47,798 nucleotides of DNA from an uncultured Chloroflexales bacterium (GTDB lineage Bacteria > Chloroflexota > Chloroflexia > Chloroflexales > Chloroflexaceae), in contig CAKZSI010000051.1 in the NCBI GenBank assembly GCA_937918935.1, positions 1 to 47,798 on the forward strand, in the 5' to 3' direction. The position numbers and the translations under genes were made by a program. This document shows, piece after piece, positions 1 through 47,798 of this stretch (position 1 is its first letter; the number at the start of each line of letters is the position of its first letter). Below the pieces are notes generated by a model. That model was not told the origin of the DNA, made no database searches, and was given only the letters and a program-made list of their open reading frames with translations.

Positions 1-333
1 CAGGCCCTTGCCATCCCCTGCCTGCTGCTGCTGGGCCTGGCCCCCACGCTCTGGCTCGCCGCCACGGTCGCCCTGGTCCGTGGGGCGCTGATGAACATGG
101 CCATCCCCCTCTACGACGCCTATGCCATGGAACGCACCTCCGAGGCCGCCCGTCCGATGGTGATCGGGCTGATCAAGGGCGCCTTCTCCACCGGCTACAT
201 CATCGGCCCGACCGTCAGCGCCATCGTGCAGGATCGCTCTGGCTTCGGTCCTCTCTTTGTCGCCACTGCCTGCCTCTACGCCTGTGCCGTGGTCGCCAAT
301 ACACTGTTGTTTCTGCGCCCTCGACGCCAGTGA
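1..333 (+). CDS. Major facilitator superfamily transporter, C-terminal fragment
   Basis: The reading frame is open from the first base of the window and stops at 333, so only the last 110 residues are present. They contain hydrophobic stretches typical of the last transmembrane helices of an MFS permease, including a small-residue-rich segment with the motif GAFSTGYIIGP, which resembles the helix-10/11 region of drug and sugar efflux MFS proteins. It ends with a short arginine-rich tail, LRPRRQ. A membrane location is clear. The substrate cannot be inferred, because the first three quarters of the protein lie outside the window. The gene is followed by a repeat-filled gap. Confidence 0.7.
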   Translation, partial: QALAIPCLLLLGLAPTLWLAATVALVRGALMNMAIPLYDAYAMERTSEAARPMVIGLIKGAFSTGYIIGPTVSAIVQDRSGFGPLFVATACLYACAVVANTLLFLRPRRQ

Positions 334-390
334 GGTGATCATGCGCCCCTGCGCGACGGGGCAGGATGGCCCGGCCCTCTCCGGTCTTCC

Positions 391-588
391 CGTGATCCGC
401 GCCGGTTGGTGCGAGGTGGGGCAATCCGGTTTCCCCACGCCCCGCCCGGGGAGAGTGGCACACCGCCCGCCCGCGCAGGCCACGCCCTCTAAGGAACCGC
501 CTTCCGTCACCCGCGCCGGTTGGTGCGACGTGGGGCAACCCGGTTTCCCCACCCCCCGCCCGGGGCCGGCGGCACACCGCCCGCCCGC
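391..588. repeat. Two copies of a 114-bp-period tandem repeat, each with a GGGG/CCCC palindrome
   Basis: In the 328-bp gap between 334 and 661, a block starting at 391 is repeated at 505. About 80 bp match closely: both copies contain GCGCCGGTTGGTGCGA, then a palindrome at 416-438 and 530-552, then CCCGCCCGGGG and ACACCGCCCGCCCGC. The palindrome belongs to the dispersed GGGGAAACC/GGTTTCCCC family found throughout this window. I see no gene in this stretch. Frames that run through it lack start signals and show no protein family. Confidence 0.75.
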
Positions 589-648
589 GCGGGTCCGAGA
601 GGGCGCCGCTCTCCCGGGAACTGGCTCTCTCCACATCGCCACATCTGC

Positions 649-654
649 TACACT
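649..654 (+). promoter_or_regulatory. Possible -10 box of a leaderless transcript
   Basis: TACACT lies exactly 7 nt before the ATG at 662, and there is no Shine-Dalgarno sequence in front of that ATG. Transcription would start at or next to the start codon. The same 7-nt arrangement is seen before the rhodanese-like gene at 15807. Confidence 0.4.
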
Positions 655-661
655 ATAGACC

Positions 662-1909
662 ATGAACCAGATCTCGCGCCTCTTCATCCTCGCATTACTG
701 CTCACCGCCTGCGCCGGCCCCACACCGACGGCTACGCCTGTCGCCACACCCACCGCGGCCCCGGCAACGGCGCTACCTACGCCGCCCGTGGCCACTGTCC
801 CGCCCGCCACAGTGAGTATGCCTGCGCCCCTCTACGTGCTCGAACGGGGCCAGATCGCCCGCATCGAACGCGACGCCACGACCCGCACCCTGCTCACCAG
901 CGAGCGCAGCGCGATCCCGGGCTTGCCACCGATCGCCACCTTCACCGTCGCACCCTCAGGCGCACTGGCTTACGTCGTCGGCGACCTGGAGGCCGACCGG
1001 CTCTCCATCGCCGGCCCCGGCGGTGAGAATGTTACTGTGCTCTACAGTGTGCCGGGCCACGAACTCAGCGACCTGCTCTTCACCCCGGATGGTTCGGCGA
1101 TCTTCCTGCGCCTGCTCAACAACAATCAGACCGCCGATGTTCCCAGCGGGTTGTATCGCCTGCCGATAACCGGCGGCGCACCCGAGCTGGTGCTGGCCGA
1201 TGATCCGGTGGACGACCTGGCCAACCCCTCTCGCGCGGTGAGTTCCTACCTGCCGGTGGCCTTCAGCCCCGATGGCGGTCAACTGCTGGTAGAGGTGCAG
1301 TCGCTGTTCTACGAGGACTGTGGCATCGGGTTCATGCCCGCCAGTGGCGGCGAGGCGCTCCGCGTGACCCTGCCGCCTGACGTGCGCAGCTACTGCGGCG
1401 AAGCCGCCTGGGCGCCCGATGGACGGTCGGTGCTTTTTCTCGCCGGCCCGAAGGAAGGCCCGCGGGCCGGTCCACAACTCTGGCGCGCCGACGCGGCCAG
1501 CGGTACGGCCGAATTGATCGTCGGCGATGATCTCTACGCCCGCGCGCCGATCGCCCTGGCCGACGGGACGATCCGCTACTTTGTGGCCCGCGTGGAGCGT
1601 GACGCCAGCGGCGTGGCGGTGGGCGGGAGCTTCGCCCCGGCGGAACTGGCCGCTCCCGGCGCCGAGCCACGCGAACTCGGCCCGGCTTTCGGCGAGCGTC
1701 TGGAAAGGGCTTTGTGGGCGCCGGGGGGTAGCGGGGCAGTGATTGAGATCGACACCGAGCAGGGAGTCGAACTGCGCTGGAACCCGATCGGCGGTGAGGC
1801 GACCGTGTTGCCCGGCACCCGCGAACGGGCCGGGGGCCTGGCCTGGGGTCCCGCGGAGCCATATGCCGGTCGTGCCGTGCCGGTCGCCACGCTCCTCGCA
1901 GGGCCATGA
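662..1909 (+). CDS. Exported lipoprotein with TolB-like beta-propeller repeats
   Basis: This is a 415-residue protein. It starts with a lipoprotein signal peptide whose lipobox is LTAC, with the lipidated cysteine at residue 17. A threonine/proline/alanine-rich linker to about residue 50 follows, then a long soluble part. That part contains repeats such as FTPDGSAIFL, FSPDGGQLLV and WAPDGRSVLF, the pattern of PD40/TolB-type propeller blades. The protein is expected to sit outside the membrane, tethered by lipid, and to bind a partner or polysaccharide. No catalytic motif is visible. The ATG at 662 has no Shine-Dalgarno sequence but lies 7 nt after a -10-like hexamer. A long inverted repeat follows the stop codon. 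Confidence 0.75.
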   Translation: MNQISRLFILALLLTACAGPTPTATPVATPTAAPATALPTPPVATVPPATVSMPAPLYVLERGQIARIERDATTRTLLTSERSAIPGLPPIATFTVAPSGALAYVVGDLEADRLSIAGPGGENVTVLYSVPGHELSDLLFTPDGSAIFLRLLNNNQTADVPSGLYRLPITGGAPELVLADDPVDDLANPSRAVSSYLPVAFSPDGGQLLVEVQSLFYEDCGIGFMPASGGEALRVTLPPDVRSYCGEAAWAPDGRSVLFLAGPKEGPRAGPQLWRADAASGTAELIVGDDLYARAPIALADGTIRYFVARVERDASGVAVGGSFAPAELAAPGAEPRELGPAFGERLERALWAPGGSGAVIEIDTEQGVELRWNPIGGEATVLPGTRERAGGLAWGPAEPYAGRAVPVATLLAGP

Positions 1910-1921
1910 ATAGCGCATTTC

Positions 1922-1997
1922 CGCCCCTCTCCCAGCTTCCCCCCGTTGGGGGGGCGCCGGACTCCCTCCCCCGGCGGGGGAAGGTTGGGGAGAGGGT
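1922..1997. terminator. Long inverted repeat after the lipoprotein gene
   Basis: CCCCTCTCCC at 1922 pairs with GGGGAGAGGG ending at 1997. Further pairing inside comes from AGCTTCCCCCC against GGGGGAAGGTT. The long GC-rich hairpin fills the gap between the lipoprotein gene and hemW. It could end transcription or be a dispersed repeat. No U-tract follows. Confidence 0.5.
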
Positions 1998-2030
1998 GGG
2001 TATTTAGCGAAAGACTACGTTTACAGACCG

Positions 2031-3182
2031 ATGAAGCACCTCTACCTCCATATCCCCTTCTGCCACCGGCGTTGCAGCTACTGCGACTTCAACACCTACG
2101 CCAATATGGAGTCGCGCATCGAGACCTACGTGGATGCGCTGTGTGCCGAGCTGGCTATGCTGGCCGCCGAGCCGCAGCCGGCGCCCCCCCTCTCGCCCGA
2201 GGCCGCCGCATTGCGCCCGACGATCTTTCTCGGCGGGGGCACGCCGACCATGCTCACCCTGGCCCAGATGGAGCGCGTGCTGGCGGCAGCCGCAGCGGTC
2301 GTGCCCCTGAACGGGGCCGAGATCACCTGCGAGGCCAACCCCGGCACGGTGCTCGAGCGCGACTACCTGCGCGGCCTGCGGGGCATGGGAATCAACCGCC
2401 TGAGCATGGGTGTGCAGAGCCTCCACGACCCCACCCTGCGCGTGCTGGGCCGCATCCACACCGCCGAGGAGGCCCGCCGCAGCTTCGAGGACGCCCGCGC
2501 CGCCGGGTTCGCCAATATCAGCCTGGACTTCATCTTCGGGCTTCCTGGCCAGACCCTGGAGCAATGGGAACACACCCTGGAGACCATCGTCACCTGGGGC
2601 CCCGAGCACTTCTCACTCTACGCGCTCATCCTGGAGGAGCGCACGCCCCTCTACGCCCAGGTCACCGCCGGGCGGGTGAGCGTGCCCGATGACGACGCGA
2701 CCGCCGCTATGTATGAGGCCGCGATGGAACGTCTCGACGCCGCCGGCTACGAGCACTACGAGATCTCCAACTGGACCCGCGGCCAGCCCTGCCACCACAA
2801 CCTGGCCTACTGGCTGAACAGCGACTACCTGGCTGCCGGCGCCGGCGCCCACGGGCACGTTTATCCCCGTCGGTACTGTAACATGCCGGGGATTGACGAG
2901 TATATCCGGGCCGTTCAGGCCCGACGGCGCCCCATCGCCGAAACGACGACGCTCACCCCCACTGACCTGGAGGCCGAAACGATGATGATGGGCCTGCGAC
3001 TCAGCCGCGGCGTTGGCTTCGAGCACTTCGCCGCCCGCTGCGGCAGGCCCCTGGAAGTGGCCTACGGCCCCACCCTGCACGACCTGGCGGCCCGGGGCCT
3101 GATTGAGCAGAACGAGGGGCGGGTGCGGCTCACCGCGCGGGGGCGCATGCTGGGCAACCGGGTGTTCGAGCGATTCGTGTAA
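2031..3182 (+). CDS. hemW: Radical SAM heme chaperone HemW (HemN-like)
   Basis: This 383-residue cytoplasmic protein opens with HIPFCHRRCSYCDF. This contains the radical-SAM CxxxCxxC cluster motif (Cys11, Cys15, Cys18) that binds a 4Fe-4S cluster and S-adenosylmethionine. It is followed by the SAM-binding FLGGGTPT motif near residue 67 and the HemN-like SMGVQS and SLDFIFGLPGQT segments. Length and start match HemW, which transfers heme to respiratory proteins, rather than true HemN, which carries an extra N-terminal stretch. Proteins of this family are often annotated as oxygen-independent coproporphyrinogen III oxidase. A heme chaperone fits an organism with a multiheme ACIII a few kilobases away, but a HemN-like oxidase role cannot be excluded. 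Confidence 0.85.
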   Translation: MKHLYLHIPFCHRRCSYCDFNTYANMESRIETYVDALCAELAMLAAEPQPAPPLSPEAAALRPTIFLGGGTPTMLTLAQMERVLAAAAAVVPLNGAEITCEANPGTVLERDYLRGLRGMGINRLSMGVQSLHDPTLRVLGRIHTAEEARRSFEDARAAGFANISLDFIFGLPGQTLEQWEHTLETIVTWGPEHFSLYALILEERTPLYAQVTAGRVSVPDDDATAAMYEAAMERLDAAGYEHYEISNWTRGQPCHHNLAYWLNSDYLAAGAGAHGHVYPRRYCNMPGIDEYIRAVQARRRPIAETTTLTPTDLEAETMMMGLRLSRGVGFEHFAARCGRPLEVAYGPTLHDLAARGLIEQNEGRVRLTARGRMLGNRVFERFV

Positions 3183-3189
3183 GGGAGCA

Positions 3190-3250
3190 AGGGGTTTCGC
3201 CCCTACACGGGAGAGGTAAAAGGATGCTCCCGGGAGGGCACGGCCCTCCC
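3190..3250. terminator. Two hairpins between convergent hemW and the EI24 gene
   Basis: AGGGG/CCCCT with a TTTCG loop lies at 3190-3204. GGGAGGGC/GCCCTCCC with an ACG loop lies at 3232-3250, a perfect 8-bp stem. They sit in the short gap between two convergent genes, so they probably end transcription in both directions. The second stem has near-copies at 23604-23624 and about 28513. Confidence 0.55.
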
Positions 3251-3315
3251 CGCACCTGCCGCGGGCGGGCGCGAGGGGCGCCTGGGAAGGCGCAGCCCTC
3301 CCCTTCGTGGCAGGC

Positions 3316-4077
3316 TCAGGCGCGAGCGGAGTCCGCACCTACTACGTCGCCACGCTCGATGACCAGCAGATTGCCGGCGGTCACGCAGAGGGGGATGGCC
3401 AGCAGATTGACCAGGGGGATGGAGACCAGGGCAAAGGCCAGCAGCCCGAAACCCAGGCTGCCCGGCAGCATGCGCCGAATCAGGTTCAGCCTGGCGCGGA
3501 AGCGCCAGCGCCGCCGCTCCAGGGGACCGTCGAAGAAATCCAGGCAGGCGATGGTCGCGCCGAGGGCCAGGTTGGCCGCCATCTGGAGCAGCGGGCCAAT
3601 GCCCGGCACAAGCAGCAAGAGCAGCGAGGGCAGCCAGATCGCCAGCGCCAGGGCCAGCTTCTTGCCCTCGAACAACAACGCGCGCCAGATATCGTAGGCC
3701 GCCGCGGGCAGCGAAAAGGGGCGCTTGATGTGGGTCTCGCCCACGAAGAGGGCCTCCAACTCCTCGGAGAGCTGGCTATACCACGGCGCGCCGAGCACCA
3801 CCCCGAAGCGCACCAGCAAAAAGCCGATCCCCAGGGCCAGGGTCAGGCCCACCAGCGCCCGCGCCAGCCACAGGAGGGCGGTACCCAGCGTGCCTTCCAG
3901 GGTCAGGAAGCGATCAAGGGACTGCCAGGCCGCAGCGAACAGACCGAAGTAGAGCAGCGCGGCCCCTGCGATGTTCACCAGGATAGGGACGATCACGTAG
4001 CCCCACAGCCGGGGCGTGCGGTTGAGCAGGGTGAGGGCGCGAAAGGGGTAGAGCACGCCGGTCAGGATATCCACCAT
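3316..4077 (-). CDS. EI24/CysZ-family integral membrane protein
   Basis: This is a 253-residue multi-helix membrane protein starting MVDILTGVLYPFRALTLL, the usual beginning of EI24-domain proteins (Pfam EI24, the family that includes CysZ sulfate permease). Further helices lie around residues 35-60 and 75-105, with LLLLVPGIGPLLQMAANLAL near the middle and a helix pair near the C-terminus. I chose the ATG at 4077. An ATG at 4155 would overlap the stop codon of the NADH dehydrogenase gene as TGATG. However, the extra 26 residues would be encoded by a copy of the intergenic palindrome family (about 4100-4122), which otherwise lies outside genes. Sulfate transport is possible but unproven. The gene probably shares a transcript with ndh upstream. 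Confidence 0.7.
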   Translation of the reverse strand: MVDILTGVLYPFRALTLLNRTPRLWGYVIVPILVNIAGAALLYFGLFAAAWQSLDRFLTLEGTLGTALLWLARALVGLTLALGIGFLLVRFGVVLGAPWYSQLSEELEALFVGETHIKRPFSLPAAAYDIWRALLFEGKKLALALAIWLPSLLLLLVPGIGPLLQMAANLALGATIACLDFFDGPLERRRWRFRARLNLIRRMLPGSLGFGLLAFALVSIPLVNLLAIPLCVTAGNLLVIERGDVVGADSARA

Positions 4078-4099
4078 GGATCGGCCCCATACAAAGAAG

Positions 4100-4122
4100 G
4101 CGGGAAAACCGGATTGCTCCGC
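4100..4122. repeat. Copy of the dispersed GGGGAAACC-type palindrome
   Basis: GCGGGAAAACC-GGATTGCTCCGC is an imperfect palindrome of the same family as the copies at 416, 530, 15667, 15740, 18112 and 38489. It lies between the ndh stop and the preferred start of the EI24 gene. Confidence 0.55.
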
Positions 4123-4154
4123 AGCCCGGACTGCCAGGAAGGTTCGGAAGGGCA

Positions 4155-5579
4155 TCACACCCGCCGCGGCTCGGTCGTGGACGCCGCGGCCTGCACCGGC
4201 GCACCGGGCGGAGCAGGCTTCGGGCCGGTGATCAACCGCAGGCCGCGGTCATAGGTGAAGTAACTGTAGGCCCAGTTCAGAAAGACCACGATGCGATTGC
4301 GAAAGCCCACCAGGGACATCAGATGCACCACCAGCCAGCCCGCCCAGGCCAGATAGCCGCTCAAACGGATGCCGAAGGCGTCGAGTACGGCCACGCGCCG
4401 CCCGATGGTGGCCATGTTGCCCTTATCAAAGTAGCGGAAGGGCCTCATAGGCTTGCGGTGAATGCGAGCCAGGATATTGTGCGCCGCCCGTTCGGCCATC
4501 TGGATGGCCACCGGCGCCACCATCGGATAGGGCGCTCCGGGCCGCCCGCGGCGAGGCGGGGACTCCAGGTAGGCCATGTCGCCGACTACAAAGACCTCGG
4601 GATGGCCCGGCAGGTTGAGCGTCGGCTCAACGGGAATGCGCCCGCCGCGGGCCTGTCTGAGCCCCAGGCGATCGGCCAGGGACGCTGCGCGCACCCCCGC
4701 CGCCCACACCACCACCCCCGCCTCGATCTGGCTGCCATCGGCGAAAGTCACGGTACCATCCTCTACCGAAGCCACGGGAGAACGCAGGCGCACCTCTACG
4801 CCCATAGCCTCCAGACGGCGTATAGCCTCGCGTTGCAGCTTCTCGGGAAACGCGGCGAGCACGGTTCCGCCGGCCTCGACCAGCACCACGCGGGCCTCGG
4901 AGATGTCAAGCATGGGATAATCGTGGACCAGCACATGGTTGATCAACTCCACGAACGCTCCGGCCAGTTCCACGCCGGTTGGGCCGCCGCCAACCACCAC
5001 CAGCGTCTTCAATTTGCGCCGCTGCGCGCGGTCGGTCTCGCTCACGGCGTACTCGAAGTTGGCCAGCACCGCATTGCGCAGCAACTCGGCGTCGTCGAGG
5101 TCCTTGAGGCCATAGGTGTGCCTGGCCAGGGCCTCGTTCCCGAAATAGTTATTCGCACTGCCGGCGGCCAGGATGAGATAGTCGTAGGGCAGATAGGCGG
5201 CGGCGGTGAGCACCACCTGCTGCTCAAAATCCACCCCCAGCACCTCGGCCATCATAAAACTGATATTGCTGTACCGGCGCACGATCGCCCGCACGGGATG
5301 GGCCACCGACTCCGGCTCCAGGCCGGCGGTCGCCACCTGGTAGAGCAAAGGCCAGAAGCCGTGGTAGTTGTTGCGATCAATGACCAGTACATCAACGTCT
5401 TTGCCGCCGAGGACGCGGGCGGCGGTGAGACCGCCGAAGCCGGCGCCGACGATAATCACCCGGGGCCGCGCCGAGGGCCACGGGCGGGCGCCGTAGCGCC
5501 GGTATACAGCGGCGGGATCCAGCGGTGACGGCGCCGCGGCGCCGTCATGCCCGGTCCCGTGTAGAAACGCATCCTGCAT
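4155..5579 (-). CDS. ndh: Type II NADH:quinone oxidoreductase (NDH-2)
   Basis: This 474-residue flavoprotein has two dinucleotide-binding motifs. VIIVGAGFGGLTAARVL (GAGFGG at residues 45-50) would bind FAD, and VVVGGGPTGVELAGAF would bind NADH. The C-terminal stretch WLVVHLMSLVGFRNRIVVFL is the amphipathic membrane-binding region typical of NDH-2. It would oxidise NADH on the cytoplasmic face and reduce menaquinone without pumping protons. The start chosen is the ATG at 5579, which has GGAGG 8 nt upstream. An ATG six bases earlier would sit only 2 nt from the same GGAGG. The frame runs open to 5885, but nothing there looks like this family. It is transcribed divergently from the ACIII operon, whose complex would reoxidise the quinol it makes. 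Confidence 0.88.
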   Translation of the reverse strand: MQDAFLHGTGHDGAAAPSPLDPAAVYRRYGARPWPSARPRVIIVGAGFGGLTAARVLGGKDVDVLVIDRNNYHGFWPLLYQVATAGLEPESVAHPVRAIVRRYSNISFMMAEVLGVDFEQQVVLTAAAYLPYDYLILAAGSANNYFGNEALARHTYGLKDLDDAELLRNAVLANFEYAVSETDRAQRRKLKTLVVVGGGPTGVELAGAFVELINHVLVHDYPMLDISEARVVLVEAGGTVLAAFPEKLQREAIRRLEAMGVEVRLRSPVASVEDGTVTFADGSQIEAGVVVWAAGVRAASLADRLGLRQARGGRIPVEPTLNLPGHPEVFVVGDMAYLESPPRRGRPGAPYPMVAPVAIQMAERAAHNILARIHRKPMRPFRYFDKGNMATIGRRVAVLDAFGIRLSGYLAWAGWLVVHLMSLVGFRNRIVVFLNWAYSYFTYDRGLRLITGPKPAPPGAPVQAAASTTEPRRV

Positions 5580-6008
5580 CAGCATATCCTCCTTCGCAGT
5601 GTCCATACCATCGTAACACGGAACGTCGTCTCTATCTTGCCGAATGGGAGAGTCCCCGGGGCTGATGCACCGTCCCCCTCCGGCGACAGGGTGGGACGGT
5701 GTAGCCGCCGATAGGGTCATTTTTCGTTGGGGTCTGGAGATTACACGTTTTCGTCTCGTTGGGTAAAGCCACCTGGTCAACTGAGGCATGGACAGGCCAG
5801 GTTTCTCACCCTCACCGGCCCCGGAACGGACAGTGGTCGCCCTACCCTGGGATGTAACTCCCCGTCGTATTGTTAATAAAAACACAAGAGGTATGGTATG
5901 ATTGCCCTGGCGCGTCCGGGAAAGATTGGAAGCGCATCACTGGTTTCGGTTGCCGGCGTGGGGGCATGGTTAGACTGCTTGCTTTATATGTAACTGATCA
6001 TTCAGCCA

Positions 6009-6024
6009 TGTGAGCCAGCACACA
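6009..6024. promoter_or_regulatory. CRP/FNR-family operator candidate
   Basis: TGTGA-GCCAGC-ACACA matches the CRP consensus TGTGA-N6-TCACA at nine of ten positions. It extends to ATGTG/CACAT arms. Its centre is about 100 bp before the expected transcription start of actA, an activator position. No matching regulator gene lies in the window. Confidence 0.45.
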
Positions 6025-6084
6025 TAAAATATGGCATTATATTGCGATGTAACGGTTCTGGCACGAGGGTCGCAGGCGGCTTGA

Positions 6085-6113
6085 TTGACACAAAAGTAAT
6101 AGCGGCTTATAAT
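6085..6113 (+). promoter_or_regulatory. Consensus sigma70-type promoter of the ACIII operon
   Basis: TTGACA at 6085-6090 and TATAAT at 6108-6113 are separated by exactly 17 bp, a perfect match to the housekeeping promoter consensus. Transcription should start near 6120, about 50 nt before the actA start codon. Confidence 0.85.
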
Positions 6114-6169
6114 AGTTTTCAGGCAATGCTCCCCGCTATGCACAGGGTTCCCCTAGAAGGCAACGAGGC

Positions 6170-6829
6170 ATGGGACAGATCTTCCCCCGCAACGCCAACC
6201 GGCTGGCCTGGCTGAGCGTTTTCGCCGGTCTGTTGCTCGTCGCAGAGCTGGTGCTGATCCTGGCGGTCTACTTCCGGTCAAATTACTTTCGACAGATCAA
6301 CGTCGCCATCGAGCAGCCGGTCGCCTTCAGCCATCAGTTGCACAACGGCGTCCTTGGCATCGACTGCCGCTACTGCCACGTCTCGGTCAACCAGTCCTAC
6401 TTCGCCAACATCCCGGCCACGGAAACCTGCATGACTTGCCACTCGCAGATCAAGACCTACAGTCCCAAGATTGCGCCGGTCATCCAGAGCTATGCCACCG
6501 GCCAGCCGATACTCTGGAACAAGGTGCATCGGGTGCCCGATTTCGTCTACTTCAACCACTCCATCCATGTCAACAAGGGCGTCGGGTGCTCGACGTGTCA
6601 TGGGCAGGTGAACGAGATGCCGGTGGTCTGGCAGCAGCAGGCGATGTATATGGGCTGGTGCCTCAACTGCCACCGCAACCCCGAACAGTACGTGCGCCCG
6701 CGTGACGAGGTCTACAACATGGAGTATGTGGCGCCGGCGAACCAGGCGGCCCTGGGCCGTCAGCTCGTCGCCGAGTACGGCATTATGCCCGCCGATCAGC
6801 TCACGAACTGCTGGGTCTGCCACCGATAG
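6170..6829 (+). CDS. actA: ACIII subunit ActA, membrane-anchored pentaheme cytochrome c
   Basis: This is a 219-residue protein with one N-terminal transmembrane helix (about residues 13-35) and five CxxCH heme c sites at residues 66-70, 87-91, 140-144, 164-168 and 214-218. Five hemes behind a single anchor is the layout of ActA from alternative complex III, the bc1-replacing quinol:electron-acceptor oxidoreductase of Chloroflexales. The hemes face the periplasm and carry electrons from the iron-sulfur clusters of ActB towards ActE or a mobile carrier. It is the first gene of a seven-gene operon behind a consensus promoter. A 94-bp gap to actB contains an inverted repeat (AGGATGCG/CGCATCCT). 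Confidence 0.93.
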   Translation: MGQIFPRNANRLAWLSVFAGLLLVAELVLILAVYFRSNYFRQINVAIEQPVAFSHQLHNGVLGIDCRYCHVSVNQSYFANIPATETCMTCHSQIKTYSPKIAPVIQSYATGQPILWNKVHRVPDFVYFNHSIHVNKGVGCSTCHGQVNEMPVVWQQQAMYMGWCLNCHRNPEQYVRPRDEVYNMEYVAPANQAALGRQLVAEYGIMPADQLTNCWVCHR

Positions 6830-6923
6830 GATGCGAGATGCGCGCGCGCCGGGCGTCCTTGCGTAAACGCCCGCACGCGGTTCCACCTGACGCATCCTTC
6901 GCACTAGCAAAGCGATAGCGGCA

Positions 6924-9900
6924 ATGACAAGCACTACCCCGAATCCTGATCTTGAGGCCATCCGCGCGCGGTTGCGCGCCACCCGTGGCCAGCAGTTCTG
7001 GCGCTCGCTGGACGAACTCGCCGATACGCCCGCCTTCCGCGAACTGGTCGAACGGGAGTTTCCGCGCGGCGCCTCGGAGATGAACGATCCGGTCTCCCGG
7101 CGAACGTTTCTGAAGCTGATGGGGGCCTCGCTGGCCCTCGCCGGGGTCACAGGCTGCACCTACATGCCGCCCGAAAAGCTCGCGCCCTTCGACCGGCAAC
7201 CCCTCGACCGCGTGCCGGGCATCCCGCGCTTTTTCGCCACCACGCTGACACTCAACGGCTACGGTACGGGTGTGCTGGTGCGCTCCGATGAGGGCCGCCC
7301 CACCAAGGTCGAGGGCAATCCGCTGCATCCAGCCAGCCTCGGCAGCACCGATCTCTTCGCCCAGGCCGAGATCCTGAACCTCTACGATCCCGATCGTTCG
7401 CAGACGGTGCTCAACCGCGGCGCCCCCAGCACATGGGATGAGTTTGTCACCACGCTCAACACCAGCCTGACCGCTCAGGGCGCCACCCGGGGCGCCGGCA
7501 TTCGCCTGCTGACTACCACGGTCAACTCGCCCACCCTGGCCGACCAGATTACCCGGTTCCTGCAGCGCTTCCCCCAGGCGCGCTGGTACCAGTACGAGCC
7601 GATCAATCGCGATAATGTCTACGAGGGCGCGCGCGCGGCCTTCGGCGAGTATGTGAGTACGCGCTACGATCTGTCGAAGGCGCAGGTGATTGTCGCCCTC
7701 GACGCTGATTTCCTCGCCCCTGGTCCGGGCTTTATCCCCTATGCCCGCGCCTTCGCCGATGGACGCCGGGTGACCAGGGCAAGCGAGGAGATGAACCGGC
7801 TCTACGTGGTCGAGGCGTCGCCTTCGACCACCGGGGCCGCCGCCGACCACCGTCTGGCCCTCAAGGCCAGCAATGTGGGGGTGTTTGCCTTTGCCCTGGC
7901 GGCGAAGCTGGGCCTCGGCGGGGCCGGCGCCGGCCTCCCCGAGGAGGCGCTGGCCTTCCTCGAGGTGGTGGCCGCAGATCTGGAGGCCCACCGCGGGGCC
8001 TGCGTGGTGATCCCCGGCGATCAGCAGCCTCCGATCGTGCACGAACTGGCCCATCGCATCAATGCCGCACTGGGCAACGTCGGCAGCACGGTGATCTACA
8101 CCGAGCCGGTTGAGGCTCGCCCCGCCAACCAGACCAGCGAGATTGCCGGGCTGGTCAATGAGATCAACGCCGGTCAGGTGGAACTGCTGGTCATCCTCGG
8201 CGGCAACCCGGCCTACAACGCTCCCGGCGATCTGCGTTTCGCTGAGGCGCTCCAGCGGGTGCCGCTCAGTGTGCATCACAGTCTCTTTGTAGATGAGACC
8301 TCGGCCCTGAGCGCCTGGCACATCCCCGCCGCCCATCAACTGGAGAGCTGGAGCGACGCCCGGGCCTTCGATGGCACGGCCAGCATCGTGCAGCCTCTCA
8401 TCGAGCCACTGTACGGCGGTAAGACTGAGCACGAGATGCTCGCCGCTCTGCTTGGTCAGCCTGATGCCAAACCTTATGATCTGGTGCGCGCCACCTGGGA
8501 AGCCAGCGGGCTTGCCAATGGCAACTTCGAGGCCTTCTGGCAGAGCGCCCTGGCCAGCGGGGTGATCAGCGGCACCGCCGCACCGACCGTCACGCCCGCC
8601 CTGCAACCAGCCGTCGGCGGCGCGGTGGCCGCCCCCGCCGCTGAGGACCTGGAGATCGTCTTCCGCCCCGACCCCTCGGTGTGGGACGGCGCCTATACCA
8701 ATAATGGCTGGATGATGGAACTGCCCCGCCCGCTGACCAAGCTGGTCTGGGATAATGCGGTGCTCATGAGCATTGGCACTGCCTCACGCCTGCTCGGGTT
8801 GGGCTTTAATGTGGACGATCTGAAGAATCCCGACAGCGACCAGCGCCAGATTGCCCTCGAGCGGATGACCGCCGCCAATGGCACGATGGTGACCATCCGC
8901 TACGCTGGCGGTGTGCTGGAACTGCCTCTCTGGCTGACCCCGGGCCACGCCGAGAACTCGATGACGGTATACCTGGGCTTTGGCCGCCGTAACGCCGGGC
9001 GGGTCGGCGATGGCGTGGGCGTTGATGTGTATCCGGTGCGCACCAGCGCCGCGCCCTGGTTCGGTACGGGCGTGGAGGTGCGCAACGCCAACCGCAAGTA
9101 CCTCCTCGTCTCCACACAGGACCACTGGACGCTCGAGGGACGCGACATTGTGCGCGTCGGCGTCTTCCAGGAGTTCAAGCAGAACCCCAAGTACATCGCC
9201 GAAGAAGTGTACATGGAGGAGTACGGCAAGAAGACGCCCGGCCCCGGCACCGATGGCTACATCTCCTTGCAGCCAGGCAAGGATTACTCCGGACGCAACG
9301 CCTGGGGCATGACTATTAACCTCAACGCCTGCATCGGCTGCAATGCCTGCGTGGTGGCCTGCCAGGCCGAGAATAATATCCCCATCGTCGGCAAGGAGCA
9401 GGTCTCCCGTGGCCGCGAAATGCACTGGATCCGCATTGACCGCTACTACGCCGGCGACAATCTCGATAATCCTGACACGTACATGATGCCCATGGCCTGC
9501 GTGCAGTGCGAACAGGCCCCGTGCGAGGTTGTTTGCCCCGTCATCGCCACCGTCCACGATTATGAGGGGCTGAACAACATGGTGTATAATCGCTGCGTCG
9601 GCACCAAATACTGCTCCAACAACTGCCCCTACAAGGTGCGCCGCTTCAACTTCTTGCAGTACACCGACCTCAACACCCCGAGCCTGCAACTGGCCCGCAA
9701 CCCCGAGGTGACGGTCCGCAACCGGGGCGTGATGGAGAAGTGCACCTACTGCGTCCAGCGCATCAGCGCGGCGCGCATCGCCGCCAAGAAGGCCGCAGTG
9801 CAGAACGGCCAGAGCAGCTATACCATCGCAGACGGCGCGATTGTGGTGGCCTGCGAGGGCGCCTGCCCGACCCAGGCGATTGTCTTTGGCGATATTAACG

Positions 9901-10043
9901 ACACCGCAAGCCGGGTGGCGAAGTGGAAGGCGGAGCCGCATAATTACGGCGTTCTGAACCTGCTGAACATCTTCCCGCGCACGACCTACCTGGCCCGCGT
10001 GCGTAACCCGAATGAGGAACTGGAGGCCCATGGCGAGGGGTGA
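6924..10043 (+). CDS. actB: ACIII subunit ActB, molybdopterin-oxidoreductase-like plus ferredoxin-like fusion
   Basis: This is a 1039-residue fusion. Residues 55-80 carry a twin-arginine signal (SRRTFLK, arginines 59 and 60) followed by GVTGC, which reads like a lipobox at Cys78. The middle (about 85-770) is related to molybdopterin oxidoreductases, but in ACIII this part is known to have lost the cofactor. The last 250 residues are a four-cluster ferredoxin module. Cysteine groups start at 803 (CIGCNACVVAC), 859 (CVQCEQAPCEVVCP), 891 (CVGTKYCSNNCP), 940 (CTYC) and 977 (CEGACP). The protein lies on the periplasmic side and links quinol oxidation in ActC to the hemes of ActA. Domain order and length match the Chloroflexus and Roseiflexus proteins. 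Confidence 0.93.
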   Translation: MTSTTPNPDLEAIRARLRATRGQQFWRSLDELADTPAFRELVEREFPRGASEMNDPVSRRTFLKLMGASLALAGVTGCTYMPPEKLAPFDRQPLDRVPGIPRFFATTLTLNGYGTGVLVRSDEGRPTKVEGNPLHPASLGSTDLFAQAEILNLYDPDRSQTVLNRGAPSTWDEFVTTLNTSLTAQGATRGAGIRLLTTTVNSPTLADQITRFLQRFPQARWYQYEPINRDNVYEGARAAFGEYVSTRYDLSKAQVIVALDADFLAPGPGFIPYARAFADGRRVTRASEEMNRLYVVEASPSTTGAAADHRLALKASNVGVFAFALAAKLGLGGAGAGLPEEALAFLEVVAADLEAHRGACVVIPGDQQPPIVHELAHRINAALGNVGSTVIYTEPVEARPANQTSEIAGLVNEINAGQVELLVILGGNPAYNAPGDLRFAEALQRVPLSVHHSLFVDETSALSAWHIPAAHQLESWSDARAFDGTASIVQPLIEPLYGGKTEHEMLAALLGQPDAKPYDLVRATWEASGLANGNFEAFWQSALASGVISGTAAPTVTPALQPAVGGAVAAPAAEDLEIVFRPDPSVWDGAYTNNGWMMELPRPLTKLVWDNAVLMSIGTASRLLGLGFNVDDLKNPDSDQRQIALERMTAANGTMVTIRYAGGVLELPLWLTPGHAENSMTVYLGFGRRNAGRVGDGVGVDVYPVRTSAAPWFGTGVEVRNANRKYLLVSTQDHWTLEGRDIVRVGVFQEFKQNPKYIAEEVYMEEYGKKTPGPGTDGYISLQPGKDYSGRNAWGMTINLNACIGCNACVVACQAENNIPIVGKEQVSRGREMHWIRIDRYYAGDNLDNPDTYMMPMACVQCEQAPCEVVCPVIATVHDYEGLNNMVYNRCVGTKYCSNNCPYKVRRFNFLQYTDLNTPSLQLARNPEVTVRNRGVMEKCTYCVQRISAARIAAKKAAVQNGQSSYTIADGAIVVACEGACPTQAIVFGDINDTASRVAKWKAEPHNYGVLNLLNIFPRTTYLARVRNPNEELEAHGEG

Positions 10044-10207
10044 GGCGCGGAGGGCCGACCGACCCGCGCCGGGGGCGCTTCCCTCTCCGGCACGGGCCGG
10101 ATTTCCGGCAGGGACGTAGATACACCTGTTTCGGGCGCAACGCTCCAGGTTGAGCCACGATGTCCAATATCAAGGTAAACAGGACAAAGCACTAGCAAGG
10201 ATTGCCA

Positions 10208-11680
<1,473 letters not shown>

Positions 11681-11733
11681 CGCGGGAGTCGCCTGCAGGG
11701 AACCCCTGGCGGTTTCCCCTAGGAAGCACAGCT

Positions 11734-12285
11734 ATGCAGAGACGAGCAGCAACTGATATCTACGGCCTGATGGCTGAGTTCCGCACTCCCGAGGACCTCA
11801 TCGCCGCCACCCATACGGTCAAGCAGGCGGGCTATAGCCGGCTCGACGCCTTCACGCCCTTTCCCATTGAGGAGGTCATCGAAGAGGTGGCGCCTGGCGA
11901 TACCGGCGTGCCGCGCCTGGTGCTGCTGGCCGGGTTGATTGGCGCCGCCACCGGGTTCATCATCCAGTACATCGGCAACCTGGTGGACTACCCGGTCAAT
12001 ATCGGCGGACGCCCGCTGAATATCGCCAACTGGCCGGCGATGATCCCCATCACCTTCGAGGCGATGATCCTCTTCGCCGCCTTTACTGCGGCCATCAGCA
12101 TGGTGGTGCTTAACGGCCTGCCGATGCCCTACCATCCCGTATTCAACGCACCACGCTTCGATCGCGCCTCACAGGACGGCTTCTTCCTCTGCATCGAGGC
12201 GGGCGATCCGCTGTTTGACCGCGCCCAGACCGCGCAGTTCCTACGCAGCCTCGGCCCTGTTCAGGTCTCCGAGGTTGCCAACTAG
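11734..12285 (+). CDS. actD: ACIII subunit ActD (DUF3341 membrane protein)
   Basis: This 183-residue protein opens with a soluble segment, YGLMAEFRTPEDLIAATHTV, and the pattern AGYSRLDAFTPFPIEEV typical of DUF3341/ActD. Two transmembrane helices follow, around residues 65-85 and 110-135 (LVLLAGLIGAATGFIIQYI; FEAMILFAAFTAAISMVVL). In ACIII it is a structural subunit between ActC, ActB and ActF, with its N-terminal domain in the cytoplasm. The start at 11734 is preceded by AGGA. It lies 53 bp after actC and 10 bp before actE, in the conserved operon order. Confidence 0.92.
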   Translation: MQRRAATDIYGLMAEFRTPEDLIAATHTVKQAGYSRLDAFTPFPIEEVIEEVAPGDTGVPRLVLLAGLIGAATGFIIQYIGNLVDYPVNIGGRPLNIANWPAMIPITFEAMILFAAFTAAISMVVLNGLPMPYHPVFNAPRFDRASQDGFFLCIEAGDPLFDRAQTAQFLRSLGPVQVSEVAN

Positions 12286-12295
12286 GGGGGCGACG

Positions 12296-12928
12296 ATGCA
12301 ACCGCTACGCTTCCGCTGGAGTCTCTCACCGACCCGTCTCCTGCGCTACGGCTGGGTCGCCTTCCTGGCGCTGCTGCTGGCCGCCTGCCACCAGGATATG
12401 TACAATCAGCCCAAGGTACAGACCTACGACCCCAGCACCTTCTTCGCCGACGGGCGCGGGTCACGCCCCAATATCCCCGGCACCGTCGCCGTCGGTGCGG
12501 CGCAGACCGACACCTACCTCTACACCGGGCTGATCAACGGGGTCGAGGGTGATGTCATGCCTTTCGAGATCACCCGCGCCGTCCTGGAACGTGGCCAGCA
12601 ACAGTACAACATCTGGTGCGCCGTCTGTCACGGTGAAGCCGGCTACGGCCAGAGCGTGGTGGCCCAGCGCGGCGGCATCGTTCCAGCCAACTTCCACCAG
12701 CAGCGCCTCCGCGACGCGCCAATCGGCCACTTCTTCGTGATTATCACCAATGGCGTGTACCGCGGCGACCCGGCGAAGGATGGCTACCAGTCAATGTACT
12801 CCTATGCCTCGCGCATCAAGGCCGAGGATCGCTGGGCGATTGCCGCCTATATCCGCGCGCTGCAACTCAGCCAGAACGCGACGCTTGACGACGTGCCCCC
12901 CGAGCAGCGGGCCAATCTGGGGCAGTAA
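12296..12928 (+). CDS. actE: ACIII subunit ActE, monoheme cytochrome c lipoprotein
   Basis: This is a 210-residue protein. The signal peptide ends in a lipobox (LLAAC, Cys31), so it is lipid-anchored on the periplasmic side. The single heme c site is CAVCH at residues 108-112, and a methionine in the YQSMYSYA segment is the likely distal ligand. ActE is thought to hand electrons from ActA to a soluble acceptor. The start is the ATG at 12296 with AGGGGGG 5 nt upstream. The frame is open further upstream, inside actD, but that part shows no signal peptide. Confidence 0.92.
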   Translation: MQPLRFRWSLSPTRLLRYGWVAFLALLLAACHQDMYNQPKVQTYDPSTFFADGRGSRPNIPGTVAVGAAQTDTYLYTGLINGVEGDVMPFEITRAVLERGQQQYNIWCAVCHGEAGYGQSVVAQRGGIVPANFHQQRLRDAPIGHFFVIITNGVYRGDPAKDGYQSMYSYASRIKAEDRWAIAAYIRALQLSQNATLDDVPPEQRANLGQ

Positions 12929-12963
12929 AACATCAGGGCCGCGGTGTATCTAGAGAGCTGCTT

Positions 12964-14196
12964 ATGGCGACAACCACCTTTCCCCGAACCCAGGCGCCCC
13001 AACTGAACCGCGTGCAGGTGATTGGCATCGGCGCCGCGGTGATCGGGCTGGCGCTGCTCGGCCTGGGCTTCGTGCTCAATCCCGAGCAATTCGCGAAGTC
13101 CTACATTTTCGGCTTCTACTTCACGATCGCCTTCTCCCTGGGCTGCCTGGGCTTCCTGATGGTGCAGCACCTCACCGGCGGCGCCTGGGGCATCACGGCG
13201 CGGCGCATCTTCGAGGCCGGGGCGATGATCCTGCCGATCTTCTTCATCGCCAGCATTCCGGTGATTATGGTGGCCTACAACACCTTCGGGTTCGAGCATG
13301 CCATCTACCACTGGGCCGACCCCAGGATCGTCACCCCTGGCAGCCCCGAGTTCGATCCGATCATCGCCCACAAGGTGCCGTGGATGAGTCCGCCCTGGTT
13401 CGCCGGGCGCATGGTGCTCTACTTCGCTGTCTGGAGCATCCTGGCCTTCCTCCTGCGCACCTGGTCCCTCCAACAGGACCGGGGGGCCGACCCCATCGTG
13501 ACGGCAACGCGCATGCGGCGCCTCAGCGGCATCGGCGTGGCCCTGTTCGTGCTGAGCGTCACCTTCTTCGCCTTCGATGTGGGTATGTCCCTCGACGCCC
13601 ACTGGTACTCGACGATCTACGGCGCGCACTACATCGTCAATGCTGGATTGGGCACCCTGGCCTTTACCATCCTTGCCCTCACCCAGGTTCGCCAGACCGA
13701 GATCTTCAAGGAACACGTGCCCGTCAAACCGATCCACGACCTGGGCAAGCTGATGCTCGCCTTTACTGTGCTGTGGACCTATATGTCCTTCGGCCAGTAT
13801 GTGATCATCTGGTCGGGCGACGTGGCCGAGTTCACGCCCTGGTTCGCCCGGCGCCGCGAGGCGGGCTGGCTCGTTGTGGTGATCTTCTTGATGATCGCCT
13901 CCTTCCTGATGCCCTTCTTCGCCCTGCTCGGGCGCAAGCCAAAACGTAATTTGAACTACCTGGCCATCGTCGCAACCTGGATCATCTTCGTGCGCCTGAT
14001 TGATATGGCGTGGATCATTTTGCCCGAGTTCCACGCTACTCCCACCGAGGCGCTGCTCAGCTTTACCAACCTGGCCGCCCCTATTGGCCTGATGGGGGTC
14101 TGGGTGGCCCTGTGGGCCTTCTTTATGCAACGGGCCTCGCTCCTGCCCCTCAATGATCCGCAAATGGAGAACTTGCACGCCGGAGGTCATCACTGA
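12964..14196 (+). CDS. actF: ACIII subunit ActF, NrfD-like membrane protein
   Basis: This is a 410-residue integral membrane protein with about ten helices, a shorter paralogue of ActC. ActF pairs with ActC in the membrane and carries a putative proton path in ACIII structures. Charged residues sit in or near helices, for example in VLWTYMSFGQYVIIWSGD. The stop codon overlaps the start of actG as TGATG, so the two are translationally coupled. Confidence 0.92.
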   Translation: MATTTFPRTQAPQLNRVQVIGIGAAVIGLALLGLGFVLNPEQFAKSYIFGFYFTIAFSLGCLGFLMVQHLTGGAWGITARRIFEAGAMILPIFFIASIPVIMVAYNTFGFEHAIYHWADPRIVTPGSPEFDPIIAHKVPWMSPPWFAGRMVLYFAVWSILAFLLRTWSLQQDRGADPIVTATRMRRLSGIGVALFVLSVTFFAFDVGMSLDAHWYSTIYGAHYIVNAGLGTLAFTILALTQVRQTEIFKEHVPVKPIHDLGKLMLAFTVLWTYMSFGQYVIIWSGDVAEFTPWFARRREAGWLVVVIFLMIASFLMPFFALLGRKPKRNLNYLAIVATWIIFVRLIDMAWIILPEFHATPTEALLSFTNLAAPIGLMGVWVALWAFFMQRASLLPLNDPQMENLHAGGHH

Positions 14197-14543
14197 TGAG
14201 TTACCGTTTTCAACCCTCCTACCCGCCTGAGCAACGACAGGTTGCTTACCAGCCGGCCCCACGGGGAGGAGCGCCGGGGGTGGTGCAGATCCTGAGTGGC
14301 CTCCTGGTGGCCTTCCTCGTGGTGAGCCTGCTGGTAATGCTCGCCGGGCGTGTCCCCTTCGTACCCAGCGCGACACCGCTCAGCGGGCCGACGTACAAGA
14401 ACTACGTCATTCCCGACCGTGAACTGCTTGGCAGCTATGGCAATACGACCGAAGGAAAGATCCATATCCCGATTGACCGGGCGATGGACCTGATCGTTGA
14501 GCGCGGGCTACCGACACGCAGCAATCCCAGCCCCACACCGTAG
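14196..14543 (+). CDS. actG: ACIII subunit ActG, small single-helix protein
   Basis: This 115-residue protein has a proline- and glutamine-rich N-terminus, then one transmembrane helix around residues 27-50 (VVQILSGLLVAFLVVSLLVM). A soluble tail follows with the pattern IHIPIDRAMDLIVERGLPTR. Position at the end of actABCDEF, overlap with actF and the single helix identify it as ActG, a peripheral ACIII subunit. The IPIDRAM-x-LIVERGLP tail resembles the quinol- or cytochrome-linked tails of related small subunits in oxidase operons, but I cannot assign a function. A strong hairpin follows. Confidence 0.82.
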   Translation: MSYRFQPSYPPEQRQVAYQPAPRGGAPGVVQILSGLLVAFLVVSLLVMLAGRVPFVPSATPLSGPTYKNYVIPDRELLGSYGNTTEGKIHIPIDRAMDLIVERGLPTRSNPSPTP

Positions 14544-14551
14544 GCGTGGAG

Positions 14552-14601
14552 AGGTGTGGAGGTGTAGATCTTCCAGAAGATCCGAACACACCTCCACACC
14601 T
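14552..14601. terminator. Long hairpin ending the ACIII operon, shared with the convergent gene
   Basis: AGGTGTGGAGGTGT at 14552-14565 pairs perfectly with ACACCTCCACACCT at 14588-14601 (14 bp). Inside, GATCTTC/GAAGATC adds 7 bp around a CA loop. The right arm overlaps the stop codon of the leftward hydrolase gene, so the structure serves both convergent genes. A related GTGTGGAGGTGTGGAGGTGT stretch lies at about 40951. Confidence 0.75.
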
Positions 14602-15562
14602 ACCCGTACCGTACCACCTTCCCCTCAAAGCGCCGCAGGCCCTCCGCGTGCACCAGATACTCCAGATGGGCGATCGTCTCAGCCACGGCGAAGCGCATCT
14701 CGTGAGTGGTGTACTGGTCGAAGAGGAACACCCGTCGCGCTACCTCATAGGCGGTGGCGCCCCCGTCCAGCGCGGCGCGCATCGCCGCGAGCCGGTCGGC
14801 GTGATGGCGCTGCAACTCCCCGATACGCTCGCGCCACGTCTGAATGAGTGACTTGTGCCCCGGCAGGGCCAGGCGGACGGGCACATCGGCCAGTTCCGCC
14901 AGCGAGGCCAGGTAGCGCCCCAGCGGGTTCGGCTCGCTCCCCGGCCAGACCCCGATGTGGGGCGTGATGGTGTTGAGCAGGTGATCGCCGCAGAGCAGCA
15001 GGCCATCGGCTTCGTCGAAGAAGATCAGTTGCCCATCGCTGTGACCCGGCGCGTGCAGGGCTACAAAGTGGCGCCCGGCCATCAGCAGTCGCTCGCCGGG
15101 TGTAATGAACCGCACCCGGGGATGGGGGAGCGTCGCCGCGCGCAGGCGCGCCACATCGCGCGCGATCGTCGCCACCAGGTCATCGGGCGTGCCGTGGGCG
15201 GTAAACAGGGCGACCATTGGTTCGGGCGCATCGGGCGGCTTGCCCCAGATCCCGTCCGCCAGTTCGGCCTCGCGGGACGCCATCAGCACCGGCGCGCCGG
15301 TGAGGTCCTGAAGCCAGCCGGCCATCCCGTAGTGGTCGGGATGATGGTGGCTGACGATGATTCGCTGGATGGCCTCCGGTTTCAACTCAAGGCTGGCCAG
15401 CCCCTCGCGCCAGGCCGCTTCGCCGGCGGGGGTGTGCAAGCCGGTATCAAACACTGTCCACCCCTCGGGATCACGCAAGAGATAGCAATTCACACTGTTC
15501 AGGGCAAAGGGCAACGGCAAACGCACGAGAAAGACGTCACGAGCGACTTCGCTGATGGACAT
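14600..15562 (-). CDS. Metallo-beta-lactamase-fold hydrolase
   Basis: This is a 320-residue cytoplasmic protein with the zinc-binding HxHxDH motif as HHHPDH at residues 72-77. Later metal-ligand segments are LHAPGHSDGQL and LLLCGDH, and LALPGHK comes near the end. This is the glyoxalase II/RNase Z-like hydrolase fold. The C-terminal third, with HADRLAAMRAALDGG and the Y-D-helix region, resembles MBL hydrolases with an added winged-helix-like tail (LACTB2 type). The substrate is unknown. GGAG lies 8 nt before the ATG. It faces the ACIII operon and shares its terminator hairpin. Confidence 0.8.
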   Translation of the reverse strand: MSISEVARDVFLVRLPLPFALNSVNCYLLRDPEGWTVFDTGLHTPAGEAAWREGLASLELKPEAIQRIIVSHHHPDHYGMAGWLQDLTGAPVLMASREAELADGIWGKPPDAPEPMVALFTAHGTPDDLVATIARDVARLRAATLPHPRVRFITPGERLLMAGRHFVALHAPGHSDGQLIFFDEADGLLLCGDHLLNTITPHIGVWPGSEPNPLGRYLASLAELADVPVRLALPGHKSLIQTWRERIGELQRHHADRLAAMRAALDGGATAYEVARRVFLFDQYTTHEMRFAVAETIAHLEYLVHAEGLRRFEGKVVRYG

Positions 15563-15662
15563 GGCTCTGCTCCGCAGTAGTGGCGATCGGTTACTGTATC
15601 ATAGCAAACTATTGTGTGCAGGGAATCAACTGGAGGACCCTGGCGCCCTGCAGTAGCTTGCA

Positions 15663-15770
15663 GGGGTATGGGGAAAGCTGGTTGCCCCACGCCCCTCCCC
15701 ACAGCACGCACGCCAGCTCTGCTGGGCAGGTTGCAGGGGTATGGGGAAACCTGGTTGCCCCACGCCCCTG
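15663..15770. repeat. Two copies of the dispersed palindrome before the rhodanese-like gene
   Basis: Copy one (15663-15696) and copy two (15733-15770) each contain GGGGTATGGGGAAA, then GGTTGCCCCACGCCCCT. Copies are about 72 bp apart. The core TGGGGAAACC-TGGTTGCCCCA is an imperfect palindrome. The sequence CAGGGGTATGGGGAAA in both suggests the repeat unit is longer than the palindrome. The 244-bp gap (15563-15806) holds nothing else that I recognise except a -10-like hexamer. Confidence 0.7.
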
Positions 15771-15793
15771 CCGAAGGTAAGCGCCGCCTGTGC

Positions 15794-15799
15794 TACAAT
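15794..15799 (+). promoter_or_regulatory. Possible -10 box of a leaderless transcript
   Basis: TACAAT lies 7 nt before the ATG at 15807, which has no Shine-Dalgarno sequence. Spacing and context match the site before the gene at 662. Confidence 0.45.
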
Positions 15800-15806
15800 A
15801 CGGCTC

Positions 15807-16367
15807 ATGACAACGCAACCCGACACCGAAAACCAGCGCGGTGCGCCACGCTGGCTCTTGCCCGCGATGGTGGGTGCGATCATCCTCCTGGCGGCCCTGC
15901 TGGCCGTTGTGTTAACCGGCAGGCTAGTACCGGCCCGACCGGCGCCCGCAGCCTCTTCGCCGGAACAACAGGCTGCCGCGACTGCCCACGCGGGCGCCAC
16001 CGGCGAGGCGGTCCCCCAGGCCCACGGGGGCCTGAACCCGGAGGGACCGGCGGTAGAGGTGATCAGCCTGGCGGAGGCGCGGGCCCTGTTTGACGCGGGC
16101 AAGGCGATCTTCGTTGATGTGCGCTCGGGGAGCGCCTTCAGCGCCGGTCACATCCCCGGCGCCCTGACCATCACCTCACGGGAACTGGAGGAGCGCCTGA
16201 AGGACCTGCCGGACGGCGCCATGATCATCGCCTATGGCGACGCCGAGCGGCCTGAGTCCGGCCAGCGAGGGGCGCAGATCTTCATGGAACTCGGCTACCC
16301 CCGGGTGATTGCGCTGGAGGGTGGTTTCCAGGCCTGGCGCGATGCGGGCCACCCCGTTGAGCCATAG
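15807..16367 (+). CDS. Membrane-anchored rhodanese-like protein lacking the catalytic cysteine
   Basis: This is a 186-residue protein with one N-terminal transmembrane helix (about residues 15-40). An alanine-rich linker follows, then a rhodanese-homology domain from about residue 85. The domain has the usual IFVDVRSGSAFSAGHIPGA signature and a C-terminal ALEGGFQAWRDAGHPVEP. At the active-site loop, where active rhodaneses have a cysteine after a hydrophobic strand, the sequence is MIIAYGDAERPES, so the sulfur-carrying cysteine is absent. It is therefore probably a binding or sensing domain on the outer face of the membrane. The EamA transporter gene starts 13 bp downstream, so the two are likely co-transcribed. 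Confidence 0.75.
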   Translation: MTTQPDTENQRGAPRWLLPAMVGAIILLAALLAVVLTGRLVPARPAPAASSPEQQAAATAHAGATGEAVPQAHGGLNPEGPAVEVISLAEARALFDAGKAIFVDVRSGSAFSAGHIPGALTITSRELEERLKDLPDGAMIIAYGDAERPESGQRGAQIFMELGYPRVIALEGGFQAWRDAGHPVEP

Positions 16368-16380
16368 CGACGAGGTGGCT

Positions 16381-17262
16381 GTGCCCGCACCCTCAAGCCC
16401 CAATGCAGTGGTGTTTGCCGCCCTCTGGATGAGCGGCGCCCTGCTCTCGTTCATGGCCATGGCCGTCGGCGGTCGTGAACTTGCCGCAGAACTGAGCACC
16501 TTTCAGATCCTGTTTTTTCGCAGCCTGGTGGGCCTGATCGTCGTTGGCTGGCTCCTCATGCGCGGCGGCCAGCGGCAGGTGCGCAGCCCGCCCCTCGGGC
16601 TACACCTGGTCCGCAACCTGGCCCACTTCGGCGGGCAGTTCGGCTGGTTCTACGGGCTGGCCTTCATCCCCCTGGCCGAAGTCTTCGCGATCGAGTTCAC
16701 CGCACCGATCTGGACGGCAATCTGGGCGGCATTGCTGCTCGGCGAGCGCATCACCGCGCCGCGCCTGGCCGCCGTCGGCCTGGGCCTCACCGGGCTGCTG
16801 ATCATCCTCCGGCCCGGCATACAGAGCGTACATCCGGCAGCCCTGGCTGTCCTGGCCGGCGCGGTGTGTTTCGCCCTTACCCACACCCTGACGCGCCGGC
16901 TGGCGCTTAGCGAAACGCCCCTGGCGATCCTGTTCTATATGACCCTGATCCAGGCGCCGCTGGCACTGGCGCCCTCACTGGCTGGCTGGACCACGCCATC
17001 GCTCCCAATATGGCCCTGGATACTCGTCGTAGGTCTGTGCGCCCTGAGCGCCCACTACTGCATGGCGCGGGCTCTGACTCTGGCACCGACCACTGTGGTC
17101 GTGCCGATGGACTTTCTGCGCCTGCCGCTGATCGCCGTCGTCGGCGCCCTGGCCTACGGCGAGCCACTGGAATGGACGGTGCTGCTTGGTGCGGTGGTGA
17201 TGCTCGCCGGCATCTGGATCAATGTCAGGGCCGAACACCAGCGCCTGGCCCTCGCCGAGTAG
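16381..17262 (+). CDS. EamA/DMT-family transporter
   Basis: This is a 293-residue membrane protein with ten hydrophobic helices in two repeated halves, the drug/metabolite transporter layout. It has FFRSLVGLIVVGWLL in the first half and GAVCFALTHTLTRRLAL opening the second. EFTAPIWTAIWAALLLGERI and YGEPLEWTVLLGAVVMLAGI are the two EamA signature stretches (LGE and YGE before the last helix of each half). The start is set at GTG 16381, with GAGG 5 nt upstream. The frame is open to 16309, but that part overlaps the rhodanese gene. Substrate unknown; S-adenosylmethionine, amino acids and nucleosides are all carried by relatives. Confidence 0.82.
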   Translation: MPAPSSPNAVVFAALWMSGALLSFMAMAVGGRELAAELSTFQILFFRSLVGLIVVGWLLMRGGQRQVRSPPLGLHLVRNLAHFGGQFGWFYGLAFIPLAEVFAIEFTAPIWTAIWAALLLGERITAPRLAAVGLGLTGLLIILRPGIQSVHPAALAVLAGAVCFALTHTLTRRLALSETPLAILFYMTLIQAPLALAPSLAGWTTPSLPIWPWILVVGLCALSAHYCMARALTLAPTTVVVPMDFLRLPLIAVVGALAYGEPLEWTVLLGAVVMLAGIWINVRAEHQRLALAE

Positions 17263-17307
17263 CTCCGGGCGCGGAGCTAAGTGGCGCCTCCGGCTCAGGC
17301 GGGGGCC

Positions 17308-17332
17308 TGAGGAAGCCGGGGTTCCTCACCCT
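17308..17332. repeat. Copy of the dispersed palindrome (diverged)
   Basis: GAGGAA-GCCGGGG-TTCCTC, followed by ACCCT, is a shorter member of the palindrome family in the 182-bp gap between the EamA and Nudix genes. It may help end the EamA transcript. Confidence 0.45.
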
Positions 17333-17444
17333 TACGACAATACTTCGTCTCGAAGGTTTGCGGAGGAGCTATGTCCCTCCGAACCGCCCCCAGACAATGA
17401 GCATCGTCCTGGTGCCAACCACCCGATTACGAAAGGCTCACCAC

Positions 17445-18035
17445 ATGGCGCCCCTGTCCTCAGCACACCTGGCGGAGATCGTTGCCCTGGCCACTCGGTA
17501 CGGCGCGCCGGCCCGCGTCGAAGCCCATCTGAACGACGCCGTGTTCGACCCCCTGACCCGCACCGACCGCATTGGCGAGGTCTGCATGGTCATCCGGCGA
17601 CCGCATGGTCACCTCCTGACCATGCGCAAGGAGATCTACCCGCCCGGCGTGTTCCGCCTGCCCACCGGCGGCATCGCCCCCGACGAGTCGATCGAGGCGG
17701 GCCTGCTGCGCGAGGTTGCCGAAGAAACCAGCCTGGACGTGCGCATTCACCGCTTCCTCGCCACGATCGCCTATTACGTCCGCGAGGCGCCCGGGGAGGC
17801 AGCCTTCTACACCTTTGCCTTTCTGCTCGACGAGCAGGGCGGCGCCCTGGCTGTGCAGGACCCGCATGAACGGGTCGAGGCCTTCCGCGAGATCGCGCCT
17901 GGCGAATTGCCGGCGATCGCGGTCCATCTGGAACAACTTGAGGCGCGCGGTGATCGGGCCATCGGCGGCAGTTGGCGCGCCTGGGGGGCCTTCCGCGCCG
18001 TGGTGCACCGCGTGGTGGCCGAGGCGCTGATTTAG
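17445..18035 (+). CDS. Nudix hydrolase
   Basis: This 196-residue protein contains a Nudix box, G-x5-E-x7-REVAEET, at about residues 72-92 (it reads GGIAPDE ... REVAEETSL). The usual glycine near the end is a serine. The glutamates of REVAEE bind the metal that cleaves nucleoside-diphosphate-linked substrates. The ATG at 17445 has GAAAGG 8 nt upstream. An ATG at 17397 in frame is possible but has no such site. The C-terminal 60 residues are helical and family-specific. Substrate unknown. Confidence 0.82.
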   Translation: MAPLSSAHLAEIVALATRYGAPARVEAHLNDAVFDPLTRTDRIGEVCMVIRRPHGHLLTMRKEIYPPGVFRLPTGGIAPDESIEAGLLREVAEETSLDVRIHRFLATIAYYVREAPGEAAFYTFAFLLDEQGGALAVQDPHERVEAFREIAPGELPAIAVHLEQLEARGDRAIGGSWRAWGAFRAVVHRVVAEALI

Positions 18036-18111
18036 AAAGTCCTCCCCCTCCCTCTCACCTGCAGTGGAGAAGGAGGGTGAGAACGGCAGCCCTATCACTG
18101 TTCGGAGGAGC

Positions 18112-18143
18112 GTGGAGAACCCGGCGTTCCCCATACCCCTGCC
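18112..18143. repeat. Copy of the dispersed palindrome
   Basis: GTGGAGAACCCGGCGTTCCC followed by CATACCCCTGCCC matches the extended form seen at 15740. It lies between the Nudix gene and the tRNA promoter. Confidence 0.6.
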
Positions 18144-18172
18144 CGGGCCGCGACACAGCCGCAAAACTTCCC

Positions 18173-18201
18173 TTGACACGGCGCGACAAGTTTGCTATTC
18201 T
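18173..18201 (+). promoter_or_regulatory. Sigma70-type promoter of the initiator tRNA
   Basis: TTGACA at 18173-18178 and TATTCT at 18196-18201 with a 17-bp spacer. The tRNA begins 9 nt after the -10 box, so the transcript needs little 5' trimming. Confidence 0.8.
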
Positions 18202-18209
18202 ATGGGTGA

Positions 18210-18284
<75 letters not shown>

Positions 18285-18291
18285 ACGGAGA

Positions 18292-18319
18292 GAGGCGCCA
18301 GGTTAAACCCTGGCGCCTC
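18292..18319 (+). terminator. Hairpin after the initiator tRNA
   Basis: GAGGCGCCAGG at 18292-18302 pairs with CCTGGCGCCTC at 18309-18319 around a short GTTAAAC-type loop. The downstream sequence AGCCATTTCCT is only weakly U-rich. Confidence 0.65.
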
Positions 18320-18350
18320 AGCCATTTCCTCGACGCTTCTTCCGGGCTGT

Positions 18351-18376
18351 AGGGGGGAAACCAGAGTTCCCCAGGT
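18351..18376. repeat. Copy of the dispersed palindrome
   Basis: AGGGGGGAAACC followed by AGAGTTCCCCAGGT. It sits directly at the 3' end of the thioesterase gene, in the short gap after the tRNA hairpin, and may act as its terminator. Confidence 0.55.
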
Positions 18377-18379
18377 ATG

Positions 18380-18916
18380 TTAGTGCGGCTCGTTATCCAG
18401 TTCGCTCAGCAACTCCTCGGGGTGCTGGCGGATCTCCAGGCTGCGTTGCTCGATTTCACGTCGCAGCTCACGGCGGAGCCTGGCGGCTGCCCAGCGCCGA
18501 CGCTGCTCCGGCGTCTCAATCGGCACCTGGCGCACCTTGCAGGGTCGCCCGTGTTCGTCCACCGCGACCATCGTAAAGTAGCACGTCAGCACGTGGCGCT
18601 GGGTGCGACTGGTGATGTTTTCGGCCACCACCCGAATGCCTACCTCCATCGAGGTGCTGCCCGTATAGTTGATCGAAGCCAGAAATGTTACCAGTTCACC
18701 GACGTGGATGCGTTCGTGGAACACCACCTGATCCACCGAAACGGTCACGACGTACGTCCCCGAAAACCGTGAGGCGCAGGCATAAGCCACCTGGTCGAGG
18801 AGACGCAAGATGTGCCCGCCATGCACATTTCCGGCGAAATTCGCCGTGTCCGGTGTCATCAGCACCGTCATGGTGAGCGTGCGATACTGTGATGGTTCCT
18901 CAATGTGCACCGTCAT
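18380..18916 (-). CDS. Acyl-CoA thioesterase, hotdog fold (YciA/BACH type)
   Basis: This 178-residue cytoplasmic protein has the single-hotdog acyl-CoA thioesterase pattern. NFAGNVHGGHILRLLDQVAY at about residues 26-45 includes the conserved Asn/His-Gly-Gly and catalytic Asp41. It is followed by VDQVVFHERIHVGELV and GSTSMEVGIRVVAE. It would hydrolyse acyl-CoA to free acid and CoA. The C-terminal 30 residues are highly charged and helical (RRRWAAARLRRELRREIEQR). The start at 18916 has GAGG 7 nt upstream. It is transcribed towards the tRNA, and the two are separated by a hairpin and a repeat. Confidence 0.87.
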   Translation of the reverse strand: MTVHIEEPSQYRTLTMTVLMTPDTANFAGNVHGGHILRLLDQVAYACASRFSGTYVVTVSVDQVVFHERIHVGELVTFLASINYTGSTSMEVGIRVVAENITSRTQRHVLTCYFTMVAVDEHGRPCKVRQVPIETPEQRRRWAAARLRRELRREIEQRSLEIRQHPEELLSELDNEPH

Positions 18917-19233
18917 AGTACACCTCTTGCATCGTCGCTGGCGCCGAACAGGCGGGCGCTCCGCGCCCCCGCCTCTCTGCCTTGATAGCTCTGGTCTTCA
19001 GTATACTCTGGTCAGATACTGATGGAACCGGCGGAAACCCGGACTTGCCGTCCCCATGCCCGTCGGGGCAACCGCCCCTGACACGTGTTGCGGGAAGGCG
19101 AGGAAACCTGGTTTGCCCACACCCCTGTCTGCCAGAGACCACGGTAGCGCCAGACTTCAGATCGCGCGCAGCACGCCGAAAACCGGCATGGTATACTACC
19201 CCGGTAATGGCGACCGGTCCGAAGGCACAACTA
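18917..19233. repeat. Intergenic stretch with two diverged palindrome copies and a promoter-like hexamer
   Basis: The divergent gap between the thioesterase and the TIR-WD40 gene holds two members of the palindrome family. One is at about 19030-19062 (GGCGGAAACCCGGACTTGCC then GTCCCC). The other is at 19095-19132 (GCGAGGAAACCTGGTTTGCC then CACACCCCTG). TATACT at 19192-19197 could be a -10 box for the rightward gene, since it lies 9 nt before the ATG at 19207. No gene is visible. Confidence 0.5.
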
Positions 19234-21531
19234 ATGACCGTGAGTCGCGATCTAGAAATCACATCGAGCACGCTGATCCTGTGCGCGCCAGATGATGCGC
19301 CGGCAATGCGTGCTGTAGCCCGGCGCCTGAACGCCGACAGCCTCGCCGTGACGCTGGTGGTGGATCTGCCGCCGGATCGGCGCGAATCGCCACGCACCCT
19401 GCGCGCCATGTTCGCTGCCGCCGAGGCCGTCGTGGTCTGCCTGTCGCACCGCGCCTGGCCCGAAGGCCGCCCGGTTCCCGCGCTGGCGAAGTTTCTGGAC
19501 GTGCTGCAGATCACTCCGGCCCCTCGCCGACTGCTCCTCGCGCTCAAGCTCTCCACGATCGATCTGCCCCCGGCGCTGCGCGAGGCCTATGTGCTGGAAC
19601 TGTTTGGCCCTGGTGACTACGAGCGCCTCTTGCATACGCTCCGCGAGCGGGTTCAACCAGAGTCGCCAACGACAACGCCGGCGGTGGCCCCCCAACCCTC
19701 CAGGAGTCCCGCGCTGACCCTGCGCGGGGCCTTTACCTTAGCCGCCCTTGATCGGCAAGGTCAGATCTTCCGCTTCGGCCGGGGAGTGGCCCGCACCGTG
19801 TTTATGCCCGATGAGGAGCACGCCCTGGTTGTTTCGGGGGGCGGGCCGGCGCTGCTGAGCCTGGAGCAGGGCGCCCCCCTGTGGGCGATTGACTGCCCGA
19901 CCCACTGCGCCGCGCCCGGCCCTGGCGGGCACTTGCTGGCACTCGGCGCGGGCTCGCAGATTTTGTTGTGGGACCTCGCCCGCGGAGAACTCCGCGGCAT
20001 CTGCAACGGCCACACCGACCGTGTCACCAGTATCGCCTTCGCTCCCGACGGCCAGACCCTGGCCTCAAGCAGCCTCGACCGCACCACGCGGCTCTGGCGC
20101 TACGCCGGGCACGGTCCTCCAGCGACACTGGCATTGCTCCGCGATGGCGACGATCCGCTCCTGAGCGTCGCCTTCAGCCCCGACGGAACACTGATCGCCA
20201 CCGCTGGCGCTGACCGCCTGGTTCGCATCTGGCGCGTGCTTGATCACGCGCGAGTGCAGACGCTCGCGGGGCACGGTGGCGCGGTCGAGACCCTGGCCTT
20301 CAGCCCTGACGGAACGGTGCTCGCCACGGGTTCACGCGGTCGCCTAGCGCGTCTGTGGGACACCCGCACCTGGCAGGACCTGCATGTCCTGGAGGGCCAC
20401 GCAGGCGCGATTGAAACCCTGGCCTTCAGCCCCGATGGGGCGCTGCTGGTCACCGGCGCGACGGATCATCAGGTACGTCTGTGGAACGCGCGTACCGGCG
20501 CCTGCCTGCGCGCGCTTCAGGGACACGGCGGGCCGATCGTCGGCGTGGCCTTCGGCCCCGAGGGCACGACCCTGGCCAGCATTGCCGGGGATGGGCGCCT
20601 GATGACCTGGCGCGTCGCCGATGGCGTCCAGCTCGTCAACCTGCGCGCGCTCGGCGGGCGCGCGACAGCTCTGGCCGTCAGCGCCGCGGGGGAACGACTG
20701 GCGATCGGCGCCAGCGACGGGTCGCTCTCGGTGTATCACCTGGCAGGGAACAGCGCTCCACGCACGCGTCCTGGCGATCATCAGGGGGCCATCACAGGGA
20801 TGGTCTTCAGCGGGCCACAGCACCTGATCACCGTTGCCGGCAATCAGCGGCTTCGCAGTTGCCAACTTGACACGGGCGAAAGCCGCGAACTGCTCCAGAC
20901 CCACCCTGGCGGCGCGCTGTCAACGTTCGCGCCCAACGGGCAGATTCTGGCTCTCAGCGACGGCGAGGCCACCGTACAACTCTGGCGCCTGGACCCGCCC
21001 CCGGTATCGCCTGGCGGCCACTTCTGGCGCGTGCTGCGCGGCCTGCGGGGCCGACCGCGCCGGATCGCCCTTGGCGACCGGGTCATCGCCGTTGCTGATG
21101 AAAATTATGTCTACCTCTGGCCCCTCGCCGACGCGGAACGCGAGAGTGATCCTGTGTGTCTCCCCGCTGGCGACGGGCACATCCACAGTCTGAGCCTGAG
21201 CGACGACGGAACGTTGCTGGGCCTGGGTGACGAAAGGGGTACAGTACACATCCGGCGGGTCAGTGATGGCATCCTGCTCTGGACCCTGACCGGCGCAATC
21301 GGCCCGCTGATGAGCCTGGCATTTGGTCCCGACGGGGGGCGCCTGGCTGCCGGTGATGGACATGGCGCCATCCACATCTGGCGGCTCGCCCCCGACACGC
21401 GACGGCGTACCGATGCGCCGGTTGTCATCGCCGGGCACGCCGGGGCCGTTACCCACCTGGTCTACGCCAGGGGCGGTCGGACCCTGGTGAGCGCCTCCTC
21501 CGATGGTACGACGCGCGTGTGGCGAGTGTGA
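19234..21531 (+). CDS. TIR-like domain fused to a double WD40 propeller
   Basis: This is a 765-residue protein. Residues 1 to about 140 follow the TIR_2 pattern. There is a first strand, STLILCAPDD. Next comes AAAEAVVVCLSHRAW where TIR proteins have the hydrophobic strand before their serine loop. The end is LALKLSTIDLPPALRE and LELFGPGDYERLLHTLRERV, very like the strand and last helix of bacterial TIR domains. The glutamate needed for NAD cleavage does not appear at the expected place. From about residue 160, roughly 13-14 WD40 blades follow (ETLAFSPDGTVLATG and similar), enough for two seven-bladed rings. The start at 19234 has GAAGG 8 nt upstream. An ATG at 19207 in frame would make a leaderless version. 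It is probably an intracellular scaffold. Confidence 0.75.
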   Translation: MTVSRDLEITSSTLILCAPDDAPAMRAVARRLNADSLAVTLVVDLPPDRRESPRTLRAMFAAAEAVVVCLSHRAWPEGRPVPALAKFLDVLQITPAPRRLLLALKLSTIDLPPALREAYVLELFGPGDYERLLHTLRERVQPESPTTTPAVAPQPSRSPALTLRGAFTLAALDRQGQIFRFGRGVARTVFMPDEEHALVVSGGGPALLSLEQGAPLWAIDCPTHCAAPGPGGHLLALGAGSQILLWDLARGELRGICNGHTDRVTSIAFAPDGQTLASSSLDRTTRLWRYAGHGPPATLALLRDGDDPLLSVAFSPDGTLIATAGADRLVRIWRVLDHARVQTLAGHGGAVETLAFSPDGTVLATGSRGRLARLWDTRTWQDLHVLEGHAGAIETLAFSPDGALLVTGATDHQVRLWNARTGACLRALQGHGGPIVGVAFGPEGTTLASIAGDGRLMTWRVADGVQLVNLRALGGRATALAVSAAGERLAIGASDGSLSVYHLAGNSAPRTRPGDHQGAITGMVFSGPQHLITVAGNQRLRSCQLDTGESRELLQTHPGGALSTFAPNGQILALSDGEATVQLWRLDPPPVSPGGHFWRVLRGLRGRPRRIALGDRVIAVADENYVYLWPLADAERESDPVCLPAGDGHIHSLSLSDDGTLLGLGDERGTVHIRRVSDGILLWTLTGAIGPLMSLAFGPDGGRLAAGDGHGAIHIWRLAPDTRRRTDAPVVIAGHAGAVTHLVYARGGRTLVSASSDGTTRVWRV

Positions 21532-21641
21532 CCGTTTGGGAGCGATGGTAACACTCTAGCGCACTTTGCGGCTATACTTAATCGTGACGGATCCCAGACA
21601 GCAGTGGCAAGGCCCCTCGGCCTCGCCAAGACAGACAAGCC

Positions 21642-23585
21642 ATGCTTGAGCCTGGCACGATACTTCAAAATCGCTACGAGATCATCGCGCCTATCGGCAA
21701 AGGCGGTATGGGCTCCGTGTACCGGGCGCGCGATCTGCGGCTACGTACCGATGTAGCCCTTAAAGAGACCCTGTTTTCCGATCCGGCCTATCGCCGCGCC
21801 TTTCAGCAAGAGGCGCAGATCCTGGCGCGCCTGCGCCATCAGGCCCTGCCACGAGTGCTCGACCACTTCAGCGAGGGTATGGGCCAGTTCCTGGTGATGG
21901 AGTATATTCCCGGTGAGGACCTGGGCAACCAGCTCGCCCGGCTTGGCGCACGCTTCGCCACCCCCCAGGCGATGCCCACCATTCTGCGCTGGGCCGACCA
22001 GCTCCTCGACGCCCTGCATTACCTGCACACGCGGCCAGTTCCCGTCTACCATCGCGATATCAAGCCCAAGAACCTGAAACTCACCGCGACCTATGAGATT
22101 ATTCTGCTCGACTTCGGGCTGGCGCGTGGCGGCGTGACGGTTTCGCTCAACCCGAATGATACAACCGCCTCGCAGGACCAGGCGCGCAAGATCTACGGCT
22201 TTACTCCCCCCTACGCGCCCCTCGAACAGATGCGCGATGGCGAGCCTGACGCCCGTAGCGACCTGTACGCCCTGGCGGCGACCATCTACCACCTGTTAAC
22301 AGCCACCATGCCAGTTGACGCGATGTCGCGTATGGCAAAACTGGCCAATGGACAACCCGACCCGCTCCGCCCGATCCGCGATCTGGCGCCCCACGTTCCT
22401 GCAGGTATCGCGGAACTGCTGCAACAGGCCCTGCATGTGACCATTGACGAGCGCCCGAAGACCGCCAGAGAGATGCGCGAAGCCTTGCAACGCTTGCGTG
22501 GCGGCCTTTCGCCAACGACCCGCGCTGGTTCGACCGGCCAGCCGGCCAGCCGGCCAACCCCACAGGCCGGCGTTGTCTCCAATGAAACGCCAGCTTCCGA
22601 GCCGCGACCGCCGGTTGAAGGCTTGAGCACCAGTGCGACGAGTTACCCCGGCGCGATCACTCCCAATGTCCCCGGGCCATCCGCAGAGTTGACGGCGAAG
22701 CCCATCGGCACCCTGCTACGCATGCTCACCACTGGCAGCCCCATCCGCTCGCTTGATTTTAGCCCCTCCGGTGCGCTGCTGGCCGCTGGCTACGATGATC
22801 ATACGGCCGGTCTCTGGCGCATCGCCGACTTCACCCATCTGGCAACCCTGAAAGGGCACACCAGCGGCATTCGTTGTCTACGCTTCGCCCCGACGGGCGG
22901 CACCCTTGCCACGGCCAGCGACGATGAGACGGTGCGGCTCTGGCAGGTGGCCGACAGCGCCTTCCTGCGCCTGCTGCGCGTGCCGGGTTGCCCGATCGAG
23001 AGCGTCGCCTTCAGCCCCGATGGGCGCTATCTCGCTATTGGAGGCTGGGGCAGCGCGATCACCCTCTGCGAGGTGGAGAAGGATCGCATCGGCATCATTA
23101 ACAGCCTCGCATCTCCTTTCATCCACAGCCTGGCCTTTAGCCCCGACAACAGCCTGATCGCCGCCGGGGCCTACGATGGCTCGGTCTACCTCTGGCAACC
23201 CGAGGATGACCGGCTGGTGGGCATTCTCAGCGGATCAACCACCTTTATCAATAGCGTTGCCTTCAGCCCCGATGGAAACTGGCTCGTCGCCAGCAGCGGC
23301 AACCAGGCGCGCGTGTGGCGCCTGCGCGACCAGAAACCGATCGAGAGCCTGGGAGGACACCAGGGACCGGTTCACGCGATTGCCTTCAGCCCGGATGGGC
23401 GCTTCCTTGCCACCGCCAGCGAAGACCGGCTGATTCGCCTGTGGCGCACCACTGACTGGACCGCACTGCCCACCACGCTGGAACATCGCGCGGGTGTCGC
23501 CAGTCTCGCCTACAGTCCCAACGGGTCAATCATCGCCAGCGGCGCCCGCGATGGGCGCATCTACCTCTGGAAGATTTCGGGATAG
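21642..23585 (+). CDS. Hanks-type Ser/Thr protein kinase with C-terminal seven-bladed WD40 propeller
   Basis: This is a 647-residue protein. Residues 12 to about 285 are a complete kinase domain. Its glycine loop is GKGGMGSVY (19-27), with Lys41 in VALKE and a probable partner Glu57. The catalytic loop is HRDIKPKN (137-144) and the metal-binding DFG is at 157-159. All key residues are present, so it should be active. A proline/serine/threonine-rich linker to about residue 350 follows, with no transmembrane helix. Then come exactly seven WD40 blades (IRSLDF, IRCLRF, IESVAF, IHSLAF, INSVAF, VHAIAF, VASLAY). It lies 110 bp behind the TIR-WD40 gene in the same direction. TATACT at 21573 may be its own -10 box. 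Confidence 0.9.
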   Translation: MLEPGTILQNRYEIIAPIGKGGMGSVYRARDLRLRTDVALKETLFSDPAYRRAFQQEAQILARLRHQALPRVLDHFSEGMGQFLVMEYIPGEDLGNQLARLGARFATPQAMPTILRWADQLLDALHYLHTRPVPVYHRDIKPKNLKLTATYEIILLDFGLARGGVTVSLNPNDTTASQDQARKIYGFTPPYAPLEQMRDGEPDARSDLYALAATIYHLLTATMPVDAMSRMAKLANGQPDPLRPIRDLAPHVPAGIAELLQQALHVTIDERPKTAREMREALQRLRGGLSPTTRAGSTGQPASRPTPQAGVVSNETPASEPRPPVEGLSTSATSYPGAITPNVPGPSAELTAKPIGTLLRMLTTGSPIRSLDFSPSGALLAAGYDDHTAGLWRIADFTHLATLKGHTSGIRCLRFAPTGGTLATASDDETVRLWQVADSAFLRLLRVPGCPIESVAFSPDGRYLAIGGWGSAITLCEVEKDRIGIINSLASPFIHSLAFSPDNSLIAAGAYDGSVYLWQPEDDRLVGILSGSTTFINSVAFSPDGNWLVASSGNQARVWRLRDQKPIESLGGHQGPVHAIAFSPDGRFLATASEDRLIRLWRTTDWTALPTTLEHRAGVASLAYSPNGSIIASGARDGRIYLWKISG

Positions 23586-23588
23586 CGT

Positions 23589-24809
23589 TCATCTGAACGC
23601 GCCCGGGAGGGCTTCGCCCTCCCGTTGTCGGGCGCGCACACGCTCCACGACCTGGAGAATGCGCTCGGCGCGGCGGCCGTAGGTGTGCCCGGCGGCAATG
23701 GCGCGCCGCATCGCCGCGCCCGTGTCGTCTGGGGCAGCGTCCAGGGCGGCGCCGAGGGCCATCGTGAGGCCCTCGAGATCGCGGCGGGGAAAGGTGTAGC
23801 ACAGTGGAGGAGGCACGATTTCGTGCAGCGCGGGGATGGCCGGCACGACGAGGGGTTGGCCCAGGGCCAGGTACTCGAAGAGCTTCAGCGGTGAGGCCGT
23901 TACGTCGGTCACCGTGTCGGGAATGACCAGCACGTCGGCGGCGGCCAGATAGGTGACGATCTCGGCCTGGGGCCGGGGCGGAACGAGGTGCAGGGCCTTG
24001 GCGATGCCGAGGCGCATGGCCTCGCCGACCAGGGCCTCACGCTCGGCGGGTCGCCCCCCGACCAGCACGAGCAGCAAATCCGGACGGCGGGAGCGCAGGC
24101 GGGCAGTCGCGGCAAGCAGGCCGTCGAGCCAGCGATGGGCAAAGGTCATGCCAGCATAGGCGATGATTGGCGCTTCGGGGGGCAACCCCAACGCGCCACG
24201 GGCCTCCAGGCGCGGTCGGGGCGCGAACAGACGCTCATCGTAGGCATCGGGGATCACGAAGACATCGGCGGGATCGCGCCAGCCGATGGCGGAGAGCAGG
24301 CGCCGGAAGTCGGCGGTGAGCGACACCACCGCCGAGGAGCGCGTCAGCGCCACGCGGTCTATCAGGTGCAGCAGGCCCTCGGCCCACGGCTCGCGGGCGC
24401 GCGAGGGGTTCCGGGTTTCGAGATCGTGGGCCTCGTAGATCACCGGGAGGCCCAGGCGCGGCCCCAGCACACCCGCCCACCAGGCCGCGGCGATCACCTG
24501 GCGCACGTACACGGCCTCGACCACCCGCCGCCGGGGCGCGAGCCACGCCGCGGTCATCAGGGCGAAGGCGCTGTGCTCCAGGTAGTAAAGCAGCGTGCTC
24601 TTGTAGAATCTCGAGAGTTTGCCGATGGCCGGCCGCGGCAGGTGGGTGGCGCCAACCTCGCCGAAGCGGCTCGGCTCGCGGCCCCAGCGGGGGATCAGCG
24701 CCAGCGTACCGGGGCGCCGGGCGCGTAGCTCGCGGAGGGTGGTGTAGGTCTGGATGGCATTGGCCGACTGGAGGGTCAGGCTGGTAGGGTAGGCGATGTA
24801 GATGAGCAT
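23589..24809 (-). CDS. Glycosyltransferase family 4-type (GT-B fold)
   Basis: This is a 406-residue protein with two Rossmann-like halves. The N-terminal half begins MLIYIAYPTSLTLQSANAIQ, with a YEAHDLE segment near residue 125. The C-terminal half has the donor-binding motif of glycosyltransferases group 1 (VIPDTVTDVTASPLKLFEYLALGQPLVVP). SPLKLFEY-x-A-x-G-x-P is the diagnostic stretch. It would transfer a sugar to a lipid, polysaccharide or protein; donor and acceptor are unknown. The ATG lacks a spaced Shine-Dalgarno sequence. TAAAAT lies 9 nt before it (24824-24819), another leaderless candidate. It follows bchD in the same direction after 162 bp, so read-through from the photosynthesis cluster is possible. 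Confidence 0.85.
   Translation of the reverse strand: MLIYIAYPTSLTLQSANAIQTYTTLRELRARRPGTLALIPRWGREPSRFGEVGATHLPRPAIGKLSRFYKSTLLYYLEHSAFALMTAAWLAPRRRVVEAVYVRQVIAAAWWAGVLGPRLGLPVIYEAHDLETRNPSRAREPWAEGLLHLIDRVALTRSSAVVSLTADFRRLLSAIGWRDPADVFVIPDAYDERLFAPRPRLEARGALGLPPEAPIIAYAGMTFAHRWLDGLLAATARLRSRRPDLLLVLVGGRPAEREALVGEAMRLGIAKALHLVPPRPQAEIVTYLAAADVLVIPDTVTDVTASPLKLFEYLALGQPLVVPAIPALHEIVPPPLCYTFPRRDLEGLTMALGAALDAAPDDTGAAMRRAIAAGHTYGRRAERILQVVERVRARQREGEALPGAFR
23604..23624. terminator. Perfect hairpin between convergent genes
   Basis: CGGGAGGGC and GCCCTCCCG (9 bp) close a TTC loop. GCGCGCCCG and CGGGCGCGC further out can add an outer stem. It lies just inside the 3' end of the glycosyltransferase gene and 19 bp past the stop of the kinase gene, so it can end both transcripts. 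Confidence 0.65.
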
Positions 24810-24971
24810 CCCTTGATGATTTTAGATTCTGGATTTTGGAGCGTTGCTCGAAAAGATTGGACCCGTAACGATAGCGGCGGGAGCGCCACGAGCCACGCGG
24901 CTCAGGGTCCTCGGCCACGTGCAGATGCGCCGTGCCCAATCCGCAACCAGAATCGGCAATCTAACATCGCA
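24810..24971. repeat. AT-rich intergenic motif resembling AATCCAAAATC repeats
   Basis: TTTTAGATTCTGGATTTTGG at about 24820-24839 and AATCCGCAACCAGAATCGGC near 24940 flank the gap on opposite strands. Similar ATTTTGGATT stretches lie at about 43007 and 44412. The motif stands out as AT-rich in a GC-rich genome. There is no gene here. Confidence 0.45.
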
Positions 24972-26915
24972 CTAGGCTTCACTGCTGGCATCGAGCACGG
25001 CCTGGGCAATCTGCTCGCCGCGGCCCTGGGGCAGGTACACGTAGCGGCCGCCGAGCCAGGCGGCCAGTTGCTGAGCCTCGCCGCGGGAGATGAAGCTCCG
25101 CTGCGTGTCGATCACCACGGCGCCAATGCCGGCGGCACGGATACGCGCGCTGAGGGTCTGCACCTCGGTGCGGGCCACCTCGAGGCGCTGCTGCTTATCG
25201 TGGGCCGGGTCAGGACGCAGGGGGACATTGGGCCGCCCGTCGGTGATCAGCACCAGGGTGGTGCGGTGGATGCCCCGGGCGCGGGCCTGTTCGGCCACCT
25301 GGTAGGCTGCCAGGAGCGCGGCAGCCAGGGGGGTGCCGCCGCCGGTGGGCAGCACATCGAGGGCACGCTTGGCCAGTTCCACGCTCTGCGACGGCGGCAG
25401 GAGCATTTCCGCCGACTCGCCACGGAAGGCCAGGAGGGCCACCTGGTCACGGTGCACGTAGGCCTGCTGGAGCAAGGTGTTCACCGCGCCCTTGGCCTGG
25501 CGCATGCGATGGAGGGCCATCGAGCCGCTGGCGTCAACCACGAAGCAGAAGAGCGTCCCGGCCTTGCTCCGGTACTTCTTGATGTGCAGATCATCGGCCT
25601 TGAGGCGAATATGGCCATGGTGGCGGGAGGCCTCGCGGCGGCGCACCGGCTGCCAGGGCGCGGCAGCGCGCAGGGTCGCCACCACGTCCAGGCGACCCTG
25701 GGAGGGCAGGCCAGGAATGGAACGGATGTGCCGCCCGCGTGTACCGGAAGTACTACCCCGCGAGCCGCTGCGACCGCTCCGGCGCACGGTGAAGGGCGTC
25801 TCCAGCACGTCGGGGGGCACCTCGGCATCCAGCGCAGAGAGGATCAGATCCTCGACCGTGAGATCCTCAGGAGGCGTAGGCGGTTGCTCGCTCTCGTCCT
25901 CATCGTCGTTACGCTGCTGCTCGTCGGGGGGCGGCTGCTCAGGCTGCGGTGGCGGGGGTTGCTCGGGTTGAGGCGGCTGCTCGGCGGCCTGGGGGACACG
26001 GGTAGCACGGGGTAGCAACACAAAGCGCACTGCCCGTTCCAGATCCTCGTCAGCCACCTCGTCGCGCCCGGCGAGGGCCGCCGAGGCCAGGGCCGCACGC
26101 ACGGCAAAAATATCGGCCCGGTGACCCTCCACCCCCAGCGCCAGCGCCGCCTGGCTCAACTGAACCATCTGGGCCTCGCTGATGCGCACCTCGGGCAGGG
26201 TCTCGCGGGCAGCCATAATCATGGCGTGGAGCATGGCATCCTCATCGGCCCATTCCTCGGCCATCCCTTCGCCATACTCTGCACCATTGTTGTTGCGGCG
26301 CGCCGTTGCGACCAGTCGCGCCCGATCCACCAGCAGGTTGCGGCGCACCACCTCGGCGCGGGCGTGCCCGGGCGCCTGCGACACCGGGGCGACGATCAGG
26401 CCGACGCGGTCGAGCAGGTGGCGGCGCGGCGGCCCCTCGGCAGGATCGTAGGTAGCGATCAGCGCGAAGCGGGCCGGTTCGACCAGACTGAGACCATCGC
26501 GTTCCACGCGCACCAGGCCGCTGTCGAGGGCCGCCAGCAGATGATTGACCGTACTATCATCGAGCAGATTGACCCCATCGGCATACAGCAAGCCGCCGTG
26601 GGCCCGGGCCAGCAACCCGCTACGGTGGACACGCTCGCCCCGCGCCAGGGTCGCCTCCAGGTCGAGCCCGCCGAGGAGACGGTCCTCAGTGACGCCAACG
26701 GGCAACTCAACCAGCCCGCCGTGGATCGGCGCCGGCCCGGAAGCGCCGCCGGCAAGCAGACGAGCGAAGGCGCGCACCAGGGTGCTCTTGCCGGTACCCA
26801 CGCCCGCGGCGATCACCACCCCGCCGAGACCAGGGTCAACCGCGAGCAGCAGGAGCGCCTGGCGCCCCGCGTCCAGACCAACCAGGGCAGAGAAGGGCAA
26901 CACCGCCGGGGTCAC
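24972..26915 (-). CDS. bchD: Magnesium chelatase subunit D
   Basis: This is a 647-residue protein. The N-terminal AAA+ domain keeps a P-loop, AGVGTGKST (residues 37-45), but its Walker B region reads LLYADGVNLLDD, with glycine where BchI has the catalytic glutamate (DEVN). A proline- and acid-rich linker follows (about residues 320-360). The C-terminal von Willebrand A domain has the metal site FVVDASGSM and later LITDGRPN. BchD forms the platform that works with BchI and BchH to insert Mg2+ into protoporphyrin IX, the first committed step of bacteriochlorophyll synthesis. Its GTG start overlaps the bchI stop codon by 4 nt (GTGA), so the two are coupled. Confidence 0.92.
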   Translation of the reverse strand: MTPAVLPFSALVGLDAGRQALLLLAVDPGLGGVVIAAGVGTGKSTLVRAFARLLAGGASGPAPIHGGLVELPVGVTEDRLLGGLDLEATLARGERVHRSGLLARAHGGLLYADGVNLLDDSTVNHLLAALDSGLVRVERDGLSLVEPARFALIATYDPAEGPPRRHLLDRVGLIVAPVSQAPGHARAEVVRRNLLVDRARLVATARRNNNGAEYGEGMAEEWADEDAMLHAMIMAARETLPEVRISEAQMVQLSQAALALGVEGHRADIFAVRAALASAALAGRDEVADEDLERAVRFVLLPRATRVPQAAEQPPQPEQPPPPQPEQPPPDEQQRNDDEDESEQPPTPPEDLTVEDLILSALDAEVPPDVLETPFTVRRSGRSGSRGSTSGTRGRHIRSIPGLPSQGRLDVVATLRAAAPWQPVRRREASRHHGHIRLKADDLHIKKYRSKAGTLFCFVVDASGSMALHRMRQAKGAVNTLLQQAYVHRDQVALLAFRGESAEMLLPPSQSVELAKRALDVLPTGGGTPLAAALLAAYQVAEQARARGIHRTTLVLITDGRPNVPLRPDPAHDKQQRLEVARTEVQTLSARIRAAGIGAVVIDTQRSFISRGEAQQLAAWLGGRYVYLPQGRGEQIAQAVLDASSEA

Positions 26916-28018
26916 GCCAGCACCTCTTCCACGGCCCGCTCGATGCGCGTCGCGTCGTCCTGGGTTTCGAGGGGATCCTTGCGCAGGCGATGGCGCAGGG
27001 CAAGAATGGCGATACGGCGCACGTCCTCGACGCGCACCTCATTGCGCCCCTCGAAGGCGGCCAGGGCGGTGGCGGCGCGGCTGAGGGTCAACTCGCCACG
27101 GTGCCCATCCACCTCCAGCTTGACGCACAACTCGGCGATCTTGTAGAGCACCGGATCGGGGAGTTGCACCTCGGGAAGGCGTTTCTGGGCCTGCTTGATC
27201 TTGCGCTGGAGGCGCGCGGTCTCCTTTTCCCAGGCCGCGGCAAAGGCGAACGGATCGGCATCGTAGGCGCGGCGGCGCTTGACGATCTCCACCCGCTCGT
27301 CCACATTGGTAATGGTGACGATGCGGGCGTGGAGGCCGAAGCGATCGAGCAACTGGGGGCGCAGATCACCCTCTTCAGGGTTGCCGGAGCCAACCAGCAC
27401 GAAGCGGGCCGGGTGGCGGATAGAGATCCCCTCGCGCTCGACCACATTGACGCCACTGGCGGCCACATCGAGGAGCACATCAACCAGATGGTCCTCCAGC
27501 AAGTTCACCTCATCGATGTACAGGAAGCCGCGATTGGCGCGGGCAAGGAGGCCGGGGGCAAAGGCCTGGACCCCCTGCGTCAGGGCGCGCTCGATATCGA
27601 GGGTACCGCAGACGCGGTCCTCGGTAGCGCCGAGGGGCAGATCCACCACCGGCACGGGGATGGTGACGGCCCGGGGCTTGCGCGGCTGGGCCTTACCATT
27701 GGGCGACTCGTGCGGGCGAGTATGCTCGCAGAAGCCATCAGCCTCGGGCGCGCAGGAGTAGGGGCAGCCGGCCACCGCTTTGATCGGCGGGAGCATGGCG
27801 GCGAGGGCGCGCACGGCGGTTGACTTGGCCGTACCACGATGGCCCATCACCATGACACCGCCGATGGTCGGATTGACCACGCAGAGAATCAACCCCAGCT
27901 TCAACTCAGCCTGACCGACAATCGCGACAAACGGATATGGCGGCACGGGACCCTGCGGGGCGGGTGTGGCGCCATTCTCGGCGGGACGGGGCGCGAGCGT
28001 CTCTGTCTCTGTTGCCAT
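26912..28018 (-). CDS. bchI: Magnesium chelatase ATPase subunit I
   Basis: This is a 368-residue AAA+ ATPase with Walker A GHRGTAKST (residues 59-67), Walker B FLYIDEVNLLED and the sensor/arginine-finger region RFVLVGSGNPEEGDLRPQLL. It starts at the ATG at 28018, and the conserved family sequence begins soon after (PPYPFVAIVGQAELK). The frame is open to 28138, but the extra residues do not fit the family. BchI hexamers hydrolyse ATP to drive Mg insertion by BchH. bchH is not in this window. It is coupled to bchD by a 4-nt overlap. Confidence 0.95.
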   Translation of the reverse strand: MATETETLAPRPAENGATPAPQGPVPPYPFVAIVGQAELKLGLILCVVNPTIGGVMVMGHRGTAKSTAVRALAAMLPPIKAVAGCPYSCAPEADGFCEHTRPHESPNGKAQPRKPRAVTIPVPVVDLPLGATEDRVCGTLDIERALTQGVQAFAPGLLARANRGFLYIDEVNLLEDHLVDVLLDVAASGVNVVEREGISIRHPARFVLVGSGNPEEGDLRPQLLDRFGLHARIVTITNVDERVEIVKRRRAYDADPFAFAAAWEKETARLQRKIKQAQKRLPEVQLPDPVLYKIAELCVKLEVDGHRGELTLSRAATALAAFEGRNEVRVEDVRRIAILALRHRLRKDPLETQDDATRIERAVEEVLA

Positions 28019-28175
28019 AGGGGCGCGACTTTCGGTATTAAAAAAAAGAAGGGGGGCCGCCTCGGGGAGGGTGCTTCCCTCCGGCGGGCCCTCCCAGCAT
28101 AGCTCGTCGCGCGGGGCGGCGGGCCAGTATTCAGGCAATCAGGCGCCGGTCAAAAAGCTGAGATCTACTGGCGCC

Positions 28176-28379
28176 TCAGCGAGCTTTAGGCTTCTCGGGC
28201 ATCGAACCGACGGTCGGCTGCCGCTGGCCATTTGGCAGGCGGCGGGCATAAGCGGTAAGGTTGGTCCAGAGGAACGTCAGGCCCAGCGTGAGCACGGTAA
28301 TGATCAGGCAGGCCCAACATACCAGCGCCGGGGTAAGCGGCCCGATCATCTGAGTAGCCTGAGCATACGTCTCGGTCAT
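28176..28379 (-). CDS. Small single-helix membrane protein in the bch cluster, unrecognised
   Basis: This is a 67-residue protein: a short polar N-terminus (MTETYAQATQMIG), one strong transmembrane helix at about residues 14-38 (LTPALVCWACLIITVLTLGL and on), then a basic, proline-containing tail (ARRLPNGQRQP). I do not recognise a family, and it does not match the light-harvesting alpha or beta polypeptides I know from Chloroflexus. The gene is well supported: AGGAG stands 7 nt before the ATG, and a promoter-like pair lies about 90 bp upstream. By the positive-inside rule the tail would be cytoplasmic. It sits between bchX and bchI in the same direction. An accessory role in pigment synthesis or in the reaction centre-antenna complex is an inference from position only. 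Confidence 0.7.
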   Translation of the reverse strand: MTETYAQATQMIGPLTPALVCWACLIITVLTLGLTFLWTNLTAYARRLPNGQRQPTVGSMPEKPKAR

Positions 28380-28465
28380 GGCGCTACTCCTGTCTAGCTT
28401 CCGCGACGAAGGACGCCATATCACTTCGCGCAACTTTTTGGAAGGATATGAACTTTTCTTTCTGT

Positions 28466-28494
28466 ATTGTACCACACATCGGCTCAGGGGTTAA
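28466..28494 (-). promoter_or_regulatory. Promoter candidate for the small membrane protein gene
   Basis: Read leftward, TTAACC (28494-28489) and TACAAT (28471-28466) are 17 bp apart, within an AT-rich stretch. Transcription would begin near 28459, about 80 nt before the start codon. It could also serve bchI and bchD downstream. Confidence 0.55.
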
Positions 28495-28511
28495 CAAGCA
28501 GCAGACGGTTT

Positions 28512-28540
28512 CGCGGGAGGGCAAAGCCCCCCTCCGGCGG
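28512..28540. terminator. Hairpin between two small bch-cluster genes
   Basis: GGGAGGG and CCCCTCC around CAAAGC form an imperfect stem, followed by CGGCGGGG. It lies just past the stop of the 55-residue gene, upstream of the promoter for the next gene. It is a relative of the hairpins at 3232 and 23604. Confidence 0.4.
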
Positions 28541-28551
28541 GGATACGTTTC

Positions 28552-28719
28552 CTAGCGATGCCAGAGGGGATTGACCTGTTCGGGCGTTTCTGCGCCAACC
28601 TCCTCAAAACTGTGGCACCAGCACCAGAAGCGCGCCGCGAACCACCAGCGCAGGCGCAGATGCCAGGGCGCCAGACGATACTCGGTCACGGCCGTTGTGG
28701 ACGGTATCCGCACCTTCAT
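28552..28719 (-). CDS. Possible small protein (55 residues), unrecognised
   Basis: The frame starts with the ATG at 28719, which has GAGG 7 nt upstream. It encodes a tryptophan-rich, basic middle (WHLRLRWWFAARFWCWCHSF) and an acidic end. The tryptophan content and the good ribosome site argue for a real gene. Against it, the protein matches no family that I know and the region is short. It lies between bchX and the small membrane protein in the same direction. The central stretch could be an amphipathic membrane-binding helix. Frames on the other strand here look like shadows. Confidence 0.45.
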   Translation of the reverse strand: MKVRIPSTTAVTEYRLAPWHLRLRWWFAARFWCWCHSFEEVGAETPEQVNPLWHR

Positions 28720-28847
28720 CGCAACACCTCGCTTCACAGTTCGGGGGCAGCCATGCCTGTGTCACCGTTGCTCCACACCTCTACAGACCGGTGATGAGGA
28801 ACCCTGGAGCAACGGGTACAGTAGAACGCCCAGGTTCGAAACCAGTC

Positions 28848-30077
28848 TTACCGGTACACCGGACTGGCGGGCCGTCGCAGATCCACGTAGCGAAACGGCT
28901 CGCCGGACTTCTGCAGGGCGGCCAGAATGGCCACCTTGCTATCCAGTTCGCGCTCATCACCGAAGCAGATGGTAGTATGGCCATCAACGGTCAGGGTCAG
29001 GCCCTTGCGGGGATCCTGGCTGGCCTCGGTGACATACATGCCCAGATCCTTCAGCAGGCGTTTAACCACCCGGCGCGCGGCTGGATCGAGTCCGGGTTGA
29101 TCGCCCACGGCGCGGCTCATCAACTCCAGTTCGAGCACCGGCACGGCCGGGGCAGCGTGGCCGCCGAACAGTTCCTCGGCGCATGCGCCTTCGGGGACGA
29201 TATCGGGTTCATCGGCGCCGAAGACGCCGAGAAACTCCCGGTACTCGAGGGGGCGCACGGCGTCCATCTCGACCGGCGGGGTATCGCGAGCGACGATCTG
29301 TCGCGCCAGACGCTCGAAGATGGCGTCGAACTGCGGCTCGGTGAGGGCCAGTTTGCAGGCGTCAGCAAGTTCGCGCACGGTACGGTCGAGGGGAATGCTG
29401 GCCAGTATCGGGAGATTGATCCGTTCGGCGAAGCGGGCAGCCACGCCGGAGCCATCATCGCGATTCACCACCAGGCCGACCAGGCGCGTGCGGCCGCCCA
29501 TGCTGGCGAAGTACCTGGCGGCGCTGGCGATATTATTGGCCGCGTAGAGGCTCTGGCGATCATTGCCGCAAAGGATAATCACCTCCTCGGCGAGCGAGCG
29601 CGAGAGCGGGGTGGCAAAGCCGCCGCAGACCACATCGCCCAGGAAATCCATGACCACATAGTCGAGGGCCCAGCGGCTGAGGCCCAGCTTTTCGAGCAGA
29701 TCGAAGCCGAAGGTAATCCCGCGACCGCCGCAGCCGCGCCCCACCTCCGGGCCGCCGATTTCGCAGCCATACACCGTCGCCGCCCCATCCATGATCTGGG
29801 TCTTAAAGATCACGTGCTGGGCCTGAAGTTCCTCCTCGCGCCCAGCTTCCTTGAAGACGCGCCACACGTCACCGAGGGTGGGCAGGCTTACGCCGCCGAA
29901 CAGCGCGTTACAGCTATCATGTTTCGGGTCGCATCCAAGTTGTAACACGCGATGGCCGAGCAGCGCGAGCTTGCTCACCAGGTTGGTGGTGAAGAATGAC
30001 TTCCCCATACCCCCTTTGCCATACACCGCCAGCATACGCGCCGCGCCAGGCGGGGTGGGTTTGAGATGAGCGGGCAT
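28848..30077 (-). CDS. bchX: Chlorophyllide a reductase iron protein BchX, with long C-terminal extension
   Basis: This is a 409-residue nitrogenase-iron-protein homologue. It has a P-loop GKGGMGKS at residues 20-27 and cluster-ligand cysteines Cys116 (GRGCGGRG) and Cys151 (GDVVCGGF). GGPEVGRGCGGRG and DFLGDVVCGGF are diagnostic of BchX rather than BchL. The dimer delivers electrons with ATP to BchYZ, which reduces ring B of chlorophyllide. The family core ends near residue 315. About 95 more residues follow, including DPRKGLTLTVDG, GDERELDSKVAIL and YVDLRRP, a pattern that reminds me of the C-terminal beta domain of FtsQ/DivIB. bchY and bchZ are not next to it. GAGG stands 5 nt before the ATG. 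Confidence 0.92.
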   Translation of the reverse strand: MPAHLKPTPPGAARMLAVYGKGGMGKSFFTTNLVSKLALLGHRVLQLGCDPKHDSCNALFGGVSLPTLGDVWRVFKEAGREEELQAQHVIFKTQIMDGAATVYGCEIGGPEVGRGCGGRGITFGFDLLEKLGLSRWALDYVVMDFLGDVVCGGFATPLSRSLAEEVIILCGNDRQSLYAANNIASAARYFASMGGRTRLVGLVVNRDDGSGVAARFAERINLPILASIPLDRTVRELADACKLALTEPQFDAIFERLARQIVARDTPPVEMDAVRPLEYREFLGVFGADEPDIVPEGACAEELFGGHAAPAVPVLELELMSRAVGDQPGLDPAARRVVKRLLKDLGMYVTEASQDPRKGLTLTVDGHTTICFGDERELDSKVAILAALQKSGEPFRYVDLRRPASPVYR

Positions 30078-30100
30078 CGCAACCTCGCTTCCTCACGTAC

Positions 30101-31096
30101 TCACGATGCGACGACGCCATTGCCGTCGTGCGGCCATTCAATCACCACCTTGAGGCAACTTGGATCCTCCAGGGCAAGGCGATAGGCGGCCTGGATGCGA
30201 TCGAGGGGCACCCGGTGGGTCAGCAGGCCGCGCACATCGAGTTCGCCCGAGGCGATCAGATCGCGCACGCGGGGCAGGTCCCCATCGGGGCCAAAGGCCC
30301 ACTCGCGGGCCACCAGCACCTGGGCCTCGCGCATAAAGACCGGCGCGTAGGGAAAATCCACGTGGTCGTAGTAGCCCAGCAGCAAGACCCGGCCGTGGTT
30401 GGCCAGCAGGGGCAGCGCGCCGGAGAGGGCCGGCATCGAACCAGTGGCTTCGATCAGCACATTGATATTGGCCTCGGGAATAGCCTCATCAAGCGACTCA
30501 CGGGTCACATCAATGATTTGATCGGCCTGCGAGGCCTGGAGCCGGACGGCCACACGGTCGGCGACGGCCACGAATTGAGCCCCCTGGATCCTGGCGAGGC
30601 GAGCGGCGAGCTGGCCGACAATGCCCTGACCCAGGACCAGCACACGATCCGAGCGATGGATGGTGGCGACATTGACGCCGTGGAGGGCCGAAGCCGCCAG
30701 CGCCAGGAGGACGCCGGTGGGCGGGTCAATCGTGCCGAGGGGCACGACACGTTCGGCCTCGGCGCTAATATACTCGCTCTGCCCGCCCCAGGCCGGGTTC
30801 ACCCCCCGGAAGCACCGGGCGCCGCCAACATAGACCCACTGCCCGAGCAGAGATTGGGGCACTCTCGATCCCACCTGGATAACCTTGCCCACCGTCTCGT
30901 ACCCTGGCACCACGGGGAAGACCAACGCCGGGTGGGGCATCCGTCCATCGAGCAACATGCGTTCCGTGCCGGCGCTGATCGAGGTGAAGGCGGTGCGGAT
31001 CAACACATCGCCGGACCGGGGTTCCTGCACCTGCACGGTGCGCAATTCGACCGTGTTGCGGCGCGGAATCACCACGGCGCGTGATTTGATCGGCAT
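30101..31096 (-). CDS. bchC: Bacteriochlorophyllide a dehydrogenase BchC
   Basis: This 331-residue medium-chain dehydrogenase has a GroES-like first half (ISAGTERMLLDGRMPHPALV and FPVVPGYETVGKV are BchC hallmarks). The Rossmann half begins RVLVLGQGIVGQLAARLARI. It oxidises the 3-hydroxyethyl group of bacteriochlorophyllide to the 3-acetyl group, the step after BchF. The start is set at the ATG at 31096 (MPIKSRAVVIPR), where family similarity begins. The frame is open to 31174. It is followed by bchX after 23 bp. Confidence 0.92.
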   Translation of the reverse strand: MPIKSRAVVIPRRNTVELRTVQVQEPRSGDVLIRTAFTSISAGTERMLLDGRMPHPALVFPVVPGYETVGKVIQVGSRVPQSLLGQWVYVGGARCFRGVNPAWGGQSEYISAEAERVVPLGTIDPPTGVLLALAASALHGVNVATIHRSDRVLVLGQGIVGQLAARLARIQGAQFVAVADRVAVRLQASQADQIIDVTRESLDEAIPEANINVLIEATGSMPALSGALPLLANHGRVLLLGYYDHVDFPYAPVFMREAQVLVAREWAFGPDGDLPRVRDLIASGELDVRGLLTHRVPLDRIQAAYRLALEDPSCLKVVIEWPHDGNGVVAS

Positions 31097-31201
31097 ACCG
31101 GTATCGCTTTCTAGGTCGCGAGCGGGCGCTCCAACGGGCGCCCGGCTCGCCGCAAATGAACCTGCCGGAAGCATCGATCCGCGGCGCCACGGACGCTTGC
31201 C

Positions 31202-31687
31202 TCAATCCTGGGTGGATGTACCAACACTGATTGCCCGCGTTGCCAGTGCGCGCCGTTGGCGTGCAGAGCGGATGCCCCGCGCCAGAAACTGCCCGGCGTT
31301 AAAGAGATAGGTCACATACGCAAAGACCATTACCCACATCACCGTCTGGGTATCGGCGCCCATCCACCGGGCGACGAAATACAGATTGTGGGTAATAATG
31401 GCGATCAGATTGCCGAGATCCTCCCAGAAGAACTCCCTGGCCATGAAGTAGTGGTCGAACATATCGTGTTCCCAGAGCATCCCGGTGATCGTCAATGCCC
31501 AGATGAGCGCAATCTTGATCCAGATACTAATGGTGGTGATCCAGTACCCTTCGCCGGTCATAAGATAGCGAATCACCAGAGCGAAGCTGATGATGAAGGC
31601 AACGAACTGGATGGGGGCCAGGATGATCTGCACGCGCGTCCAGCGTGAAGCCTCACGACGTCGCAACTGTTCGGGTGTATACATCAT
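31202..31687 (-). CDS. bchF: 3-vinyl bacteriochlorophyllide hydratase BchF
   Basis: This is a 161-residue membrane protein with about four helices. The N-terminal YTPEQLRRREASRWTRVQ matches the YTxEERRRRDAxxWTxVQ pattern of BchF. The middle has FALVIRYLMTGEGYW, then EFFWEDLGNLIAIITHNLYF, and the end has YLFNAGQFL. It hydrates the 3-vinyl group of chlorophyllide to 3-hydroxyethyl, the substrate of BchC encoded next. Two ATG codons occur in a row; the first, at 31687, has GGAG 9 nt upstream. Confidence 0.93.
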   Translation of the reverse strand: MMYTPEQLRRREASRWTRVQIILAPIQFVAFIISFALVIRYLMTGEGYWITTISIWIKIALIWALTITGMLWEHDMFDHYFMAREFFWEDLGNLIAIITHNLYFVARWMGADTQTVMWVMVFAYVTYLFNAGQFLARGIRSARQRRALATRAISVGTSTQD

Positions 31688-31765
31688 CGCTCGTAACTCC
31701 AGCGGGCGAGCAGGCAACCCGCCCCGAAGGCGCTCTTCCCGGCTGATCGGTCACGCTGGCAAGCC

Positions 31766-33121
31766 TTAGCCGGCTGTATCCATCGCCAGCACCGTGCCGA
31801 TCTCCTGGCGCGTGAGACCCTTGAACTCCTGCACACTGACGGTGCGGAGGATGACGATGGCGAGGCCCATCACCAACGCTTCGAAGGAAAAGATCAGCCC
31901 GTACGCCATCGTCGGGGTCATCGCCAACTGCTCGATCAAGAGCGTATGGAACGCGCCGCTGAGCACATTGGCGAAGCCGTTGCCAAAGCCCTGGGCCATG
32001 CCCCAGATGCCCATATACAGACCGGCCTGCCCTGCGAGCGTCATGTCCATCATCATGGAGAGCGCGCCCACATCGAACAGACCAATGCTGAGACCCATCA
32101 CGATCAGACTGGGGAGAATCAACTCCGGACGATGGGAAAAGGCGGAAAAGGCAATTGCCGCCAGGCTGGCGACGATCCCCAGGCCGCCGATGGTGGTGAT
32201 CAGCTTCTTCGGAATCGCAAACACGCTACACAGAATGCCGATGCCGATCATACCGAGCAACGCCCCGCCCCCCCAGACCTGCTGGAAGCGGGCCGTCTCG
32301 GCCTGGGTCATGCCGAACACCTCGGCGCCGAACGGCTCCAGGATGGCGTCCTGGAGGAAAATGCCGAAAATGCCAAGAAGAATGAAGAAGAAGAAGGCGC
32401 GCACGTGGGGATTGTCGCCCATCAAGCGCCGGGCTACGCGGAAGGTTTCGAAGGGCGAGGCCCCCTCGGCGGGCTGCTCGGCGAGGAACGCGGCGTGCTG
32501 CTCCTTGCTGACGCGGCGCTCCATGCCGACCACCCCCAGCAGGGTCGTCACCATGACCACAATCGGCGTCAGGTTATAGAGTTGCTGCATCGCCTCGGGC
32601 GAGTAGACCGGCATCATCACCCGCGACACCCCGGCGGAGACGATCCCGCTGATGATCACCGTGGCCCAGATCACCGCGACCACAAAGCCACGATCCTTTT
32701 CAGTGGTCACCTCGGCCATCAAGGCGTTGGAGGAACTGCCGTTCATCGCCATCGCCACACCGAAGACCCCGATGAAGAGGAAGGCCTCGATGGTGGCGAG
32801 GGGATCGCGCTGCCCCAGGCCGATGGCGATTGAGGGCAGGAAGAGGAAGATCAGGGAGGCCAGCAGTGAACTGAACAGAATATACGGCGTGCGGCGATAC
32901 CCCAGGATCGGATGGCGATCGGCCAGGCGCCCCCAGTAGACCTGGAAGAAGGAGATGAAGTGGTGCATGCCGATCAGCGTGGTGACGATCACCGCGATGG
33001 CGCCCAGGTCAGCAATGGTAATTCGGTTGAAGTTGAACGTCAGCAGAGCAAACATCCATCCCGCTCCGATCCGCAAGATGGACAGGCGGAGGGTCTTGAC
33101 CAGGAGACGCAGGAGGGCCAT
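31766..33121 (-). CDS. PucC/LhaA-type (BCD family) MFS protein
   Basis: This is a 451-residue protein with twelve predicted helices of the bacteriochlorophyll-delivery branch of the major facilitator superfamily. The RLADRHPILGYRRTPYILF stretch after helix 2 is diagnostic, as are GSSSNALMAEVT and the GLSIGLFDVGALSMMMDMT segment. In purple bacteria such proteins (PucC, LhaA) help assemble light-harvesting complexes. The start chosen is the ATG at 33121, which has AGGGG upstream. It is the first gene of the leftward photosynthesis cluster and is followed by bchF after 78 bp. Confidence 0.88.
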   Translation of the reverse strand: MALLRLLVKTLRLSILRIGAGWMFALLTFNFNRITIADLGAIAVIVTTLIGMHHFISFFQVYWGRLADRHPILGYRRTPYILFSSLLASLIFLFLPSIAIGLGQRDPLATIEAFLFIGVFGVAMAMNGSSSNALMAEVTTEKDRGFVVAVIWATVIISGIVSAGVSRVMMPVYSPEAMQQLYNLTPIVVMVTTLLGVVGMERRVSKEQHAAFLAEQPAEGASPFETFRVARRLMGDNPHVRAFFFFILLGIFGIFLQDAILEPFGAEVFGMTQAETARFQQVWGGGALLGMIGIGILCSVFAIPKKLITTIGGLGIVASLAAIAFSAFSHRPELILPSLIVMGLSIGLFDVGALSMMMDMTLAGQAGLYMGIWGMAQGFGNGFANVLSGAFHTLLIEQLAMTPTMAYGLIFSFEALVMGLAIVILRTVSVQEFKGLTRQEIGTVLAMDTAG

Positions 33122-33338
33122 ACACGCTTCCCCTTTCTGCAACAGGGCACGGGGGCCGGAGAATGTAGTACAGGCTAGGAACTACAGGAATAGACTGAAA
33201 GAATACTGAATATATCCAAAAGCTTGAGGCTAGCGCCTCCTGGAATTATCACTGGCACTGGCGCCCATCGCGCGGACGGGACAAGGGGAAGGTGCAGTTC
33301 CGCTGGCAAGGTAGCGGCAAGAACGGTACGTTGGCCTG

Positions 33339-33367
33339 AGTATAGCATATGGTAAAAAGGGTCGCAA
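33339..33367 (-). promoter_or_regulatory. Promoter of the leftward photosynthesis cluster
   Basis: Read leftward, TTGCGA (33367-33362) and TATACT (33344-33339) lie 17 bp apart. The TG of an extended -10 (TGCTATACT) is present. Just upstream are two further TTGCA units at about 10-bp steps, which could be activator sites. Confidence 0.65.
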
Positions 33368-33642
33368 TATTTGCAATTTTTGTGCAAAACCTCGATATCT
33401 TACTGTGTTGTTTTTATGACATGAGCTGTACCTCAACCCTCGACGTGCCACGCAAACTTGCCAATGAAAAGAAGTGACACACAGTTCGAGGAGCAATCGT
33501 TGCGTCCTTCGAGCAATTAATCGGCCACGAAAACAGCCCCGACCGTCCTTGCCAGCACAAATAACTTGCGTTATATGTAACGAAATTGCCCCAGGACTGG
33601 ATCGCACCACTCGAATGGCCTGACAGTCCTGCCTTTCATATA

Positions 33643-33671
33643 TTCAAAATAATTACTTCTTGTGCTATACT
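33643..33671 (+). promoter_or_regulatory. Promoter of the orphan gene at 33701
   Basis: TTCAAA at 33643-33648 and TATACT at 33666-33671 with a 17-bp spacer; the start codon follows 29 nt later. Confidence 0.55.
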
Positions 33672-33700
33672 GGAAGCCACTGCGAGCACGGAGTCGGGCC

Positions 33701-34126
33701 ATGTACATCCGCTGGGTCGTCCGACGCCACAAGAACTTGCTGAGCGCTGATACAAGTTTCTACGACGCCTATCTGGTTGAAAGCTATCGCGACGAGCAAG
33801 GCGCACCGCGCCAGCGCACCATCTGCTACCTGGGCAATATCCGTAAAATTGGCGATCAGTTCCCGACCATCGAGCGCGAACTGTTCCTCCTGCGCGCCGA
33901 ACGCATTCTCGACTCGATCGCCGAACTGAGCGATAGCGACCGCAACGAGGCGATGGAGGCGCTCCGCCAGAAGGTTCCTCCTCTGACCCGTGAGGAGGTG
34001 CTGGCAGCTTTTACCGAAAATCTGCGCTGGTATCGGCGCTGGTGGGAACAGCACGGCGGCAGCCCGTCTGATGAAGAATTGCTTGCCCTGGTACAACTCG
34101 CCCGCGGGCGGGTCGGGCCGCTCTAG
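33701..34126 (+). CDS. Orphan protein like the N-terminus of IS1634-type transposases
   Basis: This 141-residue cytoplasmic protein begins MYIRWVVRRHKN, followed by YDAYLVESYRDEQGAPRQRT and YLGNI. The pattern YxxLVESYR-x5-PRQRxIxYLG is what opens many IS1634/IS4-family transposases. Here the protein ends without any catalytic DDE region. It continues instead with a helical part rich in charge (ERELFLLRAERILDSIAEL) and a WYRRWWEQHGG motif. GGAG lies 8 nt before the ATG and a promoter is visible, so the gene looks intact and expressed. No inverted repeats are seen around it. It may be a domesticated DNA-binding domain; function unknown. Confidence 0.7.
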   Translation: MYIRWVVRRHKNLLSADTSFYDAYLVESYRDEQGAPRQRTICYLGNIRKIGDQFPTIERELFLLRAERILDSIAELSDSDRNEAMEALRQKVPPLTREEVLAAFTENLRWYRRWWEQHGGSPSDEELLALVQLARGRVGPL

Positions 34127-34533
34127 CGCGATTCCAGACCGGTGCGGCGCATCGGCAGGAGGTCTGCGTGCTCCTGTTGGGTGAACGGGCCGCCTGGCAT
34201 TGGATGGGATGGACCGTGCCGCCGCTCCCTTCCCACGTTATGAAGGGTACATCCTTCGCTGGTTAGAAACGGTAAAAAGCTGTTCCGCACCGGTTACGGT
34301 GTCTTCACCGGCTGCGTCCGATCGGTATGGTCGGACGAACGTTCCGCTACGGCTTCGTGAGAACGGTGTACCCGAGTCCATACGGAGTCTTCATTCGCCG
34401 CCGAGCGCGGGGGAGTGTGCAGATGTTCATACCCTCATTCGGGTTGACGCCTCCCCGCCGTTCTGCTACTCTTCCACCCTGAGAACCGCCCGGCGCATGC
34501 GCCGCGGCGCCAGCCAAGCGAGGAGTACCCAAC
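34127..34533. other. 407-bp gene-free stretch with small hairpins and a promoter for rmlD
   Basis: I see no gene. GTCCGA/TCGGAC around a 9-nt loop (34316-34336) and CCGGT/ACCGG (about 34291) are possible small RNA structures. TTGACG at 34444 and TACTCT at 34467 with a 17-bp spacer form a weak promoter for the rmlD gene. Confidence 0.4.
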
Positions 34534-35376
34534 GTGCGAATCGCCATCACCGGCGCCCGCGGGCAACTGGGACGCGCCCTGTGCGCCGCCCTGGCCCCGG
34601 CCTACGAACTGGTTCCTCTGGGTCACGAGCAACTCGAACTGAGTTCGCCCACCACCGTTGAACAGATCGTCGCCACCGGCGCCGATCTGGTTATCCACGC
34701 TGCTGCATATACCAATGTGGACGGCTGCGCCCGCGACCCCGATCTGGCCTACCGGGTGAACGGGTTAGGCACACGCTATGTCGCCCTGGCCTGCCGCCGG
34801 CTGAATGCGCCCATGGTCTATATCAGCACCAACGAGGTCTTCCCCGGCGATGCCGGACGCCCCTACGCCGAGTATGACTCACCTCGACCGGTCAATGCCT
34901 ACGGCCGCTCCAAGTGGGCCGGCGAGCAGGCGGTACGGGAATTGCTGGACAGTTTTTATATTGTGCGGGTGGCCTGGCTCTTCGGCGGGGAGCGCAATTT
35001 CGTGCGCACTGTGCTGCGCCTGGCCGAGCATCCCCCTGCCACTGGCCTGCGAATGGTAGAGGATGAGGTGGGTAGCCCCACCTACGCGCCCGATGTGGCC
35101 GAGGCGGTGGCTACGCTCATCGCAACGGATTTTTTTGGCACCTATCACCTGGTCAATGCCGGGGCCTGCTCGCGCTACGAACTGGCCCGGGCCGTACTGC
35201 GCCTGGCCGGTCTGACAATACCTGTGACGCCGATGAAACTGGCCGATTTCGCCCGCGATAGCACGCCGCCGCCCTACACACCCCTTGCGAACTATGCCGG
35301 GGCAGCGATCGGGCTGACCCTGCGCCCCTGGGAGGAGGCCGTCGCTGCCTACCTCGCCACGCTGGCCGCGGTATGA
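34534..35376 (+). CDS. rmlD: dTDP-4-dehydrorhamnose reductase
   Basis: This is a 280-residue short-chain dehydrogenase with the NADPH-binding motif ITGARGQLGRAL at residues 4-15. The catalytic YxxxK is YGRSK (in VNAYGRSKWAGEQ), and VDGCARDPDLAYRVN and YISTNEVFPGD are typical of RmlD. It makes dTDP-L-rhamnose, the donor for cell-surface glycans. The start is GTG with GAGGAG 8 nt upstream. The rest of the rml pathway is not in the window. Its last bases overlap the next glycosyltransferase start (ATGA), so the pair is coupled. Confidence 0.9.
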   Translation: MRIAITGARGQLGRALCAALAPAYELVPLGHEQLELSSPTTVEQIVATGADLVIHAAAYTNVDGCARDPDLAYRVNGLGTRYVALACRRLNAPMVYISTNEVFPGDAGRPYAEYDSPRPVNAYGRSKWAGEQAVRELLDSFYIVRVAWLFGGERNFVRTVLRLAEHPPATGLRMVEDEVGSPTYAPDVAEAVATLIATDFFGTYHLVNAGACSRYELARAVLRLAGLTIPVTPMKLADFARDSTPPPYTPLANYAGAAIGLTLRPWEEAVAAYLATLAAV

Positions 35377-36299
35377 TTGATGTAATTGTTCCGAATTACA
35401 ATGGAGTGGCTCTGTTGCCCACCTGCCTCGATGCGCTGCGAGCGCAGACTCGCCGCGATGTACTCGTAACGGTGGTGGACGACGGCAGCACCGATGACTC
35501 GCGCACCCTGCTGGCTTTGCGCTACCCCGAGGTTCAGGTTGTGGCCCTGCCACGTAACCGGGGCCTGGCCGCCGCGGTGAATGCGGGCATCGCCGCCACG
35601 CGGCGGCCTTTCGTGGTGCTGCTGAACAACGACACCGAGGCCCATCCGGCCTGGCTCGAACGGTTGATCGGCGCGCTGGAACGCTACCCGGCCTACGCCT
35701 TCGCCGCCAGCAAGTTGCTCCTGTTCGACCGGCGCGATTATCTGCACTCGGCCGGTGATTTTTACCGGCCCGACGGTGAACCGGGCAGCCGGGGGGTGTG
35801 GGAGCGCGATCGCGGCCAGTATGACGCGGTCACGGAGGTGTTCGGCCCATGCGCCGGGGCCGCGGCCTATCGCCGCACGGCCCTGGAAGCTCTGGCCGAG
35901 GACGGCAGGGTGTTCGACGAGGATCTGGGAATGTATTGCGAAGATGTGGACCTGAACCTGCGGGCGCGGCGACGGGGGATGCGGACGATCTTTGTTCCCA
36001 CGGCGGTGGTCTACCATCGCCTCAGCGCCACCAGCGGCGGAACGCTGGCCAGTTACTACTGCGGGCGCAATTTCGCCCTGGTGTGGGCCAAGAACATGCC
36101 CGCGCCACTGGCCCGGCGCTACTGGCCGGCGCTGCTGGCCTCGCAGGCCCGTTTCGCGCTCCACAGCCTGCGCCATATCCGTGAGCCGGCCGCCCGCGCC
36201 CGGCTGCGGGGCCAGATGGACGCACTGCGCTCCCTGCCCCTCTTTCTCCGCAAACGCCGACGTCTTCAATCTGATGAGACACTTTGCCTGGCACCGTAA
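35373..36299 (+). CDS. Family 2 glycosyltransferase (rhamnosyltransferase-like)
   Basis: This is a 308-residue GT-A enzyme. It begins IDVIVPNYNG, with VVDDGSTDDS for nucleotide binding, LLNNDTEAH for the metal site (the DxD equivalent) and EDVDLNLRARRRG with the catalytic acid near residue 193. This is the WbbL-type layout, and adjacency to rmlD suggests rhamnose transfer. It overlaps rmlD by 4 nt. The C-terminal 40 residues are basic and may touch the membrane. Confidence 0.87.
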   Translation: MIDVIVPNYNGVALLPTCLDALRAQTRRDVLVTVVDDGSTDDSRTLLALRYPEVQVVALPRNRGLAAAVNAGIAATRRPFVVLLNNDTEAHPAWLERLIGALERYPAYAFAASKLLLFDRRDYLHSAGDFYRPDGEPGSRGVWERDRGQYDAVTEVFGPCAGAAAYRRTALEALAEDGRVFDEDLGMYCEDVDLNLRARRRGMRTIFVPTAVVYHRLSATSGGTLASYYCGRNFALVWAKNMPAPLARRYWPALLASQARFALHSLRHIREPAARARLRGQMDALRSLPLFLRKRRRLQSDETLCLAP

Positions 36300-36322
36300 G
36301 TTAGATTACGGCCATTACGCTC

Positions 36323-37126
36323 ATGCTTCAATCTTCTGACGAGCCAATCTACCTCTCAATTATCATTCCGGCCTACAACGAGGAGCGGCGCCTCCCCGCC
36401 ACGCTCCAGCAGGTGCGCGCCTATCTGGCGGCCCAGCCCTTCGGCGGCGAAGTGATCGTGGTTGACGATGGAAGCGATGACCGTACCGCCGCCGTCGCCG
36501 CGGTCCACCCGGGTGTTCAGGTCCTGCGCCGCGAGCATCGTGGCAAGGGCTTTGCCGTGCGCGCGGGCGCTCTGGCGGCCAGCGGGGACTATGTGCTGCT
36601 GTGTGATGCTGATCTTGCCGTGCCGATCGAGGAGTGGGTGAAGTTCGAGGGCTTCTTCGCCAGCGGCTATGATGTGGTGATCGGCTCGCGTGAGGGGATT
36701 GGCGCAACTCGCGAAGGTGAGCCCTGGTATCGCCACGTGATGGGCCGGGTCTTCAACTGGATTATTCGCCTGGTGGCCCTGCAGGGCATCAACGATACCC
36801 AGTGCGGCTTTAAGGCAATGCGCCGCGAGGTGGCCCGCGATCTGTTCCAGCGCGTGCGGATCTACGGCGACGATGCGCCGGTGGTGCAGGGCGCCGCGGT
36901 GACCGCCTACGATGTCGAGGTGCTGTTCCTGGCACGCAAATGCGGCTACCGCATCGCCGAGGTGCCTGTACGCTGGCACTACGGCGCCGAGACCAAGGTG
37001 AACCCGGTGCGCGATTCGCTTCGCAATCTGCGCGATGTGTTCGCCGTGCGCCTGAACGATCTGCGGGGGCGCTATCGGGAGGCCCCTGCATTGATCAGCG
37101 AGCCGGACGGGGTTCGCCACCGATGA
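36323..37126 (+). CDS. Polyprenyl-phosphate glycosyltransferase (Alg5/DPM1-like GT2)
   Basis: This 267-residue protein starts YLSIIIPAYNEERRLPATLQ and has VVDDGSDDRT, LLCDADLAVP and the Alg5-type INDTQCGFKAMRR signature. No C-terminal transmembrane domain is seen. It would charge undecaprenyl or dolichyl phosphate with a sugar from a nucleotide donor, for glycan or protein glycosylation. It lies 23 bp after the previous gene in the same direction and probably belongs to the same operon. Confidence 0.87.
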   Translation: MLQSSDEPIYLSIIIPAYNEERRLPATLQQVRAYLAAQPFGGEVIVVDDGSDDRTAAVAAVHPGVQVLRREHRGKGFAVRAGALAASGDYVLLCDADLAVPIEEWVKFEGFFASGYDVVIGSREGIGATREGEPWYRHVMGRVFNWIIRLVALQGINDTQCGFKAMRREVARDLFQRVRIYGDDAPVVQGAAVTAYDVEVLFLARKCGYRIAEVPVRWHYGAETKVNPVRDSLRNLRDVFAVRLNDLRGRYREAPALISEPDGVRHR

Positions 37127-37219
37127 TGCAGGCGGGGCGGAGGCATCCAAAGTTCTCCCGATCCCGGCCCGCCTGCGGCAGCGCAACCCTTCGGGTTGCA
37201 CGTGCGGAGGCCCGAACCT

Positions 37220-37606
37220 ATGCGCAACACCATCAGCGGCGCCTGGCTCTGGCGCGTGGCGCTGCTCGCCGGCGGCCTCTGGCTGGCGGGCGCCACCTTG
37301 CTGCCGGGGCGGGTGCGCAAGGCGCGCCTGACGGCGATCAGCGGCCCTGGCCCGTTCTACGCGACAATCGCCTGGTCGTATGGCCCGGGGGCGCGGCCCA
37401 TCAGTATTGTCCTCGATGTGGAACTGGGGGAGAGTTACGGCAGCGCCACCACCGATGGCGAGGCGCTGGAAGCCGAGATACCCTTGAGCGCCGTACCCAA
37501 CGGCCCCTGCCGCATCACCGCCAGCGCTACCTACCGGCTGTTGGGGTTTCCATATACGCAGGTGCGACGCTTTGTGGCGACGGAACCTGGAGGTACTGTC
37601 CAGTAA
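37220..37606 (+). CDS. Small exported or membrane-anchored protein, unknown
   Basis: This 128-residue protein has an N-terminal hydrophobic segment (LWRVALLAGGLWLAGATLLP) that is either a signal peptide or an anchor. A beta-rich outer domain of about 90 residues follows, with no cysteines or motifs that I know, in an Ig-like pattern (FYATIAWSYG, SIVLDVELGE, CRITASATYRL). GGAGG stands 9 nt before the ATG. It lies 93 bp after the Alg5-like gene. Confidence 0.6.
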   Translation: MRNTISGAWLWRVALLAGGLWLAGATLLPGRVRKARLTAISGPGPFYATIAWSYGPGARPISIVLDVELGESYGSATTDGEALEAEIPLSAVPNGPCRITASATYRLLGFPYTQVRRFVATEPGGTVQ

Positions 37607-37678
37607 GGTCCTCGTGGCAAGGCCCCGTGTCCTTTATAGCTTGCCTGCGCTTGCACGATCATCGAAAGGCAACCCTCG

Positions 37679-37922
37679 ATGAACCTTGCCATTCCGTTCC
37701 CCTCTCACCTCGCCCCGCGCAGCCTGCCCCCCATAGCCAAGACGCTTCCAGCCGCGATCGAGAAGATCGTCCGTGAGATCAATCCCGAGAAGATTGTTCT
37801 CTTCGGCTCATACGCCTGATGAACCAGCGCTGGACGAGGCGCGTGAGGCTATTGCCATTGCAAAAACCATTCGCAGGTTCGTGCGTCGCCGGTCGGGGTT
37901 GTTCAAGCGATCCAGGGACTGA
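37679..37922 (+). pseudogene. Remnant of a MNT-HEPN toxin-antitoxin pair fused by deletion
   Basis: From the ATG at 37679 a 46-codon frame ends at 37819. Its last part, IVREINPEKIVLFGSYA, is the start of a minimal nucleotidyltransferase domain, which should continue RG and its DxD. Instead a stop follows. In another frame from 37815, the sequence PDEPALDEAREAIAIAKTIR continues to a stop at 37922. It looks like the last helix of a HEPN-domain toxin. Everything between the two ends is missing, so an internal deletion has joined them. GAAAGG stands upstream of the ATG. Confidence 0.65.
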
Positions 37923-38028
37923 ATCAGCAAGGCGCCTGTTGCACCACCCCATGCAAGGTCGCACCCCGGTAAGGGAACACACAAGAACGTGCCTACCAGA
38001 CCAGGCGCCCGCTCCCTGCGGCCACCGA

Positions 38029-38451
38029 TCACGCGCCGCCCTCGATCTCGGCGATCTTTGCCCGCACCTGCGCGGCAAGGCGCTGGAGTTCGCGGTTGAC
38101 CACGTATTGCCATTCTTCGGCCTCGTGATCTTCCAGCGCACCGCCGCCGTACTTCAGTTCCATAGCCAGGTGCCACCCGCGCTTCTCGGCAAAGCGCTCC
38201 AACTCACGCTGCCGGCTCGGCGGCCAGCGCCGCTTGATAAACTGCCGGAAAGCATGTTCCATGCGCTGCGAGCCGTCGGGGTTGAGCGAGGGGAGCGCGA
38301 AGTAGGGTTCGGCATCTCGGGGATCGGGTTCAGAAGCCCTGGTGAAGTAGAGGGCGCGATGGGTGATGGAGTAACGCCACTCGCCATCGCCGGCGTAGTT
38401 GGCCGGGTTGTTGGCGATCGCTCCGGTGAGCATCCGATCGGTGATGGTCAT
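38029..38451 (-). CDS. Hypothetical protein
   Basis: This is a 140-residue soluble protein without signal peptide. Visible features are WRYSITHRALYFTRASEPDP, the tryptophan-rich basic IKRRWPPSRQRELERFAEKR, and a charged C-terminal helix (EWQYVVNRELQRLAAQVRAK). No family or catalytic motif is recognised. The ATG is preceded by a weak GAGAG. A copy of the dispersed palindrome lies just upstream. Confidence 0.55.
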   Translation of the reverse strand: MTITDRMLTGAIANNPANYAGDGEWRYSITHRALYFTRASEPDPRDAEPYFALPSLNPDGSQRMEHAFRQFIKRRWPPSRQRELERFAEKRGWHLAMELKYGGGALEDHEAEEWQYVVNRELQRLAAQVRAKIAEIEGGA

Positions 38452-38488
38452 GGTTCTCTCTCAACACGATTGACAGCCGGTTGTAGGA

Positions 38489-38522
38489 GTGTGGGAAAAC
38501 CCGCTTTCCCCACGTCTGTGCC
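38489..38522. repeat. Copy of the dispersed palindrome
   Basis: GTGTGGGAAAACCCGCTTTC followed by CCCACGTCTGTGCC. It is a well-conserved copy upstream of the hypothetical gene at 38029-38451. AGGGTGAAGCCCTT lies just beyond it, another small hairpin. Confidence 0.6.
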
Positions 38523-38705
38523 GAAGAGGATGGGCCGGAAGGGTGAAGCCCTTCCTGACCCTCCCGTGGGGCGGCAATGTTCGCCTCAGCATAGCACGGC
38601 GCTATTACCCGGGCAACGGTTGCGACGATGCACAGCGGTATGATAAAGTTGTTCTGACCGCGAAGCAACCCGGGGCCGGCTCGCCTGCAGAAAGAGAGCG
38701 CTCTG

Positions 38706-39452
38706 ATGCCCGACTCAGAGGAACACGGTCGCGTCACGCCCGCCATCGAGGATTACCTGAAGGCCATCTACACCCTGCAGCAGCAGCACGGCGTGGTCAC
38801 TACCTCGCTGCTCGGCGAACAGCGCGGCTCGAAGCCGGGTTCGGTCACCGGGATGATCAAGAAGCTCGCCGAGATGAACCTGGTGCAACATACGCCCTAC
38901 CAGGGGGTAATGCTCACCCCCGCCGGGGAACGCATCGCCCTGGAGGTGATCCGCCACCACCGCCTGCTGGAACTCTACCTCGTTGAGGCCCTCGGGTATA
39001 GCTGGGACGAGGTGCACGAGGAGGCCGAGCGGCTTGAGCACCACATCAGTGAGAAGCTGGAGGCGCGCATCGCCGAGCACCTGGGTAATCCCGCCTTTGA
39101 CCCCCACGGCGACCCGATCCCCACCATCGAGGGCACGCTCCCGGCGTCCGCCGGCACACGCCTCGCCGATCTGGCCGTCAGCGAGCGGGGGCGCATCGTG
39201 CGCGTGCGTGATCAGAGCGGCGAGCGCCTGCGTTACCTGGCCGATCTGGGCCTGGTACCCGGGGCGCGGGTTGAAGTAACCGCCAGCGCCCCCTTCGACG
39301 GCCCGCTGACCATCCGTCTCGGCAGCGCCAGTTACCCCCTTGACCGACGCATGGCCCGCACGATTGAAGTGGAACGCCTTGCCAACGATGAGGCGGATAC
39401 CGTTCAGGCGCCATCCGCCACCCTCAGCGAAGCCCGGGTGTCCGGCGGGTGA
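38706..39452 (+). CDS. DtxR/MntR-family metal-dependent repressor with FeoA-like domain
   Basis: This is a 248-residue protein. The N-terminal winged helix-turn-helix reads EDYLKAIYTLQQQHGVVTTS, with GSVTGMIKKLAEMNLV as recognition helix. A metal-binding/dimerisation domain follows, with conserved His and Glu (VIRHHRLLELYLVEALGYSW and EEAERLEHHISEKLEARI). An SH3-like FeoA domain (about residues 155-235) closes the protein. It would repress iron or manganese uptake when the metal is plentiful. No transporter gene lies next to it, so its targets are elsewhere. The stop codon is inside a perfect hairpin. Confidence 0.9.
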   Translation: MPDSEEHGRVTPAIEDYLKAIYTLQQQHGVVTTSLLGEQRGSKPGSVTGMIKKLAEMNLVQHTPYQGVMLTPAGERIALEVIRHHRLLELYLVEALGYSWDEVHEEAERLEHHISEKLEARIAEHLGNPAFDPHGDPIPTIEGTLPASAGTRLADLAVSERGRIVRVRDQSGERLRYLADLGLVPGARVEVTASAPFDGPLTIRLGSASYPLDRRMARTIEVERLANDEADTVQAPSATLSEARVSGG

Positions 39453-39462
39453 CACCCGCCGG
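39442..39462. terminator. Perfect 10-bp hairpin over the stop codon of the DtxR-type gene
   Basis: CCGGCGGGTG at 39442-39451 pairs with CACCCGCCGG at 39453-39462. The stop codon TGA lies in the turn. The next gene is convergent, so it probably ends transcription. Confidence 0.6.
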
Positions 39463-39615
39463 GATCGGGACGCCGGACGGGCGCCCCCACGCAGGAGCAT
39501 AGGGAAGTCTCTCAGGTGGAGGGTTTTTCGGCATGCGCATTAGTCTGTAAACTTTTGCTACCCTCCCGCCCCGTCCGATAAGGCAAGGACGGGTTCGAGC
39601 GAAACCCTCCTACGT

Positions 39616-40941
39616 TCACCCCAGGCGCCGGGTAGCGTAGGTCAACTCGCGGGCCCCAGGACCGGTGTCGCGTCCGGTGGCAGCCAGAGCCAGCGCTTCA
39701 CGCAGGGCCGCCTGGGCCAGATTGTGCTCGCCCAGGTCGTGCAGGCGCGCCGCAGCGGCCTGGAGGAGCCTGGCGGCGCCGGCGGTGTCACCGCTGGCGG
39801 CGGCGGCAGCAGCGCGCCGCTGGAGCCGGGCGATGCTGGCGCGTCCCGCGGCGGCCAGGATGTCCGGGGCCGGGGCCACGGCGCCAGCATAGTGTCCCAG
39901 CACATCGGCGCTGGCCTGCAAGGTTCCAGCGCGGGCCGTCAGCGCCGCCAGGCGGGTCCGCGGGCTGCCCACCGGAGCGGGGGACGCCAGAAACTCCAGC
40001 AGCAATCGCACCGCCGCGCCACGCTCCAGATCACCCAGATGCAGGCGGATGCTCCGCGAATCGGGGTCGCCCTCCCACTCCAGCGGCGCGAGGTCGGGCG
40101 CCAGACGGGTGGCGTGGCGCAGGGTCACGCTACGGGTCAGGCGGATCTCCAGGGTCAGGGTCCGGGCGACGGCGCTGCGGGCAGCGTCGAGTTCGGCGCT
40201 GACGGCGGCGGGGATCTGCTCGGCGCGGCGCAGGAAGGTCGCCCGTCCGCCGGTCAGATCGGCCAGGCGGGTGAGCAAATCGTCCTGGAACTCGCCACCG
40301 AGCCCCAGGGTGCTGACACTCAACCCGCGGGCGGCAGCGACGCGGGCCAGGGCGACGCAGGCCTCGGGGTCGCGGGTGAAGCCGTCGGTGAGGAGAACGA
40401 TGCGCCCACCCCGGGCCATCGCGCCTGACTCTTCCAGCGCCAGGCGTATCCCTGCCGCCAGGTCAGTTTCCTCGCCCAGTTGCACCGCTGGCAGTGCGGC
40501 GATCCCGGCAACCAGCTCATCGCGCCGCGCGCCGCTGCCGCTCGCCAGACGCACGGCCCGCTCGGCGCAGGCCACCAGACACAGGCGGTCGTCATACTCC
40601 AGGCGTTCAACCACACTGTGCAGGGCGCGGGCGGTATGGTCGAGGGCGCTCGGCGCGACCGCGCGGATGGTCTCGGGAACGGGGCCGGCCAGTTGCCAGA
40701 CGGGCAGCCCGTCCACCAGCACCTCGTGGGCGCCACCGCCACGCACCAGGTGGCGGAACTGCTCCTCGCTAACGATAGGGATGCGCATCGAGCGGCTGGC
40801 GTCGGCCAGCACCACCCAGTTGAGCGGCGTAAGGCTCGCAGTTCCCTCGGCGCCGATGGTGACCAGGGCGTAGGCCACCTGAGGCTCGTTACAGGGCGCC
40901 AGAGCGATCACGGGCGGATAGATGGTGAGGTGGAGGGTCAT
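39616..40941 (-). CDS. Von Willebrand factor A domain protein
   Basis: This is a 441-residue protein. The VWA domain, about residues 40-240, has the metal site VVLADASRSM (DxSxS) and RIVLLTDGFTRD near residue 195. It is followed by a beta-rich domain with paired strands, then by an alanine-rich C-terminal helical repeat region (about residues 360-430, TPR-like: AGAARLLQAAAARLHDLGEH and on). No signal peptide or membrane helix is visible, so it acts in the cytoplasm, probably as a metal-dependent binding scaffold. The start at 40941 is preferred because the VWA-type N-terminal strand (MTLHLTIYPP) begins there. It lies 63 bp after the carboxylase gene in the same direction. Confidence 0.82.
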   Translation of the reverse strand: MTLHLTIYPPVIALAPCNEPQVAYALVTIGAEGTASLTPLNWVVLADASRSMRIPIVSEEQFRHLVRGGGAHEVLVDGLPVWQLAGPVPETIRAVAPSALDHTARALHSVVERLEYDDRLCLVACAERAVRLASGSGARRDELVAGIAALPAVQLGEETDLAAGIRLALEESGAMARGGRIVLLTDGFTRDPEACVALARVAAARGLSVSTLGLGGEFQDDLLTRLADLTGGRATFLRRAEQIPAAVSAELDAARSAVARTLTLEIRLTRSVTLRHATRLAPDLAPLEWEGDPDSRSIRLHLGDLERGAAVRLLLEFLASPAPVGSPRTRLAALTARAGTLQASADVLGHYAGAVAPAPDILAAAGRASIARLQRRAAAAAASGDTAGAARLLQAAAARLHDLGEHNLAQAALREALALAATGRDTGPGARELTYATRRLG

Positions 40942-41004
40942 AGTTTCGTGTGGAGGTGTGGAGGTGTTATCAGATCGCTCCACAGCTCGACAGCTCAACA
41001 AACA

Positions 41005-42981
41005 TCACTCAGCGGGCACCAGATCCACCAGATCGGCGCCGCCGGCCACGCTGGCGCCCCGGGCGTAGGGCAGGCGGCGCACCACGCCGTCGTAAGGAGC
41101 GACGACGGTGTGTTCCATTTTCATAGCTTCGAGCACCACCAGTGGCTGACCCTCGCGCACCTTCTCGCCTTCGCTGACCAGCACCTTGATCAGCGTGCCG
41201 GGCATCGGCGCGGTGAGGCTGGCGGCATCGTGGCCACCCCGCCCGCGAGTGGCGCTGTCGGCGCTGAGGGGTGCGGGCCGCGCCAGGCGATAGCTGGCGC
41301 CACGCCATGTCAGCAGGATGGCCCCCTCGTGGTCGCGGGCCACGCGCAGGCGCTCCAACTGACCGTCAAGGTCCACGACCAGTTCGCCGGGGCCGGTGGC
41401 CCGCACCTGCCCATGGCATCGCTGATTCGCCAGGATGAACTGCCATCCCTGCCGCTGGCGCTGAGCGTGAAGGCGGTAGATGACGCCACCGTGCTCGAAG
41501 CTGATAGGTATGCCCATGCCTCCGGCGCGCCAGCGTTCGGCGAAGGGGTCGCTCACCGGCGCGTGCTGGCGCGGGGCGGCCTGGAGTTCGTAGAGCGCAG
41601 CGGCGACGAGCACCGCCGAGGGCGGTGCGGCGGGGGGCGTCACCTCCAGGGAATGCTCGTTGAGGAAGCCGGTATGGGTGTCGCCGCTGGCGTAGGCGGG
41701 GTGGGCCGCCAGGGCGCGCAACAAGGGCAGATTGGTGGTCAACCCCAGCACCGCGAAGTCGTCGAGGGCGCGGCGGAGGCGCTCAACCGCCGCGGGGCGG
41801 CTCTCAGCGTGGACTACCAGCTTGGCGATCATGGGATCGTAGTGAACCGTCACCTCGTCGCCGGTGGTCAGGCCGGCGTCCACGCGCACGCCCGGCCCCT
41901 GGGGCGGATCGAGCAGGGCCAGGCGCCCTACCGCGGGCAGGTAGGTCACGGGGTCCTCAGCGTAGAGGCGCACCTCGATGGCATGGCCGCGAAAGCTGAT
42001 GTCCCGCTGGCTGAAGGGCAATCGCGCCCCGGCGGCAATGGCGATCTGCCAGCGCACCAGATCCAGGCCGGTGACCATCTCGGTGACGGGATGCTCGACC
42101 TGGAGGCGGGTGTTCATCTCCAGGAAGTAGAAGTGGCCCGTGGCATCGAGCATAAACTCGACCGTCCCGGCATTGACATAGCCCGCAGCGCGGGCGACGC
42201 GCACTGCGGCGTCGCCCATGCGGGCGCGCAGGTCGGGGGTAAGAGCGGGAGAGGGCGACTCCTCCAGGATCTTCTGGTGGCGGCGTTGAATGGAACACTC
42301 CCGTTCGCCGAGATGCAGTACGTTGCCGTGGGCGTCGGCGAGCACCTGGATCTCGACGTGGCGCGGGCGCAGCAACAGGCGTTCGAGGAAGACGGCATCA
42401 TCGCCGAAGGCGGCGCGGGCCTCGCGGCGGGCGCCCTCGAGGGCCGCAGCGAAGCCGGCGGCGTCGTTGACCACGCGCATGCCCTTGCCGCCGCCTCCGG
42501 CGCTGGCCTTGATCAGCAGAGGGAAACCGATGCGTTCGGCTTCGGCCAGCAACCGCTTCTCGCCCTGCTCGGCGCCGTCGTAGCCGGGCACGACGGGCAC
42601 GCCGGCCTCCTGGGCGATGCGACGGGCGCCGATCTTGCCGCCCATGGCCTCGATGGCCTCCGGGGGGGGGCCGATAAAGACCAGGCCGGCCTCGGCACAG
42701 GCACGGGCAAAGGCGGCATTCTCCGACAGAAAGCCGTAGCCGGGATGGATGGCCTCGGCCCCCAGCTCGCGGGCCGCGGCAATCATCGCCTCGATGCGCA
42801 GATAACTCCGGGTCGCGGCAGCCGGGCCAATGGGGTAAGCCGCGTCGGCCAGACGCACGTGCAGCGCGCCCGCGTCGGCCTCCGAGAAGACCGCGACAGG
42901 ACTGATCCCCAGTTCACGGCAGGCGCGGATAATGCGGACGGCGATTTCGCCGCGGTTGGCAATCAGGATGCGGGTGAACAT
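41005..42981 (-). CDS. Acyl-CoA carboxylase alpha subunit (biotin carboxylase plus BCCP)
   Basis: This is a 658-residue fusion. The biotin carboxylase part (about 1-450) begins TRILIANRGEIAVRIIRACR and has the ATP-binding KASAGGGGKGMRVV, HPGYGFLSENA and FLEMNTRLQVEHPVTEMVTG. A linker domain follows. The biotin carrier domain at the C-terminus has VLEAMKMEH with the biotinylated Lys621. This layout is that of acetyl/propionyl-CoA or methylcrotonyl-CoA carboxylase alpha subunits. In Chloroflexales, acetyl- and propionyl-CoA carboxylation belong to the 3-hydroxypropionate bicycle, but branched amino acid breakdown is equally possible. The carboxyltransferase (beta) partner is not in the window. 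Confidence 0.9.
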   Translation of the reverse strand: MFTRILIANRGEIAVRIIRACRELGISPVAVFSEADAGALHVRLADAAYPIGPAAATRSYLRIEAMIAAARELGAEAIHPGYGFLSENAAFARACAEAGLVFIGPPPEAIEAMGGKIGARRIAQEAGVPVVPGYDGAEQGEKRLLAEAERIGFPLLIKASAGGGGKGMRVVNDAAGFAAALEGARREARAAFGDDAVFLERLLLRPRHVEIQVLADAHGNVLHLGERECSIQRRHQKILEESPSPALTPDLRARMGDAAVRVARAAGYVNAGTVEFMLDATGHFYFLEMNTRLQVEHPVTEMVTGLDLVRWQIAIAAGARLPFSQRDISFRGHAIEVRLYAEDPVTYLPAVGRLALLDPPQGPGVRVDAGLTTGDEVTVHYDPMIAKLVVHAESRPAAVERLRRALDDFAVLGLTTNLPLLRALAAHPAYASGDTHTGFLNEHSLEVTPPAAPPSAVLVAAALYELQAAPRQHAPVSDPFAERWRAGGMGIPISFEHGGVIYRLHAQRQRQGWQFILANQRCHGQVRATGPGELVVDLDGQLERLRVARDHEGAILLTWRGASYRLARPAPLSADSATRGRGGHDAASLTAPMPGTLIKVLVSEGEKVREGQPLVVLEAMKMEHTVVAPYDGVVRRLPYARGASVAGGADLVDLVPAE

Positions 42982-43083
42982 CTGGGATGAACCTTTTATG
43001 CTATTTCGGATTTTGGATTGCTGTAATCAGACCTGGGGGCGCAGCCTCCCCGCGCCCCTCCAGGTCATCGCACGAGGTGGCAG

Positions 43084-44067
43084 CTAGACTCTTAACCTGG
43101 GGAGCACCTGCTCGCCGAAGGCGCGGATCCAGGCCTCCTGGTTGCGCCCGACGTTGTGGACGTAGATCGCATCGAAGCCCAGGTCGAGAAAGCCCTGCAG
43201 ATGGGCGCGGTGCTCCTCCAGATCGGGCGAGATCAGCACCCGGCCGGTGAAGTTCTCAGGTCGCACCAGCTTCGCCATCGCGGCGAAGTCCTCAGGGGAG
43301 CGGATGTCCTGCTTGGGAAAGTTCATGCCACCGTTGGGCCACTCGACCAGAGCGTTCTGGAGGGCCTCCTCGTAGGTCTCGGCCCAGGAGATGTGGAGTT
43401 GCAACAGCCTGGGCATCTTCGCCGGGTCCTTGCCGGCCTCACGGGCGCCGGCGGCGAAATTGTCAAGAATGCCGCGCAGCTTCTCGTGGGAGGCGCCGGG
43501 AGTAATCAGCCCGTCGCAGGTCCGCCCGGCCCATTTGAGGGTCTGCGGGCCGGTGGCGGCGATGTAGATCGGCACGGGTTGTTCCGGGAGGGTCCACAGA
43601 CGGACCTTGTTCATCTTGAAGTAGCGTCCGCGGTAACGGGTCTCTTTGCCACTGAGCAGGCGCTGGATGATCTCGGTGGCTTCCTGGAGCATTTCAAAGC
43701 GGACGAGGGGGTCGGGCCACTCGCCGGCAACGACGTTTTCGTTGAGCAATTCGCCGCTGCCGAGGCCAAGCCAGAAGCGACCGGGAAACATAGCCCCCAG
43801 GGTCGCGGCGGCCTGGGCGATGACGGCGGGATGGGTGCGGAAGGAGGGACAGGTCACGCCGGGGCCGAAGCTATGGCCGGTGACGGCGCCAAGGGCGCCC
43901 ATCCAGCTATAGGCAAAGGCATTGTGGCCCTGGGCCGGCACCCAGGGCTGAAAATGGTCGGCGGCCATGACGCCGTGGAAGCCGTAACATTCGGCCAGTT
44001 TACAGTGTTCAAGGAGTTCGTTGGGATGGAACTGTTCGAGGGCAGCCGAGAGGCCAATCGTTGCCAC
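43084..44067 (-). CDS. F420-dependent luciferase-like oxidoreductase (TIGR03557 type)
   Basis: This is a 327-residue TIM-barrel protein of the luciferase-like monooxygenase superfamily, F420-binding branch. It has ECYGFHGVMAADHFQPWVPAQ, PGRFWLGLGSGELLNE, YIAATGPQTLKWAGRTCDGL and GFDAIYVHNVG. The last is typical of the F420-dependent G6PDH-like group. The start is GTG at 44067 with AAAGGA 9 nt upstream; an ATG at 44115 lacks support. The substrate is not predictable. It implies that the organism makes coenzyme F420. Confidence 0.83.
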   Translation of the reverse strand: MATIGLSAALEQFHPNELLEHCKLAECYGFHGVMAADHFQPWVPAQGHNAFAYSWMGALGAVTGHSFGPGVTCPSFRTHPAVIAQAAATLGAMFPGRFWLGLGSGELLNENVVAGEWPDPLVRFEMLQEATEIIQRLLSGKETRYRGRYFKMNKVRLWTLPEQPVPIYIAATGPQTLKWAGRTCDGLITPGASHEKLRGILDNFAAGAREAGKDPAKMPRLLQLHISWAETYEEALQNALVEWPNGGMNFPKQDIRSPEDFAAMAKLVRPENFTGRVLISPDLEEHRAHLQGFLDLGFDAIYVHNVGRNQEAWIRAFGEQVLPRLRV

Positions 44068-44164
44068 GGCGCAGGTCCTTTCGTTCACGGGGCAATTCTG
44101 GGTGTAGTATAACACTGCCTGGAGCGCACGGCGCGCAGGCTGATGGGGGTGAGCAGGGCTGATG

Positions 44165-44255
44165 CAATCTCGTTTTGCCCCTTACGCCCAGCCGGTAAAC
44201 CGGCGGGCTACAGCGACAAAGCCGGCCTGCGCCGGCTTCAGCAGGCCGCAATAGC
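44165..44255. repeat. Two-hairpin intergenic repeat, copy 1
   Basis: Within the gene-free 44068-44520 stretch, GCCGG-TAAA-CCGGC is followed by GGGCTACAGCGACA and then AAGCCGG-CCTGCG-CCGGCTT. Read on the other strand this has the same order as copy 2 near 45509: an AAGCC...GGCTTT hairpin, a spacer, then an AGCC...TTTA...GGC hairpin. Otherwise this stretch holds only AT-rich AATCCAAAATC-type motifs near 44400. Confidence 0.55.
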
Positions 44256-44520
44256 GGCCTTCATCATCGCGCGCCGGGCCGGTTACGGCCCCGGCGCAGG
44301 AGGTGGCCAGACGTTGCATCGGCCCTGGTGGGATGGGGTATGACGTAACGTGCTGCCCGGACCTGCGGACGCCCACCCCGGCAGGGCAGAGACGGCCATT
44401 TCAGATTGTAGATTTTGGATTGCAGATTGTCGCACAAGGCGTCCAGGTGCGCTTTGACGCAACGCTGCTTGCGGAGTCTTCAAGTGAAATTGGTATAAGG
44501 CGACGCAGCCAGGATGGGGA

Positions 44521-45360
44521 TTATGGAATGCTGTACGCCAGCAGGACGATGTCGGTCGCGCCCATGTCGCTTGAGCCGCTTGATTTGACCATGCCTACCT
44601 GTGGCGCATGCCAGGCCGCGTTACTACTGTTGAGGGTGAATGCGAGCGTGTCGGAGATATAGATGTCAATCTTTGTGGTGCAATCCACGCGCAGGGCCTG
44701 AAACTCACCGGCAGGAACGTTGACCGTCTCGATGTTGCCGACCTTGCATGAGTTCTCCAGCACATTGCGGGACTGGATCGTCGTGCCGCCGACATTCTGC
44801 TGACCGAGATAAACGATGTTCTGTGTCCACGTCTGCCCCGGCTGCGGGTTGGCAGGGAAGGAGATGCCGTCATTCGACTCGACGGTGAAATCGAACTGCA
44901 TGTCAGCGGCACTCACTGTCGGGCCTTCAGAGGATGGGGTCAGGGCGATAATGTTGCCGTCCTGGCAGGCCCAACTGGCGGTACGGGTTGTTCCGGCGCT
45001 GAAGGTGTCCTGGTCATCGAAGCCATCGGCGCGGACGGCGCTAATGGTGCGTGTGAAGGTGTCGTTAGTCACCCCGCTAAGCTGGTATTGCCACGACGCC
45101 CCCTGCACCACAGGGTAATACACATTCTGGCATGCCCCAGCGGACGAGGTGGCGGGCGTCTCCGTCGCAGCAGGCATTGCCGTAGCAGCAGGCGCGGTTG
45201 CGATGGGCGCCGGGGTTGGCTCAGCCGTTGCCGCAGGCGCTGCGGTTGCGGGGGGCACTGCCGTTGGCGCTGTGGTCGCAGGAGGAGCAGAAGATTCGCC
45301 CGCCGAACAGGCAGCCAGCGCTATAGCCGCTACGATCAGAACAAGCCAGGCGATTCTCAT
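44521..45360 (-). CDS. Exported lipoprotein of unknown function
   Basis: This 279-residue protein has a lipoprotein signal (IALAAC, Cys18). A 60-residue alanine/proline/threonine-rich linker follows. The beta-rich domain after that includes [16 protein letters not shown] and [18 protein letters not shown]. WxY-x-G and PGxTW are seen in many Chloroflexota exported proteins. The ATG at 45360 has AAGGGG about 8 nt upstream. Its place with other exported proteins at the end of the window suggests a surface role. Confidence 0.75.
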
Positions 45361-45504
45361 TGCGGTTTCCCCTTGTCTCATTCCTGCCCGCGCCCCGCTC
45401 CGGGTGAGTCGCGGCGCACTTTGTGATGACGATTAAGAATACGAAATCCGATACATCACGATGATCCCTAGAAGAGCATTGCGCGCGAAGGCCCTCGCTC
45501 AGGA

Positions 45505-45565
45505 CGTGGAAGCCCCGCAGGGGCTTTTCTGAACTCAGCCAGGGCTTTAGCCCGCAGCGTTTGGC
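45505..45565. repeat. Two-hairpin intergenic repeat, copy 2
   Basis: AAGCCCC-GCA-GGGGCTT at about 45510 is followed by TTCTGAACTCAGCCA and then GGGCT-TTA-GCCCGC. It lies in the gene-free stretch 45361-45826, which has no other clear feature. Structure and spacing match copy 1. Confidence 0.6.
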
Positions 45566-45826
45566 GCTACCGGATGCGAAGATCATAACCGCGGACAATC
45601 TTGCCGCCGAACAGTTTAATGCGCCCTCTATCCATACAAGGCGATTGTTACGGCAAAGGGCCGCTTCGCCCCCTCGTGGCGCCGGGTGAGGCCAGGTACA
45701 CCGGCAAGGGCGACCGGACGGTCGCCCTTGCCGATACAGATGCACAGGAAGGTCGCGGGTTGTCCCCCTCTTGTGGGTGATCCATAGCTCCACAGGTGGA
45801 AAGGGGGCAGAGGCTGAAGGGAGAAC

Positions 45827-46090
45827 CTACCGCCTTATCACAGGCACATGCACCAGCCAGCCCGGTGACGTCCAGAAGCCGCCTTGCAAAGCGTAGCTCC
45901 CACCGGTCAGCGTGCCGGCGTCGGCCTGGCCAGCCATCCCGCCAAGGCTATAGTCCCCGCCTGTGCTGAAGGTCGCCCCGCCGCCGTCTACTGTGTTCCA
46001 CGTCAGATTATAGCCGCTGCCCGTCTGCGCGGCAACCACGCCCGCGCTTAGCAGCAACAATGCCACCGTCAGGATGAGAACTCGCTTCAT
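45827..46090 (-). CDS. Small secreted glycine-rich protein
   Basis: This 87-residue protein has a clear signal peptide (MKRVLILTVALLLLSAGVVA, cleavage after AQ or VAA). The mature part of about 65 residues has the pattern YSLGGMAGQADAGTLTGGSY and ends GGFWTSPGWLVHVPVIRR. The S/G-rich repeat followed by a short VxVPVI(R) tail is common on exported Chloroflexota proteins, where such tails (often YLPLI) may act in sorting; that role is an inference. AGGAGG stands 5 nt before the ATG. It follows the YadA-head-like gene after 9 bp in the same direction. Confidence 0.75.
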   Translation of the reverse strand: MKRVLILTVALLLLSAGVVAAQTGSGYNLTWNTVDGGGATFSTGGDYSLGGMAGQADAGTLTGGSYALQGGFWTSPGWLVHVPVIRR

Positions 46091-46099
46091 ATAGACCTC

Positions 46100-47308
46100 C
46101 TACGGGCTCTGCACTTCCACCGTCTGCACTACCGCCACCCAGCGCGCCTGCGAGCCGAGCGATGAGGCCCGGATGGTCAGCGCATCATTGGGATCATCGG
46201 CATTCACTTGAACATCCCACGCGACGACATCTTCGACCACTAATTGCACAATCGGCGAACCTACATATTGGGTGGTGCCACCCTCATTCTCCATTGCTCC
46301 AACAATGCGATAGGCAGCCGAATTGCCGCCGGCGTCACGTCCGACGATCATCGCGTCGAAGGCGATTGTGCGTCCCTGAGCGATGGTAAGGCGTTGAGCG
46401 ACGCCATCCAGAAACAGGTCGACGAAGCTTCCATCATCTGGTGAAAGGTTCCGCATGACATAGACCGAAGTTTGCGCATCACCGGCGCTGTTGAACCAAC
46501 CGGACGCATACGCCATCTCGCCGTAGTGCGAGGCATTTGCGCGAAACCCGCCGGGGACGGTGGCGTAATCGCCCCCGGCGGTGTTCTGAAAGCCCCCGCC
46601 GACGGTGGCGGAGTTGCCGCTGGCGATGTTGGCGCCGCCGCCAGCAACAGTGGCGTATTCCCTGTCATTCGTCGTGCCGGCGCCGTCACCCGCCTGGTTA
46701 TTGCTCCCGCCGCCCACTGTGCCATAGTTGTCGGTCACCCGCTGGACGAACCCGTTAATGCCGCCGCCACCGATCGTTGCACCCACCACGCCGCCGGTCA
46801 CGCTGTTGCCGTGGTAGCCGCCGATCAGGTTGGACGTGCCGGCAGTTTGCTGGGTGTATAAGCCGGGAAGCGCCAGCGCATACGGCACAGGCGTGAGCGG
46901 CTGCCGCGGATTGAGCGCGGTGTAACTCCCGCTGCTCCCCGTTGGACACTTCACCCCGATGGCCAGCCAGCGCGCCTGCCCGTCGAACGCCCCCGCTCCA
47001 AAGTCGAGGTCGGGAATGGTGAAATACCCCGCGCCCACGCTTACGTTCGTCTTCGTTTGCGTGCTACCGATTTGCGTTCCAGCGTTTGCCGCATCGTATA
47101 GCTTGAACTCGAAGTCGCACGTCCCGTTCACCGGTGTGCCGCCGTTCGTCAGCCGCCCCTGATACGTGAACCCTGTGCCCGGGTTCGCCTGTAGCGTCGC
47201 CCCGTCTTGCAGCTCCACCTGGGCCCGTGTGGAGGTTATCGTCAATAGAATCATCAATCCAAGCACCGCTCCCAGCGCAATCATCGTCTTGCGGGTTCGT
47301 CCGTTCAT
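46100..47308 (-). CDS. Exported protein with YadA-head-like repeats
   Basis: This is a 402-residue protein. Residues 1-28 form a signal peptide. A domain with FTYQGRLTNGGTPVNGTCDF and PLTPVPYALAL is next (about 40-145), a pattern found before repeat regions in many bacterial surface proteins. Residues about 155-255 carry repeats such as ATVGGGFQNTAGGDYATVPG and GTVGGGSNNQAG, the left-handed beta-roll of trimeric autotransporter heads. There is no C-terminal membrane anchor, which fits a cell with no ordinary outer membrane. The ATG at 47308 has GAGG 9 nt upstream. Confidence 0.8.
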   Translation of the reverse strand: MNGRTRKTMIALGAVLGLMILLTITSTRAQVELQDGATLQANPGTGFTYQGRLTNGGTPVNGTCDFEFKLYDAANAGTQIGSTQTKTNVSVGAGYFTIPDLDFGAGAFDGQARWLAIGVKCPTGSSGSYTALNPRQPLTPVPYALALPGLYTQQTAGTSNLIGGYHGNSVTGGVVGATIGGGGINGFVQRVTDNYGTVGGGSNNQAGDGAGTTNDREYATVAGGGANIASGNSATVGGGFQNTAGGDYATVPGGFRANASHYGEMAYASGWFNSAGDAQTSVYVMRNLSPDDGSFVDLFLDGVAQRLTIAQGRTIAFDAMIVGRDAGGNSAAYRIVGAMENEGGTTQYVGSPIVQLVVEDVVAWDVQVNADDPNDALTIRASSLGSQARWVAVVQTVEVQSP

Positions 47309-47403
47309 AAGTGGTTTCCTCACTTCACAACATCGCCTTTCCCGGGTTCAGCCACAGTTATCGTTCGACTGCATTGAGCGGAACATCCTGCTGCCGGCGC
47401 CCG

Positions 47404-47798
47404 TCACTCGGCGAAGGTGCACGTCCAGCGGCCCTTCAGTCTGCTCGTCTCGAAGGTTCCTGACTTGCCGTCCGCCGCTACGACGACGGTTCCTTCCCCG
47501 GCAAACATCTGCGGATCCTCATTGGGACGGTAGAGGCCGATCTCGAACGTCGCCGGCGTCGGCTGATTTGGCGTAACCCCGCCGCTGACGGAGAGGCTGA
47601 AGGTGGCGACCGGCGTCGGCGGCTCCTGGCCAGGCGGCGCAGTGAACATGACGATGAAAGGATCCGCCGACGGCGCGAACGCGCACATGGCAGCTCCGGC
47701 AATGGACACGATTTTTAGGCTATCCAACGTGGTGATGCCGGCCATCTCCGGCGGCGCTTCGATCACCACTTCCATACCGGTTAGCGGACCTGTCTGCG
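47404..47798 (-). CDS. Unidentified protein, C-terminal part (cut by window edge)
   Basis: The frame is open past the ATG at 47775 to the edge of the window, so the real start lies outside. What is seen is about 130 residues of a beta-rich protein (ATFSLSVSGG, TFEIGLYRPNEDPQMFAGEG and KGRWTCTFAE at the end). No family is recognised. It probably belongs to the same block of exported proteins. Confidence 0.55.
   Translation of the reverse strand, partial: QTGPLTGMEVVIEAPPEMAGITTLDSLKIVSIAGAAMCAFAPSADPFIVMFTAPPGQEPPTPVATFSLSVSGGVTPNQPTPATFEIGLYRPNEDPQMFAGEGTVVVAADGKSGTFETSRLKGRWTCTFAE

Follow-up and report, generated by a model that had tools for sequence, protein, structure and literature searches.

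The window that we analysed, a stretch of 47,798 nucleotides from an uncultured Chloroflexales bacterium, carries between bchX and bchI a small gene (28,176..28,379, minus strand; 67 amino acids and a stop codon), here called N, whose product is very probably a subunit of the reaction centre–light-harvesting (RC-LH) complex. The gene is an orthologue of chain N of PDB entry 8ydm, that is, a real gene with a close relative in a solved reaction centre (RC) complex. Our explanation as a whole is that the protein is a one-helix RC-LH subunit, orthologous to 8ydm_N, that belongs to the family of Roseiflexus subunit Z and would brace RC-M against the antenna. We consider this explanation likely.

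According to the preliminary description, the DNA between bchX and bchI encodes a 67-residue protein with one transmembrane helix and a basic tail; the open reading frame, an AlphaFold model and the NCBIfam searches confirm this. Both neighbours exceed the NCBIfam equivalog cut-offs: bchX (28,848..30,077, minus strand) with 460 bits for TIGR02016 (cut-off 331.2) and bchI (26,912..28,018, minus strand; ATG at 28,018, with an open frame that extends upstream) with 605.3 bits for TIGR02030 (cut-off 466.95). Modelled from an alignment of 35 members, the protein has a confident helix at residues 16-45 (block means of 96 and 92 for residues 21-40), and so shares the single membrane helix of the family. 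A second helix at residues 3-11 is of low confidence and too short to cross a membrane; the mean pLDDT is 70.9. Read off the sequence, K and R are absent from residues 1-45, and residues 46-67 have a net charge of about +5.

The ribosome site AGGAG (28,387..28,391, minus strand) lies 7 nt 5' of the ATG, as had been described. All 35 members have AGGAG within the 18 bases 5' of the chosen ATG (starts were picked by eye, with homology and AGGAG in view). A longer alternative frame begins with a GTG at 28,475 and has 99 amino acids; of the two starts, it is the ATG that agrees with the chain N / subunit Z family.

Neither Pfam nor NCBIfam offers a family for the window protein at E ≤ 1, and neither it nor the 35 members match PF03967 (PRCH). 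A PuhA-type cytoplasmic globular domain is absent, the protein having 67 residues and its helix ending at residue 45. Single members have weak Pfam matches (the best to DMAC1, E 3.6e-4, in one of the 35), which we put down to noise from the helix. A Foldseek search with the one-helix model found nothing, and the best matches in a plasmid collection and in PHROGs have E-values of 0.8 and 0.79.

Among relatives the gene is conserved. At E ≤ 1e-3 the window protein is matched in 35 of 61 genomes (its own and 60 relatives), namely in 35 of the 37 from its own family and in none of the 24 from other families of the order. Profile A1, run over 82 genomes of the order, finds a strong match (E 3e-25 or better) in 39 of 41 family members and a weaker one in G021 (7.5e-6), so that 40 of the 41 carry the gene. 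The remaining genome, G025, is 86% complete in 1,200 contigs and has no A1 match (0.48). Twelve positions are invariant in A1: M1, G13, P14, P17, C21, W22, L32, T39, N40, A43, A45 and G58.

The conserved homologues beside bchI and bchX that the preliminary description had asked for thus exist, and the purifying selection it had named as a check is present as well. The dN/dS of the N gene is 0.08-0.39 in ten own-genus pairs, with a median of 0.24 and a maximum of 0.48 over the 137 pairs with pS between 0.1 and 0.65 (458 of the 595 pairs were omitted as too close or saturated). Among the 12 genes sought, bchI is the next gene on the same strand in all 40 family loci (the window and 39 others). 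Upstream, bchX lies 5' of the N gene in 34 of the 40; the others are contig ends (five) or L091 from G019, the one locus in which no bchX match stands between bchC and N. Two hits carried foreign labels. A tblastn match in Neobacillus (L034) spans 39 residues, and a 'Gracilibacteria' match (L033) was rejected as probably a mislabelled MAG, its contig of 4,434 bases being the same as one of G020.

A phmmer search of the PDB with the window protein gives one real match, 8ydm_N (E 5e-23, residues 5-61), which is labelled 'hypothetical protein chain N'. The orthologue in genome G031 (L067:12995-13186) is identical to 8ydm_N in 64 of 64 residues, and a 254-residue stretch of the G031 M gene product aligns to 8ydm_M without a difference. 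G031 is a genome matching Chloroflexus aurantiacus, probably strain J-10-fl. The PufM of the window genome also has 8ydm_M as its best match. For a structure of the C. aurantiacus RC-LH complex, a passage of PMC12650329 refers to Huang et al. 2025 (J Integr Plant Biol), and we take 8ydm to be this complex. Hence the protein is not undescribed, as had been thought: it is structurally known already as chain N. The suggestion that it is an accessory subunit of a photosynthetic complex was right in substance. Chain N and the window protein occupy the same locus between bchX and bchI; they differ in length (64 against 67 amino acids), and the window has no intact DUF169 gene in between.

Roseiflexus-type genomes carry a 63-residue frame that matches 8hju_Z ('SUBUNIT Z', 'reaction center small polypeptide') at E 1.1e-34. 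One and the same sequence stands in six entries (8hju, 8hjv, 8iug, 8iun, 8j5o and 8j5p); we therefore take subunit Z of PMC10516601 and protein h of PMC10432797 to be one protein. Z genes were located by profile and motif.

The link between N and Z runs through intermediates and gene order. Profile A5, which is made of N, g21 and f29 members and excludes all Roseiflexus-type (g23 and g27) sequences, finds 8hju_Z as its only significant chain in the PDB besides chain N (E 1.3e-9; the following match is at 2.7). This bears out the suspected tie to the extra helices of the Roseiflexus complex. When the PDB is searched with A1 alone, Z is not among the matches up to E 10. A1 does reach small frames in genus g21 (of family f4, like the Roseiflexus type) at 1.5e-4 and 6.9e-4, and these frames adjoin DUF169 about 5.6 kb from pufLM.

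In the reverse direction, the Z profile A2, run over the 82 genomes, returns the N gene of G019 at 3.3e-6. Its scores for the N genes of G006, G027, G011 and G021 (0.006-0.046) are no better than a chance match in G038, which lacks an RC (0.005), so of five N genes only that of G019 is clear of noise. Aligned by hhalign, A1 and A2 give a modest probability of 68.8 (E 4.5e-5). In a decoy test A1 scores each of the 15 Z and f29 sequences better than any of the 96 membrane decoy helices, the four g21 rows of the test having themselves been found with A1; the margin is narrow for the four Roseiflexus Z sequences (0.044-0.095, against 0.18 for the best decoy). A2 lifts one of seven f29 members above the decoys and does not separate the other six.

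Gene order follows a rule. In all eight Z-bearing loci of the first set the order is bchX, DUF169, Z. Read by eye, ten further Z loci have DUF169 adjoining Z in nine (two confirmed by search) and bchY next in eight (all eight confirmed by search, three as fragments); the exceptions are contig ends in L150 and L153, and L154, which has no bchY in the stretch examined. We are highly confident that N and Z are one family, as sequence comparison and gene order together indicate.

The window protein and subunit Z / protein h share the single helix, a core C-x3-L ... T(N/D)-x2-A and a place downstream of bchX and DUF169. They are about 20% identical in A3, the next gene is bchY for Z and bchI for N, and Z lacks two motifs of N, IGPxxP and TAFAR. 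An A2 match in L127 beside the pufLM of G040 was rejected as a chance frame; the real G040 relative lies in L156, between DUF169 and bchY. Two Z loci have unusual forms. At L154:1465-2322 a Z-like helix opens a frame of 286 residues whose long C-terminal part is of another kind, and in L153 (G071:C382) two Z-profile matches lie about 350 bases apart, possibly as a tandem pair.

Across the order the family goes with the RC. Photo_RC is over its cut-off in 63 of 82 genomes, and 60 of these carry N/Z (all but G025, G060 and G070), G040 being counted for its place between DUF169 and bchY as much as for its score (3.4e-4). Three of the 19 genomes without an RC match over the cut-off carry N/Z as well (G006, G072 and G073; 88, 82 and 72% complete). 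PuhA (PF03967) is over its cut-off in none of the 82 genomes; sub-threshold matches occur in 27 of the 82, as they do in 6 of 14 control genomes.

Outside the order, RC matches (E ≤ 1e-20) occur in seven of 400 genomes drawn from the phylum, all of family f29, and none of the seven has PuhA over its cut-off. In each of them the best match of profile A3 is on the strand of the RC matches and follows the last of these at a distance of 2.65-2.76 kb downstream. These matches (E 8.6e-5 to 1.3e-3) are frames of 52-59 amino acids with one helix. In these loci (L173-L179) pufL and pufM are separate genes, and in the three that were read the RC genes are followed by pufC, a PucC gene and then the one-helix gene. 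The margin over 21 controls lacking an RC is narrow, their best A3 match being 0.004 and the next 0.03, so genome place decides. Set against A3 in hhalign, the f29 sequences give a probability of 96.1 (E 2.9e-9), against 90.2 with A2 and 86.3 with A1. The A3 matches of G021 and G040 are not independent, as A3 includes their sequences, and the seven f29 genomes, which belong to four genera, are relatives of one another and do not count as seven separate events. Judged by sequence comparison and gene order, the N/Z family goes with the type II RC throughout the Chloroflexota that we examined, and no PuhA was found in them.

In the window the N gene belongs to a cluster that reads on the minus strand throughout. 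Besides bchX and bchI it holds bchD (24,972..26,915; TIGR02031, 768.3 bits, cut-off 499.55), bchC (30,101..31,174; TIGR01202, 289.3 bits, slightly below the cut-off of 291.25), bchF (31,202..31,684; TIGR02020, 157.3 bits, cut-off 101.35) and a gene for a PucC-family protein (31,766..33,142; PF03209, 242.4 bits).

A second conserved small gene (28,552..28,719, minus strand; 55 amino acids and a stop codon), which was not mentioned before, adjoins the N gene in the window. It encodes a Trp-rich protein of a family mostly 52-57 residues long, with a core TEYxxAPWHLRLRWW and an NPxWRR-like end. Of 32 intervals between bchX and N, 22 have it directly 3' of bchX when read by eye and 18 under a strict filter. 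Its dN/dS has a median of 0.28 and a maximum of 0.67 (53 pairs), and the window copy finds nothing in Pfam, NCBIfam and PHROGs at E ≤ 1 or in the PDB at E ≤ 10. A tie to csmA was considered and dropped: csmA is present in all 22 carriers, but also in five of ten non-carriers, and kinship confounds the comparison. The C. aurantiacus locus tags in a passage of PMC3150298 are 0415 for bchF, 0416 for bchC, 0417 for bchX, 0419 for bchI and 0420 for bchD. The single tag left between bchX and bchI fits DUF169, so the N and Trp-rich genes are probably unannotated in C. aurantiacus.

The promoter-like pair that had been described, TTAACC and TACAAT with a 17-bp spacer, is present (28,466..28,494, minus strand; 9 of 12 positions, with TG before the second hexamer), and its function is putative. 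Such sites occur twice in the 1,001 bases scanned, against 0.1 times in shuffles. In the five own-genus upstream regions the extended second hexamer TGTGGTACAAT is kept in four and reads TATGGTAGAAT in the fifth, and the first hexamer TTAACC is kept in two of the five. That the pair serves the gene as its own promoter is unproven: the -10-like site may lie within the remains of a DUF169 gene, and in a passage of PMC9316378 the C. aurantiacus genes bchF, bchC, bchX, bchI and bchD are assigned to a single operon.

The possible relic (28,419..28,481, minus strand) would be what is left of the 3' end of a DUF169 gene, as judged by shuffle tests. The resemblance of the window frame 5' of the ATG to the DUF169 C terminus is reached by none of 500 shuffles against the L094 relic and by two to five of 500 against four intact DUF169 genes. 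For the relatives L075 and L070 the figure is 0 to 14 of 500; for L076 it is none against the L094 relic, but 27 to 59 of 500 against intact genes, which is weak. Given this resemblance, the lineage of the window may have lost DUF169 by deletion. Apparent relics stand just 5' of the N gene in the window, L094, L100 and L130, where the contig starts at that point. An intact DUF169 gene occupies this place in Chloroflexus-type genomes, some other genomes of the family and the Roseiflexus group (for example L067:12171-12986 and L118:9550-10278, both linked to bchX), and this pattern of intact genes in some groups and relics in others suggests repeated loss. In the f4 loci read, a DUF169 (PF02596) gene constantly adjoins bchX and Z. 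When DUF169 was searched as a term with Chloroflexus and bacteriochlorophyll, no paper using it was among the matches listed.

How would the protein act? According to PMC10516601, the helix of R. castenholzii Z sits between LHalpha11 and RC-M and touches each of them through hydrogen bonds and hydrophobic contacts, and a legend there reads as N terminus periplasmic and C terminus cytoplasmic. In PMC10432797 protein h is put at the 'exact position' of the H-subunit helix, an H-like role is proposed, and a helix like it is raised as a possibility for other Chloroflexi. PMC10516601 contradicts this in calling the overlap of Z with the H helix a 'mismatch'.

Since N and Z are homologous, N should hold the place of Z. 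It would then be a single-helix structural subunit of the type II RC-antenna complex, with its N terminus periplasmic and its C terminus cytoplasmic, and the charge pattern fits this N-out, C-in orientation. By analogy with Z, the helix would pack between RC-M and a light-harvesting alpha polypeptide and may steady the RC in its ring, as the membrane helix of the H subunit does in purple bacteria. We lean towards this bracing, H-helix-like role, with less confidence than we have in the subunit itself. The window protein contains no His, so a His-type bacteriochlorophyll ligand is not evident.

The membrane helix of PuhA, the H subunit, has the orientation proposed for N. The position given for protein h in PMC10432797 is a further likeness; the N family differs from PuhA in having neither a PF03967 match nor a cytoplasmic domain. 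N also resembles PufX and PufY of purple bacteria, which are small one-helix accessory proteins of RC-LH1. Both are named in PMC10516601; the reports of differing positions concern X and the cytochrome helix rather than N.

Other readings of the gene fare less well. Its shortness and the lack of a Pfam or NCBIfam family could point to a chance frame, an idea whose probability is practically nil, as it is already refuted by the homologues, the selection, the conserved start and the PDB chain. A closer competitor makes N the counterpart of another small Roseiflexus helix, subunit X or protein Y/I, which would line the quinone gate instead of bracing RC-M. X and Y are likewise one-helix RC-LH proteins that annotation missed, according to passages of PMC10516601 and PMC10432797, and the position of N is a predicted one. 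Yet A5 picks out Z (E 1.3e-9) and no second small RC chain up to E 10, the N and Z genes share a locus, and we regard a counterpart of X or Y as improbable. Neither A1 nor A5 has an X or Y chain among its matches up to E 10, in a PDB set that may lack their sequences.

The N gene is located in the bch, not the puf, locus, which counts against an RC subunit. One could think of a protein of bacteriochlorophyll synthesis or delivery, an anchor for BchX or BchI or a chaperone that brings pigment to the RC, that merely co-purifies with the RC. In the loci of the order that were read, N/Z indeed lies between bchX and bchI or bchY, often with DUF169 alongside. However, N is a modelled chain of a solved complex, and in f29 genomes the relative comes after the RC genes, with pufC and a PucC gene in front of it; we rate this reading slightly lower again than the preceding one. 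A part in the chlorosome or in baseplate attachment is barely credible. In the own family, to which the csmA search was confined, csmA is found in 33 of 41 genomes, but all eight members without a csmA match carry N (G003, G013, G017, G018, G020, G021, G027 and G028; G003 is an 84% complete MAG of an otherwise csmA-bearing genus), and Z-bearing R. castenholzii is called chlorosome-less in a passage of PMC10516601.

New here are the joining of N with Z/h as one family, the locus rule and the spread of the family. In the open literature searched we did not find these stated; Huang et al. 2025 may state part of them. Through the family, a chain left unnamed in one structure is linked with subunit Z of a second. 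Because they are so short, N/Z genes are easily overlooked by annotation, and annotators gain a profile and a locus rule.

Published descriptions of the RCs of filamentous anoxygenic phototrophs have them without an H subunit, and in the genomes that we examined nearly all of these RCs come with N/Z. A bolder and rather unlikely reading makes N/Z a subunit of Chloroflexota type II RCs that is ancestral, spread through the whole phylum and the stand-alone counterpart of the H-subunit helix. In its boldest form PuhA would be such a helix with a gained cytoplasmic domain, and WPS-2 phototrophs without puhA should carry one too; a passage of PMC6664022 observes no puhA in WPS-2 (Eremiobacterota) phototrophs. 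The question of what replaces H becomes testable, for example in foreign hosts, by adding N/Z: according to PMC12650329, Rhodobacter sphaeroides has been given a synthetic operon for a Chloroflexota RC, which the figure legend shows with pufL and pufM. If the ancestral reading is true, 'H-less' RCs would possess an H-like helix after all.
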